DNA of 64,000 nucleotides, taken from NCBI GenBank assembly GCA_009377525.1, contig WHTW01000002.1, positions 62,001-126,000 on the forward strand, read 5' to 3'. Of this stretch, positions 1 to 64,000 are shown piece after piece. The position numbers and the translations under genes were made by a program. This DNA comes from Rhodospirillales bacterium (GTDB lineage: Bacteria; Pseudomonadota; Alphaproteobacteria; Reyranellales; Reyranellaceae). A model generated the notes under the pieces. The model did not search any database, was not told the origin of the DNA, and worked only from the letters and a program-made list of their open reading frames with translations. Positions within the stretch are counted from its first letter, which is position 1; the number at the start of each line of letters is the position of its first letter.

Positions 1-1
1 C

Positions 2-184
2 ACCGACGATCCGAGCTACCTGCCCTGGATGGTCGAGCATGCCTGCACCCATCCAGCCTTCGAATGGCTGGCCGCGGAACCCGCCGACTGGCGTGGCCGG
101 CCGGCGGACTGGCCGGCGACGCGTTATGAAAAGAAGGAGATCGCTGGGACGCCGACCTTCCTGCGTCTGCGGCGGCGGGATTGA
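2..184 (+). CDS. glutathione S-transferase, C-terminal end (partial)
   Basis: Only the last 60 codons are in the window; the 5' part lies to the left. The translated end contains LPWMVEHACTHPAFEWL and then ATRYEKKEIAGTPTFLRLRR. This resembles the C-terminal helix and tail of alphaproteobacterial glutathione S-transferase-like proteins, as I recall the family. The thioredoxin-fold half that would confirm it is missing. A degraded copy of the same tail lies at about 695-772. The family call rests on a short tail and is moderate. Confidence 0.55.
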   Translation, partial: TDDPSYLPWMVEHACTHPAFEWLAAEPADWRGRPADWPATRYEKKEIAGTPTFLRLRRRD

Positions 185-258
185 TCGGTGGCATTCCTCT
201 TCCGGGTCGCCGTTGGCGCGGCCCGGGGTGTACCATGCGCGTCGGGGACCGCCGCTAC

Positions 259-627
259 ATGCCGATCCATCTGGAAATCTCTCGACTGAACCGTCTGCTC
301 GTCATTGTGGCGCGTGGCCAGGTCACGCCCGACGAGGTCCGCGACTTGGTCAAGCAGATGATGGACAACGAGGTCCGGCATTTCAGCAAGATCATCGACG
401 TCTCAGGCTCGAGTATGGAGATGAGCCGCGAGCAGGTCGAAGCCATGGCCATGATGCTGCGGGCCGAGAAGGGGGCGGCGACACGCGGCCCGATCGCCTT
501 TGTCATTCATCCCGAGCGCCAGGGCTTTGCCGACCTCTTTGCCGACGCGACCAAGGCGGACCGGCCGGTCAGGCTCTTCCGCAGCCTGCACGACGCCCGA
601 CGGTGGCTGCAGGAGCTTCCCCGCTAG
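259..627 (+). CDS. small STAS/SpoIIAA-like protein
   Basis: Encodes 122 residues. The start is ATG 259 (MPIHLEIS); an in-frame ATG at 235 would add 8 residues, and neither has a strong ribosome binding site. The alternating strand/helix pattern, the central KIIDVSGSS segment and the ending FRSLHDARRWLQE match small STAS/SpoIIAA-like proteins common in alphaproteobacteria. In these the serine after IDVSG lies where anti-sigma-factor antagonists are phosphorylated, but no partner kinase or sigma gene is adjacent, so a regulatory role is only inferred. It is flanked by two copies of the glutathione S-transferase tail. Confidence 0.6.
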   Translation: MPIHLEISRLNRLLVIVARGQVTPDEVRDLVKQMMDNEVRHFSKIIDVSGSSMEMSREQVEAMAMMLRAEKGAATRGPIAFVIHPERQGFADLFADATKADRPVRLFRSLHDARRWLQELPR

Positions 628-640
628 GGCTGTTGGCCGC

Positions 641-772
641 CGGACGCTCGATAGCGCCTGGTTCGAACTTCGCCAGATCGGCCATGCCGGCCCGAGCCGG
701 CCGGCGACGCGCGACGAGAAGAAGCTGGCGGGGACGCCGACATTCCTGCGGTTGCGGCGGCGTTCCGGCTGA
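641..772 (+). pseudogene. decayed second copy of the glutathione S-transferase tail
   Basis: From 698 the reading frame gives RPATRDEKKLAGTPTFLRLR followed by RRSG and a stop at 770-772. The gene end at 100-184 gives WPATRYEKKEIAGTPTFLRL and RRRD. The two agree at DNA and protein level, with a one-codon deletion here. No start or catalytic half is present, so this is a remnant of a duplicated transferase gene or of a recombination event around the STAS-like gene. The interval 773-924 contains nothing else recognisable. Confidence 0.6.
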
Positions 773-924
773 GCGCGGGAGGCGCCGCGGCCGATTCGAC
801 CGCTTTGGATGCATTTGCACGGCGATATGTGCGCGATTTTTTGCGGTAGCTCTGGCTCCGATCGCATAGTTCTGCGTTGTTCTTCCATAAGTTGCCGGGG
901 ACAGGGGCCGGGGGGACAGGGGGA

Positions 925-1743
925 ATGAAGCTGCGTATCGGTTTGGTTGCGGCCCTGATCGGCTCGGTCATTGGCGCGACGATGGCGGGTCCGGTCGCCG
1001 CCGAAGAGCTCAAGATCGGCGGAACTGGCGCCGTCACCGACGTGCTGCGCGCGCTTGCGGCCGACTTCACGGCTCAGACTGGCATTGCTCTTGCTGTCCT
1101 GCCGAGCCTCGGCAGCAGTGGTGCCAACAGCGCGGTCGCCGACGGCAAGCTCGGCCTCGCCGTTTCCGGACGCGAACTGCGCGACAAGGAGAAGGCGCGC
1201 GGCCTGCAGGCGGTCGGCAGCCTGCGCACTCCCTACGGTTTTGTGACGTCACGTCCCGGCCCGGACGGCCTCGCGAGCACCGACATCGTCGGCCTTTACA
1301 AGTCGGCCAGGCCTCTTTGGCCGGATGGCATGCCTGTGCTGATCGTGCTGCGGCCGGCCGATGACAGCGACAACGAGGTCGTGGCCGCGCTGTTTCCCGG
1401 CATGGCCGATGCCATAGCGCAGCTTCGCAAGCGGCGCGATCTCTCGGTCGCCGCCACCGACCAGGACAATGCCGACATGGCCGAGCGGATGAAAGGTTCC
1501 TTGGTCGGCGCCACCTTCACCCAGATCAAGGCCGAGAAACGCAATCTCAGGTTTGTCGCCATCGACGGCGTCATGCCCAGCCTGGAAGCCTATCTCGATG
1601 GCTCGTACCGCTACGGGAAGCTGCTCTATCTGATCGCTCCCGCAACACCCAGCGCGGAGGCCAAGGCCTTCATCGACTTCCTCGCCGGTCCGGCGGCCCG
1701 TTCGCGGCTGCGCGACCTTGGCCTGGTCGCCGGTGCCCGGTGA
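925..1743 (+). CDS. periplasmic substrate-binding protein (PBP-like, PstS-type fold)
   Basis: Encodes 272 residues. ATG 925 is followed by a clear Sec signal peptide (MKLRIGLVAALIGSVIGATM, cleavage near VAA/EE). The mature protein begins ELKIGGTGAVTDVLRALAADF and includes LPSLGSSGA, a pattern of PstS/ModA-like type II binding proteins that hold oxyanions. No ABC permease or ATPase gene is nearby. Instead the stop overlaps the GTG of a membrane sensor kinase by 4 bases, so it probably delivers its ligand to that kinase as a sensory binding protein. The ligand is unknown. Confidence 0.75.
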   Translation: MKLRIGLVAALIGSVIGATMAGPVAAEELKIGGTGAVTDVLRALAADFTAQTGIALAVLPSLGSSGANSAVADGKLGLAVSGRELRDKEKARGLQAVGSLRTPYGFVTSRPGPDGLASTDIVGLYKSARPLWPDGMPVLIVLRPADDSDNEVVAALFPGMADAIAQLRKRRDLSVAATDQDNADMAERMKGSLVGATFTQIKAEKRNLRFVAIDGVMPSLEAYLDGSYRYGKLLYLIAPATPSAEAKAFIDFLAGPAARSRLRDLGLVAGAR

Positions 1744-4160
1744 CCGCTTCGCGCACAAGGCTTCGCGCGCTGGTCAGCTGGCTTGGGCTGTCCGTGGCCC
1801 TGGCGTTCGCATTGATCGTGCCGGCCGGCTATTTCGCCATCGCCTATGCAACGCTCGACCGTGAGCTTTCCTTCGTGGCCAATCTCAAGGCCAATCGGCT
1901 GGCCAAGTACATCTACGCCAACCAGCAGCTTTGGCAGTACCAGACGCACCGCCTGAGCCAACTCATCGAGGTGCCCGAGGCCGACGAAAGCGAGATGCGC
2001 CAGCGCATCTTCGACGCCGAAGGCAGGCTGGTGTTCGAGGCCGGCGCGCCGCTCATTCTGCCAGTCGCTACCTCTCGTGCGCCGCTGGTCGTTTCCGGAA
2101 CAACGATCGGCTCGATCGAGACCACCGCCAGCATGCGCAAGCTGATGATGGCAACCGCCTTGGTCGGCCTGTTGAGTGGCCTCCTTGGCTTCTCGGCCTT
2201 CTTCGTCCTGCGTCTCGTGCCGCTCAGGATCATCGATGGCACGCTTGCCGAGCTCGAGACCATGCAGGCGCGCTATCGGCAGTTGTTCGACGCCAGCCCC
2301 TTTTTCACCATCGTCGTCGATCGCCAGACGTTGCGGCTGCTCGACGCCAACGAAACCGCCGTCAGGCAGTATGGCTGGTCGCGCGAGGAGCTGCTGGCGA
2401 TGACCAGCAACGACTTCTACCCACCCGAGGATCTTCCGGCTGTCATCGCCGCCCGTGAACGTTACATGACCGACCCGGCCCATGTCGTGCCGCCGCTAAG
2501 GCATCGCAAGAAAGACGGCACGATCATCGACGTCGAGCAGACCGTGCATCCGATCGAGTATCGCGGCCGGCCCGCGCTGCTGGTGACGGCCAACGACGTC
2601 ACCGCACGCAACCGTATCGTGAAGGAGCTGCGCGAGTCGGAGCAGAAGTATCAGGCGCTGGTCGAAGCGCTGCCGGTCGGCATCCTCGAAACCACGGCCG
2701 ATGGGCGCATCGTGACCGCCAATGCCGCGTGGCGGCGCATGTTCGGCTTCGCCGACGACGAGGATCTCAGCAAGGTCGACGTCCAGACGCTCTATGCCGA
2801 TCCCCGCGATCGCAGGGCCGTCATGGAGGCGCTGCGGACCGAGGGCGCCCCGCCCACCGAAGCGGTGTTCCGCCGGCGAGGCGGGACCCTGTTTTCGGTC
2901 GAGCGCTACCTCAGGACCGTGCGCAACGCCGAGGGCGAGATCGTGGCACTGCGGGGCATCGTGATCGATATCGGGCCTCGCAAGTCGCTGGAGGCCCAGC
3001 TTCAGCAGGCACAGAAGATGGAAGCGGTCGGCCAGCTCACCGGCGGCATCGCCCACGACTTCAACAACATCATGATGGTCATGATGGCCAACGTCGATGC
3101 GCTGGAGGAGGACCAGGATCTGACCCCGTCGATCCGGCGGCGCGTCGGCCATATCTCCAAGGCAATCGGCAGGGCCACCGACCTCACGCGCAGCCTGCTC
3201 GCCTTCTCGCGCAAGCTGCCGCTCAGGCCACAGAGCATCGACCTCAACGCCCTGGTCGTGAACATCGGCCGGCTGTTGCGACGCACGCTGGGCACGCAGA
3301 TCGAGATCGAATCGATGCTGGACGACGATCTGTGGCCGGTCGAGGTCGATCGCGGGCAGTTCGAGAATGCGCTGGTCAATCTCTGCCTCAATGCGCGCGA
3401 TGCCATGCCGGAGGGCGGTCGGCTGTTGATCGAGACCGCGAACGCGGTGCTGGACGGACGGGCTTCCGACCCGATCGCCGACGCAGCCCCCGGCGCCTAT
3501 GTGCGTCTCTCCGTCACCGACACCGGCACGGGCATCCCTCCCGAAGCGCTGCCGCGAGTCTTCGATCCGTTCTTCACGACCAAGGAAGTGGGCAAGGGGA
3601 CGGGATTGGGATTGAGCATGGTCCACGGCTTCATCACCCAATCGAAGGGCCATATCGGCATCCAGAGCGAGCTTGGCCGCGGTACCAGCGTCACGATCTG
3701 CCTGCCGCGCGCCACGGACCGGTCGGCCGGCGAGCACGGGGTTGCGGCCGCCGCCTTGCCGCGCGGCCACGAGGCGATCCTGGTCGTCGAGGACGAGCCG
3801 CGGGTCCGCGCCGCCATGGTCGAACAGTTGCAAAGCCTGGGCTATGCGGTGAGCCACGCCGCCGACGGTGCGGCCGGCATCGCCGCCTTCGAGACGGCGA
3901 AGCGCCCCTATGATCTGCTGCTGACCGACGTCGTGATGCCCGGCATCAACGGCAAGAAGCTGGCCGACGAGGTGACGTCGCGCTGGCCGAGCACGTCGGT
4001 GCTGTTCATGTCCGGCTTCAGCCAGGACAACATCGTCCATGACGGCCGCCTCGATCCTGGCGCCAAGCTCCTGACCAAGCCCTTCCGCAAGGGCGACCTT
4101 GCACTTGCCGTGCGCAACGCGCTCGATGCCGCCGCCGTCGAGGCGGGAGATGCAAAATAA
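1740..4160 (+). CDS. membrane-bound hybrid sensor histidine kinase (PAS-PAS-HisKA-HATPase-REC)
   Basis: Encodes 806 residues from GTG 1740, inside the stop of the binding-protein gene. Transmembrane segments lie at about 12-37 and 135-158 and bracket a roughly 95-residue periplasmic part. Two PAS domains follow (about 175-295 and 300-415). The phospho-acceptor is His439 in GGIAHDFNN. The ATPase domain (about 535-655) has N-box NLCLNARDA, DTGTGIP and GTGLGLSMV. A receiver domain (about 680-795) has acceptor Asp730 in LLLTDVVMPG and Lys780 in LTKPF. No separate output regulator is adjacent, so the phosphorelay must go to a distant protein. Confidence 0.9.
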   Translation: MTASRTRLRALVSWLGLSVALAFALIVPAGYFAIAYATLDRELSFVANLKANRLAKYIYANQQLWQYQTHRLSQLIEVPEADESEMRQRIFDAEGRLVFEAGAPLILPVATSRAPLVVSGTTIGSIETTASMRKLMMATALVGLLSGLLGFSAFFVLRLVPLRIIDGTLAELETMQARYRQLFDASPFFTIVVDRQTLRLLDANETAVRQYGWSREELLAMTSNDFYPPEDLPAVIAARERYMTDPAHVVPPLRHRKKDGTIIDVEQTVHPIEYRGRPALLVTANDVTARNRIVKELRESEQKYQALVEALPVGILETTADGRIVTANAAWRRMFGFADDEDLSKVDVQTLYADPRDRRAVMEALRTEGAPPTEAVFRRRGGTLFSVERYLRTVRNAEGEIVALRGIVIDIGPRKSLEAQLQQAQKMEAVGQLTGGIAHDFNNIMMVMMANVDALEEDQDLTPSIRRRVGHISKAIGRATDLTRSLLAFSRKLPLRPQSIDLNALVVNIGRLLRRTLGTQIEIESMLDDDLWPVEVDRGQFENALVNLCLNARDAMPEGGRLLIETANAVLDGRASDPIADAAPGAYVRLSVTDTGTGIPPEALPRVFDPFFTTKEVGKGTGLGLSMVHGFITQSKGHIGIQSELGRGTSVTICLPRATDRSAGEHGVAAAALPRGHEAILVVEDEPRVRAAMVEQLQSLGYAVSHAADGAAGIAAFETAKRPYDLLLTDVVMPGINGKKLADEVTSRWPSTSVLFMSGFSQDNIVHDGRLDPGAKLLTKPFRKGDLALAVRNALDAAAVEAGDAK

Positions 4161-4260
4161 AGTCGTGCGCTGCCCGGCAAAGCATTCCCCGGGATTGGTA
4201 TATGGTACTACTACTAATAGAGGTGCTCGCGACCGAGCCCATAAAATACGCCGGATTCCC

Positions 4261-4289
4261 TTGCTCTTTGGCTGAACTGCGCCTATATC
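4261..4289 (+). promoter_or_regulatory. sigma70-type promoter of the rimP operon
   Basis: TTGCTC (4261-4266) and TATATC (4284-4289) are separated by exactly 17 bases. Transcription would start near 4296, ahead of the leader hairpin at 4330-4356. This is a pattern match, not measured. Confidence 0.45.
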
Positions 4290-4295
4290 CGCGCC

Positions 4296-4403
4296 ATCCT
4301 CATCGGGTTCGCGGGACGAACCAAACAAGAAAGAGTGGGCCCAAAACCCGCTCTTTTAATTTGTGGCAAGCCCGCCGCCCAAACTGTCAAGAAACGGACC
4401 CGC
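4296..4403 (+). ncRNA. rimP leader with attenuator-like hairpin
   Basis: The untranslated region before rimP contains a terminator-like hairpin at 4330-4356: AAAGAGTGGG pairs with CCCGCTCTTT through ten pairs including one T-G wobble, with loop CCCAAAA and then a T. A conserved structured leader with a premature-terminator hairpin is known upstream of rimP in alphaproteobacteria (Rfam family 'rimP leader'). The hairpin lies just upstream of the GTG start, so read-through would control the whole nusA-infB operon. The trigger is not known to me. Confidence 0.6.
4330..4357 (+). terminator. Rho-independent-like attenuator hairpin before rimP
   Basis: A 10-bp stem (4330-4339 with 4347-4356) and a 7-base loop are followed by TTAATTT. 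It sits within the leader, between promoter and start codon, so it works as a conditional terminator if it works at all. Confidence 0.5.
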
Positions 4404-4913
4404 GTGACCGAATTGCTGCGTCGAATCGAAGAGATCGTTGCCCCGACCGTGGTCGGCATGGGCTACGAGCTGGTTCGCGTCGCCATGAGCAAGGGTGGCG
4501 GCACGCTGCAGCTCATGATCGAGCCGGCCGATGGCAGCGCGATGGATGTCGAGGCCTGCGCCACGCTCTCGCGCGCACTCTCGGCGGTGCTCGATGTCGA
4601 GGATCCCATTCCGGGCGCCTACACCCTTGAGGTGAGCTCGCCCGGCATCGACCGGCCGCTGACGCGGCCGAAGGACTATTCAAGGTGGGCGGGCCATCTC
4701 GCCCGCGTGGAGACCGCCGAGCCGATCGACGGGCGTCGCCGCTTCAAGGGCACGCTGCTGGGATTGAGCGATGGCGTGGTGCGGCTGCGTTTGGAGGACG
4801 GCGTGGAGACGGCAGTACCGCTCACCGCCGTGTCCAGGGCCAAGCTCGAGATGACCGACGCGTTGGTTGAAGAACATCGGCTCGCCCAGCAGGGCGCGGG
4901 CCAGGCTCACTAG
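4404..4913 (+). CDS. rimP: ribosome maturation factor RimP
   Basis: Encodes 169 residues. The start is GTG 4404 (VTELLRRIEEIVAPTVVGMG); the frame is open upstream, but earlier starts fall inside the leader hairpin. RimP helps 30S subunit maturation in the cytoplasm. Typical motifs are GYELVRV near the N-terminus, DVEACATLSRALSAVLDVED, and YTLEVSSPGIDRPLT in the middle, followed by the SH3-like C-terminal domain. It is first gene of the nusA-infB operon, the usual arrangement. Confidence 0.95.
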   Translation: MTELLRRIEEIVAPTVVGMGYELVRVAMSKGGGTLQLMIEPADGSAMDVEACATLSRALSAVLDVEDPIPGAYTLEVSSPGIDRPLTRPKDYSRWAGHLARVETAEPIDGRRRFKGTLLGLSDGVVRLRLEDGVETAVPLTAVSRAKLEMTDALVEEHRLAQQGAGQAH

Positions 4914-4938
4914 TGGATTCGCAAGAGAGGAATTAGTC

Positions 4939-6468
4939 ATGGCAACGACTGCCGATATCCCGCGCCTGGAGATGCTGCAGGTGGCCGACATGGTCGCCCG
5001 CGAAAAGGGCATCGAGCGCGAGGAAGTGCTCGAGGCAATGGAGCAGGCCATCCAGAAGGCCGGCCGCGCCAAGTACGGGCTGGAGCACGACATCCGCGCC
5101 GAGATCGACCGCAAGACGGGCGAGATCAAGCTGCTGCGCTACATGCAGGTGGCCGACCCGGTCGAGAACGAGAACACGCAGGTGCCGCTCGTCGAGGCGC
5201 AGCGCCGCAATCCCGAGGCGCAGGTCGGCGACTTTTTGACCGATGAGCTGCCGCCGATCGACTTCGGCCGCGTCGCCGCCCAGACTGCCAAGCAGGTCAT
5301 CACCCAGCGCATGCGCGAGAGCGAGCGCAAGCGGCAGTACGAGGAGTTCAAGGATCGCGTCGGCGAGATCGTGTCGGGCGTCGTCAAGCGCGTCGACTAC
5401 GGCAACATCACCGTCGACCTGCAGCGCGCCGAAGGCGTGATCCGCCGCGACGAGACGATCCCGCGCGAGAGCTTGCGCGTGAACGACCGCGTGCGCGCCT
5501 ACATCTTCGACGTGCGCGAGGAGCCGCGCGGCCCGCAGATCTTCCTGTCACGCAGCCATCCGCAGTTCATGGCCAAGCTGTTCATGCAGGAAGTGCCGGA
5601 AATCTACGACAACATCATCGAGATCAAGGCGGTCGCCCGCGATCCCGGCAGCCGCGCCAAGATCGCGGTGCTGAGCCACGACAGCGCCATCGACCCGATC
5701 GGCGCCTGCGTCGGCATGCGCGGCAGCCGCGTCCAGGCCGTCGTGCAGGAGTTGCAGGGCGAGAAGGTCGACATCATCCCGTGGTCGAACGACACCGCGA
5801 ACTTCATCGTCAATGCGCTCGCCCCGGCCGAGGTCAGCAAGGTGCTGATGGACGAGGAGAAGCACAAGACCGAGGTGGTCGTGCCCGACGACCAGCTGAG
5901 CCTCGCGATCGGCCGCCGTGGCCAGAACGTCAAGCTCGCCTCCCAGCTCACCGGCTGGGAAATCGACATCATGACCGAGGCCGAGGAGAGCGAGCGCCGC
6001 CAGAAGGAGACCCGCGAGCGCACCGAGCTGTTCAAGGCCGCGCTTGATGTCGACGACGTCATTGCCCATCTCCTGGTGGCCGAAGGATATGCCGCGGTCG
6101 AGGACGTCGCCGATTCGCCGGTCGAGGACCTGGCCGGGGTCGAGGGCTTCGACGAGGAGATCGCCACCGAGCTGCAGCGCCGCGCCCGCGAGTTCATCGA
6201 GAAGCGCGACGCGGAGCTCGCGACCCGCCTGGAAGAGTTCGGCGTCGACGAGGACGTGCGCGCTACCGAGGGGCTCTCGCTGCCGATGCTGGTGGCGCTG
6301 GGCGAGAAGGGCGTGAAGACCCGCGACGACCTGGCCGACCTCGCCTCCGACGAGCTGCGCGAGATCGTGGGCGAAAGCGCGATGGATAACGACACCGCCA
6401 ACGCCATCATCATGAAGGCGCGCGAGCACTGGTTCGCCGCCGAGGCCGCCGAAGCGGCCAAGGCCTAA
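4939..6468 (+). CDS. nusA: transcription termination/antitermination factor NusA
   Basis: Encodes 509 residues. ATG 4939 is preceded by AGAGAGGA; a longer in-frame start at 4867 overlaps rimP and is less likely. Domain order is normal: N-terminal RNA-polymerase-binding domain, S1 domain (VSGVVKRVDYGNITVDL), two KH domains (DPIGACVGMRGSRVQAV and LSLAIGRRGQNVKLASQLTG), and an acidic C-terminus with helix-hairpin-helix-like repeats (VEDLAGVEGFDEEIA). It binds RNA polymerase to modulate pausing and termination and is cotranscribed with rimP and infB. Confidence 0.97.
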   Translation: MATTADIPRLEMLQVADMVAREKGIEREEVLEAMEQAIQKAGRAKYGLEHDIRAEIDRKTGEIKLLRYMQVADPVENENTQVPLVEAQRRNPEAQVGDFLTDELPPIDFGRVAAQTAKQVITQRMRESERKRQYEEFKDRVGEIVSGVVKRVDYGNITVDLQRAEGVIRRDETIPRESLRVNDRVRAYIFDVREEPRGPQIFLSRSHPQFMAKLFMQEVPEIYDNIIEIKAVARDPGSRAKIAVLSHDSAIDPIGACVGMRGSRVQAVVQELQGEKVDIIPWSNDTANFIVNALAPAEVSKVLMDEEKHKTEVVVPDDQLSLAIGRRGQNVKLASQLTGWEIDIMTEAEESERRQKETRERTELFKAALDVDDVIAHLLVAEGYAAVEDVADSPVEDLAGVEGFDEEIATELQRRAREFIEKRDAELATRLEEFGVDEDVRATEGLSLPMLVALGEKGVKTRDDLADLASDELREIVGESAMDNDTANAIIMKAREHWFAAEAAEAAKA

Positions 6469-6483
6469 AGGAGAACGACCCAC

Positions 6484-7137
6484 TTGGCTTTTGCCGTCGC
6501 CATGTCCCTTGAAGAGCCCCCGGCTCCTCCCTCGACCGGTCCGCAGCGCACCTGCATTGCGACCGGGGAGACGGGCGCGCCGGAGCGGATGATCCGCTTC
6601 GTCGTCGGGCCCGAGGGCGACGTCGTGCCCGATCTGGCGCGGCGGCTGCCGGGGCGCGGCCTGTGGGTGAAGGCGGAACGGGCGGCGGTCGAGCGGGCCG
6701 TGGCGAAGAACCTGTTCGCCAGGGCGGCCAGGAACGCGACGGGGGCGTCGGTGAAACCGGCGGTCGACCTGGCCGAGCGGGTCGAGCGGCTGCTGCTGGA
6801 ACGGGCGCTGGCCGATCTCGGCCGGGCGCGCCGGGCCGGCCGGGCGATCGCAGGCTTCGTGAAGGTCGAGCAGATGGTGGGCCAGCGCCGCGCCGGGCTT
6901 TTGGTCGTTGCCGACGAGGCCGATGGCGACGGGTTGGGCAAGCTCAAGGCCGCGAGCCGGGAGAGTGGCCTGCCGATCGCCCGCCTGGGCGACGCGGCGG
7001 CACTGGGCGGTATCTTCGGCCGCAAGCAGGCGGTCTACGTGGCGGTCGCCCGCGACGATGCGGGCGGCGCCTTCATTGAACGGATCGAGGCCGGGGCGGC
7101 GCGCTGGCGCGGCTACCGGTTGAACAGCGACGGTTGA
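6484..7137 (+). CDS. YlxR (DUF448) / ribosomal L7Ae-like fusion RNA-binding protein
   Basis: Encodes 217 residues. TTG 6484 is favoured because AAAGGAG (6467-6473) lies 10 bases upstream; ATG 6502 would be 28 bases away. The N-terminal part shows the YlxR pattern RTCIATGE...[10 protein letters not shown]...LPGRGLWV. The C-terminal half ([18 protein letters not shown]...VVADEADG) is an L7Ae-like fold. This fusion between nusA and infB is usual in alphaproteobacteria. YlxR proteins are reported to bind RNase P RNA; which role this fusion has is not known to me. Confidence 0.88.
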
Positions 7138-7169
7138 CGGGCCGGAGCGGACCAAGGACAACACGACTT

Positions 7170-9890
7170 ATGACGGAACAGAAAGAGCAGACCAAGCCGA
7201 CCAAGCCGCTCACGCTTTCGACGACGACGCGCACCAGCGCGGCGTCGGCGAAGGGCGGGAGCGACGCCACGCAGGTGCGCCAGAAGTTCAGCCATGGACG
7301 CACGCGCGTGGTGGCGGTCGAGGTCAAGAAGCCGGTGAAGCGGCCGAGCGGCCCCGGCGCGCCTGCTGCCGCTACGCCCGCGCCTCAGCCTGCAGCCGAG
7401 ACCAAGGCGCCGGCGGCGCCGACCGGCCGTACCCTCAAGCTGGGCGGCGGGGCAGCCGCCACGCCGACGCGTCCGTCGGCCGGTGAGGGCGCCCGCTCGG
7501 GCGGCGGCATCGTGCTGAAAACGCTGACCGAGGAAGAGAAGGAAGCGCGCGCGCGCGCCCTGGTCGGCGCCAATCGCGACGCCGAGGTGGCGCGCCAGCG
7601 CGCCGCCCAGGAGGCCGCCCGCCGCGCCATCGAGGAAGAGGCGCGCAAGAAGGCCGACGAGGAGCACAAGAAGCGGCTGGCCGAGGAAGAGGCGCGCAAG
7701 AAGTCCGAGGAAGAGGTCAAGCGCAAGGCCGACGCCCTGGTCCAGAAGCGCCTCGACCAGGCCGCCACCGCCTCGCCGCAGGGGCCGGCCGCCCGCCAGG
7801 CAGAGGAGATCAACGCCGGTGCCGCCCCGCAGGCGGCGCCCGCCGCGCCGGCTGCCGCGATTCGTCGTCCGCCAGGCGCCCCGGGTGGTGGCCAGTCGGC
7901 CGACGCCCTGCGCCGTCCGCCGCCAATACGGCCTGCCGTCAACAAGCGCCTGCCGCAACCGCCGGGCGCGCGCCGCGAGGTGCCCAAGCGCCGTTCGGAC
8001 AAGGTCGATGTCGGCCGCGCGGTCGCGGGCGAGAACGATTTTCGCAGCCGGTCGGCGGCGCAGATGCGCCGTCGCCTGGAGCGCGACCGCCGCCGCGAGC
8101 ACGCCAACGACGTGCCGCAGCAGAAGGTCTATCGCGAGGTCACGATTCCCGAGACCATCACGGTCCAGGAGCTCGCCCAGCGCATGTCCGAGCGCAGCGC
8201 CGACGTCGTCAAGACACTGATGCGCATGGGCGTGATGGCGACCATCAACCAGGCGATCGATCCCGACACGGCCGAGCTGGTCGTGACCGAGATGGGCCAC
8301 CGGCCCAAGCGGGTCGCCGAGGGCGACGTCGAGACCGGTCTCGCCGAGGCCGTCGATCCGCCCGAGTCGCTGCTGCCCAGGCCGCCCGTGGTCACCATCA
8401 TGGGCCACGTCGACCACGGCAAGACGTCGCTGCTCGATGCGTTGCGCGCCACCGACGTGGCAGCACACGAGGCGGGCGGCATCACCCAGCATATCGGCGC
8501 CTACCAGGTGACCCTGCCGTCGAACCAGAAGATCACCTTCCTCGACACGCCGGGCCACGAAGCCTTCACGGCCATGCGCGCGCGCGGCGCCAAGGTGACG
8601 GACATCGTGGTCCTCGTGGTTGCGGCCGATGACGGCGTCATGCCGCAGACCAAGGAGGCGATCGCCCACTCCAAGGCGGCGGGCGTGCCGATGATCATCG
8701 CCATCAACAAGATGGACAAGGCCGGTGCGGATCCCAACCGGGTGCGCACCGAGCTGCTGCAGGACGAGATCCAGGTCGAGCAGCTGGGCGGCGATGTCCA
8801 GTCGATCGAGGTCTCGGCCACCAAGAAAACCAACCTCGACAAGCTCGAGGAAGCGATCCTGCTGCAGTCCGAGGTGCTCGAGCTCAAGGCCAATCCCGAC
8901 CGTCCGGCCGACGGCGTCGTGGTCGAGGCCCAGCTCGATCCGGGCCGCGGCTCGGTGGCGACCGTGCTGGTCCAGCGCGGCACGCTTCGCGTCGGCGACG
9001 TGCTGGTGGCCGGCGCCGTGTGGGGCCGTGTCCGCCGACTCGTCGACGACCGAGGCAATGCGGTCGACAGCGCAGGCCCGGCCTTTCCGGTCGAGATCCT
9101 GGGCCTCGACGGCACGCCGCAGGCGGGCGACGAGTTCCATGTCATGGAGAGCGAGGCGCGCGCGCGCGAGATCGCCGACTTCCGCGCCCGTCGCGACCGC
9201 CAGGCCCAGCTCGCCCGCGCCGCGGGCGGCCGCGGCACCCTCGAGGAGATGATCAAGGGCATCCGCGAGGGCACGGCCAAGGAGCTGCCGGTGCTGATCA
9301 AGGCCGACGTGCAGGGCTCGGCGGAAGCGCTGGCCGGCGCGTTGGCGCGGCTTTCCACCGAGAAGGTGGCGACCCGCGTGATCTACTCGGGCGTCGGCGG
9401 CATCAGCGAGGCCGACATCACGCTCGCCAAGGCGTCGGGCGCGCTGATCATCGGCTTCAACGTGCGCGCCAACCCGCAGGCCCGCGAGATCGCCAAGCGC
9501 GACAAGATCGACATCCGCTACTACTCGATCATCTACAAGGTGACCGAGGACATCCAGCAGCTGATGGTCGGCCTGCTCGATCCGACCTACAAGGAGACCT
9601 TCCTCGGCAATGCGCAGATCCGCGAGGTCTTCCGCATCACCAAGGTCGGCAACGTGGCCGGCTGCATGATCACCGAAGGCATGGTCAAGCGCGGCGCCAA
9701 GGTGCGCCTGCTGCGCGACAACGTGGTGATCCACGAGGGCACGCTGAAGACGCTCAAGCGCCACAAGGACGAAGTTCGCGAAGTGCAGCACGGCTTCGAG
9801 TGCGGCATGGCGTTCGAGAACTACGACGACATCAAGGTCGGCGACGTGATCGAATGCTTCGACGTCGAGGAAGTCCAGGCGACGTTGTAG
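7170..9890 (+). CDS. infB: translation initiation factor IF-2
   Basis: Encodes 906 residues from ATG 7170. The N-terminal third is low-complexity (Ala/Pro-rich) with a charged coiled-coil of EEEARKK-type repeats at about residues 120-195, as in alphaproteobacterial IF-2. The GTPase domain starts near residue 411 with GHVDHGKT, then DTPGHEAF and NKMDK, followed by the beta-barrel domains and the initiator-tRNA-binding C-terminus. It places fMet-tRNA on the 30S subunit. The gene is followed directly by a palindromic repeat and then rbfA. Confidence 0.97.
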
Positions 9891-9973
9891 GCTGGGGGCG
9901 CGCCACTCCAGTGGCGCGTCATCTCGACGTTGCAAAGATGAAGATCGCGCCACTGGAGTGGCGCGCGCCCAGC
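9891..9973 (+). repeat. inverted repeat of the CGCGCCACT family
   Basis: The arms start GCTGGG and contain CGCGCCACTCCAGTGGCGCG; the same arm returns inverted at the right end. Each arm is itself palindromic, so the transcript can form two small hairpins or one long one. It lies between infB and rbfA within one operon. A diverged relative flanks the composite element at 14961-15168. Confidence 0.75.
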
Positions 9974-9989
9974 GAAGGAAGACGCTCAA

Positions 9990-10394
9990 ATGTCCCGTCG
10001 TCGCCCGCCCGAGCGCGACAAGAAGGGGCCCAGCCAGCGCCAGCTCAGGGTCGGCGAGGAGTTGCGCCATCTGCTGGCCGAGCTTTTGGAGCGCGGCGAC
10101 ATGCGCGATCCCGACCTGCGCGAGGCCTCGATCACCGTCACCGCGGTCGATGTCAGCCCCGACCTGCGCAACGCCATCGCCTTCGTGATGCCGCTTGGCG
10201 GCCAGGACGAGAAGCGGCTGCTTGCCGCCATGCGCCGCGCCGCCCCGTGGTTCCGCGCCCGCGTCGGCGAGAAGGCGGGCCTGCGCCATGCGCCGGAGAT
10301 CCGCTTCGAGGTCGACCGCACCTTCGACGAGGCCGACCGCATCGGCCAGCTCCTGCGGCGGCCCGACGTGGCGCGCGACATCAAGGACGATTGA
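9990..10394 (+). CDS. rbfA: ribosome-binding factor A
   Basis: Encodes 134 residues from ATG 9990. RbfA aids late 30S maturation and 16S processing. The sequence shows the single KH-like domain: QLRVGEELRHLLAELLERG near the N-terminus, ASITVTAVDVSPDLRNA in the core and LRHAPEIRFEVDRTFDEADR towards the end. It sits between infB and truB as in most proteobacteria, separated from infB by the palindromic repeat. Confidence 0.95.
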   Translation: MSRRRPPERDKKGPSQRQLRVGEELRHLLAELLERGDMRDPDLREASITVTAVDVSPDLRNAIAFVMPLGGQDEKRLLAAMRRAAPWFRARVGEKAGLRHAPEIRFEVDRTFDEADRIGQLLRRPDVARDIKDD

Positions 10395-10561
10395 GGTAGT
10401 ACTCGTCGCGCGGAAAGAAGTCGGTGTTGGGCGCGCGTGCCGGCACCGTCTTGCCTGACGCGATCCGCCGGCACCGCCCCCGTCATGGCTGCAGCCTGCC
10501 TGAAGGCGCGGCTGGCGCCCAACGATTTGTCGGCCTAGGAAGCGTCATGTCTTTCAAGCCG

Positions 10562-10629
10562 TCTTCCGGACCGCGAGCCTCTGGCTCGCTCATGCTCATG
10601 AGCGCGCAGGATGCGCGCGGTCCGGAAAA
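10562..10629 (+). repeat. modular GGACCGCG palindromic repeat, copy 1
   Basis: Outer arms TTCCGGACCGCG (from 10564) and CGCGGTCCGGAA (to 10627) enclose two small hairpins, AGCCTCTGGCT and CGCAGGATGCG, around a centre CGCTCATG/CATGAGCG. The same architecture with other inner modules recurs at 15049-15118 and 25260-25333, and half of it at 21018-21056. The rest of the rbfA-truB gap (10395-10692) contains no gene I can support. Confidence 0.75.
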
Positions 10630-10692
10630 GCATGAGCGCGGTGAGCCGGATCGGCCCTACAGGCCGATTTGGCGTTGGAGACCCGCGGTCCG

Positions 10693-11595
10693 ATGAGGAA
10701 GAGGAAAGGCGACAAGATCGACGGCTGGGTCGTGCTCGACAAGCCGGTCGGGCTGGGCTCGACGCCGGCGGTTGGCAAGGTGCGCCGGCTGTTCGGTGCA
10801 CAGAAGGCAGGCCACGGCGGCACGCTCGATCCGCTGGCGAGCGGCGTGTTGCCCATCGCGCTCGGCGAGGCGACCAAGACCGTGCCCTTCGTCATGGACG
10901 GCCGGAAGGAATACCGCTTCACGCTCTGCTTCGGCGAAGCGCGCTCGACCGAGGACCTCGAAGGCGACGTCACCGCGACCAGCGATGTCCGGCCCGACGA
11001 TCGTGCCATCCGTGCCGCCTTGGCCGCCTTCGTCGGCACGATCGAACAGACGCCGCCTGCCTTCTCCGCGCTCAAGATCGAGGGCAAGCGGGCCTATGAC
11101 CTCGCCCGGGCCGGGGAAGTGGTCGAGTTGAAGCCCCGCCCGGTGTCGATCGAGCGCCTCGAGCTCGTGGGACGTCCTGACGCGGACCATGCAGATTTCG
11201 TGGTCTCCTGCGGCAAGGGCACCTACATCCGGTCCCTCGGCCGCGACCTGGCGCAGGCCCTGGGCAGCGTCGGACACCTGTCTTTCCTGCGTCGGACCGC
11301 CGCCGGGCCGTTCCGGGAAGAGGCGGCCATTTCGCTTTCCAAACTGGAAGCCCTCGGGCATATTCCCGCGCTTCTCGGGGCCCTGGCTCCCGTCGGGACC
11401 GCGCTGGACGACATCCCGGCGCTGGCCCTGACGGAGGCCCAAGCGGATCGGCTGCGCCAAGGCCAGCCGGTGCTCTTGACCCGGGACGTACCGCCGTCGG
11501 GCGCGCTGGTTCGCGCCGAAGCCGGCAGCAGGCTGGTGGCGCTGGTCCGATCGGACGGCGTCGCGCTCAAGCCGGTACGCGTCTTCAACCTTTAA
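10693..11595 (+). CDS. truB: tRNA pseudouridine(55) synthase TruB
   Basis: Encodes 300 residues from ATG 10693 ([20 protein letters not shown]); an upstream in-frame start at 10669 is possible. TruB converts U55 of tRNA to pseudouridine. The catalytic aspartate is Asp46 in [13 protein letters not shown], followed by the K-Y-F pattern [10 protein letters not shown] and the RNA-contact segment [16 protein letters not shown]. It lies between rbfA and rpsO in the usual order. Confidence 0.96.
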
Positions 11596-11612
11596 GTCGA
11601 TGGAGAGTCCCG

Positions 11613-11882
11613 ATGTCGATCACAGCCGTCCGCAAGGCGGAGCTGATCAAGTCGTATGCCCAGGCCGAGGGCGACACCGGTTCGCCGGAGGTCCAGGTCG
11701 CGATCCTGAGCGAGCGCATTTCCAATCTCACCGAGCACTTCAAGGGCCACGCGAAGGATCATCATTCGCGCCGTGGTCTGCTGAAGCTCGTCGGCCAGCG
11801 CCGGCGGCTGCTCGACTACCTCAAGTCGAGGGACAACAAGCGCTACGACACATTGATCGAGCGACTGGGTCTCAGGCGTTGA
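11613..11882 (+). CDS. rpsO: 30S ribosomal protein S15
   Basis: Encodes 89 residues, the standard length. The sequence has the conserved [17 protein letters not shown] and [23 protein letters not shown] lies upstream of ATG 11613. S15 is a primary 16S-binding protein. It is followed at once by a Rho-independent terminator and then pnp. Confidence 0.98.
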
Positions 11883-11887
11883 GTACC

Positions 11888-11924
11888 GGCCCCGCGCCCA
11901 CCAACAAATGGGCCGGGGCCTTTT
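11888..11924 (+). terminator. Rho-independent terminator after rpsO
   Basis: GGCCCCG-CGCCCA pairs with TGGGC-CGGGGCC around a short loop and is followed by TTTT. It separates rpsO from pnp, though read-through is common at this position in other bacteria. Confidence 0.8.
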
Positions 11925-12020
11925 CGCGTCGCGTCGTCCGGTCCCCGTAACAGTTCGGCCGGCCGACACGACTTCGCAGTAACCGGGAGGGCAGGGGCGA
12001 GAGCAAAGGCCCGGCCCGGT

Positions 12021-12046
12021 CCTGCCGATGCAAGGGCATCGGCGGG
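12021..12046 (+). promoter_or_regulatory. stable hairpin in the pnp leader
   Basis: CCTGCCGATGC (12021-12031) pairs with GCATCGGCGGG (12036-12046), loop AAGG, with one T-G wobble. In enterobacteria a pnp leader hairpin is cut by RNase III and mediates autoregulation by PNPase. Whether this one acts the same way is inference. Confidence 0.4.
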
Positions 12047-12095
12047 CGGCTGTCGCCAGACGGGGGCGAATGCCGTGCAGGAAAGGAAGATGGAT

Positions 12096-14249
12096 ATGAG
12101 TGACATGTTTAAAGTGTTCCGCAAGGAAGTGGACTGGGCCGGCCGCAAGCTCGTGCTCGAGACCGGCAAGATCGCGCGGCAGGCCGATGGTGCCGTCCTG
12201 GCGACCTATGGCGGCACCACCGTGCTGGCCGCCGTCGTGTTCGAGAAGAAGCCGAAGCTCGGCCTCGATTTCTTCCCGCTCACCGTGAACTACCAGGAGA
12301 AGGCGTTCGCCGCCGGCAAGATCCCGGGCGGCTTCTTCAAGCGTGAAGGGCGGCCCTCCGAGAAGGAAGTCCTGACCTCGCGCCTGATCGATCGCCCGAT
12401 TCGCCCGCTGTTCCACGAGAGTTACCGCAACGAGACGCTGGTCGTCGTCACCACCCTGGCGCACGATCTCGAGAACGACCCCGACATCCTGGCGATGGTC
12501 GCCACGTCGGCGGCGCTCACGATCAGCGGCGTGCCGTTCATGGGCCCGATCGCCGGCGCCCGCGTCGGCTGCATCGACGGCAAGTTCGTGGTCAATCCGA
12601 CCCTCGAGCAGACCGAGGTGAGCACACTCGACCTGGTGGTCGCCGGCACCAAGGAAGGCGTGCTGATGGTCGAGTCCGAGGCCAAGGAGCTGCCCGAGGA
12701 CGTGATGCTGAACGCCGTCATGGAGGGCCATCGCTCCTTCCAGCCGGTGATCGACGCCATCATTCAGCTCGCCGAGCATTGCGCCAAGGAGCCGCTGCCG
12801 CTCACCGAGCCGTCGGAGGCGTCCAAGACCGTGGCGGGCAAGCTCAAGGCCGACATGCGGGGCCAGATGGTCGAGGCTTATGCCGAGACCCAGAAGCTCG
12901 CCCGCCAGGCCAAGGTCGGTGCCGTGAAGACCGCGGCCAAGGCCCTGTTCGAAGGCAATGACGAGGCTCTCGCCGCCTTCGGCGAGCAGTTCGGCAACCT
13001 CGAGGCCGACGTCGTGCGCACCGCCATCCTCGATACTGGCAAGCGCATCGACGGCCGCGACACCAAGACCGTCCGGCCGATCGTGGCCGAGGTCGGCATC
13101 CTGCCGCGCGCCCATGGTTCGTCGCTGTTCACCCGCGGCGAGACGCAGGCGCTGGTCGTGGCGACCCTGGGCACCGGCCAGGACGAGCAGATCATCGATG
13201 CGCTCGAGGGCGAGTACCGCGAGCACTTCATGCTGCACTACAACTTCCCTCCGTACTCGGTGGGCGAGGTGCGCCGCATGGGCACGCCCGGTCGTCGCGA
13301 GATCGGCCACGGCAAGCTCGCCTGGCGCGCCTTGCGCCCGATGCTGCCCAGCAAGGAGAAGTTCCCGTACACGATCCGCGTCGTGTCGGAGATCACCGAG
13401 AGCAACGGCTCATCCTCGATGGCGTCGGTGTGCGGCGGTTCGCTGGCGCTGATGGATTCGGGCGTGCCGATGGAGCGGCCTGTGGCCGGCATCGCCATGG
13501 GCCTGATCAAGGAAGGCGACCGCTTCGCCGTCCTGTCGGACATCCTGGGCGACGAGGATCACCTGGGCGACATGGACTTCAAGGTGGCCGGCACCGACCG
13601 GGGCATCACCTCGCTGCAGATGGACATCAAGATCACCTCGATCACCGAGGAGATCATGAAGGTCGCTCTGGGCCAGGCCAAGGACGGCCGCCTGCACATC
13701 CTGGGCGAGATGGCCAAGGGCCTGGGCGGCGCGCGCGATTCGGTCAGCCAGAACGCGCCGCGCATCACCCAGTTCACCATCCCCAAGGACAAGATCCGCG
13801 AAGTGATCGGCACCGGCGGCAAGGTGATCCGCGAGATCACCGAGACCACCGGCACCAAGATCGACATCGAGGACGACGGCACCATCAAGGTTGCCGCGGT
13901 CGACGCCAAGCAGGGCCAGGCCGCCATCGACTGGATCAAGGGTATCGTCGCCGAGCCGGAAGTGGGCGTGATCTACAACGGCAAGGTCGTGAAGACCGTC
14001 GAGTTCGGTGCCTTCGTGAACTTCCTGGGCGCGCGTGATGGCCTGGTCCACATCTCCGAGCTGGCGCCGCGCCGCGTCGCCAAGGTCAATGACGTGGTCA
14101 AGGAAGGCGACCAGGTGAAGGTCAAGGTCCTGGGCGTCGACGACCGCGGCAAGGTGCGGTTGTCGATGAAGGCGGTCGACCAGCAGACCGGCGAGGACAT
14201 CTCGAACAAGCCGCACGAGGAGCAGCCCGCGCCTGCAGCAGGTGAGTAG
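12096..14249 (+). CDS. pnp: polyribonucleotide nucleotidyltransferase (PNPase)
   Basis: Encodes 717 residues. ATG 12096 is chosen because AAGGAAG ends 6 bases upstream; ATGs at 12090 and 12105 are alternatives. PNPase degrades RNA 3'-5' by phosphorolysis. Two RNase PH-like domains are visible ([20 protein letters not shown] and [19 protein letters not shown]), then the KH domain ([20 protein letters not shown]) and the S1 domain ([20 protein letters not shown]). It is the last gene of the cluster and is followed by a terminator. Confidence 0.97.
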
Positions 14250-14284
14250 GGCCGCCGGCGAGTAAGGCACCAAACGGTAACAAG

Positions 14285-14315
14285 AACGGCGGCCATCGGG
14301 CCGCCGTTTTTGTTT
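14285..14315 (+). terminator. Rho-independent terminator after pnp
   Basis: A perfect 10-bp stem, AACGGCGGCC with GGCCGCCGTT (14285-14294 and 14299-14308) and loop ATCG, is followed by TTTGTTT. Confidence 0.9.
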
Positions 14316-14329
14316 GTAGGATTGGCGGG

Positions 14330-14959
14330 ATGAAGACGCCTTCCCGCAGACTCCTGCTCGCTGGTGCTGGCGCCAGCCTGCTTCCCCTTCGTTCAGCCTT
14401 TGCCGCGGGCCTGATCGCCACGCCGCAGCAGACCGAAGGGCCGTTCTATCCGACGGCCTTCCCCACCGACATGGACAATGACTTGGTCCAGGTGCGCGGC
14501 CAGCAGGCGCGGGCGATGGGCACTGTGCTGCATCTGGAGGGCCGCGTGCTCGACCTGAACGGCAAGCCGGTCGACGGCGCGCTGGTCGAGATCTGGCAGT
14601 GCGATGCCCAGGGCATCTACGACCATCCGCGTCAGTCCGGGCGCGACAGGCGCGATTCGGCCTTCCAGGGCTACGGCCGCATGCTGGTCAAAGCGGGCGG
14701 CCGTTACAGCTTCCGCACCCTGAAGCCCGTCACTTATGTCGGCCGCTCGCCGCACATCCATTTCAAGGTCGCGACCGGGGCGGGCCGCACGTTGACCAGC
14801 CAGTTCTATGTCGCCGGCGACCCCGGCAACGATCGCGATGGCGTGTTCCGCGGCATCCGTGATGTCCGGCAGCGCGAGCTGGTCGAGATGAAGCTCGCAC
14901 CCGCGCCCGGCGTCGAAGCCGGTGCACTCGCCACCACGATGGATATCGTCGTCGGCTGA
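14330..14959 (+). CDS. intradiol ring-cleavage dioxygenase family protein (exported)
   Basis: Encodes 209 residues. The N-terminus [20 protein letters not shown] looks like a twin-arginine signal, suggesting folded export with bound iron. The core shows protocatechuate/catechol-dioxygenase-type motifs: [46 protein letters not shown], which contain the expected Tyr and His ligands of non-haem Fe(III). The protein is shorter than classical protocatechuate 3,4-dioxygenase subunits. No aromatic-degradation genes are nearby, so the substrate is unknown. Confidence 0.8.
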
Positions 14960-14960
14960 G

Positions 14961-15168
14961 CTGGGGGCGCGCCACTAGACTAGAGGCGGAGTAAACTCCG
15001 CCGTAAGTGGCGCGTCTTCTCATGCTCTTCTGGACCGCGCGCTGGGTCGCGGTTTACCGCGACCTCCCTGCGCGCTCATGAATGATGAGCGAGCCGGAGG
15101 CTCGCGGTCCGGTAGACCATGACGTGCCACTTACGGAGCTTACTCCGTCTCTAATGGCGCGCCCCCAA
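14961..15168 (+). repeat. composite element: CGCGCCACT-type arms around a GGACCGCG repeat
   Basis: The outer arms (14963-15015 and 15121-15166) are an imperfect inverted repeat beginning GGGGGCGCGCCA and containing GGAGTAA...CTCCG and AAGTGGCGCGTC. Between them lies a copy of the GGACCGCG repeat (about 15049-15118) with its own modules, including GGTCGCGGTTTACCGCGACC and AGCCGGAGGCT. It fills the gap between the convergent dioxygenase and fabI genes. Confidence 0.7.
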
Positions 15169-15170
15169 CG

Positions 15171-16076
15171 CTACTCGCCGTTCTGGCCGTTGCTCATGGA
15201 GGGCGGCATGCCGATGGCGTGGTAGCCGGCATCGACATAGTGGACGGTGCCGGTGACGCCGGCGCTGAGGTCCGACAGCAGGTAGAGTCCCGCCCCGCCG
15301 ACATCGGTCAGCTCGACATTGCGCCGCAAGGGCGAGGCTTCGCGCGACACGCGGTAGACATAGCGCGCGCTGCCGATCACCGCGCCGGCCAGGGTGCGCA
15401 TCGGGCCGGCCGAGATCGCGTTCACCCGCACGCCCTGCGGGCCGAGGTCGGCCGCGAGATAGCGCACGCTTGCCTCGAGTGCGGCCTTGGCAACGCCCAT
15501 CACGTTGTAGGATGGCATCACGCGCGTGGCGCCCTCGTAGGTCAGCGTGACCAGGCTGCCGCCTTCGGTCATCAGCGGCAGGGCGCGGCGTGCGATCTCG
15601 GTGAAGGAGTAGCAGGAGATCGTCAGGCTGCGCTGGAAGTTGGCCTTGGTGGTGTCGACGTAGCGCCCCTTCAGCTCCTCCTTGTCGGAGAAGGCGATGG
15701 CATGGACGACGAAGTCGAGCCGGCCCCATTCCTTCTGCAGGCGGGCGAACAGCCGGTCGAGGCTTCCCTCGTTCTCGACGTCGGCCTCCTCGACAATCTT
15801 GGAGCCGAGCTGCTCGACCATCGGCAGCACGCGCTTGCCGAACGCGGCCCCCTGGTAGGTGAAGGCCATCTCCGCGCCCGCCGCATGCAGCGCCGTGGCG
15901 ATGCCCCAGGCGATCGAGCGGTCGTTGGCCACGCCCATCACCAGGCCGCGCTTGCCGGCCATCAATTTCGGCACTTCGGGGAGCTCGACCGCCTTGGACG
16001 GCGCATGGGAAGAGGGGCTTGCCGTCCCGCCACCGGAAGCATCGGGGGCGGCGGCGAGGATCCGGTCGTCGGGCAT
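15171..16076 (-). CDS. fabI: enoyl-[acyl-carrier-protein] reductase FabI (NADH)
   Basis: Encodes 301 residues from ATG 16076. FabI reduces enoyl-ACP in fatty-acid elongation. Cofactor motif GVANDRSIAWGIA follows KRGLVMG, and the catalytic pair is in SYNVMGVAKAAL (Tyr-x6-Lys). About 38 residues of Ala/Ser/Pro-rich sequence precede the usual start of the fold (LMAGKRGLV); an internal ATG there could be the true start. It follows fabB by 11 bases in the fabA-fabB-fabI operon. Confidence 0.95.
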   Translation of the reverse strand: MPDDRILAAAPDASGGGTASPSSHAPSKAVELPEVPKLMAGKRGLVMGVANDRSIAWGIATALHAAGAEMAFTYQGAAFGKRVLPMVEQLGSKIVEEADVENEGSLDRLFARLQKEWGRLDFVVHAIAFSDKEELKGRYVDTTKANFQRSLTISCYSFTEIARRALPLMTEGGSLVTLTYEGATRVMPSYNVMGVAKAALEASVRYLAADLGPQGVRVNAISAGPMRTLAGAVIGSARYVYRVSREASPLRRNVELTDVGGAGLYLLSDLSAGVTGTVHYVDAGYHAIGMPPSMSNGQNGE

Positions 16077-16087
16077 GATGCCTCTTC

Positions 16088-17326
16088 TTAATGGTCGTAT
16101 CGTGAGAACAGCAGGCAGGCGTTGGTGCCGCCGAAACCGAAGCTGTTCGACATCACGGTCTGCAGGCCGGCATTGTCGATGCGCTGGCGCGCCACCGGAT
16201 AGTCGCCGACGCCGGGATCGACATTCTCGACGTTGGCGGAGGCTGCGACGAAGTCTTCCTTCAGCATCAGCAGCGAATAGACTGCCTCGTGCGCGCCGGT
16301 CGCGCCCTGGCTGTGGCCGGTCAGCGACTTGGTCGAGCTGACGGCCGGCAGCTTGTTGTTGCCGAAGGCGGCGCGGATGGCGTCGAGCTCGGTGATGTCG
16401 CCCACCGGCGTGGAAGTGCCGTGGGTGTTGATGTAGTCGACCGGCGCATTGCGCCGCGCCGCGCCGGGGAATCCGTCCATGGCGAGCTTCATGCAGCGCA
16501 CCGCGCCCTCGCCGGACGGCGCCACCATGTCGGCTCCGTCGGACGTGGCGCCGTAGCCCACGACCTCGGCATAGATCTTGGCGCCGCGCGCGCGGGCGAC
16601 TTCCAGGTCTTCGAGCACCAGGATGCCGCCGCCGCCCGAGATCACGAAGCCGTCGCGGTCGCGGTCGTAGGCGCGGCTCGCCCGCTCGGGCGCGTCGTTG
16701 AACCTGGACGACATGGCGCCCATGGCGTCGAACAGCACCGACAGGGTCCAGTCGAGTTCCTCGCCGCCGCCCGCGAACATGCGGTCGGCCTTGCCGAGCT
16801 GGATGCATTCGACGGCGTTGCCGATGCAGTGCGCCGAGGTCGAGCACGCCGAGCTGATCGAGTAGGAGAGGCCCTTGATCTTGTAGGCGGTCGTGAGGTT
16901 GGCCGAAACCGTGCTCGACATGGCGCGCGGCACCATGAACGGACCGACGCGCTTGGGGCCCTTCTCCTTGGCAATGATGGCCGACTGCACGATGGCGCCG
17001 GTGGTCGGCCCGCCTGAGCCGGCAACCACGCCGGTGCGCTCGTTGGATATCTCGGCCTCGCCGAGGCCCGCATCCTCGATCGCTTGCTTCATGGCGAGCC
17101 AGGCGTAGGCCGCACCGTCGCCCATGAAGCGGCGCAGGCGGCGGTCGACCATCTCGTCGACGTTCATTTTCAGCGTGCCGGCGACCTGGCTGCGGAAGCC
17201 CAGCTCCTTGTACTGCGGCACGAACTCGATGCCCGACTTGCCCTCGCGCAACGATTTCGCGACCTCGACGGCGTTGTTGCCGATCGAGGAGACGACTCCC
17301 AGGCCGGTGACGACGACACGTTTCAT
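16088..17326 (-). CDS. fabB: 3-oxoacyl-[ACP] synthase I FabB
   Basis: Encodes 412 residues from ATG 17326. FabB condenses malonyl-ACP with acyl-ACP and is needed for unsaturated fatty-acid elongation together with FabA. The nucleophile is Cys161 in [14 protein letters not shown]; the catalytic histidines are in [11 protein letters not shown] and [12 protein letters not shown]. Its start lies 4 bases downstream of the original fabA stop, but in the present sequence the frameshifted fabA frame runs into it. Confidence 0.96.
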
Positions 17327-17330
17327 GCTG

Positions 17331-17871
17331 TCAGCTCGCTGCTGCCGGAACCGCGGCTGCGTCCTGGAACAGGCCGACCCTGAGGCCGGTCACTTCGTAG
17401 GCCTGCTTGCCGTCGGCGTACACGAAGCCGTCGGCGATGCCCAGGACCAGCTTGCGCAGGATCACGCGCTTGAGATGGACATGGTAGGTGAGCCTTTTTC
17501 ACCGTCGGTACGACCATGCCGGTGAACTTCACCTCGCCCACACCCAAGGCACGGCCGCGGCCGGGGGCCTTCATCCAGCCCAGGAAGAAGCCCAGGCATT
17601 GCCACAGGGCATCGAGCGGCAGGCAGCCCGGCATCACCGGGTCGCCCTTGAAATGGCAGTCGAAGAACCAGAGGTCGGGCTTGATATCGAGCTCGGCCAC
17701 CACCTCGCCCTTGCCGAACTGGCCGCCGGTGTCGGCGATCTTCACGATGCGGTCGAGCATCAGCATGGGCGGCAACGGCAGCTGCGCGTTCCCCGGCCCG
17801 AACAGGCGCCCGCGGGCGCATTCGATCAGGTCCTCGAAAGTGTAACTGCTCTTCTTTTCGCTCACGCTCAC
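17331..17871 (-). pseudogene. fabA: 3-hydroxydecanoyl-ACP dehydratase/isomerase FabA, frameshifted near its C-terminus
   Basis: From GTG 17871 the reading frame is normal FabA through the active-site region [20 protein letters not shown] and [17 protein letters not shown]. It then leaves frame at about 17492 (+ strand) because of one extra base in AAAAAGGCTCACC. In the +1 frame the usual ending resumes: [20 protein letters not shown], then [20 protein letters not shown] and a stop at 17331-17333. The span 17331-17871 is 541 bases, one more than 180 codons. Without the shift the protein would be 179 residues. As read, the last third is nonsense ending at 17323. This is either a sequencing/assembly error or a damaged gene. 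Confidence 0.85.
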
Positions 17872-17995
17872 CGTCCCAAAGCCGCCCGAAACCGGGATCG
17901 GGGTCAGAATTCAGAATAAGGAGGCCCGCGGTCCAGCGCAAACCGCCGAATCTGGGTCAAACGGCCCTTTTCACGCCGCTTTCGGCTGCTTACAT

Positions 17996-18415
17996 ATGGG
18001 CGTCACAATGTCCGGTACCAGCCCCGACTTCACCGCCCGCCTCCGCGAGGCCGGTTTGCGCCCCACCCGTCAGCGGGTGGCCTTGGCGCGCCTGCTGTTC
18101 GAGGGCGAACACCGACATGTCACGGCCGAAAGCCTGCATGCCGAGGTCCGGGCGACGCGCATGCCGGTGTCGCTGGCCACGGTCTACAACGCGTTGAACC
18201 AGTTCCGCGACGCCGGGCTGCTGCGCGAGGTCGTGGTGGCGCCGGGCCGGTCCTATTTCGACACCAATACCGGCCATCACCATCATTTCTTCGTCGAGAA
18301 CGACGGTGAGCTGCACGACTTCCCGTCGGACAAGGTGACCATCGCCGGCCTGCCGGCGCCGCCCAAGGGCACGCGCATGTCCCGGGTCGACGTCATCGTG
18401 CGAGTGCGGCGCTGA
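17996..18415 (+). CDS. irr: Fur-family iron-response regulator Irr
   Basis: Encodes 139 residues (ATG 17996; ATG 18008 also in frame). The winged-helix part (LRPTRQRVALARLLFEGEHRHVT...SLATVYNALNQFRDAGLL) is Fur-like. The run GHHHHFF matches the histidine haem-binding motif of Irr, and the position beside fabA-fabB-fabI is typical for Irr in alphaproteobacteria. The protein contains no cysteine, so the N-terminal Cys-Pro haem regulatory motif of the Bradyrhizobium protein is absent. It would control iron genes, probably through the palindrome at 18463-18477. Confidence 0.9.
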   Translation: MGVTMSGTSPDFTARLREAGLRPTRQRVALARLLFEGEHRHVTAESLHAEVRATRMPVSLATVYNALNQFRDAGLLREVVVAPGRSYFDTNTGHHHHFFVENDGELHDFPSDKVTIAGLPAPPKGTRMSRVDVIVRVRR

Positions 18416-18462
18416 GGCGCTAACGCCCTCTGCGGGCGCTACTTGCGAGTCGCTTGCAATTC

Positions 18463-18477
18463 TTAGAACTGTTCTAA
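18463..18477 (+). promoter_or_regulatory. Irr-type palindrome (iron control element-like)
   Basis: TTAGAAC-T-GTTCTAA is a perfect 15-base dyad, similar to the TTTAGAA...TTCTAAA iron control elements bound by Irr in rhizobia. It ends 5 bases before the -35 box of the rubrerythrin promoter and lies just downstream of irr. Confidence 0.65.
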
Positions 18478-18482
18478 ACAAC

Positions 18483-18511
18483 TTGACGCTGTCGCGCTGG
18501 CTTCCCAATAT
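18483..18511 (+). promoter_or_regulatory. promoter of the rubrerythrin gene
   Basis: TTGACG (18483-18488) and CAATAT (18506-18511) are separated by 17 bases, close to the sigma70 consensus. The Irr-type palindrome lies immediately upstream. Confidence 0.6.
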
Positions 18512-18571
18512 CCGGGCTGCCAGATCGGCCGCGCGCCGATCGCCAAGCCTTAAGCACCAAGGAGAAAATCC

Positions 18572-18991
18572 ATGGCGAACCTCAAGGGATCCAAGACCGA
18601 AGACAATCTGAAGGCTGCTTTCGCGGGTGAAAGCCAGGCGAACCGCCGGTATCTCTACTTCGCCCAGAAGGCCGACGTCGAAGGCTACAACGACGTCGCC
18701 GCCGTCTTCCGTTCGACCGCGGAAGGCGAGACCGGCCATGCGCACGGCCATCTCGAGTTCCTCGAAGTGAGCGGCGATCCGGCGACCGGCCTGCCGATCG
18801 GCCCCACCGGCTCGAACCTCCAGGCCGCGATCGCGGGCGAGACGCACGAGTACACCGACATGTATCCGGGCATGGCCCGCACCGCGCGCGAAGAAGGCTT
18901 CGCCGAGATCGCCGACTGGTTTGAGACCCTGGCCAAGGCTGAGAAGAGCCACGCCGGTCGCTTCCAGAAGGCCCTCGACACGATGGCCTGA
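18572..18991 (+). CDS. rubrerythrin (erythrin-type, no rubredoxin domain)
   Basis: Encodes 139 residues; RBS AAGGAGAA precedes ATG 18572. The four-helix di-iron domain has its ligand motifs in [32 protein letters not shown] and AEKSHAGRF. The C-terminal rubredoxin domain found in classical rubrerythrins is missing. Such proteins reduce peroxides or handle iron. A terminator follows, and the next two genes form its usual companion pair. Confidence 0.92.
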
Positions 18992-19012
18992 GCCTTCGCG
19001 GCCTCTACAGAG

Positions 19013-19037
19013 GGGGACCCGCGAGGGTCCCCTTTTT
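19013..19037 (+). terminator. Rho-independent terminator after rubrerythrin
   Basis: GGGGACCC (19013-19020) pairs with GGGTCCCC (19025-19032), loop GCGA, followed by TTTTT. Confidence 0.9.
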
Positions 19038-19077
19038 CGTCCGGCTCGCACCTGATCTATCGAGAAACGACACCGTC

Positions 19078-20433
19078 ATGCGCGAAGGCAGCCTTGAAGC
19101 CCCCGTCCGTCATGCCCTGGACTGGCAGAATCCCTGGTTCTGGGATGAGAAGGCGCTCGAGAAGGAGATGGAGCGCGTCTTCGACATCTGTCACGGCTGC
19201 CGACGCTGCTTCAATCTCTGCGATTCCTTCCCGCGCCTGTTCGCTCTGATAGACAACGGCCCGACCGGTGAGCTCGACGGCGTGAAGAAGGAGGACTACG
19301 CCCGGGTCGAAGAAGCCTGCACGCTGTGCGACATGTGCTTCATGACCAAGTGCCCCTACGTGCCGCCGCACGAATGGGCGCTCGACTTCCCCCATCTCAT
19401 GCTGCGCCATCGTGCCGTGAAGGCGCGCAAGGAGGGCGTCGGCTTCGTCGAGGCTCAGCTCGCCGACACCGATCGCGCCGGCCGGCTCGGCACCTTCACC
19501 GCGGGCCTCGCCAACTGGGCGAGCGACGAGCACAACAAGCTGACGCGGCCCGCTGTCGAAAAATGGGCCGGTATCCATCACGGCGCACGTCTGCCGGAAT
19601 ATGCCGGCGAGACCTTCGTGATCCGCGCCGCGCGCGAAGGCGCGGAGCTTAACCAGGCCGCCCCCGCCTTCGGCAAGCGCAAGGCCGTGCTCTATGCCAC
19701 CTGCTTCGTGAACTTCAACAACACCGGCATCGGCGCGGCCGCGCGCGCGGTGCTGGCCAGGAATGGCGTGGCGACGGAGGTCGTCCATCCGCATTGCTGC
19801 GGCATGCCGAAGCTCGAGCTGGGCGATCTCGAAGGCGTTGCCGCCGTTGCGCGCCAGGTGACGGAGGCGCTGCTGCCCTGGGTCGACAAGGGCTACGACG
19901 TGATCGCGCTGACGCCGTCCTGCGCGCTGATGCTGAAGTTCGAATGGTCGTTGATCCTGCCCAAGGATCCCGCGATCGACCGGCTGTCGCAGGCGACGTT
20001 CGATATCTCCGAATACGTCGTCGACATCGCCAAGAAGGAGGGTCTGGCGCCCGGCCTGCAGACCATCGAGGGCGGCGTCAGTGTCCATCTGGCCTGCCAT
20101 GCGCGCGCCCAGAACATGGGCGCCAAGGCAGCCGAGATGCTGCGTCTGGTGCCCAAGACGCGTGTCGCGGTGGTCGAGCGCTGCAGCGGCCATGGCGGCA
20201 TCTGGGGCGCGCGCACCGAGAACTTCGAGACGGCGGTGAAGGTCGGCAAGCCGGCCGCCCAGGCGGCCATCAAGAACGACACCAGCTTCGTCGCCTCCGA
20301 ATGCCCGCTGGCTGCCGATCACCTGATGCAGGTGATGGAGATGACGGCGGGCGAGCAGACGCTGAAGCCCTCGCGCGCCAATCATCCGATCGAGCTGATG
20401 GCGCTGGCCTATGGAATGACGGTGCAGCCATGA
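19078..20433 (+). CDS. Fe-S oxidoreductase with heterodisulfide-reductase-type CCG domains (GlpC-like)
   Basis: Encodes 451 residues. Two [4Fe-4S] motifs are near the N-terminus: Cys38-41-44-48 and Cys81-84-87-92 followed by Pro. Two CCG-like regions follow (PHCCGMPKLE and ERCSGHGGIWG). This is the layout of GlpC/HdrD-like electron-transfer subunits that pass electrons between a dehydrogenase and a quinone or thiol. There is no FAD subunit next door. The stop overlaps the DUF3501 start. Placement behind rubrerythrin suggests it feeds electrons to the peroxide-reducing di-iron protein lacking its own rubredoxin; that is inference. Confidence 0.85.
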   Translation: MREGSLEAPVRHALDWQNPWFWDEKALEKEMERVFDICHGCRRCFNLCDSFPRLFALIDNGPTGELDGVKKEDYARVEEACTLCDMCFMTKCPYVPPHEWALDFPHLMLRHRAVKARKEGVGFVEAQLADTDRAGRLGTFTAGLANWASDEHNKLTRPAVEKWAGIHHGARLPEYAGETFVIRAAREGAELNQAAPAFGKRKAVLYATCFVNFNNTGIGAAARAVLARNGVATEVVHPHCCGMPKLELGDLEGVAAVARQVTEALLPWVDKGYDVIALTPSCALMLKFEWSLILPKDPAIDRLSQATFDISEYVVDIAKKEGLAPGLQTIEGGVSVHLACHARAQNMGAKAAEMLRLVPKTRVAVVERCSGHGGIWGARTENFETAVKVGKPAAQAAIKNDTSFVASECPLAADHLMQVMEMTAGEQTLKPSRANHPIELMALAYGMTVQP

Positions 20434-21017
20434 CGTCGCGTGCGATCGAAGTCTCCGCCATCCTGCCGCTCGCCGAATATGTGAAGGTGCGGGCCGAACG
20501 CCGGCGGCAGATTTCCGAGATCAAGAAGAACCGCCGGCTGGAAGTCGGGCCGTTCGCGACGTTCTATTTCGAATCCTACGAGACCATGCTGCACCAGGTG
20601 CACGAGATGCTCTTCATCGAGAAGGGCGGCCCAGCGCAGATCCCCGACGAGCTCGCGGCCTACAATCCGCTGATCCCACGGGGCAGCGAGCTGGTGGCCA
20701 CGGTGATGTTCGAGATCGACGATCCGCTGCGCCGCGCGCGCGTGCTGTCGACCCTGGGTGGGGTCGAGCACCAGGCCTTCATCCGCGCCGGCGGCGAGGT
20801 GATCCGCGGCGTGCCCGAGGGCGACCAGGAGCGCTCGCGCGACGATGGCAAGGCCTCGTCGGTGCAGTTCATCCGCTTCCCCTTCACGGCGGGCCAGGTC
20901 GCCGCCTTCCGTGGCGGTGCAGGCGATGTCGTGGTGGGCTTCGATCATCCCAACTGCGGCCACATGGCGGTGATGCCGCCGGCCGTGCGCCAGGCGTTGT
21001 CAGCCGACTTCTCTTGA
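20430..21017 (+). CDS. DUF3501 family protein
   Basis: Encodes 195 residues; ATG 20430 overlaps the stop of the Fe-S protein. The sequence EVSAILPLAEYVKVRAERRR and the ending GFDHPNCGHMAVMP fit the DUF3501 family, which regularly accompanies rubrerythrin and this type of Fe-S oxidoreductase. No catalytic motif is known to me. The function is unknown; the coupling suggests it is a partner of the oxidoreductase. Confidence 0.85.
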   Translation: MTSRAIEVSAILPLAEYVKVRAERRRQISEIKKNRRLEVGPFATFYFESYETMLHQVHEMLFIEKGGPAQIPDELAAYNPLIPRGSELVATVMFEIDDPLRRARVLSTLGGVEHQAFIRAGGEVIRGVPEGDQERSRDDGKASSVQFIRFPFTAGQVAAFRGGAGDVVVGFDHPNCGHMAVMPPAVRQALSADFS

Positions 21018-21056
21018 TTCTTCCGGACCGCGCGCGTCCCGCGCGCTCGGAATGCT
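21018..21056 (+). repeat. half copy of the modular GGACCGCG repeat
   Basis: TTCTTCCGGACCGCG followed by the module CGCGTCCCGCG and CGCTC, then the sequence ends. It fills the whole gap between the DUF3501 stop and the stop of the convergent TonB-like gene. Confidence 0.65.
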
Positions 21057-21959
21057 CTAGCGACCGCGCCTCGGCGGGCCATAGGTCATGCGCAGGACCA
21101 GGATCACGGGATCGCCCGGCATGCCGTTCGGCACCGGCGGAAAGGGTGCGGCCTTGCGGATGGCCTCGAGCTCGGCCTGGTCGATGACCGGGACTCCGCT
21201 CGACGTATCGATGCGGGCATCGATCAGTCCGCCGTCGCGCTTGATGGTGACGCGCGTCACCACGCGGCCACCGAGATTGTTGTCGCGGGCAGCGGCGGGA
21301 TAGACGCGATAGCGCTCGAGCTGGCGAAACACGCGCGACAAGTAGTCGTTGCGTTGCCGCCCCCGCCCCGCGATCTGGTCCGCCGGATTGGGTCCGGGCA
21401 GCGGCGCGGGTATCAGCGCCGGCGCCTCCGCGGCCGGCCGCTGCTGTGCCGGTGGCGCGGGTCTGGGTGGCATCGGCTGGGTTCGCTGGACGGGCCTGCG
21501 CGGCGCGGCCGCGGGCGGCTTGGGGAAGTCGCGCGAGGTCGGCGCCGGCGGCGGCTCGGGCACCGGCGGCACGGAGAATTCGTAGATCGGCAGCGTCGGC
21601 ACCGGCTCGGGCTGCGGCATGGCCTGCGAGGACTGGGACGGCTGAGCGGGCTCGTTCGAGGGTTGCGCGGGGGCCAGCGCCTGCTGCTGCTCGGGCTCGC
21701 GGCTGGGTTCGGTCGATGGTGACGGGCTGGCGGCCTGCGACTCGGCTGGCGGCCCCGTCCTTGCCGGATCCTGCAGGCCGACATTCGATGGCGAACTGTC
21801 GAACATCACCATGATCGGCTCTTCCTGAGATTCGGTGGGCTGCAGCGACGAGAGCCACCAGATGCCGACGCCGACCAGGGCATGCAGCAGCACCGCCAGT
21901 GCCACGGCGGCCGGCGGCATGTGCTCCACGCGCGGATGGGCGATGATGGCGTCGGTCAC
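21057..21959 (-). CDS. TonB-family energy transducer, copy 1
   Basis: Encodes 300 residues. One N-terminal transmembrane helix (about 15-37, AAVALAVLLHALVGVGIWWL), a long Pro/Gln/Ala-rich linker, and a C-terminal TonB-type domain (LERYRVYPAAARDNNLGGRV, VTRVTIKRDGGLID, then AELEAIRKAAPFPPVP). TonB spans the periplasm and passes proton-motive-force energy to outer-membrane receptors. No exbB, exbD or receptor gene is adjacent. A paralogue lies directly upstream on the same strand. Confidence 0.85.
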   Translation of the reverse strand: MTDAIIAHPRVEHMPPAAVALAVLLHALVGVGIWWLSSLQPTESQEEPIMVMFDSSPSNVGLQDPARTGPPAESQAASPSPSTEPSREPEQQQALAPAQPSNEPAQPSQSSQAMPQPEPVPTLPIYEFSVPPVPEPPPAPTSRDFPKPPAAAPRRPVQRTQPMPPRPAPPAQQRPAAEAPALIPAPLPGPNPADQIAGRGRQRNDYLSRVFRQLERYRVYPAAARDNNLGGRVVTRVTIKRDGGLIDARIDTSSGVPVIDQAELEAIRKAAPFPPVPNGMPGDPVILVLRMTYGPPRRGR

Positions 21960-22012
21960 GGTGGTCCCGTTCTACGTCCGCGGGCCGACGGCGGCTAGGT
22001 TGGCGCCGCCTG

Positions 22013-22060
22013 CTGGAGCGATTTCCGGCCTGACTCCAGCCGAGCGGATTGTGCGCTACC
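22013..22060 (-). repeat. diverged fragment of the two-hairpin repeat
   Basis: Read on the minus strand it shows GCACAATCCG, CGGCTGGA and TCAGGCCGG, matching the second hairpin of the element at 53194-53233 and 56773-56812 with mismatches. It overlaps the last codons of the second TonB-like gene. Confidence 0.45.
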
Positions 22061-23075
22061 CGTTTCGTTTGAAGTAGAGCGGCAGGACGAAGGTGCGCTG
22101 GGGGCCTGCGATGTCGTCGGGCAGCGGCGGATAGGGCGCTGCCTGGCGAACCATGTTCATGCTCACATTGTCCAGGGACGGCAGCCCGCTGGAGCGGCTG
22201 AGACCGACATCGACCAGGCGGCCGTCGCGCGCGATCGTGAGCCGCAGCACCACCGTGCCCGCCTCTGTGCTGACGTTGCGCACGAACTGCTGATGCTGCG
22301 AAAGCTTCCGGGAGATGTGCCAGAGATACTGGGCTTCGGCGCGCTTGTGGCCATAGGCGTCGGCGGGATTGACCAAGGTCGGCGCCTGCCGCGAGGCCCG
22401 CCGGTCGGCGGGCGTGCGCGCCTGCGGGATCTGCGACAGCGGCGAGCCTTGCAGCGCGGGTTGTTGCGGCGGCCGCTGCGGCGTCGGCGCGGGCTGCACG
22501 CGCTGTTGGGTCGGCGGCGGCGCCTTGGGCGCGGGCGGCAGCGGCGCTGGCGGCCGTGGGATTTCCCGAGAAGTGACCGGCGGCGGCGGCGCCTCGAGCG
22601 GTGGCAGTTCGCTCTCGAGCGTGCGTGCCGGCGGCGGCGGTGGCGGTGGGGGAGGCGGGGTGGCGCGCGCCTGTTGCTGCTCGGCTTTGGGCGGGTCGGG
22701 TTGGGCCGCTTCGGCGGCTGGCGTCTCGGGCTTGGATGGTACGGGCTGCTCGGTGCCCGGCGTGGCCTTCGGGTCCTGGCTGGGTCCGGGGGGCGCCAGG
22801 CCGAGCCTCATGGGAGGGGTGGGAGGCGATGGTGCGGGCGCCGCTGCCTGTCGCGGCGGCTCAGGTGTGGGCGAGGGTTGCGGCGGCTCGGGCGTCGGCA
22901 GCTCCCGCGGCATGGTGATCTCGATGACGTCTGGCGTCGTCGTGTCGACGTGATTGAGTGGCGAGATCATGTACAGAGCGGCCGCCACGGCGGCGTGCAG
23001 CGCCGTCGTCATCGCCACGGCGACGGGCGACATATGGTCGGAGCGCGCGTAGGAGAGGCTGACTGCGTGGGCCAC
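22056..23075 (-). CDS. TonB-family energy transducer, copy 2
   Basis: Encodes 339 residues. The plan matches copy 1: an N-terminal membrane helix (about 18-41), a very Pro-rich linker with a run of ten prolines, and a C-terminal TonB-type domain (GTVVLRLTIARDGRLVDVGL...MVRQAAPYPPLPDD). The sequence just before the start resembles that before copy 1 (the plus-strand string CCGTTCTACGTCC occurs in both), so the pair arose by tandem duplication including upstream DNA. Different linker lengths suggest different receptors. Confidence 0.85.
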   Translation of the reverse strand: MAHAVSLSYARSDHMSPVAVAMTTALHAAVAAALYMISPLNHVDTTTPDVIEITMPRELPTPEPPQPSPTPEPPRQAAAPAPSPPTPPMRLGLAPPGPSQDPKATPGTEQPVPSKPETPAAEAAQPDPPKAEQQQARATPPPPPPPPPPARTLESELPPLEAPPPPVTSREIPRPPAPLPPAPKAPPPTQQRVQPAPTPQRPPQQPALQGSPLSQIPQARTPADRRASRQAPTLVNPADAYGHKRAEAQYLWHISRKLSQHQQFVRNVSTEAGTVVLRLTIARDGRLVDVGLSRSSGLPSLDNVSMNMVRQAAPYPPLPDDIAGPQRTFVLPLYFKRNG

Positions 23076-23374
23076 GGTGACCCCGTTCTACGTCCCGGCC
23101 GCTGGGGCGGCTAGCCACCCTACGCTGCCCAAGCAGCTTCGGGCGGCTTGGGCAGCACGAATAGCACATGTCCGCCGAAGCTCCGCAGGAGCGCGGACCA
23201 GCGGCGGGGGATCAATGACGGCACTGCCAGCACTGGGGTCGGCGCGCGCAAGCCATGGTATGATGGCGGCGGCGGCCCCCCAGGGGTGGCCCCTCCTGGA
23301 GCCCAAAAAGTCGCGGTAGCGAAACGCGCCATCGCCGGCGGGTAGGCTGCGATCGCCGACATGAACTATAGTTA
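23076..23374. other. gap without a supported gene
   Basis: The first bases repeat the upstream region of TonB copy 1. A GC-rich self-complementary stretch follows near 23270-23300 (GGGGTGGCCCC inside). Open frames on both strands have unusual composition and no recognisable family. The right edge is AT-richer (ATGAACTATAGTTA) and leads into the promoter at 23375. Confidence 0.5.
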
Positions 23375-23403
23375 TTGACACGCGTGGTGGTTTTGGATAG
23401 AGT
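23375..23403 (+). promoter_or_regulatory. strong sigma70-type promoter with no gene behind it
   Basis: TTGACA (23375-23380), a 17-base spacer and TAGAGT (23398-23403), with an AT-rich stretch upstream. The next plus-strand gene starts at 24267; in between lies only the minus-strand SH3-domain gene. Confidence 0.55.
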
Positions 23404-23409
23404 CCGGCG

Positions 23410-23573
23410 TCTGTCGCTCTTTGCATCGTCCATCCGATCCACACCAGCCCGGCCGGCGGACCCGTTCGGCAAGGCTACGGTGCATGAGGTCGATGGCAGA
23501 CCGGGCCGGGAGGCCGGCCTCCGCCGGGCATACGGACCGCAGACCAACCCGTCAAAACCTTGGTGACGAGGTA
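23410..23573 (+). ncRNA. candidate small RNA of unknown family
   Basis: The region after the promoter is not convincingly coding on either strand up to the stop of the convergent gene at 23574. It can fold around GGAGGCCGGCCTCC (near 23509-23522) with flanking CCGGG/CCCGG complementarity. I tried to match it to 6S RNA, SRP RNA, tmRNA and RNase P RNA and saw none of their hallmark sequences. No T-tract terminator is evident, so the transcript could run on as antisense to the SH3 gene. Confidence 0.3.
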
Positions 23574-24110
23574 TTAGTTGATTGGCTCGGACTTGTAGAC
23601 GCCCCACAGGCCGGTGCGCTCGATCCAGCCGCTGACGCCGCCCACCCTGACTCGGCACCAGTCGCCGGCACAGGAGCGGATCTCGCCTGTCACTTCCGGC
23701 TCGAGCTTGGCCACCACCTCGGCCGAGGTCGCCGGCGTCTTGTGCAGGCTGGCCGGCTTTGTGGGGACGATGAAGGCGCGCTTGCCGCTCAGCAGGCTCT
23801 GATGGACCCAGCCGCTCGCCCCCTGCCAATCGCGTATTTTCCGCCAATTTTCGAATTCGGCCACGATCTCGACCGGCATGGCCTTGCGCGTGAACACCCA
23901 GTCGACCGGGTAGCGCGTGCCGGGGCCGGTGCGGACATTGACCTCGTCGGACCTGAGCGAGGCAAAGCGTGGAATCGGCAGGCCCGAGCCCTTCCTCTGC
24001 TGGGCCGCGGCCGACTTGTCCGCGGCCTGCGGGGCGGCGGTCGCGGGCAGGCCGGCGGCCGCCAAGGCGACGAAGCTTGCCCAAAGCCATGCCGACGATC
24101 GGATTCCCAT
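23574..24110 (-). CDS. exported SH3-domain protein
   Basis: Encodes 178 residues from ATG 24110 with a signal peptide (WLWASFVALAAAGLPATAA). Two bacterial SH3-like segments follow: RSDEVNVRTGPGTRYPVDWV at about 54-73 and a second copy near 118-168 containing CAGDWCRVRVGGVSGWI. Such proteins bind cell-wall peptides or partner proteins in the periplasm; here the target is unknown. The gene is divergent from the hydroxyacid dehydrogenase, a pairing I recall from other alphaproteobacteria. Confidence 0.8.
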   Translation of the reverse strand: MGIRSSAWLWASFVALAAAGLPATAAPQAADKSAAAQQRKGSGLPIPRFASLRSDEVNVRTGPGTRYPVDWVFTRKAMPVEIVAEFENWRKIRDWQGASGWVHQSLLSGKRAFIVPTKPASLHKTPATSAEVVAKLEPEVTGEIRSCAGDWCRVRVGGVSGWIERTGLWGVYKSEPIN

Positions 24111-24266
24111 CGGAGCCTATATACCCTAAATCTCCACGTCGATCGACAACCGCTTGAAAGAGCGTGCTTTTTCGCCACAAATGATGATGCGCCCCTTGGC
24201 TGGACAAGGCGCGCTTTGTATTGCTAATCGGGCTCATCCCCTGACGCGCCAGCCGGTACCGATTAC

Positions 24267-25262
24267 ATGCCGACAAGTTCCAAGAAAAAGCCGCTGGTGA
24301 TCGTCACCCGGAAGCTGCCGGATGCGATCGAGACCCGGCTGATGGAGCTGTTCGATACGCGCCTCAACGCCGACGACAAGCCGCTGAGTTCCTCCCAGCT
24401 CGTCGAAGCGGTAAAGACGGCCGACGTGCTGGTGCCCACGGTGACCGATCGCATCGACAGCCGCGTGCTGTCGCAGGCCGGGCCGCGGCTGAAGCTGATC
24501 GCCTCCTTCGGCACCGGCGTCGACCATATCGACCTCGACACCGCCCGCCAGCGCGGCATCACCGTCACCAACACGCCGGGCGTGCTGACCGAGGACACCG
24601 CCGATCTCACCGTCTGCCTGCTGCTCGCCGCGCCGCGCCGCCTCGTCGAGGGCGACCGGCTGGTCCGCGACGGCAACTGGGCGGGCTGGGCGCCGACCTT
24701 CATGATCGGCCACCGCATCTCGGGCAAGCGTCTCGGCATCGTCGGCATGGGCCGCATCGGCCAAGCGATCGCCCGCCGGGTCAGGGGCTTCGGCATGGCG
24801 GTGCACTATCACAACCGCAAGCGCGTCCACGGCGATATCGAGCGCGAGCTCGAGGCGACCTACTGGGAGAGCCTCGACCAGATGCTGGCGCGCATGGACA
24901 TCGTCTCGGTCAATTGCCCGCATACGCCGGCGACCTTCCATCTGTTGTCGGCACGGCGGCTGAAGCTGATGAAGCCCACCGCCATCATCGTCAACACCGC
25001 GCGCGGCGAGGTGATCGACGAGAACGCCCTGGTGCGCATGCTGAAGGCGGGCGAGCTCGCCGGCGCCGGCCTCGACGTCTACGAGCACGAGCCGCAGGTC
25101 AATCCCAAGCTGCTCGAGCTCGAGCGCGTCGTGCTGCTGCCGCACATGGGCTCGGCCACGCTGGAAGGCCGCATCGACATGGGCGAGAAGGTGCTGATCA
25201 ACATCAAGACCTTCGCCGACGGCCACAAGCCGCCGGATCGCGTGCTGGCGACCATGTTTTAG
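24267..25262 (+). CDS. D-2-hydroxyacid dehydrogenase (glyoxylate/hydroxypyruvate reductase type)
   Basis: Encodes 331 residues. The NAD(P)-binding motif is GIVGMGRIGQAIARR. Catalytic residues are Arg in NTARGEV, Glu in DVYEHEP and His in LLPHMGSA. SFGTGVDHID is the substrate-side signature. The family reduces 2-oxoacids such as glyoxylate or hydroxypyruvate; the exact substrate cannot be read from sequence. The stop codon TAG is the first part of a palindromic repeat. Confidence 0.88.
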   Translation: MPTSSKKKPLVIVTRKLPDAIETRLMELFDTRLNADDKPLSSSQLVEAVKTADVLVPTVTDRIDSRVLSQAGPRLKLIASFGTGVDHIDLDTARQRGITVTNTPGVLTEDTADLTVCLLLAAPRRLVEGDRLVRDGNWAGWAPTFMIGHRISGKRLGIVGMGRIGQAIARRVRGFGMAVHYHNRKRVHGDIERELEATYWESLDQMLARMDIVSVNCPHTPATFHLLSARRLKLMKPTAIIVNTARGEVIDENALVRMLKAGELAGAGLDVYEHEPQVNPKLLELERVVLLPHMGSATLEGRIDMGEKVLINIKTFADGHKPPDRVLATMF

Positions 25263-25333
25263 TCTTCCGGACCGCGCGCGTCCCGCGCGCTCATGAGCTT
25301 GAGCGCGCGGGACGCGCGCGGTCCAGAAGACTA
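25260..25333 (+). repeat. modular GGACCGCG palindromic repeat overlapping two stop codons
   Basis: Nearly perfect inverted repeat: TAGTCTTCCGGACCGCG at the left and CGCGGTCCAGAAGACTA at the right, with matching modules CGCGTCCCGCG and CGCGGGACGCG around CGCTCATGA/GAGCG. The terminal TAG on each strand is the stop codon of a convergent gene. It probably works as a bidirectional terminator. Confidence 0.8.
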
Positions 25334-26233
25334 AAGGTCCCCCTCGACCATCTCGCGTCGGCGATCCTGGATCAGCACGTCGCGTGTCGAGCGGCCGACC
25401 TGGGCGCCGATCAGGATGGTGAGCGAGGTCCAGTACATCCACACCATGATGGCGGCGAAGCCCGCCGTCGCCCCGAAGGCCGAGGTGATCTGGGTCACCT
25501 CGAAGTAGTAGACCAAACCGCGGTTGCCGGCGGCGAACAAGAGCGCATTCACCGCGCCACCGATCAAGGCGTACTTCCACGGCACGCCGCCGCTCGGCAG
25601 CCACTTGTAGATCAGGGTGAAGAAGGACGACAGCACGCCGTAATGCACGAACACCGAGATGGCGGGCCCGATCCACACGCCCAGCACCGGAAACTTCTCC
25701 AGCGCGCCGGCATAGGCCGAGATCAGCACGCTCGCCAGGACGACGGCGATCAGCAGCAGGCCCAGCACCACCATCAGCAGCAGCGCCACCAGCCTCGATT
25801 GCAGGACGGCCAGCACGGGATGGAACGCGCTCGCCGGCTGCAGCGTATGGGAAGCGGGCGTGCTCCAGATCGCGTTGATGCCGTCATCCAGCTCGACGAA
25901 GACGCGGCTGCCCGTATAGACCAGCACGACCGCGCCGATGATGGCGGCCATGCCGCCGCCCTTGAACAGCTCCTGCGAGGCGAAGCGGCGGATGCCCTCA
26001 AGCTGGTCCGGCGCCACCACCGTGCCCAGTGCGTCGAAGATCGCCTGTTGCGCCGTCGGTCGGCCGATGATCGGCTCGGCGATGGCGATGCTGAAGATCA
26101 TGATCGGGCCGATGGCGAACATGGTGTAGAACGCCATCGCCGCGGCCGAGGTCGACAGCCGGTTGGTGAAGAATCCCGTGGCCGCCGAGTAGGCGATGTT
26201 CCAGAGCGTACCGAGAATCGTCAGAGGGGGCAT
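25331..26233 (-). CDS. YihY/BrkB-family inner-membrane protein
   Basis: Encodes 300 residues with about six transmembrane helices. The N-terminal signature is RLSTSAAAMAFYTMFAIGPI, and the C-terminal part includes VPWKYALIGGAVNALLFAAG and YYFEVTQITSAFGATAGF, as in the YihY/BrkB family. The family was once linked to RNase BN and serum resistance; its transport function is unsettled. It starts 2 bases after the acyltransferase stop, so the two are probably cotranscribed. Confidence 0.88.
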   Translation of the reverse strand: MPPLTILGTLWNIAYSAATGFFTNRLSTSAAAMAFYTMFAIGPIMIFSIAIAEPIIGRPTAQQAIFDALGTVVAPDQLEGIRRFASQELFKGGGMAAIIGAVVLVYTGSRVFVELDDGINAIWSTPASHTLQPASAFHPVLAVLQSRLVALLLMVVLGLLLIAVVLASVLISAYAGALEKFPVLGVWIGPAISVFVHYGVLSSFFTLIYKWLPSGGVPWKYALIGGAVNALLFAAGNRGLVYYFEVTQITSAFGATAGFAAIMVWMYWTSLTILIGAQVGRSTRDVLIQDRRREMVEGDL

Positions 26234-26235
26234 CG

Positions 26236-27654
26236 TCAGCGCAGATGGGCGATGGCGTTGGCGTAGTAGGCGAGAACGGGCCGCTCGGTTGCGACCGCGG
26301 CGAACAGGCCCTCTTCCCGCTCCTCGACCAGATGGCGCAGCTCCAGCATGCGCAGCCCGACATCGAAGGCGTAGTCGCGGTCGCCGCGCGGCAGATAGAG
26401 CTTGGCGCCACGGCCCTCGAAATGAGCCATCAGATCGGAGGCGCTCACCTTGAGCTCCAGTTCATCCAGCGGCTCGTCGGCCTCCAGCAGCACGGTGGCG
26501 ATCAGCGACACCGGCAGCACCGGCACCAGGCGGGCGATCTGGCCCATGACGTCCTTGGCCAGGCGGCCGATGACCTCGAAGCGCTGATCCTTGTCGAGGC
26601 TGCGCAGATCACCACCGGCCGCCGCGGCGTTGCTGGCGAGCCAGTCGCGGGCCGAGATGAGTCCGCCAAAATTCACGCAGGCATAGCCAAAGCGATACCA
26701 GCGGCCGCGCAGCATCAGGCCGAGCTGGCTGAACCAGAAGCCAAGGGCAGTGCGCATGGCGAAGAGCGCGCCGCGCCGCGGCAGCTCCTTGTCGAGCGAG
26801 CGCAGCAGCGTGCGGTCCTCCAGCACGCGGTCATAGTTCAATGCCACCGGCACGAAGACGATGTCGTGGCCGGCCTTGGGATCGAACGATTTCAGCATGT
26901 AGTCGAACAGGCCGAGCTTGGGCTCGCGCAGCCTGCCGTCGCGCGACAGCCCGCCCTCGGGATACATCGCCTGCGCCACGCCCGCCTCGGTCGCCATGTG
27001 CACGTAGCGCTCGAGCACGCGGCGATAGATCGGGTTGTTGGAGTTGCGGCGCACGAAGTAGGCGCCCATGGACCGGATGAGCTGCTGCAAGGGCCAGATG
27101 CGCGCCCATTCGCCGACGGCGTAGGAAAGCGCCGTGCGCTCGGCCGCCAGGAAGGCCACCAGGACATAGTCCATGTTGCTGCGGTGGTTCATGACGAACA
27201 CCACCGTGGTGCCGGGTGCCACGCCCGCCATGGTGCGCTCGTCGGCGAAGCCCAGACGCACGCGATACAGGAAGTGCGCGACGGCGCGGGCGATCGAGTA
27301 GCCCACCCTGAAGTAGATGTAGGCGTTGAAGGTCGGCACGATCTCGCGTGCGTAGCGATGCACCTCGGTCATCGCCACCTCGCGCGGCAGGTTGTTGGCG
27401 CGGGCATAGTCGTTGGCGGCGGTGACCACCTGCGGGTCGTAGACCAGGCGGTCGATCAGCACCTGGCGCTTGGTGAGCTGGAACGGCTTGATCTCGACGG
27501 CCAGCCGCTGGTTGACGCGGTCGATCAGCCGGTTGAGGCGGCGGCGCACGAACCAACGGCCGCTCGGGATCAGCAGCCGGTCGAGCAGCGACCAGGCTGC
27601 GAATAGCGCAATCGCGGCGAACAGCCAGAGCGGAACGGCGACCGGCTCGCCCAT
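26236..27654 (-). CDS. glycerol-3-phosphate acyltransferase-like (PlsB/PlsC superfamily) membrane protein
   Basis: Encodes 472 residues. An N-terminal membrane helix (VPLWLFAAIALFAAWSLL) precedes the acyltransferase motifs: block I VMNHRSNMDYVL (His-x4-Asp), block II-like GAYFVRRNSNNPIYRRVL and block III MYPEGGLSRDG. The domain resembles PlsB but the protein is much shorter than E. coli PlsB (about 800 residues). It probably acylates glycerol-3-phosphate or lysophospholipid at the inner membrane. Confidence 0.8.
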   Translation of the reverse strand: MGEPVAVPLWLFAAIALFAAWSLLDRLLIPSGRWFVRRRLNRLIDRVNQRLAVEIKPFQLTKRQVLIDRLVYDPQVVTAANDYARANNLPREVAMTEVHRYAREIVPTFNAYIYFRVGYSIARAVAHFLYRVRLGFADERTMAGVAPGTTVVFVMNHRSNMDYVLVAFLAAERTALSYAVGEWARIWPLQQLIRSMGAYFVRRNSNNPIYRRVLERYVHMATEAGVAQAMYPEGGLSRDGRLREPKLGLFDYMLKSFDPKAGHDIVFVPVALNYDRVLEDRTLLRSLDKELPRRGALFAMRTALGFWFSQLGLMLRGRWYRFGYACVNFGGLISARDWLASNAAAAGGDLRSLDKDQRFEVIGRLAKDVMGQIARLVPVLPVSLIATVLLEADEPLDELELKVSASDLMAHFEGRGAKLYLPRGDRDYAFDVGLRMLELRHLVEEREEGLFAAVATERPVLAYYANAIAHLR

Positions 27655-27672
27655 CGGTTCGCGATCGCCCGC

Positions 27673-28059
27673 TCAGTACTGCTTCAGGTTGATGCCCGAT
27701 ATGATGAGCATGGCCGAGGTGATCGCCAGGATCAGCGTCGTGCCGCTGGCGCCCAACGTGCGGCCGAGCGGGATGAAGCCCAGCAGGCCGCCGGCATGCA
27801 GCACGCGCGACAGCAGCAGAACCAGCGACAAGGCGGCCACGTACCAGAAGGTGTAGAAGTCGCTCACGACGTAGATCAGGACCAAGCAGAGTGGCACGTA
27901 TTCCATGAAATTGCCGTGCGCCCGGATCGCCGCCAGCATCTCGGGATCGCCGCCATCGCCCAGGTAAATCTTCTTCTGCATGCGCAGGCGGCCGACACTC
28001 ACCGTCAGGCTCACCGCCAGCAATCCCAGCAACCCTGCACAGACGAAAAACACGGGCAT
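27673..28059 (-). CDS. MAPEG family membrane protein
   Basis: Encodes 128 residues from ATG 28059, preceded by GGGGGAGG at 7 bases; a longer start at 28089 lacks this. Four transmembrane helices and the motif RAHGNFMEYVPLCLVL are typical of MAPEG proteins, which include microsomal glutathione-transferase relatives. SRVLHAGGLLG in the third helix region fits as well. The substrate is unknown. It precedes the acyltransferase on the same strand. Confidence 0.88.
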   Translation of the reverse strand: MPVFFVCAGLLGLLAVSLTVSVGRLRMQKKIYLGDGGDPEMLAAIRAHGNFMEYVPLCLVLIYVVSDFYTFWYVAALSLVLLLSRVLHAGGLLGFIPLGRTLGASGTTLILAITSAMLIISGINLKQY

Positions 28060-28119
28060 CCAACGGCCTCCCCCTCGATTCGCCGGCATTGTATGGCCAT
28101 ATCGCCATGGGGAGAAGGA

Positions 28120-29187
28120 CTAGACCGTCGGCGCAGCGGTCTGGTAGCCGAATTCCTTGTCGAGAGCGGCGATCTCGCGCCGGAACGCCATCCGAAGCGC
28201 GCTCTTGTCGCTTTCGTCGAGCCACGAGCCTTCGACCGAGTTCAGGCTGAACTTGCGCGCCATGTCCGGCCCCCAGCCGATCGAGTCGAACAGGGTCGCA
28301 AAGCCGTGGCCGAGGTCGGTCTCGAACATTGCCGGATCGTCGGTGTTGATGGTGACGTTCAGCCCCGCCTCGACCATGCGCCGGATGCGCTGCGGACGAT
28401 GCGGTCGGTTGTGCACCAGGCTGGTCCAGGCGCAAGGCGTGAAGTACAGGCCGTCGCGCCGCGCCTCGGCCATCACGAAATCCGACGCCAGCATGTTGTA
28501 GCCGTGGTCGATGCGGTCGCACTGGAGCACGTCTCGGCAGATCAGGTAGTTGGTTGGCGGCGCCTCGACGAGCGTCTGGTTGTCCTCGCAGCAATGCGCC
28601 GTGCGGTGCAGGTCGGCCCGCTTGGCGAGGGCATAGGCCTCGGCGAAAATGGCGGGCGGCCCTGCACGCTCGGCGCCATCCAGGCCGACGCCGACGACAT
28701 GGTCGCGGCGATGGGCGATCGCCGTCTCAACGATCTCGACCGCCTGGGCCGGCGTGTTGGTCGAGCGGTCGATGCAGCAGATCAGGAGGCTCGACACGCC
28801 GAACTTCTTCCTCGCTGCCTCGATACCCTCGACCATGCCGTCGACCATCGCCGGATAGTCGATGCCGTTGGGATAGAAGTAGTCGGGGTTGAAGAAGAAC
28901 TCGACGTGCCTGAGGTTGCCGTCGCGTACGGCGTCCTCGACATACTCGTAGACGGCGCGTGAGAAATCCTGCGGCGTGCGCAGTACCAGAGCGGTGAGCC
29001 GCAGCACGTCCAAAAAGCCGTAGAAATCGGGCCATTGATAGAGCTTGTCTGCCGGCCGCGGCAGGGCGAGGCCGGCGCGAGCCGCCAGCTCGGCCACGGT
29101 GGTGGCCCTGAGCGTACCGGCGAGGTGGCAATGCAGCTCGGCCTTGGGGATGCGCCGCAGATAGTCGTCGGCAACAGCCTTCGCCAT
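28120..29187 (-). CDS. adenosine deaminase-like hydrolase
   Basis: Encodes 355 residues. All metal and catalytic positions of the deaminase TIM barrel are present: KAELHCHLAGTLR (His-x-His), His and Glu in HRTAHCCED, DRIDHGYN and TINTDDPAMF (double Asp). The motif around the catalytic Glu is HCCE rather than HAGE, and GLDGAE replaces the usual GxDLAG, so the substrate may differ from adenosine. It lies 9 bases downstream of the binding-protein gene. Confidence 0.82.
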   Translation of the reverse strand: MAKAVADDYLRRIPKAELHCHLAGTLRATTVAELAARAGLALPRPADKLYQWPDFYGFLDVLRLTALVLRTPQDFSRAVYEYVEDAVRDGNLRHVEFFFNPDYFYPNGIDYPAMVDGMVEGIEAARKKFGVSSLLICCIDRSTNTPAQAVEIVETAIAHRRDHVVGVGLDGAERAGPPAIFAEAYALAKRADLHRTAHCCEDNQTLVEAPPTNYLICRDVLQCDRIDHGYNMLASDFVMAEARRDGLYFTPCAWTSLVHNRPHRPQRIRRMVEAGLNVTINTDDPAMFETDLGHGFATLFDSIGWGPDMARKFSLNSVEGSWLDESDKSALRMAFRREIAALDKEFGYQTAAPTV

Positions 29188-29196
29188 GGTCGCCTC

Positions 29197-30771
29197 TTAC
29201 TTCTTGTCGATGTTATAGAGCAGCATCACCGGCGATTTCAGCACGCCCTGCAGGTTGTTATGCCAGGCCGACGGCGTCGTGAACTGCGCCAGTGGCAGGT
29301 AGAGCACCTGCTCGTAGGCGCGGGCCTGGATCTCGGCAGCGATGGCCTTGCGCGACGCCTCGTCCGCCGCCGTGGCGAACTTCAGCCGCAGCTCCTCGGT
29401 TTTGGGATCGGTCGGCCAGCCCCAGGCGGATGCGGGATGTCCCACAGCCACCAGGAACGGGTTGCTGAGCGGATTGCCCTGGTCGGGCACCGAGTTGGTC
29501 GTGTGGGCGAGGTTCCAGCCGCCTTCGCTCACCGGCTTGGTGTTGAGCCGCCGCGTGGCGAACGTCTGGAAGTCCATCGCCTGCATCTCGACCTTGAAGC
29601 CGAGATCGACCAGCACCTGGCGTGTGACGTTGCCCAGGGCGGCGATGCCCGGCGCGTTGGCGACATGCAGCATGACCAGCGGCCTGGACAGGTCGACGCC
29701 CGCTTCCTTGAGCATCGCCTTGGCGGCGGCGACGTCGCGGGAGGGAATGCCGCCCTTGCTGTCGTAGGGCATGCCGCAGCCGAAGATCGCGGCACAGTCG
29801 GTGGCGAAACTGGGATCGCCCGCTACCACGGCGGCGTACATCGACCGATCGATCGCCCGGGCGACGGCCTGGCGTACCTTGATGTTGTCGAACGGCGGCT
29901 GCAGGTGGTTCATGCGCATGATCGCCTGGAATCCGAACTTGCTCACGACCTCGGCCTTGGCACCGGATTTCGTGTCCAGAAGTGGCAGCAGGTCGGCCGG
30001 CACGCGCTCGAGATAGTCGACCTCGCCGCGGATCAGCGCGCTCACTTGCGTCTGCGCGTCGGGCATGGCCAGCATCTCGACGCGATCGAGCTTGGCGATC
30101 TTCGCGCCCGAGGCCCAGTTGGGCGGCTCGCCGCGCGGCTCGTAGTCGGCGAACTTCTCCAGGACGATCTTCACGCCGGGCTCGTGCAGGTCGGCACGGA
30201 ACTTGTAGGGACCGGAGCCCACGATCTCCTTCACCTGCTCGCTGCCCGGCGTCCTGGCGATGCGCTCGGGCATCATGAACGGCACTGGCGCGCCCACCTT
30301 GGCGAGGCTGTCGAGCACCATGCCGTAGGGCTCCCTCAGGACCAGCTTGATCGTGCTGGCGTCCGTCGCCTCGAGCGAGGCGAGGAAGCGGGTCAACATC
30401 TGGCCCATGCTGTCGCGTGACGCCCAGCGCCGGATCGAGGCCACGCAATCGGCCGCCGTCACCGGCTGGCCGTCGTGCCATTTGAGGCCCGGCCGCAGGA
30501 CGAAGGTGTAGGTGAGCTTGTCGGGGCTCACCGTGTAGCTCTCGACCATCTGCGGCTTGGGCTCGAACTTATCGTCGACGGCAAACAGCGTGTCGTAGAT
30601 CAGGTAGCCGAGATCGCGTGTGGTGAAGGACGTGGTGAAATGCGGATCGAGGATGCGCGACAGGGTCTCGGGTGCGACCCGCAGCAGGGACTGCGCTTGC
30701 GTAGTAGGCGGCGCGGCCAGCAGCGACGCAGCCGCGATTGCCATCACCGACCAGGAACGACGGATTGTCAT
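29197..30771 (-). CDS. ABC transporter substrate-binding protein, family 5 (dipeptide/oligopeptide type)
   Basis: Encodes 524 residues from ATG 30771 (RBS GGGGGA). A Sec signal peptide (MAIAAASLLAAPPTTQA) is followed by the family signature around LTYTFVLRPGLKWHDGQPVT and by the late motif VRQAVARAIDR. No permease or ATPase gene is adjacent, so it must share a transporter encoded elsewhere. Between a LysR regulator and a deaminase-like gene, it may bring in that enzyme's substrate. Confidence 0.88.
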   Translation of the reverse strand: MTIRRSWSVMAIAAASLLAAPPTTQAQSLLRVAPETLSRILDPHFTTSFTTRDLGYLIYDTLFAVDDKFEPKPQMVESYTVSPDKLTYTFVLRPGLKWHDGQPVTAADCVASIRRWASRDSMGQMLTRFLASLEATDASTIKLVLREPYGMVLDSLAKVGAPVPFMMPERIARTPGSEQVKEIVGSGPYKFRADLHEPGVKIVLEKFADYEPRGEPPNWASGAKIAKLDRVEMLAMPDAQTQVSALIRGEVDYLERVPADLLPLLDTKSGAKAEVVSKFGFQAIMRMNHLQPPFDNIKVRQAVARAIDRSMYAAVVAGDPSFATDCAAIFGCGMPYDSKGGIPSRDVAAAKAMLKEAGVDLSRPLVMLHVANAPGIAALGNVTRQVLVDLGFKVEMQAMDFQTFATRRLNTKPVSEGGWNLAHTTNSVPDQGNPLSNPFLVAVGHPASAWGWPTDPKTEELRLKFATAADEASRKAIAAEIQARAYEQVLYLPLAQFTTPSAWHNNLQGVLKSPVMLLYNIDKK

Positions 30772-30889
30772 GCTGTCCCCCAATGCCTTCGAATGGGGCC
30801 TTCGAATGGCCTGTTGCATGTAACACCCGGCCTGGGGAGGACTAGAAGCTCAACTTTGCGCACGCGCCGTCGCCTTTTTGAGGACAGTG

Positions 30890-31798
30890 CTATTTGCCGG
30901 GTAATTGCTGTAGTTGCTCCTTCAGGTGATCCGCCACCATCGCCGCCGCGGGCGACAGGCGGACGTGCCGGTGAGCGATCAGCGACAGGCTGGACCCCCT
31001 GACGTGGCGGTCGGCGAAGGGAATATGGACGAACTCGCCGTCGACCAGGTCGGAATGGATGTCCGGCAGGGCGAGCAGGGCGATCTGGCGATGGTCGCGC
31101 ACCATCGCCTTCATCACCTCGATGGAATTGGTCGTCACCGTCGCGGCAGGATGCAGCTCCGCCCGCTGCAGCGCCTTCTCCAGGATGCCGCGCGAGGTGA
31201 GCGAGGTGTCGGGGAAGACGAAGCTGTGCTTGGCGCACTCGGCCAGCCGGATCGACTTGCGGTTGGCCAGCGGATGGTTGCGCGCCACGACGATGCCCGG
31301 GTTCGACGGTATGCGGGCCAGGAACTGGATGTCGGGCTGGCGTGGAACGGCATAGCAGATGGCGAGGTCGAGCTTGCAGGCGACCAGCTGGCCTACGATC
31401 TGCTCGGTGCCGCCGATGAAGACGTCGAGCGAGACCTGGAAATGCCGCTCGGCCATATGGGTCATCAGCCGCGAGACCACCGCGCGACCGAAGCTCTCCA
31501 TCAGGCCGATCGCGGCATGGCCGCTCATGGGGCTGCGCAATTCCGCCAGGCTCTGCAGCGTCCTCGCATGGTCGTGCTGCCAGCGCTCGATGTCGGCGAC
31601 CAGGATCCGACCGGCCTCGGTGAGGCGCAGCCCGCGCGGCAGCCGCTCGAACAATTCGGCGCCGTACTCCGCCTCGAGCTTGAGGATCTGGCGATTGACC
31701 GCTGACGGCGACACGTTGAGCTGCACCGCGGCCCGCCGAATCGACCCGACCTTGGCGACCAGGCTCAGCCAGGAGGCAGCGGGCGAGATCAGGGGCAT
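30890..31798 (-). CDS. LysR-family transcriptional regulator
   Basis: Encodes 302 residues. The N-terminal winged helix-turn-helix (SWLSLVAKVGSIRRAAVQLN, SPSAVNRQILKLEAEYGAEL, FERLPRGLRLTEAG) and a type II ligand-binding domain (LMESFGRAVVSRLMTHMAER...DLAICYA) are clear. It precedes the binding-protein gene on the same strand with about 120 bases between, so it may regulate that gene and the deaminase. Confidence 0.9.
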   Translation of the reverse strand: MPLISPAASWLSLVAKVGSIRRAAVQLNVSPSAVNRQILKLEAEYGAELFERLPRGLRLTEAGRILVADIERWQHDHARTLQSLAELRSPMSGHAAIGLMESFGRAVVSRLMTHMAERHFQVSLDVFIGGTEQIVGQLVACKLDLAICYAVPRQPDIQFLARIPSNPGIVVARNHPLANRKSIRLAECAKHSFVFPDTSLTSRGILEKALQRAELHPAATVTTNSIEVMKAMVRDHRQIALLALPDIHSDLVDGEFVHIPFADRHVRGSSLSLIAHRHVRLSPAAAMVADHLKEQLQQLPGK

Positions 31799-31844
31799 GA
31801 GCTATCCATCTGGCGCGACGTCCATAAGAGCAGACGCCGCCGGC

Positions 31845-32618
31845 TCAGGCCACGGCGCTCCACACTGTCCAGCGGTCCATCTCGACAATGGGCCCGTCGG
31901 GGGAGAGGCGCTTCTCGATGTAAAGGATCAGCTCAGCGAGCTCGGTATCGCTGAGATCGTGGAGGATCGAGCGGCCGGTGCGGTTGATCAGATCCTGTCT
32001 CCGCTCTTGCCAGCCGTCGTGGACCTTACGCACTTCCCAAAGCATGGACATCTCGACCTTGGCGAAGCCTGTTGCGTCGAGGGCGGTGCGAACTGCCGTG
32101 TCCGTCGACCGGCGGGCTGTTTCGACTGCCAGCAAGCGCGGAAAGCATTCGAAGAAATAGCCTCGCAGGTGCTCGGCGGAGCCGGGCAGCCGCACATCGT
32201 CCGGCGTGCGATCCTGCACGATCAGGATTCCGCCGGGCGCGAGCACGCGGCGCGCTTCGGCAAAGCACGGCCCGTAATCCCGCAGATGATGGATCAGGGC
32301 TCGCTGGAAGACGATGTCGGCCGAGGCCGGTGGCAGGCCGGTCGCAGCGGCATCGCCCTGTCGAAAGGAGATGTCGGCGAGCCCGGTGGCCTGCTCGTGC
32401 GCGGCATCGACCATCGCCTGCGAGAAGTCGATACCTGTGACAGTGCTCGCGCCGAGCGCGTGCCATGCCAGGGAATAGATGCCGCCGCCACAGCCGATGT
32501 CGGCAACGCGTTTGCCGGCAGGCTCGACGATCCGCCGGATGGCCGCCTTCCAGCCAGTGTCGGCCTGCCGGCTGGCATAGGTGCTGCGATTCGCGCGGGA
32601 ATGAAAATCGATTGCCAT
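31845..32618 (-). CDS. class I SAM-dependent methyltransferase
   Basis: Encodes 257 residues from ATG 32618. Motif I is VADIGCGGGIYSLAW, followed by GIDFSQAMV, FRQGDAAATGLP and the LAPGGILIVQDRT strand, so it binds S-adenosylmethionine. The C-terminal part has no signature I recognise. The substrate is unknown. It is a single gene ahead of the LysR gene on the same strand. Confidence 0.85.
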   Translation of the reverse strand: MAIDFHSRANRSTYASRQADTGWKAAIRRIVEPAGKRVADIGCGGGIYSLAWHALGASTVTGIDFSQAMVDAAHEQATGLADISFRQGDAAATGLPPASADIVFQRALIHHLRDYGPCFAEARRVLAPGGILIVQDRTPDDVRLPGSAEHLRGYFFECFPRLLAVETARRSTDTAVRTALDATGFAKVEMSMLWEVRKVHDGWQERRQDLINRTGRSILHDLSDTELAELILYIEKRLSPDGPIVEMDRWTVWSAVA

Positions 32619-32706
32619 CGCCGGCCCCTGCTCGCGCCCGTGCGAGCATCGTAGGCGGCGCGGCCGCGATCTCAAATATATGGTTCAGCCCGCCATCATA
32701 TCTTCA

Positions 32707-33882
32707 TCATATGGCCGCTTCGAGGGCGGCCGCGAAGCGATCGAGCTCGTCCTCGGTGTTGTAGACATGCACCGAGGCGCGCATGACATCGCGCAGTCCG
32801 CGGCCCTTGAGATCGAGGCGCGAGGAGAACTGCGTGGAGACGGTGACGTTGATCGCCTGCGCGCGCAGCCTGGCCTTCAGCTCGTTGTGGTCCTTGCCGT
32901 CGACGGCGAAGGTCACGATGGCGCCCTTGACCTTGCCGAGATCGGTGAGCGTGACGCCCTTCACGGTCGACAGCCGCGCGCGCAGGCCGTCGGCCAGTTC
33001 GCGCAGCCGCGCCCAGATCGGCTCCATGCCGAGCTCGTTGGCCTGGTCGGCGGCGACTTTCAGCCCGATGACGCCGGCGAAATAGCGCTCCCAGTTCTCG
33101 AAGCGCCGCGCGTCGTCGCGCACGGTGTAGGCGTTGTCGTCGGTCCATTTGGCGGCGTGGTTGTCGAGCAGCAGCGGCTCGATGTGCGACGTGGTCGCGC
33201 GCTTGGCGTAGAGGAAGCCCGTACCACGCGGCCCGCGCAGGTACTTGCGGCCGGTCATCGACAGGAAGTCGCAGCCGATCTTGCGGACATCGACCGGCAG
33301 CTGGCCCACCGACTGGCAGGCGTCGAGCAGGTAGAGCACGCCCGCATCGTTGGCGATCTTGCCGATCGCCTCGGCCGGCTGGACGAGGCCACCCTGGGTG
33401 GGCACATGGGAGACCGACACCAGCTTGGTGCGCTTGTCGATCGCCCGTTCCAATGCGCCGAGGTCGATCTGGCCGTAATTGTCGTCCGGCACCACGACGA
33501 TCTCCGCGCCGGTCTTCTTGGCGACCTGCAGGTAGGAGATGTAGTTCGACGAATACTCGCTGACGCAGGTCAGGATGCGATCGCCCGGCTTGAAGTCGAG
33601 GGAATAGAAGGCGAGGTCCCAGGCCCGCGTGGCGTTCTCGACGAAGGCTACTTCGTCGGCTTGCGCACCGATCAATTTGGCCACCGCCGGATAGAAGCCT
33701 TCCAGCTCGTCGTGCGCCTTGGCGGCCGCCTCGTAGCCGCCGATCTCGGCCTCGAGCTTCAGATGGTTCAGGGTGGCGTCGAGGGTGCGCCGGCTGGGCA
33801 GGGCGGAGCCCGCGGCATTGAGGTGCAGGACGTGGGCGCAACCGGGCGTCTCGGCGCGCAACCGGGCAAGATCGAGGGTCAC
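32707..33882 (-). CDS. class-V aminotransferase-fold PLP enzyme
   Basis: Encodes 391 residues. The PLP lysine is in SMTGRKYLRGPRGTGFLY; HVPTQGGLVQPAEAI and YLLDACQSVGQLPVDV (PLP-contacting Asp) are class-V features shared with cysteine desulfurases and isopenicillin-N epimerases. No Fe-S assembly genes are nearby. The reaction is unknown. Its start is 20 bases from the divergent YgjP-like gene, so their promoters overlap. Confidence 0.82.
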   Translation of the reverse strand: MTLDLARLRAETPGCAHVLHLNAAGSALPSRRTLDATLNHLKLEAEIGGYEAAAKAHDELEGFYPAVAKLIGAQADEVAFVENATRAWDLAFYSLDFKPGDRILTCVSEYSSNYISYLQVAKKTGAEIVVVPDDNYGQIDLGALERAIDKRTKLVSVSHVPTQGGLVQPAEAIGKIANDAGVLYLLDACQSVGQLPVDVRKIGCDFLSMTGRKYLRGPRGTGFLYAKRATTSHIEPLLLDNHAAKWTDDNAYTVRDDARRFENWERYFAGVIGLKVAADQANELGMEPIWARLRELADGLRARLSTVKGVTLTDLGKVKGAIVTFAVDGKDHNELKARLRAQAINVTVSTQFSSRLDLKGRGLRDVMRASVHVYNTEDELDRFAAALEAAI

Positions 33883-33902
33883 GTCAGGCGCTCCTCTGTT
33901 GT

Positions 33903-34667
33903 ATGATTCGCGGCATGTCGTTGTCCGGCTCTTTGTTGCGCTTCGTCCTGCCTAAAGCGGCACTCGAGCCCGAGCAACTGACCATTGTTCATGCCGACGA
34001 TACGCTGCCTGTGACCTTCGTGCGCAGCAGCCGCGCCCGCCGTGCCTCGCTGCGCGTCGACCCGGCCGGCCGCCGCATCGTGCTGACCGCCCCCCTGCGC
34101 ATGGCCCGCGGCACCGCCGTGGGCTTCGCCGAAGCGCAGGCCGGCTGGATCGCGGCCCGGCTAAACCGCCTGCCGGCCCGGCGGCCGTTCGCCGACGGCG
34201 CCGAGGTGCCCTTGTTCGGCGAGCCGCACCTCATCCGCCATCGCCCCGACAGGCGCGGCACGGTGTGGTGCGAGGTGGGCGAGATCCACGTCGCCGGCCG
34301 GCCGGAGCACTTGCCGCGCCGCCTACGCGACTGGCTGACGGCCGAATTGCGCCGCCGGCTGGTGCCGCTGGTCCATGCCAAGGCGCAACGGGTCGAGCGG
34401 CCGGTCAAGCGTATCACCGTGCGCGACAGCCGCTCGCGCTGGGGAAGCTGCGGGCCGGATGGCGGCCTGTCGTTTTCCTGGCGCCTGGTCTTCGCGCCGC
34501 CCGAGGTGCTGGACTATCTGGTGGCGCACGAGGTCGCCCATCTCGTGCATCTCAACCACGGCCCGCGCTTCTGGGCCCTGGCCCGCGGCCTGTGCGACGG
34601 CCCGATGGAGCCGCCGCAGGCCTGGCTGAAGGCCAACGGCGAGACGCTGCTGCAGTACGGCAGCTGA
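33903..34667 (+). CDS. YgjP-type zinc metallopeptidase (M48/DUF45)
   Basis: Encodes 254 residues (ATG 33903; ATG 33915 is equally possible). The zinc site is AHEVAHLVHLNHGPRFW, preceded by the family signature RDSRSRWGSCGPDGGLSFSW. YgjP-like proteins are small cytoplasmic gluzincin-like enzymes of poorly known substrate. After the stop a cluster of CTCTCCCC repeats begins. Confidence 0.88.
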   Translation: MIRGMSLSGSLLRFVLPKAALEPEQLTIVHADDTLPVTFVRSSRARRASLRVDPAGRRIVLTAPLRMARGTAVGFAEAQAGWIAARLNRLPARRPFADGAEVPLFGEPHLIRHRPDRRGTVWCEVGEIHVAGRPEHLPRRLRDWLTAELRRRLVPLVHAKAQRVERPVKRITVRDSRSRWGSCGPDGGLSFSWRLVFAPPEVLDYLVAHEVAHLVHLNHGPRFWALARGLCDGPMEPPQAWLKANGETLLQYGS

Positions 34668-34683
34668 TGAACGAGGAACGACG

Positions 34684-34807
34684 CTCCTCATGTTCCTCTC
34701 CCCCTTGGGGCCCCCAAGGGGAGAGGATAGGCGAGGGGGCAACACGAAGATTGCCTCCTGCATCACCTCCTCGCCTCTCCCCCAAGGGGGGAGAGGAGCA
34801 TGAGGAG
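34684..34807 (+). repeat. paired CTCTCCCC/GGGGAGAG hairpins
   Basis: Left and right ends form an inverted repeat (CTCCTCATGTTCCTCTCCCC and GGGGAGAGGAGCATGAGGAG). The left half contains its own hairpin, CCTCTCCCCCTTGGGG with CCCCAAGGGGAGAGG. It lies between the convergent YgjP-like and amidohydrolase genes. A single-hairpin relative is at 39836-39872. Confidence 0.75.
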
Positions 34808-34831
34808 TGGTGCATTCTGCCGTGGACGTTC

Positions 34832-36298
34832 CTAGTCCGCCGCAGCCCTCGCCGGCGCGACGTTCAACACCGCCGCCGCTTCCTTGGCGACCACCGTGCC
34901 CTCGAAGAAGCGCGGGTTCTGCTGGCCCCACAGCCGCACGGCATTGGTGAAGGTGAAGTCGCGGAAGTCGCCCGGCGTGATCAGCTCGTCCTCGACCAGC
35001 TCGTAGGCCTCGGGCACCGGGCTCAGCATGTCGGGCACGTCGAAGTGGCCGATGTCGGAGCTGAAGATGGCATTGATGCGCGCGCCGAACGGGTTGGCCT
35101 TGCCGAACGCCGTCACGTTCATCCGGTCGTCGGCCTCGCAGCCGAAGTAGTAGGGCTTGGCGTAGAGATCGATCCAGTCCTGCTTGCGCGCGATCTCGCA
35201 GGCCGCGAAATCGTCGAGCACCGGCACGCCACCGGTCAGGTCGTCCTCCTCGGCAGCCGGCCAGCCGTCGCGCTTGTCGAGCTCGGCCGCCATCTCCCCG
35301 TAGCCGTACTTGTCGACCAGGCTTCTCAGCAGCTTACGGTCGAGCTTCTTGGGGTCCATGTAGGCGATGCCCTTGGCGCCGCGCCGCTCCCAATGCTCGA
35401 TGAGGTCGGCGAAGAGCTGGCAGCCCCAGCCCACGCCGCCTTCGAGGAAGGCGAAGTTCATGTCGGGGAAGCGCCGCGTGACGCCGCCCAGGAAAAGGCC
35501 CTTGGCAATCGAATGCCCGGCGGCGGCGAAGTGGCCGATATGGTTGAAGGTGAAGTTGCTGGGCGAGTTGCGCAGGCCAAAGCCGCGGCCGCCGGCATGG
35601 AAGGTCGGCGCCATGCCGATCTCGCGGCACTTCTGCCAGAGCACGTCGTAGTCGTATGGGCTGTCGATGCCGAGATTCTCATAGGTTACGGCGAAGCGGC
35701 CGAGCGCGGGATCGAGATCCTTGCCCAGCGGTATGCGGCGGGCGAAGCCGCCACCAAACATGCCGACCTTCGAGCCGAGCTCCCTGGTGCAGTACTCGAG
35801 CTCGTCGATCGCCTCCTCGGGCGTCCACATCGGGATCACCGCGGCAGGCGTCAGCCGGTCTGAAAGCTTGGCGAAGTATTCGGCGGTGACGATGTTGAAG
35901 CCGCGGATCACCGCGCGCCGCGTCTCGTCGTCGGGAATGCGCGGAATGCCGAGGCCGGCGGTGGGATAGATCACGCCGAAATCGATGCCGAGTTCGTCGA
36001 GCCGGTCGTAGAGCATGCGCGGCATCATCGCCGTGGCGCGGTCGCGCGTGTTTGTCGACTGGCGCGTCCAGTAGCCCTCCATGGCGGCGCCGCGCTGCTG
36101 GCGCTCGGCGATCGACAGGCTGAGGGCATCGGGAATGCGCCGCTGGGCGGCCAAGAAGCCGTCGGCGGCCTTGTCGCCTGCGACCTTGCGCATGCGCTCG
36201 GCGAAGACCGGGTTGTATTCCACCCAGTGGCCGTCACCGTCGATGATGGGGTGCTTTACGCTGGAACGAACTTCTGCGGGGCTGCGATGAGAACTCAT
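34832..36298 (-). CDS. amidohydrolase family protein (metal-dependent, TIM-barrel)
   Basis: Encodes 488 residues from ATG 36298, preceded by GGAGG at 5 bases. The N-terminal motif PIIDGDGHWVEY is the variant metal site of the ACMSD-like amidohydrolase_2 family, and APTFHAGGRGFG, AFLEGGVGWG and SSDIGHFDVPD carry later ligand positions. Such enzymes do decarboxylation or hydrolysis of small organic acids. The substrate is unknown and no pathway genes are adjacent. Confidence 0.82.
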   Translation of the reverse strand: MSSHRSPAEVRSSVKHPIIDGDGHWVEYNPVFAERMRKVAGDKAADGFLAAQRRIPDALSLSIAERQQRGAAMEGYWTRQSTNTRDRATAMMPRMLYDRLDELGIDFGVIYPTAGLGIPRIPDDETRRAVIRGFNIVTAEYFAKLSDRLTPAAVIPMWTPEEAIDELEYCTRELGSKVGMFGGGFARRIPLGKDLDPALGRFAVTYENLGIDSPYDYDVLWQKCREIGMAPTFHAGGRGFGLRNSPSNFTFNHIGHFAAAGHSIAKGLFLGGVTRRFPDMNFAFLEGGVGWGCQLFADLIEHWERRGAKGIAYMDPKKLDRKLLRSLVDKYGYGEMAAELDKRDGWPAAEEDDLTGGVPVLDDFAACEIARKQDWIDLYAKPYYFGCEADDRMNVTAFGKANPFGARINAIFSSDIGHFDVPDMLSPVPEAYELVEDELITPGDFRDFTFTNAVRLWGQQNPRFFEGTVVAKEAAAVLNVAPARAAAD

Positions 36299-36382
36299 GC
36301 CGGCCTCCTGGAGCTGTCGATTCGCCAGATAGCCCGCAAACGCTAGTCCCGCCGGCACGACCGCGCAACGGGCGGCGGCCCG

Positions 36383-37630
36383 CTACCCGAAGCGACCAGG
36401 ATTGCACGCAGCGAGGGTCTCGGGCAGCTCCTCGCCCGCCATCTGGCGCGCGATCAGCCGGCCCGTCGCGGTGGCGAGCGTCAGGCCGACATGCTGATGG
36501 CCGTAGCCGCAATAGACGTTGGCGAGCCGCGGCGCGCGGCCGATCGCCGGCCGGAAGTCCGGCAGCGTTGGCCGCTCGCCGATCCAGCGGCTCTGTTCGG
36601 CGCCGCCGACGCCGGGGAAGATGTCCTTGAGATGCCGCACCAGCAGGTCGGCGCGATGCCACGACGGCGGCTGGTGCGGGGCGGCGAGCTCGACGGTGCC
36701 GGCGACACGCAGGCCTTCCTCCATGGGCGTGATGAAGAAGCCGCGCTCGGCCGGACTCACCGGCAACTCGAAGCGCACATTGTCCGGCGCCAGCATGACG
36801 TGATAGCCGCGCTCGGCGACCAGCGGCGCGTTGAAGCCCAGCAGTCGCGTCAGCTCGCCCGAGGCGCGGCCGGCGGCGATGACCACGGCCGTCGCCGGCA
36901 GGCTCTGGTCGGTGATCTCGACCGAGGTCACGCGGTTGCCATCGCGGCCGAAGCCGCGCACGCGGCCGCGCAGGAGGGTGCCGCCCTCGGCCGCGAAGCG
37001 CTCGGCCAGCGTCGTCACCACCTTGTAGGGATTGATGGTGTGCATGCCGTGCGAGTAGTGGACGCCGCGCACGATGCGCTCGCTCAAGCCCGGCGCCAAT
37101 TCGCGCGCACGGTTGCCGTCGACGATCTCGAACACCGCGCCTTTGGCCTCTTGCAGCGCGCGTTCCTCGCCGCCCGACTTGAAGGCCGCCTCGCTCTCGT
37201 AGACGTAGAGCGCACCTTTCGTCCGGAAGAGCTCGCCCAGGCCCGACGCCTGGATCTCGGCCTTCCAGGCGATGTTGGCCTCGGCCATCAGCGGCCCGAA
37301 GGAATCGACGCCCTTCCGGACCTCCTCCCGACTGTAGGCGGCGAGTGCAAAGCGCGCCATCCAGGGCAACAGTGCGAGGAAGCTGGGTGGATGGACGGTG
37401 AGCGGCCCATTGCGGTCCATCAGCATCTGCGGCACGCGCTTCAGGGTCGACGGCCGGGCGAGCGGCAGGACATGGTCGATGGCGATGAAACCGGCATTGC
37501 CGTAGGAGGCGGCGCGGCCGGGCTCGCCGCTGTCGATCAGGGTGACGGCATGCCCTTCACGCTGCAGGGCGCGGGCGGTCGCGGTGCCGACAATGCCGGC
37601 GCCAATGACGATGACAGGTTGGTCGTTCAT
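36383..37630 (-). CDS. D-amino-acid dehydrogenase-like FAD oxidoreductase (DadA family)
   Basis: Encodes 415 residues. The FAD-binding motif is VIVIGAGIVGTATARALQ at the N-terminus; PVSPAERGFFITPMEEGLRV and the C-terminal GYGHQHVGLTLATATGRLIA fit the DAO/DadA family. It would deaminate D-amino acids and pass electrons to the respiratory chain. The start overlaps the stop of the small upstream gene by 4 bases. Confidence 0.88.
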   Translation of the reverse strand: MNDQPVIVIGAGIVGTATARALQREGHAVTLIDSGEPGRAASYGNAGFIAIDHVLPLARPSTLKRVPQMLMDRNGPLTVHPPSFLALLPWMARFALAAYSREEVRKGVDSFGPLMAEANIAWKAEIQASGLGELFRTKGALYVYESEAAFKSGGEERALQEAKGAVFEIVDGNRARELAPGLSERIVRGVHYSHGMHTINPYKVVTTLAERFAAEGGTLLRGRVRGFGRDGNRVTSVEITDQSLPATAVVIAAGRASGELTRLLGFNAPLVAERGYHVMLAPDNVRFELPVSPAERGFFITPMEEGLRVAGTVELAAPHQPPSWHRADLLVRHLKDIFPGVGGAEQSRWIGERPTLPDFRPAIGRAPRLANVYCGYGHQHVGLTLATATGRLIARQMAGEELPETLAACNPGRFG

Positions 37631-37815
37631 CGAGCGAGATTAGCTCGCTTTGCGCCGCCCTTCACAGGTCGGTAGAAGAGCCCGCGCCTGGCGCCCGACC
37701 AGTCTAGAACTTCCGGGATGTCAGCCGTGTCAATTCGGGCTTCTGGCAAGGCCGCCAATGCCTTCAGTTCGGCGCGTCGCTTAGCGGCAGCGCTGCGCGA
37801 TTTCGCCTTTCTCAT
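37627..37815 (-). CDS. small BrnA-like antitoxin-type protein
   Basis: Encodes 62 residues from ATG 37815 (AAAGAGA upstream), or 72 from 37845. A basic N-terminal helix precedes [20 protein letters not shown] and LFYRPVK, a motif I know from BrnA-type antitoxins and related small alphaproteobacterial proteins. The usual C-terminal DNA-binding part is replaced by a short basic tail, and no BrnT toxin gene is adjacent. It may be an orphan or truncated antitoxin. It is translationally coupled to the oxidoreductase gene. Confidence 0.55.
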
Positions 37816-37940
37816 TCGTTCTCTTTCAGGGCCTGACGAATGCATGGATCAGGACGATTCCGAGTCGGCTATACCAGCGGAAAATCTGCCGCCGGAGCAC
37901 CGTGATTGATTTGCTGCCGCGAATGACTATTTACGGGTCC

Positions 37941-38501
37941 ATGTCCCCACAATCCGAAACTTCCTCCGGGCCGGGCTGGCACGCCACGACCATTCTCTCA
38001 GTCCGCAAGGGCGGCCAGGTGGTGATGGCGGGCGACGGCCAGGTCTCGATGGGCCAGACCATCGTCAAGGGCAACGCCAAGAAGGTCCGCCGGCTGGGCA
38101 ACGGCCAGATCGTCGCGGGCTTCGCGGGCTCCACGGCCGACGCCTTCACTCTGTTCGAGCGGCTGGAAGCCAAGCTCGAGCGCCATCCCGGCCAGCTCCT
38201 GCGCGCTTCCATCGAGCTTGCCAAGGACTGGCGCACCGACCGCTACCTGCGCCGGCTGGAGGCGATGATGGCGGTGGCCGACAAGGACGTGTCGTTGCTG
38301 CTGTCGGGCTCGGGCGACGTACTGGAACCCGAAGGCGGCATCATCGCCATCGGCTCGGGCGGCAACTATGCGCTGGCGGCGGCGCGCGCCCTGATCGATG
38401 TCGACGGTCTCGATGCCGAGGCGATCGCCCGCAAGGCGATGGACATCGCCGCCGACATCTGCGTCTACACCAACCACAATCTCGTCATCGAGAAGCTTTG
38501 A
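37941..38501 (+). CDS. hslV: ATP-dependent protease subunit HslV
   Basis: Encodes 186 residues from ATG 37941; ATG 37923 and GTG 37902 (with GGAG upstream) are in frame. The catalytic threonine is in [13 protein letters not shown], exposed by removal of a roughly 15-residue propeptide, longer than in E. coli. [13 protein letters not shown] and [18 protein letters not shown] are family signatures. HslV forms the double hexamer proteolytic core capped by HslU, encoded next. Confidence 0.95.
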
Positions 38502-38506
38502 GTGAA

Positions 38507-39817
38507 ATGACCAACGACTTTTCCCCCCGCGAGATCGTCTCCGAGCTCGACAAGCACATCGTCGGCCAGCACGACGCCAAGCGCGCCGTCGCCATCGCGC
38601 TGCGCAACCGCTGGCGCCGCCTGCAGCTGCCCGAAGTGCTGCGTGAAGAGGTGCTGCCCAAGAACATCCTGATGATCGGGCCGACCGGCTGCGGCAAGAC
38701 CGAGATCGCTCGCCGTCTCGCCAAGCTCGCCAACGCACCGTTCCTCAAGGTCGAGGCGACCAAGTTCACTGAGGTCGGCTATGTCGGCCGCGACGTCGAG
38801 CAGATCGCGCGTGACCTGATGGAGGCGGCCCTCGACATGGCGCGCGAGCGGATGCGCAAGGACGTGCGCGCCAAGGCCGAGCTTGCCGCCGAGGGTCGCG
38901 TGCTCGATGCGCTGTGCGGCAGCGGCGCCAGCGAGGAGACGCGGCTGCGCTTCCGTCACAAGCTGCGCGCCGGCGAGCTCAACGAGCGCGAGATCGAGGT
39001 CGAGGTCGCCGACACCGGCGCCCCCATGCAGTTCGAGGTGCCGGGCCAGCCCGGCGCCTCGGTCGGCATGATCAATATCGGCGACATGCTGGGCAAGGCG
39101 TTCGGCGGGCGCACCAAGAAGCGCAAGATGAGCGTGGGCGAGTCCTACGAGACGCTGATGCGCGAGGAGAGCGACAAGCTCCTGGACCAGGAGAAGGTCG
39201 TGCGCGAGGCGCGCGATTCGGTCGAGCAGAACGGCATCGTGTTCATCGACGAGATCGACAAGATCACCGCCCGCAGCGAGTTACGCGGCGGCGGCGACGT
39301 GAGCCGCGAGGGCGTGCAGCGCGACCTGCTGCCGCTGATCGAGGGCACGACGGTGAACACCAAGCACGGCCCGGTGAAGACCGACCACGTGCTGTTCATC
39401 TGCTCCGGCGCCTTCCATCTCGCCAAGCCGTCGGACATGCTGCCCGAATTGCAGGGCCGTCTGCCGATTCGCGTCAGCCTTGCTTCGCTCAGCCAGGAGG
39501 ATTTCCGCCGCATCCTGACCGAGCCCGAGGCGAGCCTCGTGAAGCAATACAAGGCACTGCTGGCGACCGAGAAGGTCGAGCTCGAATTCAAGCCCGATGC
39601 CATCGACGAGTTGGCCAAGCTCTCGGCCGAGATCAACGAGGCGGTCGAGAACATCGGCGCGCGCCGCCTGCACACGGTGATGGAGAAGCTTTTGGAGGAG
39701 ATCAGCTTCACCGCCTCCGACAGCCCCGGCCGGAAGGTCGAGATCGACGCGGCCTATGTGCGCGAGAAGGTCAGCGCGCTGGCGAAGAACGCGGATCTCA
39801 GCAAGTTCGTATTGTGA
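38507..39817 (+). CDS. hslU: HslVU unfoldase ATPase subunit HslU
   Basis: Encodes 436 residues from ATG 38507, 5 bases after hslV. Walker A is GPTGCGKTE, Walker B VFIDEIDK, pore motif VGYVGRDVE, and the end NADLSKFVL is the conserved C-terminal tail that inserts into HslV. The I-domain (about 110-230) is present. HslU unfolds substrates using ATP and feeds them to HslV. Confidence 0.97.
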
Positions 39818-39835
39818 CGCCCTGCTCTTCTCAGA

Positions 39836-39872
39836 TTCCTCTCCCCCTTAGCGGGGGAGAGGAGGCATGAGG
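39836..39872 (+). repeat. CTCTCCCC/GGGGAGAG hairpin
   Basis: CCTCTCCCCC and GGGGGAGAGG enclose TTAGC, followed by AGGCATGAGGA. It is the same family as 34684-34807 and lies downstream of hslU, where it may end transcription. Confidence 0.65.
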
Positions 39873-39887
39873 AAAGTGTCGAAGCGA

Positions 39888-40025
39888 TTAAAAGCAATAC
39901 GCCGCGACCAGGTCGATCAGATACGCCGGGCCGTTCAACCCCCACATCACGAACGACACCGCCACCGCGGCGACCACCAGGGAGGCGGCGCCCCACAGGA
40001 CGACGGAGCGCCAACCTTGCGTCAT
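39888..40025 (-). CDS. 45-residue membrane peptide downstream of the MFS gene
   Basis: ATG 40025 follows the MFS stop by a single base. The peptide begins MTQGWRSVVLWGAASL, continues with a hydrophobic stretch (about 8-30) and ends GLNGPAYLIDLVAAYCF. The ending PAYLIDLVAAYCF looks like a conserved tail of very small alphaproteobacterial membrane proteins. It is too short for ordinary gene finders. Function unknown. Confidence 0.6.
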   Translation of the reverse strand: MTQGWRSVVLWGAASLVVAAVAVSFVMWGLNGPAYLIDLVAAYCF

Positions 40026-40026
40026 G

Positions 40027-41274
40027 TCACGCCGGCTGCGGCACCGCGGCGGACCGCGAGAGTCGCTCCTCGACGATCGGCCAGTGCAGCAGAGCCGCGA
40101 TGATGCCGAGCGCGATCGAGATCCACCACATCATGTCGTAGTTGCCCTGCAGGTCGAACAGGCGCCCGCCGCCCCAGCCGCCGAAGAAGCTGCCGACCTG
40201 ATGGCCGAAGAAGACGATGCCGTTCAGCATGGTGAGATGGACCGGCCCGAAGATGAAGCTGACCAGCGCCGTGGTGAGCGGCACCGTGCCCAGCCACAGG
40301 AAGCCGAGCGCGCCGGCAAAGATCAGCACCGAGGCCGCCGACAAGGGAGCCAGCACGAAGCCCAGGAACACCAGTGAGCGCAGGAGATAGAGCAGCGCCA
40401 GAAGGTTCTTGCGCTTGTGTTGCGCGCCCAGCGTGCTCCAGATGATGGCGCCGGCGATGTTGAACAGGCCGACCATGCCGATCGCCCAGCCGCCGAGCTC
40501 GGCCGGCGACAGGTTGTAGCCGAACAGCGAGAGCCCGATGCCCTTGTCGGAGATGTAGGCCGGCAGATGGCCGCCGACGAAGGCGACGTGGAAGCCGCAG
40601 ACGAAGTAGCCGATCACCAACAGCACGTAGCTGCGCTGGCTGAACGCCTCGGACAGCGCCTCGCCGACGCTCTGGCCGCCGCCGCTCGCCTTGCGGTTGG
40701 CGGCGATCTCGCGGCTGTCGTTCAGCCCGACCGCCAGGAAGATCATGACCACGGCGATGGCCGTCAGCGCCCACATGGTCGGCCGCCAGTCGCCGAAATA
40801 GTTCTGCAGCACGGCTGCCAGAGGCACGATGAAGAACTGGCCGAACGAGCCGCCGGCCGAACAGATGCCGACCGCCAGCGCCTGCCTGGCGGGCGGCGCC
40901 ACGCGCAGGATCACACCCAGCACGGGCCCGAAGGAGGCGGCCGACAGGCCGATGCCGACCAGGATGTTGCCCAGGATCAGCATGAAGCCGTCATGCATGA
41001 CGGCCGTCACGACCATGCCCAGCACATAGACCACGCCGCCGCCGGCGATGGTCCAGGCCGAGCCGAAACGGTCGGCCAACCGGCCGGACAACGGCGCCAC
41101 GGCACCCATCAGCAGCATGGAAAGCGCGGTGCCGAAGGAGAACAACTCGCGGCCGACATGCAATTCGGCCGAAACCGGCTTCAGGAAGATGCCGAAGCTC
41201 TGGCGGACGCCCAAGCCGATGGTGAGGACGAGGAAACCGCACCAAACGGCGGTCCAATAGGAACGGGAGGTCAT
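40027..41274 (-). CDS. major facilitator superfamily transporter
   Basis: Encodes 415 residues with about 12 predicted membrane helices. The loop 2-3 motif is GRLADRFGSAW. SFGIFLKPVSAELHVGRELF near the N-terminus resembles the monocarboxylate/oxalate-type MFS carriers. The substrate cannot be assigned. The next small gene is coupled to its stop. Confidence 0.88.
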   Translation of the reverse strand: MTSRSYWTAVWCGFLVLTIGLGVRQSFGIFLKPVSAELHVGRELFSFGTALSMLLMGAVAPLSGRLADRFGSAWTIAGGGVVYVLGMVVTAVMHDGFMLILGNILVGIGLSAASFGPVLGVILRVAPPARQALAVGICSAGGSFGQFFIVPLAAVLQNYFGDWRPTMWALTAIAVVMIFLAVGLNDSREIAANRKASGGGQSVGEALSEAFSQRSYVLLVIGYFVCGFHVAFVGGHLPAYISDKGIGLSLFGYNLSPAELGGWAIGMVGLFNIAGAIIWSTLGAQHKRKNLLALLYLLRSLVFLGFVLAPLSAASVLIFAGALGFLWLGTVPLTTALVSFIFGPVHLTMLNGIVFFGHQVGSFFGGWGGGRLFDLQGNYDMMWWISIALGIIAALLHWPIVEERLSRSAAVPQPA

Positions 41275-41380
41275 TGGGGCAACTTGCGGGCGGGGCGAGG
41301 GGCTGACAAGGCGTTCGCCTTGGGCCTTTCCATAGAATTACTTCATGCCGTCACAAGCCACGATGTGGCACATATTGTCC

Positions 41381-42904
41381 ATGGCTCGACTGTGCTGGCG
41401 AGGCGGCTTGGCAGCATTCCTGTTCATTTTGGCAGGAAGCGCGCTTGCCGCACCTCGGCTGGAGCGCGAGCGGTGCAGCTTCAAGCCGCCACGCGGCGAA
41501 CGCGTCGAATGCTTCGTGCTGATCGTGCCGGAGAATCGCGGACAGCCCGAGGGCCGCGAGGTGCGCCTCAAGGTGGCGGTGCTGAAGGCCAAGCGCACGG
41601 CCAGCGCCGAGCCCCTGGTCTATCTCTCCGGCGGCCCGGGTGATGCGCCGCTGGTCGCCTCGTCGCCTGGCGCCGATGCGCTGGCCGAAGGCGACTGGTG
41701 GAACGAGACCGCCAACATCCGCCGCAAGCGCGATGTCGTCATCCTGAGCCAGCGCGGCGCGGGCGGCGCCACGCCCAATCTCGACTGCTTCGATCCGCGC
41801 ACCAGCGAGCCCGCCAAGGCGCGCCGCCGCGCCGTGACCGAAGAGCAGGAGCGCGATATCCTGACCCGCTGCCGTTCCGGCCTCGAGCGGCGCAAGATCG
41901 ACCTCGGCATGTACACCACGCCGGCGCTGGCCGACGACGTGGCCGATCTCGCCGCCGCCATGTCGCTTAGCCGCATCAACATCTATGGCGTCTCCTACGG
42001 CACGCGCTGGGCGCTGGAGGTGATGCGGCGCCATCCCAACCTGGTGCGCGCCGCCGTGCTCGACGGCGTCTACCCGCCGCAGGTCAACGGCGAGCAGAAC
42101 GAGCCCGAGATCGTGCGCCGCGCCTTCGAGCGACTCTACACCGACTGCGCCGCCGACACGCTGTGCCGCCAGCGCCATCCGGGCCTGCGCGCAACGGTCG
42201 AAGGATCGATCGAAGCCGCACAGGCCAAGCCGCTGGAGCTCACGCTGCAGCTCGAGGATGGCCCGCAATCGGTGCGGCTCGACGGGCCCAAGCTCCTGAT
42301 GGTGCTGCTGCACATGATGCGCGAGGGCGAGGCGGCGCTGGTCCCAGACACGGTCAGCGCCATCCAGCGCAACGACCTCAGGTTGCTGAAAATGTTCGCC
42401 GAGGACCTGGAGAGCAATGACGGCGGCCTGCTCGAGCAGAACGCCCAGCAGTTCGACGGTCTCTACAACAGCATCGAATGCCGCGAGACCTGGGCCGCCG
42501 TCGACCGTGCGGCGCGGCGCAAGCAAATCGAAGCGAGCGGCGTCTATGGTCTCACCGCCAAGACCAGCAAGTCGCCGGCCTTCTGTCCGGTGTGGCGCGT
42601 GGCGCGCGCACCCGCCTCCGAGCGCCAGCCGGTCAAGGCCGCTACGCCGACGCTGCTCTTGAGCGGCACCTACGACTGGCTGACGCCGCCGGCGTGGGGC
42701 CGCGAGGCCGCCCGGCATCTTGCGTCATCGCGCCATGTCGTGTTCCGCGCCCAGGGGCATGGCGTGGTCGTGCAGGACCCGTGCGCGGCCCGCCTGCGCG
42801 ACGTCTTCATCGACGATCCCGAGCCCAAGCGGGCGCTGCCCTGCCGCGCCGACACGCCGCCGAATTTCGGCGCGGCATATGAACGAGCGCGCAATCTTCC
42901 TTGA
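41381..42904 (+). CDS. exported alpha/beta hydrolase (tripeptidyl-aminopeptidase-like)
   Basis: Encodes 507 residues from ATG 41381, chosen because it starts a good signal peptide (ARLCWRGGLAAFLFILAGSA); ATG 41345 and 41363 are alternatives. The oxyanion motif is YLSGGPGDAP, the nucleophile serine is in IYGVSYGTRWALEV, the acid is in LLLSGTYDWLTPP and the histidine in RAQGHGVV. Several cysteines suggest disulfides in the periplasm. It probably cleaves peptides or esters outside the cytoplasm. Confidence 0.85.
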   Translation: MARLCWRGGLAAFLFILAGSALAAPRLERERCSFKPPRGERVECFVLIVPENRGQPEGREVRLKVAVLKAKRTASAEPLVYLSGGPGDAPLVASSPGADALAEGDWWNETANIRRKRDVVILSQRGAGGATPNLDCFDPRTSEPAKARRRAVTEEQERDILTRCRSGLERRKIDLGMYTTPALADDVADLAAAMSLSRINIYGVSYGTRWALEVMRRHPNLVRAAVLDGVYPPQVNGEQNEPEIVRRAFERLYTDCAADTLCRQRHPGLRATVEGSIEAAQAKPLELTLQLEDGPQSVRLDGPKLLMVLLHMMREGEAALVPDTVSAIQRNDLRLLKMFAEDLESNDGGLLEQNAQQFDGLYNSIECRETWAAVDRAARRKQIEASGVYGLTAKTSKSPAFCPVWRVARAPASERQPVKAATPTLLLSGTYDWLTPPAWGREAARHLASSRHVVFRAQGHGVVVQDPCAARLRDVFIDDPEPKRALPCRADTPPNFGAAYERARNLP

Positions 42905-42907
42905 ATT

Positions 42908-42935
42908 GGAGCGCGGACCTGGAGGTCCGCGCTCC
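42908..42935 (+). repeat. perfect 12-bp palindrome, GCGGACC family
   Basis: GGAGCGCGGACC and GGTCCGCGCTCC enclose TGGA. It lies between the convergent hydrolase and dctM-like genes with no T-run. A sister copy is at 44802-44829. Confidence 0.75.
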
Positions 42936-42944
42936 GTATGATCG

Positions 42945-44264
42945 CTACTTCATCAGATCCGGTGCGATCAGCCGCGGCAGGAAGAGCGCGATGTCGGGCC
43001 AGATGATCGTCGCCGCCAGCACCAGGACCATCGGCACCAGCATGATGATCGTGTCCTTCAGCGCATAGCGCAGCCGCACGCCGGCGACCGCGCAGGAAAT
43101 CATCAGGCAGAGCCCGTAGGGCGGCGTCACCAGCCCGAAGGCCAGCGCCACGATCGAGACGATCGCGAAGTGGACCGAGTTCATGTCGACCGACTTGGCG
43201 AGCGGCTCCAGTACCGTGCCGACGATGATGATGGCCGGGATGGCGTCGAGGAAGCAGCCGACGACCAGGAAGACGAGGGCGATGAAGAAGCCGACGCCGA
43301 TCGGACCCAACCCCCAGGTCGTGACGTTGGCCAGCAGCTCCTGCGGGATGCGGTAGTAGGCCAGCAGCCAGCCGAAGGCGCTTGCCGTGCCGATGCAGAA
43401 CAAGGCGACCGAGGCTAGCCGACCGGTGTCGAGCAGGGCCCGGTAGAGCTCGCGCGGGCCCATCTCGCGATAGACGACGATCGACAGCACGGCCGAATAG
43501 ATCACCGCCGCGCACGCCGATTCGGTGGCGGTGAACCAGCCCAGCAGGATGCCGCCGACGATGATGAACGGTGTCATGAGCGCCGGAATCGACACCCAGA
43601 GGGCGCACAGGAGCTGGCGGAAGCTCGAGCGCGGATAGGTCGGATAGCCGCGGCGCACGGCGTAGATGTGGACGGTGGCCATCTGCGCGCCGGCGATCAG
43701 CAGGCCGGGCACGACGCCCGCGAGATAGAGCGCGCCGATCGACGTCGAGATCAGCCCGCCCCACACGATCATCAGGATCGAGGGCGGGATGACGACGGCA
43801 AGCACGGCCGACACCGCGGTGATGGCGACCGAGAAGGAGAGGTCGTAGCCCTCCCTGGTCTGGGCATCGATGAAGATCTTGCTCTGGCTGGCGGCGTCGG
43901 CCGTCGAGGAGCCGGAGATGCCGGCGAAGAACACCGACAGCACGACATTGATCTGGGCGAGCGAGCCCGGCCAGCTGCCGACCAGTGAGCGTGACAGCTG
44001 GACCAGCCGGTCGGTGATGCCGCCGACGCTCATCAGGTTGGCCGTCAGCAGGAAGAACGGCACCGCCAGCAGGATGAAGGAGTTGTAGGCGTTGAAGGTC
44101 TCCTGCGCGAGCATCATGGTCGACAACCGCGGCTCGATGAAGAACAGCGGTAGGCAGGCCAGCCCGAGCGCGAAGGCCACCGGCACGCGCAGCACCAGCA
44201 GGAAGAAGAAGATTCCGAACAGGATCGCGGCGGCTTCGCTCGAGCTCAGCACCGACCCGCTCAT
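42945..44264 (-). CDS. TRAP transporter large permease (DctM family)
   Basis: Encodes 439 residues from ATG 44264, overlapping the stop of the small permease gene (ATGA). About 12-13 membrane helices; the family signatures FVVGCFLDAIPAIIIVGTVL and IVALAFGLVTPPYGLCLMIS are present. With the small permease it forms the sodium- or proton-coupled carrier of a tripartite transporter fed by the binding protein encoded upstream. Confidence 0.93.
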   Translation of the reverse strand: MSGSVLSSSEAAAILFGIFFFLLVLRVPVAFALGLACLPLFFIEPRLSTMMLAQETFNAYNSFILLAVPFFLLTANLMSVGGITDRLVQLSRSLVGSWPGSLAQINVVLSVFFAGISGSSTADAASQSKIFIDAQTREGYDLSFSVAITAVSAVLAVVIPPSILMIVWGGLISTSIGALYLAGVVPGLLIAGAQMATVHIYAVRRGYPTYPRSSFRQLLCALWVSIPALMTPFIIVGGILLGWFTATESACAAVIYSAVLSIVVYREMGPRELYRALLDTGRLASVALFCIGTASAFGWLLAYYRIPQELLANVTTWGLGPIGVGFFIALVFLVVGCFLDAIPAIIIVGTVLEPLAKSVDMNSVHFAIVSIVALAFGLVTPPYGLCLMISCAVAGVRLRYALKDTIIMLVPMVLVLAATIIWPDIALFLPRLIAPDLMK

Positions 44265-44776
44265 GACCCGGTCATGCCAAAGAGGATGCGGACCTCGTCG
44301 GCGAACTGCTCGCCGAGAAAGACGATCCAGGTGACGCCGGCCACCGGCCAGGCGATATGGATCAGCCACAGCTCGAGATCGGCCAGCTCGGAGGTGCGGT
44401 ACCAGGCGAAGCGGGTGAACTCGATGCCGCCGACAACGAAGACCAGCGCCATCGCCAGGACACCGAGGCGGGCGACGATGCGGACGGCTGCTTCGCCGCG
44501 CCGCGGCAGGGTTGGCCAGACATCGACCTCGAAATGCGCGCTCTCGCGCACGCCCACCATGGCGCCGATCATGATCATCCAGATGAACAGGAAGCGCGCC
44601 ATCTCCTCGGTCCAGATATAGGCCGGGATCAGATTGGTGTAGCGCGACACCATCTGCAGGGTGACCGGGATGACGAGGATCGCCACCGAAAGGGCGAGCA
44701 GAGCCGTCAGGAGACGGGCATAGGCCAGAGTGAAGCGGCGCCACGGGCCAGGCGGCGGAGCGTCTGAAAGCGACAT
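44261..44776 (-). CDS. TRAP transporter small permease (DctQ family)
   Basis: Encodes 171 residues with four membrane helices. PAYIWTEEMARFLFIWMIMI followed by GAMVGVRESAHFEVD is the conserved DctQ core. It precedes the large permease with a 4-base overlap and follows the binding-protein gene, separated by a palindrome. Confidence 0.92.
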   Translation of the reverse strand: MSLSDAPPPGPWRRFTLAYARLLTALLALSVAILVIPVTLQMVSRYTNLIPAYIWTEEMARFLFIWMIMIGAMVGVRESAHFEVDVWPTLPRRGEAAVRIVARLGVLAMALVFVVGGIEFTRFAWYRTSELADLELWLIHIAWPVAGVTWIVFLGEQFADEVRILFGMTGS

Positions 44777-44801
44777 CGGGTACCGTACGAAGAAGGGCGC
44801 G

Positions 44802-44829
44802 GCGCAGCGGACCCGAAGGTCCGCTGCGC
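44802..44829 (+). repeat. perfect 12-bp palindrome inside the TRAP operon
   Basis: GCGCAGCGGACC and GGTCCGCTGCGC enclose CGAA. It is located between the binding-protein and small-permease genes. Such a hairpin could stabilise the upstream mRNA and give more binding protein than permease. Confidence 0.75.
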
Positions 44830-44838
44830 ATGAACGGG

Positions 44839-45831
44839 TCAGTTCAGGGCGACGATCTTGGTGAAGATCGCGTCGGCGCCGATCTCCTTGGCGTAAGCCG
44901 CCATCACCGGATCGACGAGCTTCTTCATCTCGGCGCGGTCCTTGAAGGGGATGCGCTTCAGCTTGCCGGCCTTCTCCAGCGCCACGAGCTTCTGCTCGTC
45001 CTCCGAGCTCTCGATCTGGCGGCCGTAGGCGCCCGCTTCCTTGCCGGCCTTGACGATGGCCTCCTGCAGGTCCTTTGGCAGGCCCTTGAAGGTCTTGCCG
45101 GAGAAGCAGATCGGCCGGATCGTGATGGCGTGCTCGGTCATCGCGAGGTTGGGTGCGACTTCGTAGAACTTCATCGATTCGACGCCGGCCGCCTCGTTCT
45201 CGCCGGCCGAGATGACGTTGTTCTGGATGGCGTTGTAGACCTCGTTGTAGGCGATGACGGTGGGCGACATACCGGCCGCGGCGAAGGTCTTGGACCAGAT
45301 CGGCGCGCCCTGCACACGCACCTTCAGGCCCTTGATCTCGGCCAGCATACTCATCGGCTTGTTGATGAAGATGTTGCGCACGCCGCCGCCGGCATAGCCG
45401 ATCAGCATGACATCGGCCTTCTGGGCGATCTCGTCGGCCACCGGCTTCAGCAGGTCGGCATCAAGCACCTTGTTCCAGTGCGCCAGGTCGCGGAACAGGA
45501 AGGGCGCGTCGATGAAGGGCGCCGCCTTGGAGAAGGTCGACATGTGCGCCGGCGAGACGATGGCGTAGTCGACCGCCTTGCCCTGCGCCATGTACTCGAA
45601 ATACTGCTTCTCGAGGCCCAAGGCCGAGTTCTTGTGCAGTACGAAATTGACGGGCTTGCCGTAGTACTTCTTCACCAGCTCCTCGAAACGCACCAGTGCC
45701 TTGGTGAAAGCATGGTCGTCGTTGAACTGAACCGCCCCGTTCAGGGTGACAGGGGCCTGGGCACCGGCGCGCACGAACGGTGCAGCTACGGCAGAGGCGG
45801 CAGTACCGGCGATCAAAGTTCTGCGTTGCAT
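44839..45831 (-). CDS. TRAP transporter substrate-binding protein (DctP family)
   Basis: Encodes 330 residues from ATG 45831 with an excellent AGGAGGA six bases upstream. The N-terminus MQRRTLIAGTAASAVAAPF looks like a twin-arginine signal. KGLKVRVQGAPIWSKTFAAA contains the arginine that pairs with the ligand carboxylate in DctP proteins, and YNEVYNAIQNNVISAGENEA is the following family motif. The ligand is presumably an organic acid. Confidence 0.92.
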   Translation of the reverse strand: MQRRTLIAGTAASAVAAPFVRAGAQAPVTLNGAVQFNDDHAFTKALVRFEELVKKYYGKPVNFVLHKNSALGLEKQYFEYMAQGKAVDYAIVSPAHMSTFSKAAPFIDAPFLFRDLAHWNKVLDADLLKPVADEIAQKADVMLIGYAGGGVRNIFINKPMSMLAEIKGLKVRVQGAPIWSKTFAAAGMSPTVIAYNEVYNAIQNNVISAGENEAAGVESMKFYEVAPNLAMTEHAITIRPICFSGKTFKGLPKDLQEAIVKAGKEAGAYGRQIESSEDEQKLVALEKAGKLKRIPFKDRAEMKKLVDPVMAAYAKEIGADAIFTKIVALN

Positions 45832-46027
45832 CGATTTCCTCCTGGGGTCCACTCTTGTTGGTGGTGGTGGACCTTTGCGCGGGACTATGCCTGCGAACGC
45901 CCGCTCAGGCCAGAAAGCGCGATTCTTGCTTGGTGACGCGGTATCCGGTCGCGGACGCTCATCATCTGTAGATTGGACACAAAAAAACAGTAATAATGCG
46001 TTACACAGACAAGATACCGAGGCAGCC

Positions 46028-48034
46028 GTGCCGGGACTGTATGCGTCAGGCGCCGCTTTAGGGGCATTGGCTGCCACCGCGCTCCTCGCGACGCTGGTGC
46101 GTGGCGGGGCGCTGGCGCTCGTCTATCCGCTGTGCGCCGTGGCGGCGATCGTGCTGGGCGCCGTCGACCTGCATGTGCTGCTGACGGGAGCAGAGGCGAC
46201 GGCGCAGCTGCCCATTGGCCTGCCGACTGTCGGTCTTCACCTGCGGCTGGACGCGCTGTCGGCATTCTTTGGCATCGTGATCAATGGTGGCGTGCTGGCG
46301 GCCAGCGTCTACGGCATGGGCTTCGACCGGGCCAAGGAGTTGACGCCGCGCGTCGAACCGCTGTTCCCGCTGTTCGCCGCAGCGATGAACCTCGTGCTGA
46401 TCGCCGACGACGCCTACGCCTTCCTGTTCTCCTGGGAGCTGATGTCGCTGGCGTCTTGGGCCTTGGTGGTCGCCCGCCACACCGACCCGGAAAGCCGGCG
46501 CGCCGCCCATGTCTACCTCGTCATGGCGGCGATCGGCACGATGGCGTTGCTGTTCGCCTTCGGCGGGCTGGCCGGGCCGGCCGGCGGCTACGCCTTCGAT
46601 ACCATCCGCGCCCATCCACCCGGGCCGGCGGTCGCGGCCCTGGTGCTGGCCGCCGCGCTCGTTGGCTGCGGCTCGAAGGGCGGCCTGGTCCCGTTGCATG
46701 CCTGGCTGCCGCTCGCCCATCCGGCGGCGCCGAGCCACGTCTCGGCATTGATGAGCGGCGTCATGACCAAGGTCGCGATCTACGGCTTCGTGCGCATCGC
46801 CTTCGACCTGCTGGGGCCGCCGGCCTGGTGGTGGGCTCTGCCGCCCATCATCCTGGGTGCGCTGACGGCCGTGCTGGGCCTGCTCTATGCCGTGCTCGAC
46901 CGCGATCTCAAGCGCGTGCTCGCCTATTCGACGATCGAGAATGTCGGCGTGATCTTCGTGGCGCTGGGCCTTGCGCTCGCCTTCCGCGCCAACGGCCAGC
47001 ATGAAGCGGCAGCGGTCGCGATGGCCGCCGCCCTCCTGCACGTGCTCAATCATTCCTGGTTCAAGTCGCTGCTCTTCCTGGGCGCGGGCGCCGTGCTGCA
47101 CGCCACGGGGCGGCGCGATCTCGACGGGCTGGGCGGCCTCATCCATCGCATGCCGCGCACCGCCGTCTTCTTCCTGGTGGGCGCGCTCGCTGCCTCGGCC
47201 TTGCCGCCGCTCAACGGCTTCGTGTCGGAGTGGCTGCTGTTCCAGGCGGTCATCGCCGCGCCTGCCCTGCCACAGGCGGCGCTGCACTTCGCATCGCCGG
47301 CGATCGGCGCGATGCTGGCGCTGGCCGCCGCTCTTGCCGCCGCCTGTTTCGTGCGCGTCTACGGCACGGCGTTCCTTGGCCGCCCGCGCAGCGTCGAGGC
47401 CAACCAGGCGCACGACGTGCCGCTGGTCCAGCAGATCGCGATGGGTGGGCTCGCCTTGCTGTGCATCCTGGGTGGGTTGCTGGGCAGCCTGCTGGCAATG
47501 GCGCTGGCGCCGATCCTGGTCGACCTCGTGGGGGCCGCGCTGCCGCCGGCCGGCAGCGGCCCCACGGTGTTCGCCCTCATCGCCTTCGATCCGGCGCGCA
47601 GCGTCTACGACGCCCCGGTCATCGCGTTCTTCGTCGCCATCGCCTCGCTCACGACCGTGCTCGTAGTCCATCGCCTGTCGGCGCGGCGCACGCGACGCGG
47701 CCCGGCGTGGGATTGCGGCTTCCCCGATCCGTCTCCCGCCACGCAGTATACGGCCTCGAGCTTCGCCCAGCCGCTGCGTCGCGTGTATGGCACCGCGGCC
47801 TTTGCGGCGCGCGAGACGGTCGTCATGCCGCCGCCGGGCGATACCCGCCCCGCGCGATTCTCGGTCGTGCTGGTCGACCATGTGTGGCAAGCGCTTTACG
47901 CGGCTCCCGGCCGGGCCGTCCTTGGCCTGTCCGAGCGCCTGAATACGCTGCAATTCCTCTCCATCCGGCGCTACCTGGTCCTGATGTTCGCCGCCCTCGT
48001 CATCCTGCTGGCGATCGCCGCGGTGACGACATGA
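46028..48034 (+). CDS. hydrogenase-4 subunit B-like (HyfB/NuoL-type) membrane protein
   Basis: Encodes 668 residues from GTG 46028, close to E. coli HyfB (672), which supports this start over longer in-frame ones. It is a Mrp/NuoL-type antiporter-like subunit with about 15 helices. GSKGGLVPLHAWLPLAHPAAPSH holds the conserved lysine and histidine of the proton channel and LLYAVLDRDLKRVLAYSTIE the second lysine. First gene of six overlapping genes. The 196 bases before it, shared with the divergent TRAP operon, are AT-richer near the start. Confidence 0.88.
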   Translation: MPGLYASGAALGALAATALLATLVRGGALALVYPLCAVAAIVLGAVDLHVLLTGAEATAQLPIGLPTVGLHLRLDALSAFFGIVINGGVLAASVYGMGFDRAKELTPRVEPLFPLFAAAMNLVLIADDAYAFLFSWELMSLASWALVVARHTDPESRRAAHVYLVMAAIGTMALLFAFGGLAGPAGGYAFDTIRAHPPGPAVAALVLAAALVGCGSKGGLVPLHAWLPLAHPAAPSHVSALMSGVMTKVAIYGFVRIAFDLLGPPAWWWALPPIILGALTAVLGLLYAVLDRDLKRVLAYSTIENVGVIFVALGLALAFRANGQHEAAAVAMAAALLHVLNHSWFKSLLFLGAGAVLHATGRRDLDGLGGLIHRMPRTAVFFLVGALAASALPPLNGFVSEWLLFQAVIAAPALPQAALHFASPAIGAMLALAAALAAACFVRVYGTAFLGRPRSVEANQAHDVPLVQQIAMGGLALLCILGGLLGSLLAMALAPILVDLVGAALPPAGSGPTVFALIAFDPARSVYDAPVIAFFVAIASLTTVLVVHRLSARRTRRGPAWDCGFPDPSPATQYTASSFAQPLRRVYGTAAFAARETVVMPPPGDTRPARFSVVLVDHVWQALYAAPGRAVLGLSERLNTLQFLSIRRYLVLMFAALVILLAIAAVTT

Positions 48035-48999
48035 CCGGCGACCTCGTCGTGCAGTTCCTGGCGCAGGGCGCCCAGATGACCTTCGTGCTGCTGATCGCGC
48101 CGCTCGCCGTCGGCATCGTGCGCCGGGTCAAGGCGCGGCTGATGCGCCGGCAAGGTCCGCCGCTGCTGCAGGCCTATTTCGATCTGGCCAAGCTGCTGCG
48201 CAAGGAGTCGGTGATCGCCGAGACCGCCTCCTGGCTGTTCCGCAGCGCGCCCTACCTGATCTTTGCGCTGACCTGGGTGGCGGCCGCCCTGGTGCCGAGC
48301 TTCGCCTCGGGGCTGATGTTCAACTGGGCGGCCGATGTCGTGGCGCTGGTGGCGCTGCTGGGTGCGGCCCGCGCCCTGCTGGCGCTGGCCGGCATGGATG
48401 TCGGCACCAGCTTCGGCGGCATCGGCTCGTCGCGCGAGATGATGATCGCCACGCTGGCCGAGCCTGCCATGATGCTGATCGTGCTGACGCTTGCGATCGC
48501 CGCCGGCACGACGCGGCTGGCCGGCGTGGCCGACTTCTTCATCGCCGAGCCGTTCGCGGTGCGGGTGTCGCTGGCGCTGTCGCTGATCGCGCTGATCATC
48601 GTGGCGCTAGCCGAGAATGCCCGCATTCCGGTCGACAATCCGGCGACGCATCTCGAGCTCACCATGGTCCACGAGGCCATGGTGCTGGAGTATTCCGGCC
48701 GCCACCTGGCGCTGATCGAGGCGGCGAGCCATCTCAAGCTGGTTCTCTACATTTCCCTGCTGATCTGCCTGTTCGCACCGTTCGGCATGGCGCCGGCGAA
48801 CGCGGGCGTGGCCGGCTGGGCGATCGGGCTTGCGGCCTGGTCGGTCAAGCTCCTGATCGGCGCCGCCCTGCTCGGCGTCTGGGAGATCAGCATCGCCAAG
48901 ATGCGCGTCTTTCGCCTTCCGGATTTCGTCGGCATCGCCTTCGTGTTCGGCTTCCTCGCCATCCTGCTGGCGTTCCTGACGCGCGGGGTCTTGGCGTGA
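48031..48999 (+). CDS. hydrogenase-4 subunit C-like (HyfC/NuoH-type) membrane protein
   Basis: Encodes 322 residues from ATG 48031, overlapping the previous stop by 4 bases. About eight helices; PPLLQAYFDLAKLLRKESV and NARIPVDNPATHLELTMVHE are the conserved cytoplasmic loops of NuoH/HyfC that contact the peripheral arm. It joins the membrane antiporter subunits to the hydrogenase-like head. Confidence 0.92.
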   Translation: MTGDLVVQFLAQGAQMTFVLLIAPLAVGIVRRVKARLMRRQGPPLLQAYFDLAKLLRKESVIAETASWLFRSAPYLIFALTWVAAALVPSFASGLMFNWAADVVALVALLGAARALLALAGMDVGTSFGGIGSSREMMIATLAEPAMMLIVLTLAIAAGTTRLAGVADFFIAEPFAVRVSLALSLIALIIVALAENARIPVDNPATHLELTMVHEAMVLEYSGRHLALIEAASHLKLVLYISLLICLFAPFGMAPANAGVAGWAIGLAAWSVKLLIGAALLGVWEISIAKMRVFRLPDFVGIAFVFGFLAILLAFLTRGVLA

Positions 49000-49655
49000 A
49001 TCAGGCCTACGAGATCTCCCATCTGCTGGCTGGAGCAATGCTGGTCACGAGCTTCGCGCTGCTCTACCAGGAGCGCATCGCCGCCGTGCTCAACGCCTTC
49101 GCGGCGCAATCGATCACTCTGGCGCTCGCCGTGGCCTGGGCCGCCTGGTCGGACCATCGGCCAGACCTCTTCATCACCGCGCTGATCGCGCTCACGCTCA
49201 AGGGCATCATCATTCCTCTGGCGTTGCGCCGCACGGTGGAGAGGCTCGGCATCCATCGCGAGGTCGAGAAGGTCGTGGGGGTGGGAGTCGCCCTGTTGGT
49301 CGGTCTGGCGCTCACCGGGCTTGCCCAGGCGCTGGTCGTCAAGGTGGCGTCGGGGACGCCCAGCCACGCCCGCGAGGCGCTGGCGCTGGCGCTCGCCATC
49401 GTCCTGCTGGGCTTCCTGATGATGATCGTGAGGCGCAACGCGGTGACCCAGATCGTCGGCTTCATGTCGATGGAGAACGGGCTCATCCTCGCCGCCACCG
49501 GCGCGCGCGGCATGCCGCTCGTGGTCGAGGTCAGCGTCGCCTTCTCGGTGCTGATCGCGCTGTTCGTGTTCGCGGTCTTCGTGTTCCGCATCCGCGAGCG
49601 TTTCGACACCATCGACATCGAGGCGCTCGACCGCATGCGCGGGGACCGCCGATGA
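48996..49655 (+). CDS. hydrogenase-4 subunit E-like (HyfE) membrane protein
   Basis: Encodes 219 residues from GTG 48996, overlapping the HyfC-like stop. About six helices; the C-terminal half RNAVTQIVGFMSMENGLIL resembles NuoK/MrpC, as in HyfE. It is found only in hydrogenase-4-type and related complexes, so it is diagnostic for the type of this cluster. Confidence 0.88.
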   Translation: MNQAYEISHLLAGAMLVTSFALLYQERIAAVLNAFAAQSITLALAVAWAAWSDHRPDLFITALIALTLKGIIIPLALRRTVERLGIHREVEKVVGVGVALLVGLALTGLAQALVVKVASGTPSHAREALALALAIVLLGFLMMIVRRNAVTQIVGFMSMENGLILAATGARGMPLVVEVSVAFSVLIALFVFAVFVFRIRERFDTIDIEALDRMRGDRR

Positions 49656-51088
49656 TCCACGCCTACCAGCTCGTGGTCCTGGTGCCCTATGCGGCGGCGC
49701 TGATCCTGGTGGCGTTCCCGGGATACCGCGTCGGCGCCATCGGCAATGTGCTGGCCTCCGCCGTGACTTTCGGCGCCGGTCTCTGGCTGATGGTGGGCGA
49801 CGGCCAGGTCGGCGAGTATGTCATCGTCGACGAGTTCAATATCGTCTTCATCGCCATCAATACCCTGGTTGGCTTCACGACCGCGCTGTTCAGCGCCTCC
49901 TACATCGGCCATGAGATCGAGACCGGCCGGCTGTCGCCCCTCTATGTGCGATTCTACCACGCCATGTTCCAGGCGATGATGGGCTCGATGAATGTCGCCC
50001 TCGTCGCCAACAACATCGGCGTGATGTGGGTCGGGCTGGAGCTGGCGACGCTGATCACCGTAGTGATGGTCGGGCTCTACCGCACGCCGCAGGCGATCGA
50101 GGCGGCGTGGAAGTACTTCATCCTGGCCAGCGTCGGCATCTCGCTCGCCTTCTTCGGCACCATTTTGATCTACCTCGCCGGCCAGCCGGCGCTGGGTGAG
50201 GGCGCGCCGGCGATGACCTGGAGCCTGTTGCAGGCGGCGGCCGCGCAGATGGATCCGGGAATCCTGGACCTTGCTTTCATCTTCCTGCTGATCGGCTACG
50301 GCACCAAGGTCGGTCTGGCGCCGCTGCATGCCTGGCTGCCGGATGCCCATGCCGAGGGCCCGACGCCGATCTCGGCGGTGCTGTCGGGCCTGCTGCTGAA
50401 CGTGGCGCTCTATGCGCTGCTGCGCTTCAAGATGCTGGTGGCCGGCCAGCCGCAGGCGCTCGATCCGGGGCCGATCATGATCGTGATGGGCCTGGTGTCG
50501 CTGATCTTCGCGGCCTTCATGCTGTACCAGCGGCGCGACATCAAACGCTTCTTCGCCTACTCCTCGATCGAGCATATGGGCCTGATCGTGTTCGCCTTCG
50601 GCATGGGCGGGCCGCTCGCCAACTTCGCCGGCCTGCTGCACATGGCCATGCACAGCCTGACCAAGTCGGGCATCTTCTTCGCCGTCGGCCACATCGCCCA
50701 GGCCAAGGGCACCCAGCGCTTCGCCGAGATCACGGGCCTCAGCGTCACCCATCCGAGGCTCGCCGTCGCCTTCGCCCTGGCCGTCCTGGCAATCGCCGGC
50801 CTGCCGCCGTTCGGGGTGTTCACCAGCGAGTTCCTGATCCTGACCACGACCTTCGCCCGCGAGCCGTGGCTCGCCCTGTTGCCGGCGTTCGGCTTGCTGG
50901 TCGGCTTCGGCGCCCTGCTGATGCGCCTGCAGGGCACGATCTTCGGCGAGCCGGTCGGGCCGGCGCATCGTGTCGACGCCTCCTCGGTGCCGATGGTCCT
51001 GCATCTGCTGCTGGTGTTCGCAGCGGGCATCTTCCTGCCGCCCGCCCTGGTCGCCTGGTTCCAGCGCGCGGCGGAGCTGCTGGGATGA
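49652..51088 (+). CDS. hydrogenase-4 subunit F-like (HyfF/NuoN-type) membrane protein
   Basis: Encodes 478 residues from ATG 49652, 4-base overlap with the previous gene. A second antiporter-like subunit: GLELATLITVVMVGLYRTP, GYGTKVGLAPLHAWLPDAHA (channel lysine) and RRDIKRFFAYSSIEHMGLI are present. With the HyfB-like subunit the complex would have two ion-translocating antiporter modules. Confidence 0.92.
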   Translation: MIHAYQLVVLVPYAAALILVAFPGYRVGAIGNVLASAVTFGAGLWLMVGDGQVGEYVIVDEFNIVFIAINTLVGFTTALFSASYIGHEIETGRLSPLYVRFYHAMFQAMMGSMNVALVANNIGVMWVGLELATLITVVMVGLYRTPQAIEAAWKYFILASVGISLAFFGTILIYLAGQPALGEGAPAMTWSLLQAAAAQMDPGILDLAFIFLLIGYGTKVGLAPLHAWLPDAHAEGPTPISAVLSGLLLNVALYALLRFKMLVAGQPQALDPGPIMIVMGLVSLIFAAFMLYQRRDIKRFFAYSSIEHMGLIVFAFGMGGPLANFAGLLHMAMHSLTKSGIFFAVGHIAQAKGTQRFAEITGLSVTHPRLAVAFALAVLAIAGLPPFGVFTSEFLILTTTFAREPWLALLPAFGLLVGFGALLMRLQGTIFGEPVGPAHRVDASSVPMVLHLLLVFAAGIFLPPALVAWFQRAAELLG

Positions 51089-52569
51089 GCAGCGCGCTCG
51101 CCCTCGCCAATCTCGTCGCCGGCCACGCCGCCGGGCCGGACGGCCATGTGCGCCTTGCCGTCGATGCCGACACCTGGACGGCGCTGGCCCAAGGCTGCGC
51201 CGCGGGCAGGCACGATCTCGTCTCGTTATGGGCCGACGGCGGCGTCATGCACATGGCGCTCAGCGACCCCGAGCGGGGCCTGCGCGCCATCGTCTCGCTC
51301 AAGACCGATGCCGGCCGCTATCCGTCGGTCGCGGCGTGTCACCCGCCGGCGTTGCGACTGGAGCGCGCCATGCGCGACCTCTACGGCGTGCAGCCGGTCG
51401 GCCTGCCCGATCCCCGGCCGTGGCTCGATCATGGACGCTGGCCCGGCCGGCAGAGCGAGGCGCGCTACGAATTCCTGCCGACCGAGGGTGAGGGGCTGCA
51501 CCAGATCGCCGTGGGGCCGGTCCATGCCGGCATCATCGAGCCGGGTCATTTCCGCTTCACCGCCAATGGCGAGACCGTGGTGCGGCTTGAGCAGAGGCTG
51601 GGCTACGTGCACAAGGGCGTCGAGGGCCTGATGGCGGGAGCCGAGGTCGAGCAGGCCGCGCGCATCGTCGGGCGCATCTCGGGCGACAGCACGGTGGCCT
51701 ATGCCTGGGCCTATGCCGGCGCGGTCGAGGCGGCGACGGGCTGGACGCCACCGCCACGTGCCGTGCTGCTGCGCGGCATCATGGCCGAGCTGGAGCGGCT
51801 GTCGCAACACATCAACGATGTCGGCGCGATCTGCAACGACGCCAGCGTTATCACGATGAATGCCCACTGCGCCTTGCAGCGCGAGGATCTGTTGACGGTG
51901 GCCGACGCCTGCTTCGGCCACCGCCTGATGATGGATCGCATCGTGCCGGGCGGCGTGTCCGCCGACCTGACGCCCGAAGGCATCGGCCGGATCCGCAATC
52001 TCCTGGTGCGGTTCGAGGAGACGCGCGCCGAGATCCAGCGGGTCTACGATTCGATGCCGTCGCTGCAGGATCGCACCGTCACCACCGGCATCGTGTCGCC
52101 CGAGCTCGTCCGCCAATACGCGGCCGGCGGCTTCGTCGGCCGGGCCTCCGGCCGTGCCGTCGACGTGCGCAAGAACTTCGCCTATGCGCCCTACGACCGG
52201 GTGGATTTCCAGCTCAAGACGCGGACCGCCGGCGACGTCGACGCGCGTCTGCTGGTGCGCATGGACGAGATCACCGAGAGCCTCGGAATCCTTTCCCAGC
52301 TCCTGGGCCGCCTGGCGCCGGGCGAGATCCGGGCCGACCGTCCAGCCCTCGCCGCGGGCGAGGGCGCGGCACTGGTCGAGGCCTTCCGCGGCGAGGTCTT
52401 CGTGAGCGTGCGCCTGGGCGCCGACGGCCGGCTCGCCCGCGTCCATGCGCGCGACGCGAGCTGGTTCCAGTGGCCGCTCCTGGAAGCCGCCATCGAAGGC
52501 AACATCGTTGCGGACTTTCCGCTCTGCAACAAGTCGTTCAACTGCTCCTACTCGGGTCACGACCTGTGA
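51085..52569 (+). CDS. hydrogenase-4 large-subunit-like protein (HyfG/NuoCD fusion) lacking Ni-Fe cysteines
   Basis: Encodes 494 residues. Residues 1-140 are NuoC-like (RLERAMRDLYGVQPVGLPDP); 140-494 are NuoD/hydrogenase-large-subunit-like (AVGPVHAGIIEPGHFRF...GYVHKGVEGLM). Where group 4 [NiFe] hydrogenases have the first ligand motif CGIC, this protein reads RISGDSTVAYAW (197-208) with no cysteine. At the C-terminus, DPCxxC is replaced by DFPLCNKSFNCSYSGHDL (477-494), with cysteines five residues apart. It therefore should not bind a Ni-Fe centre. It fits the 'energy-converting hydrogenase-related' (Ehr) type. Confidence 0.9.
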   Translation: MSSALALANLVAGHAAGPDGHVRLAVDADTWTALAQGCAAGRHDLVSLWADGGVMHMALSDPERGLRAIVSLKTDAGRYPSVAACHPPALRLERAMRDLYGVQPVGLPDPRPWLDHGRWPGRQSEARYEFLPTEGEGLHQIAVGPVHAGIIEPGHFRFTANGETVVRLEQRLGYVHKGVEGLMAGAEVEQAARIVGRISGDSTVAYAWAYAGAVEAATGWTPPPRAVLLRGIMAELERLSQHINDVGAICNDASVITMNAHCALQREDLLTVADACFGHRLMMDRIVPGGVSADLTPEGIGRIRNLLVRFEETRAEIQRVYDSMPSLQDRTVTTGIVSPELVRQYAAGGFVGRASGRAVDVRKNFAYAPYDRVDFQLKTRTAGDVDARLLVRMDEITESLGILSQLLGRLAPGEIRADRPALAAGEGAALVEAFRGEVFVSVRLGADGRLARVHARDASWFQWPLLEAAIEGNIVADFPLCNKSFNCSYSGHDL

Positions 52570-52579
52570 GAGCGCGGCG

Positions 52580-53095
52580 ATGAGATCGTTCCTGCTCGAC
52601 GCCCTGCGCAAGGGCAAAGCCACGATCAAGCCGCCCGCTCCGGGCACGGACGCGCTCGAGGAGATCGCGCGGGCGCTGGGCGAGCGCGCCCGCCAGCGGC
52701 TCGGCCGGTCGCTCGCCATCCGCGAGATCGATGCCGGTTCGTGCAACGGCTGCGAGCTCGAGATCCATGCCGTCAACAACCCGGTCTACGATGTCGAGCG
52801 CTTCGGCCTGAAGTTCGTGGCCTCGCCGCGCCATGCCGACGTGCTGCTGGTCACCGGGCCGGTCACCTGGAACATGCGCGAGGCGCTGCTGCGCACCTAC
52901 AACGCGACACCGGAGCCCAAATGGGTCGTGGCGCTGGGCGACTGCGCCACCAATTGCGGCGTCTTCGCGGGCTCTCCCGCCGTGGTCGGACCGCTGGCCG
53001 ACGTCCTGCCGGTCGACCTGCATGTGCTGGGTTGTCCGCCGCCGCCGATCGAGATCGTGAAGGCGCTGCTGGCCTTGATGGAGACGCAGGCCTGA
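52580..53095 (+). CDS. hydrogenase-4 small-subunit-like protein (HyfI/NuoB-type)
   Basis: Encodes 171 residues from ATG 52580. The ligands for one [4Fe-4S] cluster are intact: Cys55 and Cys58 in GSCNGCELEIHAV, Cys122 in LGDCATNCG and Cys152 in GCPPPP. Unlike its large-subunit partner, it therefore keeps an electron-transfer centre. It is the last gene of the cluster. There is no HyfA/HyfH ferredoxin-type gene, no formate dehydrogenase and no maturation protease gene nearby. Confidence 0.92.
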   Translation: MRSFLLDALRKGKATIKPPAPGTDALEEIARALGERARQRLGRSLAIREIDAGSCNGCELEIHAVNNPVYDVERFGLKFVASPRHADVLLVTGPVTWNMREALLRTYNATPEPKWVVALGDCATNCGVFAGSPAVVGPLADVLPVDLHVLGCPPPPIEIVKALLALMETQA

Positions 53096-53118
53096 CTGGC
53101 ATGGTTCCCGCCAGAGTG

Positions 53119-53233
53119 GAATCCGATCAGATGGAACCGCGTGCGGTTCCATCTGATCGGATTCGCGCGCACCGGCGATGTTTGTTTCACAGGGCACAAT
53201 CCGTCCTGCTGATTCCAGCTGGACGGATTGTGC
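53119..53233 (+). repeat. two-hairpin repeat, copy 1
   Basis: Hairpin 1 has perfect 22-bp arms (53119-53140 and 53143-53164) containing GATGGAACCGC. A spacer GCGCGCACCGGCGATGTTTG follows. Hairpin 2 has arms starting GCACAATCCGTCC (53194-53206) and GGACGGATTGTGC (53221-53233). The element follows the HyfI-like gene. The second full copy is at 56698-56812. Confidence 0.85.
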
Positions 53234-53273
53234 TCCAAGCCTGTTGGCCGCGTATAGTTGGCACGCAAGGACC

Positions 53274-54278
53274 ATGGGAACACAACCGCCGAAGCTGCTG
53301 CTTTCTGTCTACGCCTTGCGCACCTGGGGTGCGCGCATCGAGGCGGCCTGCGATGGGCTGTCGTTCGTGACCGCGGAGGAGGCCCTGGCCGCCGACGGCC
53401 CCTCGGCGATCGACATCGCCTTCATGACCCGCGAGGTCACCGGCAAGTCGAGCAAGGACAATCCGACGCCGGAGCTGCGCGGCTTCGAGACCGTCCTGCG
53501 CAAGTCGCCCGGGCTGCGCTGGCTGCAGATCCATCCGGCCGGCGCCGAGCGGCCGATCTATCGCGAGCTGCGCGACCGTGGCGTGAAGGTGACCACGGCC
53601 TCGGGCGCCACGGCGGTGACGGTGTCGCACAGCGTGCTGAGGGCGCTGATCTCACTGAATCGCCGGTTCCCGTTGTTGGCGGACGCCCAACGGCGCCATG
53701 CCTGGGAGCCGCGCCTCGGCGAGCGCTCGCCACGCGACCTCAAGGGCCAGTGCGCCGTGATCGTGGGCCTGGGCCCGATCGGGCTAAACATCGCCTCGCA
53801 CCTGAAGATGCTGGGCATGAGTGTGATCGGCGCCCGCCGCAGTGCGGAGCCTGTCGAACCGTGCGACCGGACCATCGCCTACGACCGCCTGCTCGATGTC
53901 CTGCCCCAAGCGGACTGGCTGATCCTGTGCTGCCCGGCATCGCCAGTGACGCGCGGCATCGCCAACGCGGCGGCCTTCGCGGCGATGCCCATGGGCTCGC
54001 ACTTCATCAACGTCTCGCGCGGCGAGATCGCGGTCGAGAAGGCTGTGATCGAGGCGCTGCAGAGCGGCCGGCTGGCCGGCGCCTATCTCGACGTGTTCGA
54101 GCGCGAGCCGCTCGATCCGGCGTCGCCGTTGTGGGACATGCCCAACGTGCTGGTCTCGCCCCACACGGCCAGCCATTCGCTGGGCCAGAACGAGGCGATC
54201 TTCGACATCTTCCTCGACAACCTCGCGCGCTTCCGCGAAGGGCGGAAGCTGCGCAACGACGTCGACGATCTTTCCTGA
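53274..54278 (+). CDS. D-2-hydroxyacid dehydrogenase family protein
   Basis: Encodes 334 residues from ATG 53274; upstream in-frame starts run into the repeat. NAD(P) motif VGLGPIGLNIASHL, catalytic Arg in NVSRGEIAV, Glu in DVFEREPLD, His in VSPHTASHS. It is only a distant relative of the dehydrogenase at 24267. The substrate is unknown. Confidence 0.85.
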   Translation: MGTQPPKLLLSVYALRTWGARIEAACDGLSFVTAEEALAADGPSAIDIAFMTREVTGKSSKDNPTPELRGFETVLRKSPGLRWLQIHPAGAERPIYRELRDRGVKVTTASGATAVTVSHSVLRALISLNRRFPLLADAQRRHAWEPRLGERSPRDLKGQCAVIVGLGPIGLNIASHLKMLGMSVIGARRSAEPVEPCDRTIAYDRLLDVLPQADWLILCCPASPVTRGIANAAAFAAMPMGSHFINVSRGEIAVEKAVIEALQSGRLAGAYLDVFEREPLDPASPLWDMPNVLVSPHTASHSLGQNEAIFDIFLDNLARFREGRKLRNDVDDLS

Positions 54279-54304
54279 CGACCTTGGCGTGATCGTGCGA
54301 CCAG

Positions 54305-55156
54305 CTAGCTCCTGGCAGCCAGGCTCTTGAACAAGGCGTCGCTACGGTCGTCGGCCGGGAAGAAGCACTCTATGCGCACTTCCTGCAGGGTGATGTCCTG
54401 CGGCGTGCCAAGCGTGGCGATCGTGCTGAACACCGACAGCGCCTTGCCGCCCACCAGATAGTCGATCGTCAGCACCGGCGGCGGCCGCTCCTCGAAGCGC
54501 AGCTTGCGGAACGAGGCCGGCACGTCGGGAAAGCCCATGATCTCCTCGATGAAGGCCAGCGCCTTGGGCTCGCCGCCATCGGCCAGGATCTCGGCATAGG
54601 TCGTCGACACGAGATAGCGCGCGACTTCCTCCCAGTTCGAGATCTTGGCGCGCAGCGCCTTGGGATCGAGCAGCCAGCGCAGCAGGTTGGGCGGCTTGCC
54701 CGGCGGCGGCGGCGGCGGCGGACCCTCGAACAGGAACACCGTGAAGGCGTTGGCCGCATCGTTGGCCTGCAGCAGGTTCCACAGCCGGTCGATCACCACG
54801 GCAGGATAGGGTTCCTGCTGCTTCAGCATGTGGTCGATCGCCTTGCGCACCGGCAGGAGCTCCGGCGCGGCGAGATTGCTTTCGCGATAGGCCGGCGCAA
54901 AGCCCGCGGCCAGCAGCAGGGCGTTGCGCTGGCGCAGGGGCACGTCGAGCGCGGTGCTGAGCTGCACCACCATCTCGCGGCTGGGCCGGGCGCGGCCCGA
55001 CTCGAGAAAGCTGACATGGCGCTGCGAGACGCCCGACTGCAGGGCGAGCGCGAGCTGGCTGGCGCCACGGCGCCGGCGCCAGGTGCGCAGCATGGGTCCG
55101 AACATGTCGGGTTGGGGAAGGGCGGGCGAAGCCGCTGCAGGGGATGTGCGCATCAT
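54305..55156 (-). CDS. XRE-family regulator with MmyB-like ligand-binding domain
   Basis: Encodes 283 residues. The helix-turn-helix is LRTWRRRRGASQLALALQSG and VSQRHVSFLESGRARPSREM (about 24-62). The C-terminal MmyB-type domain (YPAVVIDRLWNLLQANDAAN...EILADGG...VLTIDYLVGGKALSVFSTIATLGT) usually binds a fatty-acid-like or other hydrophobic ligand. A run of seven prolines lies near residue 150. The gene is divergent from the small membrane protein at 55281, its likely target. Confidence 0.85.
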   Translation of the reverse strand: MMRTSPAAASPALPQPDMFGPMLRTWRRRRGASQLALALQSGVSQRHVSFLESGRARPSREMVVQLSTALDVPLRQRNALLLAAGFAPAYRESNLAAPELLPVRKAIDHMLKQQEPYPAVVIDRLWNLLQANDAANAFTVFLFEGPPPPPPPGKPPNLLRWLLDPKALRAKISNWEEVARYLVSTTYAEILADGGEPKALAFIEEIMGFPDVPASFRKLRFEERPPPVLTIDYLVGGKALSVFSTIATLGTPQDITLQEVRIECFFPADDRSDALFKSLAARS

Positions 55157-55280
55157 GGGTCGGAAGATAGCACCGGACCGACGGTCCGCCGATTACCTGG
55201 GGCGTAATTGCTGCAAGGGCGGCCCAATGCGACCTCTGGCGCGCCCCTTCAAGCCTTCGGGGCAACTCAAGGAGGACGTC

Positions 55281-55700
55281 ATGAACGCTTCAACCGACCG
55301 CCTGCTGCGCCGCACCCTGTGGGGCAACGCCGTCTTTTCCGTCGCCTCGGGCGCTGTGCTGGCCGCCTTCGCCGGGCCGTTCGCCAAGATAGCGGCGCAC
55401 GGCCCCGTCGCGCTGATGGGCCTCGACCTGGCGATCGTCTTCGAACTGCTGGGCATCGGCGTGATCGCCTTCGGCGCGCTGTGCGCCTGGGTTGCTTCAC
55501 GTGAAACGCTGCCGCAGGCCTGGGCCCGCGCAATCTTCGCCGCCGATATCGCCTGGGTGGCCGGCAGCGGACTGGTGCTGGCATTGCCTGCGACATGGAC
55601 CATGGCCGGCGTCATCGGCATCGTGGTGGTGGCGCTGATCGTGGCCGATCTCGCCATCCTGGAGTATCTCGGCCTGCGCCGGCTGGGTGCCGCGAGCTAG
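55281..55700 (+). CDS. small four-helix membrane protein of unknown function
   Basis: Encodes 139 residues from ATG 55281 with GGAGG five bases upstream. Four hydrophobic helices at about 14-35, 43-68, 82-103 and 107-130. No catalytic motif is visible. It is divergent from the MmyB-type regulator, and this pairing suggests a regulated membrane protein. Confidence 0.7.
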   Translation: MNASTDRLLRRTLWGNAVFSVASGAVLAAFAGPFAKIAAHGPVALMGLDLAIVFELLGIGVIAFGALCAWVASRETLPQAWARAIFAADIAWVAGSGLVLALPATWTMAGVIGIVVVALIVADLAILEYLGLRRLGAAS

Positions 55701-55708
55701 CTGACCGC

Positions 55709-55802
55709 CATCCCGAGCGGAGCGCCTGCCCTGAACGAAGTCGAAGGGAGGGACTTTTTGCGGCACCGGAAAGGTCCCTCGCCTTCGGCTCGGGATGACA
55801 AC
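55709..55802 (+). repeat. CCCGAGCG / CTCGGGATGAC palindromic repeat
   Basis: The element runs from CCATCCCGAGCGGAGCG through GAAGTCGAAGGGAGGGA to TCCCTCGCCTTCGGCTCGGG and ATGAC. The ends pair (CATCCCGAGC with GCTCGGGATG) and the inner parts pair (AGGGA with TCCCT). Elements of this type are common between genes in alphaproteobacteria. Confidence 0.65.
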
Positions 55803-55851
55803 CGGACCTGCATCCGGCAATTGTGATTGTGAGTTCCAGAGGACACCGACC

Positions 55852-56247
55852 ATGGACAAGCTTCAGCTCCTGAACGACCACCCGCTGCCCTTCGCCAAGG
55901 TCCTGGGCCTGAAGTTTGTCGCCGCGAGCGAGACGGGCGTGAAGGCCGAGATGGTGGTCAAGCCCGAGCTCTGCACGCGGCCCGACATACTGCACGGTGG
56001 CGCGGTGATGGCCTTCGCCGACACGCTGGGCGCCGCCGCCACCGTGCTCAACCTGCCGGAAGGCAAGGGCACCACGACGATCGAGAGCAAGACCAACTTC
56101 GTCGGGCCCGCGCCGGTCGGCGTGACCGTGATCGGCGAGACCACGCCGATCCATCGCGGCCGGCGCACCATGGTGTGGCAGACGCGCATCACGACAGCTG
56201 AAGGCAAGCTGGTCGCGGTGGTGATGCAGACCCAGATGGTGCTGTGA
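55852..56247 (+). CDS. PaaI-type hotdog-fold thioesterase
   Basis: Encodes 131 residues from ATG 55852. The hotdog signature is RPDILHGGAVMAFADTLGAA, followed by GKGTTTIESKTNFVGPAPVG. It should hydrolyse acyl- or aryl-CoA thioesters in the cytoplasm. The substrate is unknown. Confidence 0.9.
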   Translation: MDKLQLLNDHPLPFAKVLGLKFVAASETGVKAEMVVKPELCTRPDILHGGAVMAFADTLGAAATVLNLPEGKGTTTIESKTNFVGPAPVGVTVIGETTPIHRGRRTMVWQTRITTAEGKLVAVVMQTQMVL

Positions 56248-56693
56248 TTTCAGGAATACTGGCGGAGCTTGATCGTCAGCACCGACGCGCGCCAGCATCG
56301 CCACGGCACAGACCACGGCGCAGAGCGCCGCCCAGAAACGGGCTTTCTCGAGAGCCGGGCTTGCGTAGGCACCGATGATCTCGAGGGCGGTGCAGACGCC
56401 CACCCCGATCGCGACGGCCAGGAACACCAGCTTGGCGTCGCGCGAGATCATCACCACCGGCCGTGCCGGACGCCGATCATCATCCCGCGCACGACGCCGA
56501 TGACGAGGCCGATGGCCGCGGCGGCGGCGAAAGCCCAGCGCGGCTGTCCAGCGCCGATCTGGATCAGGAACAAGCCGGCCGCCACGAACAGCGCGGCCGC
56601 GCCGGGCGCGAACAGGCCCGATTGCGAGACATGGGCCCGCGCAGCTCACGAGCGACGAGATAGATGGTGGCCGCCGCGCCCAGTGCCAGCTAG
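56248..56693 (-). pseudogene. multiply frameshifted membrane protein
   Basis: On the minus strand, pieces of one membrane protein appear in different frames. One frame begins GAAATIYLVARELRG; another gives FAPGAAALFVAAGLFLIQIG followed by AFAAAAAIGLVIGVVRGMMI; the next has MISRDAKLVFLAVAIGVG then FWAALCAVVCAVAMLA; a last frame ends SVLTIKLRQYS and a stop just beside the thioesterase stop. At least three indels would be needed to join them (near 56635, 56465 and 56290). Either the gene is decayed or the sequence has errors here. The remaining gap to 56876 holds the two-hairpin repeat and no gene. Confidence 0.55.
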
Positions 56694-56697
56694 AGCG

Positions 56698-56812
56698 GTT
56701 TCCGTTTGGATGGAACCGCACGCGGTTCCATCCAAACGGAAACGCGCGCTACGGTGATGTTCGTTGCAGGAGGCACATTCCGTCCGGCTGATTCCAGCCG
56801 GACGGAATGTGC
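56698..56812 (+). repeat. two-hairpin repeat, copy 2
   Basis: Hairpin 1 has perfect 22-bp arms (56698-56719, 56722-56743) containing GGATGGAACCGC. The spacer GCGCGCTACGGTGATGTTCG is like copy 1. Hairpin 2 has perfect 18-bp arms (56773-56790, 56795-56812) with loop ATTC. Several arm positions differ from copy 1, yet pairing is kept on both sides. Confidence 0.88.
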
Positions 56813-56876
56813 TCCAGCAGCAGGTGGACGAGGGACAGATTGTGCACCATCCCGGGAGCTCGACCGGCTCGGGAAC

Positions 56877-59922
<3,046 letters not shown>

Positions 59923-61140
59923 TCAGGCCGCCGCGATCGAGCCGTCGGCCACGCGCAGCACCTGCGCGCGGCCGGCGAGTGGCGCGAAGAGTCCGGCATC
60001 GGTGCCTGTCATCCAGCACTGGACGGAGAGCGCCACCACCTCGTCGAACAGCGCCGCGCGACGCTCGGCGTCGAGATGGGCGGCGATCTCGTCGAGCAGC
60101 AGCAACGGTGCGCGGCCGCGCGACAGCGCCACCAGGCGGGCATGGGCGAGCGCGATCGACACCAGGACCGCCTTCTGCTGGCCGGTCGAGCCTTCGGCTG
60201 CCGGCAGGTCGAGATCGAGATGGCGCACCGCAAGGTCGCTGCGATGCGGCCCACAGGATGTGGTGCCAGCCTCGGCATCCCGCAAGCGGCTGGCGGCGAG
60301 CTCGCCACGCAACCGATCCTCGGCGTCGAGCGCCGCCATGGTGGCGACCCAGCCGTCGATCTCGCCGGCCATGGCCAGCGCCGCCCGCGGGAATGGGCCG
60401 ATGCCCAGCCGCGCCGCGGCGTCGAGGCGATGGACGGTGTCGGCGCGCGCCGCGGCCAGGGCCACGCCGTGGCGGGCCATGGTGTCCTCGAGCGCGGTGA
60501 ACCAGTGCGGATCTCGGCTGCCACTCTTGTCCCGATCTGCCAGCAGGCGGGCGCGCTGGCGCAGCGCGTTCTCGTAGGCGGCCACGTCGCCGGCATGCTC
60601 GGGATGCAGCGCCGTGACCAGCCGGTCGAGGAAGCGCCGCCGTTCACCCGGCCCGTCGAGGAACAGCCGGTCGAGCTGCGGCGTCAGCCAGACGGCCGCG
60701 ACGTGCAGGCCAAGCGCCGTCTGGCTCTGGGCCGGCTGGCCGTCGATGCGCACGGCGCGCCGCGGCAGGCTGCTCTCGTTCTTGGCCGGTTCCAGGCCGG
60801 TGCCGATGGCGAGCCGGCCCTCCGGCGTGTCCAGCGTGGCGGCGACTGCCCAGGTAGTGGCGTCCGGCTCGCCGGCGCGTGAGCGGCGGGCGACCTCATC
60901 CAGGCGGGCGCGGCGCAGGCCGCGGCCGGGCGCCAGGAAGGAGAGCGCCTCCAGGAGGTTGGTCTTGCCCGCGCCATTGGCGCCCACCAGGACGATGGGT
61001 TCGGGGCCGCAATCGAGGCGGAGCTGACGGTAGTTGCGGAAATCAGTCAGCCGAAGCTGGCGCACAGCCAATACAGCCGGCGCTGCGCCGGTTGCGGCGT
61101 CGGGGGAATAGGCAAGTGCGCTGATCGGCGGCGCCGTCAT
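59923..61140 (-). CDS. recF: DNA replication and repair protein RecF
   Basis: Encodes 405 residues from ATG 61140, overlapping the dnaN stop. ATPase motifs: Walker A VLVGANGAGKTNLLEALSFL, the signature GSTGQQKAVLVSIALAHARL and Walker B LLLLDEIAAHLDAERR. RecF loads RecA at gaps with RecOR. About 25 extra residues precede the usual start of the fold (VRQLRLTDFRNYRQL). Confidence 0.95.
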   Translation of the reverse strand: MTAPPISALAYSPDAATGAAPAVLAVRQLRLTDFRNYRQLRLDCGPEPIVLVGANGAGKTNLLEALSFLAPGRGLRRARLDEVARRSRAGEPDATTWAVAATLDTPEGRLAIGTGLEPAKNESSLPRRAVRIDGQPAQSQTALGLHVAAVWLTPQLDRLFLDGPGERRRFLDRLVTALHPEHAGDVAAYENALRQRARLLADRDKSGSRDPHWFTALEDTMARHGVALAAARADTVHRLDAAARLGIGPFPRAALAMAGEIDGWVATMAALDAEDRLRGELAASRLRDAEAGTTSCGPHRSDLAVRHLDLDLPAAEGSTGQQKAVLVSIALAHARLVALSRGRAPLLLLDEIAAHLDAERRAALFDEVVALSVQCWMTGTDAGLFAPLAGRAQVLRVADGSIAAA

Positions 61141-62255
61141 ACCCGCATCGGCATGAGGACGTACAACGCACTCTCGTCGGCGCCGTCGCGCACCAGGGTG
61201 GGCGAGCCGGCATCGGCCATCAGGAAGCGGGCCTCCGAGCCTGCGATCTGCTCGGTGATGTCGAGCAGGTAGCGCGAGTTGAAGCCGATCTCGAGCGCGG
61301 CGGCCTTGTACTCGACCTCGATCTCCTCGGTCGCGCTGCCGGCGTCGGGGCTGGTGGCCGAGAGCGTGACCACCCCCTTGGCGACCGCGAGCTTGATGGC
61401 GCGCGACTTCTCGGTCGAGATGGTCGAGACGCGGTCGACGGCGTGGGCGAACTCCTTGCACGGCACGTTCAGGACCTTGTCGTTGCCGGTCGGGATGACA
61501 CGCTCGTAGTCGGGGAAGGTGCCATCGATCAGCTTGCTGACCAGGGTCACCCCGCCCGAGGCGAAGCGGATGCGGGTGTCGCTGAGCTCGATGTCCACCG
61601 AGCCGTCGCTCTCGTCCAGGAGCTTGCGGACCTCGCCCACCGTCTTGCGCGGCACGATCACGCCCGGGATCTCCGAGGCGCCCTTGGGCAGCGGCACCTC
61701 GACCCGGGCCAGGCGGTGGCCGTCGGTCGCCACGCCGCGCAGGACGGCGGTGCCGCCCACGGTGGCGGCATGGAAGTAGATGCCGTTCAGGTAATACCGC
61801 GTCTCCTCGTTGGAGATGGCGAAGCGGGTGCGGTCGATGATGCCCTTGAGGTCGGTCGCCGGCAGCTGGAAGCGGTGCGGCAGGTCGCCCTCGGCCATGG
61901 CCGGGAAGTCGGCCGGCGGCAGGCACTGCAGGGTGAAGCGCGACCGGCCGGCCCGGATCGCCAGGCTGTTGCCGTCGGAGGCGCTCTCGAGCTCGACCTG
62001 GGCGCCGTCCGGCAATTTGCGCACGATCTCGTACAGCGTATGCGCCGGCGCCGTGGTCGAGCCGGTCTTGGCGGCCGTCGCCTCGACCTGCTCGGTGATG
62101 GCGAGGTCCATGTCGGTGGCGGCGAGGCTCAATCGCCCCTTCTGCGCCGTGATCAGGACGTTGGAGAGAATGGGGATCGTGTTGCGCCGCTCGACCACAC
62201 TCTGGACATGGGCCAGCGCCTTCAAGAGGGCTGCCCGTTCGATCGTCAGTTTCAT
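61137..62255 (-). CDS. dnaN: DNA polymerase III sliding clamp, beta subunit
   Basis: Encodes 372 residues from ATG 62255 (MKLTIERAALLKALAHVQSV). The three-domain clamp is complete; the last residues, ESALYVLMPMRV, form the hydrophobic partner-binding pocket end. A promoter-like extended -10 lies upstream, so dnaN-recF-gyrB may be transcribed apart from dnaA, which has its own terminator. Confidence 0.97.
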   Translation of the reverse strand: MKLTIERAALLKALAHVQSVVERRNTIPILSNVLITAQKGRLSLAATDMDLAITEQVEATAAKTGSTTAPAHTLYEIVRKLPDGAQVELESASDGNSLAIRAGRSRFTLQCLPPADFPAMAEGDLPHRFQLPATDLKGIIDRTRFAISNEETRYYLNGIYFHAATVGGTAVLRGVATDGHRLARVEVPLPKGASEIPGVIVPRKTVGEVRKLLDESDGSVDIELSDTRIRFASGGVTLVSKLIDGTFPDYERVIPTGNDKVLNVPCKEFAHAVDRVSTISTEKSRAIKLAVAKGVVTLSATSPDAGSATEEIEVEYKAAALEIGFNSRYLLDITEQIAGSEARFLMADAGSPTLVRDGADESALYVLMPMRV

Positions 62256-62342
62256 GGTTTGGTCGCTATAACGAGGGGCCAAAAAAGCGGTTTAGACACC
62301 CCGTTTCGCGGGCCTGAAACGCCCATTGCGGAACGGTTGCAG

Positions 62343-62351
62343 ACTATAGCA
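62343..62351 (-). promoter_or_regulatory. extended -10 element upstream of dnaN
   Basis: On the minus strand the site reads TGCTATAGT, an extended -10 with one mismatch to TATAAT. No good -35 is spaced correctly (TTGCTT is 20 bases away), which is tolerated by extended -10 promoters. It lies about 90 bases before the dnaN start. Confidence 0.4.
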
Positions 62352-62418
62352 CGACGGGCCTTGGCGGGAAGCAAATTCGCTCGGAATTTGAGGCTCTTAA
62401 GGCCCTGAGGCCAAAGCA

Positions 62419-62444
62419 AAACGGGGCCCTCTCGGGCCCCGTTT
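62419..62444 (-). terminator. Rho-independent terminator after dnaA
   Basis: A perfect 11-bp stem, AAACGGGGCCC with GGGCCCCGTTT, and loop GAGA on the transcribed strand are followed by TTTTGC in the dnaA direction. Confidence 0.85.
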
Positions 62445-62466
62445 CACATCTCTCCCCGGGAGTTGC

Positions 62467-63963
62467 CTAGCCCTGCAACTGGCGCTTGAGCAACTCGACG
62501 TCTTCTGCAATCGACAGATCGGAGATCTTGAGCTCCTCGATCTTGCGGACGGCATGCATGACCGTGGTGTGGTCGCGGTTGCCGAAGCGCTTGCCGATCT
62601 GCGGCAGGCTCAACGTCGTGAGCTGCTTGGCGAGATACATCGCGACCTGCCTGGGCCGCGCCACCGCGCGCGCGCGCCGGGGCGAGCTCATCTCGGCGAG
62701 CTTGATGTTGTAGTGCGCCGCCACGCGCTGCTGGATCTCGTCGACCGTCACCTTGCGGTCGGCCTGGCGCAGCAGGTCGTGCAGGACATCCTGGGCCATC
62801 TCGACGGTGATCTCGCGGCCGATCAGCTGGCCGTGGGCGACGACGCGGTTCAGCGCGCCTTCGAGCTCGCGGATGTTGGTGCTGATCTTGTGCGCCAGGA
62901 ACTCCAGCACCGCGACCGGCAACGGCACCCGCGCACTCTCCGCCTTGGTCTGCAGGATCGAGAGGCGCAGCTCATAGGTCGAGGAGTGGATGTCCGCCAC
63001 CAGGCCGCTGCCCAGCCGCGAGCGCATGCGCTCCTCGATGTCCTGCAGCTCGCTCGGCGGCTTCTCCGAGCTGAGCACGATCTGCTTGTTTTGCTCAACC
63101 AGGGAATTAAAGGTGAAGAAGAACTCGTCCTGGCTGGCTTCCTTGCCGCAGATGAACTGGACGTCGTCGACCATCAGCACGTCGACGTTGCGGAACAGCT
63201 CCTTGAACTGGCCGGTGTTCTTGGTGCGCAGCGCCTGGATGAAGCGGTTCACGAAGCTCTCGGCCGTGAGGTAGAGCACGCGCTGCTTGGGGTCGCGCTC
63301 GCGGATGGCGTGCCAGATGGCATGCATCAGGTGGGTCTTGCCGAGCCCGACGCCGCCGAAAATGTAGAGCGGGTTGCGTTCGGGCAGGGGCCGGTCCTGC
63401 TCGGCGATGTTGCGCGCGGCGGCATAGGCGAACTCGTTGGGCTTGCCGACCACGAAGTTGGCGAAGGTGTAGCGCGCCTCGGGGCCCTGGAAGCCCTCCT
63501 CGCCGCCGCGGCCGATCGCCGGCCCCAGGCGCGGCATCGCCGACGACTGGTAGTTCTGCGGCGAGGTCGGTACCGGCGGCATGGCGATGATGTCGTTGGC
63601 CCGGCGCGGCGCCGGCGGCGGCACGAGGTTGACCTCGACGCTGCTCACCTCGCCGTGCACGGCCTGCCAGTAGGCCAGCACCCGGTCGCCATAGTGGCGG
63701 GCGACCCAGTCGCGCACGAAGCGTGTCGGGGCATAGAGGCGGAGCTTGCCGGTCTCCAGCTTGCCCAGCTCGACCTCGCCAAACCACGTCTTGAAGGCCT
63801 TGTCGCCGATTTCCTTGCGCAGCCGGTCGCAGACGCGCACCCAATGCGCCTCCAACTCCTTCCGGCCCGCAGCTTCTTCCATTTCGGCCCCCGGCACTGT
63901 CTTTTGTTCGTACGACGCTGCGTTCTTGTTGTTGCCTGTCACCGGCGCTTGAATTCGGTTCAT
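62467..63963 (-). CDS. dnaA: chromosomal replication initiator protein DnaA
   Basis: Encodes 498 residues from ATG 63963; an in-frame GTG at 63999 on the window edge would add 12. Domain I (about 37-110) is followed by a short linker. The AAA+ domain has Walker A YIFGGVGLGKTHLMHAI and Walker B VLMVDDVQFI. The C-terminal DNA-binding domain carries GKRFGNRDHTTVMHAVRKIE. DnaA unwinds oriC. I see no cluster of DnaA boxes nearby. Confidence 0.97.
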   Translation of the reverse strand: MNRIQAPVTGNNKNAASYEQKTVPGAEMEEAAGRKELEAHWVRVCDRLRKEIGDKAFKTWFGEVELGKLETGKLRLYAPTRFVRDWVARHYGDRVLAYWQAVHGEVSSVEVNLVPPPAPRRANDIIAMPPVPTSPQNYQSSAMPRLGPAIGRGGEEGFQGPEARYTFANFVVGKPNEFAYAAARNIAEQDRPLPERNPLYIFGGVGLGKTHLMHAIWHAIRERDPKQRVLYLTAESFVNRFIQALRTKNTGQFKELFRNVDVLMVDDVQFICGKEASQDEFFFTFNSLVEQNKQIVLSSEKPPSELQDIEERMRSRLGSGLVADIHSSTYELRLSILQTKAESARVPLPVAVLEFLAHKISTNIRELEGALNRVVAHGQLIGREITVEMAQDVLHDLLRQADRKVTVDEIQQRVAAHYNIKLAEMSSPRRARAVARPRQVAMYLAKQLTTLSLPQIGKRFGNRDHTTVMHAVRKIEELKISDLSIAEDVELLKRQLQG

Positions 63964-64000
63964 TATGTTTGTCTCCACGGAAGTCCCGCTGCCTTCCACC

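Follow-up and report, generated by a model that had tools for sequence, protein, structure and literature searches.

A hydrogenase-4-like membrane complex without Ni-Fe ligands in a Reyranella relative: a putative ion pump of the Ehr kind

The six-gene operon at positions 46028-53095 of the window, by which we mean the whole 64,000-nucleotide stretch of DNA that was analyzed, encodes a complex of a known, widespread kind, similar to the energy-converting hydrogenase-related (Ehr) complexes. We favor the explanation that it is a minimal Ehr-type complex of six subunits, not a hydrogenase but a putative complex-I-like ion pump, an explanation to which we assign a probability of roughly 0.6. That the complex is not a hydrogenase is close to certain, and that it is a redox-driven ion pump, as predicted, is quite likely; a quinone as its putative partner has slightly less than even odds, and a ferredoxin-type putative donor is proposed tentatively. 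New here are the retention of the complex beside complex I fragments in a reduced relative genome (G216), the persistence of HyfI outside the operon, and the presence of distant cousins beside fluoride riboswitches. The host is a soil bacterium related to Reyranella.

The operon and its altered large subunit

The operon encodes homologues of HyfB, HyfC, HyfE, HyfF, HyfG and HyfI, all on the + strand:

hyfB-like, 46028..48034, + strand: antiporter-like subunit of the NuoL type, whose C-terminal part resembles ND3 and has a WDCGFP loop
hyfC-like, 48031..48999, + strand: membrane anchor of the NuoH/ND1 type with E-channel acids
hyfE-like, 48996..49655, + strand: NuoK/ND4L-type subunit
hyfF-like, 49652..51088, + strand: second antiporter-like subunit
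hyfG-like, 51085..52569, + strand: large subunit of the fused NuoC+NuoD type, without Ni-Fe ligands
hyfI-like, 52580..53095, + strand: small subunit of the NuoB type with ligands for one [4Fe-4S] cluster

The start codon of hyfB is a GTG at 46028, with an earlier opening possible at 45746, and the ND3 likeness of the HyfB C-terminal part is deduced from HycC, as described in PMC9474812. Successive genes from hyfB to hyfG overlap by 4 bases, and hyfI starts 10 bases downstream of hyfG with no overlap (in the ORF list its frame begins at 52445). In the order B, C, E, F, G and I, the proteins matched the families Proton_antipo_M, NADHdh, Oxidored_q2, Proton_antipo_M, Complex1_49kDa + 30kDa, and Oxidored_q6, and the NCBIfam models 'hydrogenase 4 subunit B' and 'F' were matched above cut-off. 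The ORFs and family matches bear out the six-subunit composition proposed in the first-pass annotation and, together with the alignment, its description of a hydrogenase-4-like complex that has lost its Ni-Fe ligands.

HyfG carries RISGDSTVAYAW at the CGIC position and ends in DFPLCNKSFNCSYSGHDL. The positions concerned are:

Ser199-Gly200-Asp201-Ser202, 51679..51690, + strand: in place of the CGIC motif (HycE Cys241, Cys244)
Asn486-Cys487-Ser488-Tyr489-Ser490-Gly491, 52540..52557, + strand: in place of DPCYSC (HycE Asp529, Cys531, Cys534)
Cys481 codon, 52525..52527, + strand: cysteine in 79/81 nearest relatives, not conserved in the wider family

All four Ni-Fe cysteines are replaced (by Ser199, Ser202, Ser488 and Gly491), and the replacement of CGIC and DPCxxC noted earlier proved near-invariant among 81 relatives: Ser199 is found in 81/81, Ser202 in 80/81, Ser488 in 78/81, and Gly491 in 80/81, with one row ending short. 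The motif at the CGIC position is SGDS in 80 relatives and SGDA in 1. No residues follow the motif in HyfG, whereas E. coli HycE and HyfG carry a C-terminal maturation tail of 32. CxxC motifs elsewhere in the protein or a frameshift hiding them would contradict the lost-ligand claim; neither was found, since HyfG is free of CxxC and both DPCxxC and CGxC are missing from every + frame of the gene region, and the claim therefore stands. A single CAPC lies close to the 5' end of a different + frame of this region.

Residues around the former metal site are kept. HycE His188, His284, Arg395, Glu437 and Arg478, whose roles in proton delivery are described in PMC9474812, correspond to HyfG His147 (81/81 relatives), His242 (80/81), and Arg353, Glu395 and Arg435 (81/81). 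By sequence comparison, HyfG retains the proton-delivery residues adjoining the former Ni-Fe site. The AlphaFold2 model of HyfG is good as a whole (pLDDT 79.3), but its pLDDT drops under 50 for residues 122-176 and 470-494; because these low values fall exactly at the site, the former Ni-Fe cavity cannot be judged from it. We take Nqo4 His38 and Tyr87 to be quinone-site residues of complex I. The His position is His176 in HyfG (81/81) and the Tyr87 position is Gly200 (81/81). Where HycE and NuoD have the canopy aspartate (Asp529 in HycE), HyfG has Asn486 (81/81). Gly200 and Asn486 at these positions count against a complex-I-like quinone site in HyfG.

Small subunit, membrane arm and known relatives

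The small subunit contains cysteines at 55, 58, 122, 126 and 152, four of which are the ligands for one cluster:

HyfI Cys55 (52742-52744), Cys58 (52751-52753), Cys122 (52943-52945) and Cys152 (53033-53035), + strand: one [4Fe-4S] cluster

These four are invariant in 74/74 HyfI sequences, in agreement with the first-pass annotation, and position 126 is Cys in 25/74. The membrane subunits keep the charged proton-path residues of the antiporter-like subunits and the E-channel, for example HyfF E130, K219 and K338, HyfB E137, K217 and K346, and the HyfC acids E136, E144, E195, E209, E215 and E220.

In the five genomes in which hyfI is gone from the operon, it was found elsewhere in the genome (5/5). 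In 4/4 readable cases an acyl-CoA dehydrogenase gene precedes the relocated gene, with gaps of 64, 13, 375 and 4 bases; the fifth case falls in a masked stretch and was left out of this count. Because the MAGs concerned look related, this arrangement may represent a single event. We rejected acyl-CoA dehydrogenase as a general partner, as such a gene is present in just 1/95 other loci (L074, 3.7 kb away) and not in G216.

The same six-gene set is already in print (PMC2864759, PMC7735108). Cupriavidus metallidurans CH34 (Rmet_4666-4671) and C. necator H16 possess hyfBCEFGI (PMC2864759); the CH34 large subunit is 44.9% identical to the window HyfG and likewise has SGDS, plus DFPLINKSFNLSYAGHDL, but, unlike the window protein, has neither Cys481 nor Cys487. 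The same six genes occur in Acidithiobacillus ferrooxidans (PMC7735108), likened here by gene set alone. Ehr examples appear in reports on Geobacter (GSU0739-45), Nitrospira, Sulfobacillus and ammonia-oxidising archaea (PMC7894505, PMC10284858, PMC12342949, PMC4378227, PMC10432482). Ehr complexes share with the window complex a group-4-like large subunit without Ni-Fe motifs and antiporter-like subunits (here HyfB and HyfF), which supports the likeness to Ehr suggested earlier; their subunit sets vary, the window form being minimal. In a phylogenetic tree that contained no named Ehr reference, 31 rows without Ni-Fe motifs grouped together (100/99) and were separated from both HycE/HyfG and NuoD; long branches were flagged in this tree.

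Counterparts of all six subunits are present in hydrogenase-4 (hyf) and in formate hydrogenlyase of E. coli, and HycE (7z0s) is both the best solved relative and the best fold match of HyfG (Foldseek TM 0.84). Compared with E. coli hyf, the window operon has neither the genes for the ferredoxin-type subunits, hyfA and hyfH, nor hyfD and hyfJ, and its HyfG differs from HycE/HyfG in lacking the Ni-Fe ligands and the C-terminal tail. Complex I has a homologous Q-module and membrane arm (NuoB, NuoCD, NuoH, NuoK, NuoL/M/N); the window operon lacks NuoE, F, G and I, with no NuoI/HyfH-type subunit beside it, and HyfI has CxxC where the complex I counterpart has adjacent cysteines. A separate nuo cluster is present in the host's own genome (G000:C134).

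Distribution, candidate partners and alternative readings

hyfG (>400 bits) was found in 28/75 Reyranellaceae genomes and in 24/289 sampled genomes of the class, own genome counted, a recurrence that exceeds chance. The gene order BCEFGI is kept in 67/80 loci, and contig ends cut most of the others. We clustered the flanking ORFs of the 80 loci and the window; among the 45 largest clusters no redox gene recurs, and a conserved neighbour as donor was thus rejected. Outside the Reyranella clade the only strong neighbour is an XRE-type helix-turn-helix gene (~81 aa, ~130 bases upstream in 41 loci), which Reyranella loci lack.

G216, a relative genome of ~0.93 Mb that looks anaerobic, has hyfB, E, F, G and I open, with hyfC cut by a contig break. 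Key residues are kept in G (16/16), I (4/4), E (11/11), F (25/27) and B (22/23); the changes, HyfB Lys248 to Asn and altered HyfF His87 and Lys352, speak against the pump reading. Of complex I only nuoB/C/D fragments are present, and we found no match for nuoE-H, Rnf, HypD or NAD-formate dehydrogenase. G216 does carry MenA, fumarate reductase and ATP synthase genes, and a motif screen returned three Fe-S proteins, one of them a FixX-like ferredoxin whose best NCBIfam match is FixX, below its cut-off. FixABCX as a general donor, an idea taken from G216, was rejected, with FixX in 0/75 Reyranellaceae. In the class sample, strong FixX matches (E below 1e-15, six weak matches dropped) occurred in 4/24 hyf genomes versus 5/265 others (Fisher p 0.0035, kinship not corrected), or 4/24 versus 11/265 when the six weak matches were included. 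Two of the four FixX-positive hyf genomes share a family.

The earlier claim that donor, formate dehydrogenase and maturation genes are missing holds locally; elsewhere in the genome there is formate dehydrogenase, with one gene at G000:C197 (above cut-off) and a family member at C186 (below cut-off). Such an enzyme, encoded elsewhere, could dock so that formate electrons drive the pump. This has been proposed for the Ehr of Riflemargulisbacteria and Saganbacteria (PMC6349859) and suggested for Geobacter, in which Ehr subunits were more abundant on formate (PMC7894505). We nevertheless consider it unlikely: no formate dehydrogenase adjoins the operon, in 77/80 loci no Fe-S motif of the form C..C..C...C was encountered in any ORF within 5 kb, and tblastn of the Reyranella enzyme gave no match in G216. 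Because family members are present in 71/75 Reyranellaceae with or without hyf, their co-occurrence is uninformative, and formate dehydrogenase was rejected as a partner.

Archaeal MBS/Mbx are complex I relatives without Ni-Fe for which sulfur chemistry has been reported. By analogy, the opened pocket might support sulfur chemistry at the Fe-S cluster, and the sequence matches include 6u8y, an archaeal 'NADH dehydrogenase subunit D'. We regard this as improbable, given that no sulfur gene recurs among the 45 largest neighbour clusters and that the candidate sulfur-binding residues, Cys481 and Cys487, are not conserved in the wider family. They are present in 79/81 and 81/81 nearest relatives, respectively, but together in only 5/15 wider relatives, with Ile and Leu at these positions in Cupriavidus metallidurans, Paraburkholderia, Burkholderia pyrrocinia and Variovorax; the constant core there is Ser-Gly-Asp-Ser/Thr and Asn-Lys-Ser-Phe-Asn. 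The earlier suggestion that the two cysteines mark a different general site was not upheld, and such a site is doubtful from the alignment.

A device serving pH or ion homeostasis under acid or anion stress, with a structural or regulatory redox arm, likewise has a low probability. Fluoride riboswitches, together with genes for crcB, DUF190, enolase or pyrophosphatase, do surround the sister Ehr operons of Alicyclobacillus, Mycobacterium branderi and Burkholderia cenocepacia plasmids. However, fluoride regulation of the window operon was rejected, as Rfam Fluoride gave no match in the window or 11 other loci, and a second model (R1, built from the L105-L107 matches), a weak test because it has only 6 base pairs, gave none in 93/93 other sources, 11 of which were in the Rfam run. 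The four invariant cluster cysteines and the retention of hyfI even when relocated also argue against this reading. PMC11139923, citing earlier work, lists 'formate hydrogenlyases' with fluoride riboswitches; our results suggest that some of these are actually Ehr complexes.

That the complex works as a hydrogenase by means of unusual ligands is very improbable despite the fold of HyfG: the four ligands and the maturation tail are lost, a genome-wide check for maturation genes found neither HycI nor HypD in G000, and HypD is missing from G216 and from 23/28 operon-bearing Reyranellaceae genomes, including two that are 99-100% complete and consist of a single contig (HypD in 5/28 with hyf, 2/47 without, p 0.095). 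A decaying relic, for which nothing but the lost metal site speaks, is refuted by conservation: the frames are open, gene order and replacement residues are maintained, and reduced G216 keeps the complex.

Proposed reaction and significance

In the ion-pump reading that we prefer, the HyfI cluster would be reduced directly by a soluble low-potential carrier, a ferredoxin or flavoprotein varying between hosts. The electron would then pass to a quinone reaching the Ser/Asp/Asn-lined pocket that formerly held Ni-Fe, and this transfer would power the transport of protons or sodium by HyfC, E, F and B, in a direction that might be reversible. A bolder and rather unlikely version is that the six-subunit Ehr complex is a self-sufficient low-potential-carrier:quinone oxidoreductase able to replace complex I. 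As this oxidoreductase would need neither NuoI nor a dedicated donor, it could take electrons from any soluble carrier of its host. The setting in G216 would then comprise menaquinone, FixABCX-like flavoproteins with the FixX-like ferredoxin, GlpABC, fumarate reductase and ATP synthase.

The exact list of residues replacing the Ni-Fe site and the negative test of the cysteine site provide sharper handles on the Ehr reaction. The family is common in the class, and the same operon is present in culturable hosts, Cupriavidus metallidurans, Rhizobium johnstonii 3841 and Xanthobacter. G216 constitutes a natural experiment, a small genome that keeps the complex while complex I is fragmented; if the oxidoreductase version is true, that organism would now depend mainly or entirely on the complex for redox-driven ion pumping.

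Large subunit and former Ni-Fe site

The operon lies on contig C131 of the 7.35-Mb genome of the window (G000), and on re-reading, its genes match hydrogenase-4 and complex I subunit families:

46028–53095, + strand, six hyf genes (hyfBCEFGI)

The nearest named relatives of hyfG (82–84% identity) include Reyranella soli. All six genes were matched in 68 of the 80 loci of near relatives, in the order BCEFGI in 67 of those 68. At L074 the contig starts inside hyfC and the hyfB match is a cross-hit, and at L049 (4602–6725) approximately 2 kb separates the hyfB and hyfC matches, unlike at the other loci checked. In the membrane arm, relatives hardly vary at the antiporter-type Glu and Lys positions or at the HyfC glutamates. 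HyfC His207, His214, Arg224, and His225 are invariant and clade-specific; the E. coli HyfC residues at these positions are Glu, Gln, Ala, and Gly.

We aligned 81 HyfG proteins (80 loci and the window) with E. coli HycE, the formate hydrogenlyase large subunit, E. coli HyfG, and the NuoD protein of G000. As the first-pass annotation had claimed, the Ni-Fe ligands are lost: the four cysteines are replaced by Ser199 (81/81), Ser202 (80/81), Ser488 (78/81), and Gly491 (80/81, with one row truncated). HyfG contains no CxxC motif elsewhere and no hidden frame brings one back, so neither relocated motifs nor a frameshift conceals the ligands. Asp201 and Asn486 are each present in 81/81 proteins; Asn486 occupies the position of the canopy aspartate (HycE Asp529), which is kept in NuoD. 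The proton-route residues named in the formate hydrogenlyase structure paper (PMC9474812) are retained (His147, His242 [80/81], Arg353, Glu395, and Arg435). E. coli HycE and HyfG run 32 residues beyond the final motif, whereas the window protein stops at it. The closest solved relative is HycE (7z0s_E, E 2e-50), which is also the best match (TM 0.84) of an AlphaFold2 model (pLDDT 79.3, pTM 0.84) with low confidence at the former Ni-Fe site.

The suggestion that Cys481 and Cys487 mark a different site fared less well. They occur in 79/81 and 81/81 near proteins, respectively, but among 15 further loci (L099–L113) both are present in only 5, Cys481 alone in 1 (Methylocalor), and neither in 9. 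Ile and Leu take these positions in C. metallidurans, Paraburkholderia, B. pyrrocinia, and Variovorax. The Ni-Fe positions hold no cysteine in 14 of these 15 loci and one in M. branderi; Halostella is of the complex I type.

Small subunit, neighbours, and maturation genes

HyfI retains Cys55, Cys58, Cys122, and Cys152 in 74/74 sequences, as first annotated, and these are of the CxxC hydrogenase type, in contrast to the adjacent-cysteine type that PMC9474812 gives for complex I. hyfI does not adjoin hyfG in L052, L055, L062, L066, and L075. A HyfI of 61–63% identity is encoded elsewhere in all 5 genomes, and the small subunit is therefore retained despite the separation; in 4 readable stretches (L196, L198, L199, and L200) an acyl-CoA dehydrogenase gene precedes it.

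Within 5 kb, only 3/80 loci contain an ORF carrying a C..C..C...C motif (in 52 loci each flank extends for 2 kb or more). Single neighbours vary between loci, and the sole recurrent one outside Reyranella is a small XRE-type helix-turn-helix gene upstream (41 loci), missing in the Reyranella clade. Succinate dehydrogenase genes lie near L089 and L109. Examples of neighbours are:

L061 4593–4835, XRE-type gene, approximately 130 bases upstream of hyfB
L102 508–6207 (Methylovirgula plasmid), divergent F1Fo-ATPase cluster adjoining the hyf operon

Spermidine-synthase-like genes lie near the operon on three Burkholderiales plasmids (L103, L111, and L113). In the window, an apparent TRAP transporter set, recognized by eye (42945–46077, - strand), adjoins hyfB; in R. 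soli (L020) it is the upstream gene that lies directly before hyfB. The overlapping ORFs at approximately 53120–53260, immediately after hyfI, and at approximately 56690–56830 have sequence in common (for example MEPHAVPS), which may point to a dispersed repeat.

A search of G000 for the maturation proteins HycI and HypD found neither. HypD is absent in 23/28 family genomes with a hyfG above 400 bits, including the single-contig G048 and G051 (99% and 100% complete), and present in 2/47 without hyfG.

Relation to Ehr complexes and proposed mechanism

The precedent named at first, the energy-converting hydrogenase-related (Ehr) complexes, is described in PMC6349859, PMC10284858, PMC12342949, PMC10432482, PMC4378227, and PMC7894505 as lacking Ni-Fe motifs and having no assigned function. 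Other reports describe the six-gene hyf set in C. metallidurans and C. necator, with a role in lithotrophic growth judged unlikely (PMC2864759), and a non-hydrogenase cluster of At. ferrooxidans (PMC7735108). Since such clusters are in print, the window operon belongs to a known kind.

Across L105 (Alicyclobacillus), L106 (M. branderi), and L107 (B. cenocepacia plasmid), 17 fluoride riboswitch matches lie amid distant Ehr-like large subunits, among crcB, DUF190, enolase, pyrophosphatase, and CLC-type channel genes; an Rfam scan of the window gave no match of any kind. They include:

L105 9726–9786, before the large-subunit gene at 9932
L106 6103–6176, before a NUDIX gene, then a NuoH-like gene
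L107 6404–6474, before a NuoH-like gene at 6714

A 36-row tree, to be read with caution given its flagged long branches, places L105–L107 as the sister group (100/99) of the six-gene clade (99/98), with both groups apart from HycE/HyfG (100/99). A review (PMC11139923) names formate hydrogen lyase as one of the genes commonly associated with fluoride riboswitches. Because the large subunits of L105–L107 lack Ni-Fe motifs, the fluoride-linked "formate hydrogenlyase" of the literature may be Ehr.

The residues retained and lost are read directly from the sequences. Building on them, we propose that a soluble carrier would pass electrons to the HyfI cluster, that they would leave to a substrate in the polar pocket, most likely a quinone, and that ion movement would be coupled to this transfer. 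HyfG has lost the tyrosine at what we take to be the quinone tyrosine position of complex I. This loss and that of the canopy aspartate speak against a complex-I-like quinone site, and because of them we hold the quinone step below even odds.

The complex in a reduced genome

hyfG was found in 24/289 genomes of the class sample, including G216 (932,830 bases, 33% GC, listed as 100% complete). A narrow literature search returned no account of such a reduced genome or of hyfI relocation. The G216 hyf genes lie in L120 and L136; hyfB, E, F, G, and I are open and hyfC is interrupted by a contig break. Complex1_49kDa matches hyfG only. With Reyranella queries, tblastn gave no match for NuoE, F, G, and H, and only fragments of NuoB, C, and D (L120 5139–6370), which we read as pseudogene remains. 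E. coli cyoABC, cydAB, ndh, aceEF, lpd, gltA, and sucAB queries gave no match, nor did formate dehydrogenase, HypD, or Rnf, while the positive control nth was detected. G216 carries ATP synthase genes, fumarate reductase, GlpC, a MenA above its cut-off, and a fixABCX-like operon. Given this gene content, the complex is able to persist where complex I, formate dehydrogenase, and Hyp proteins are lacking, and it may be the only pump in G216.
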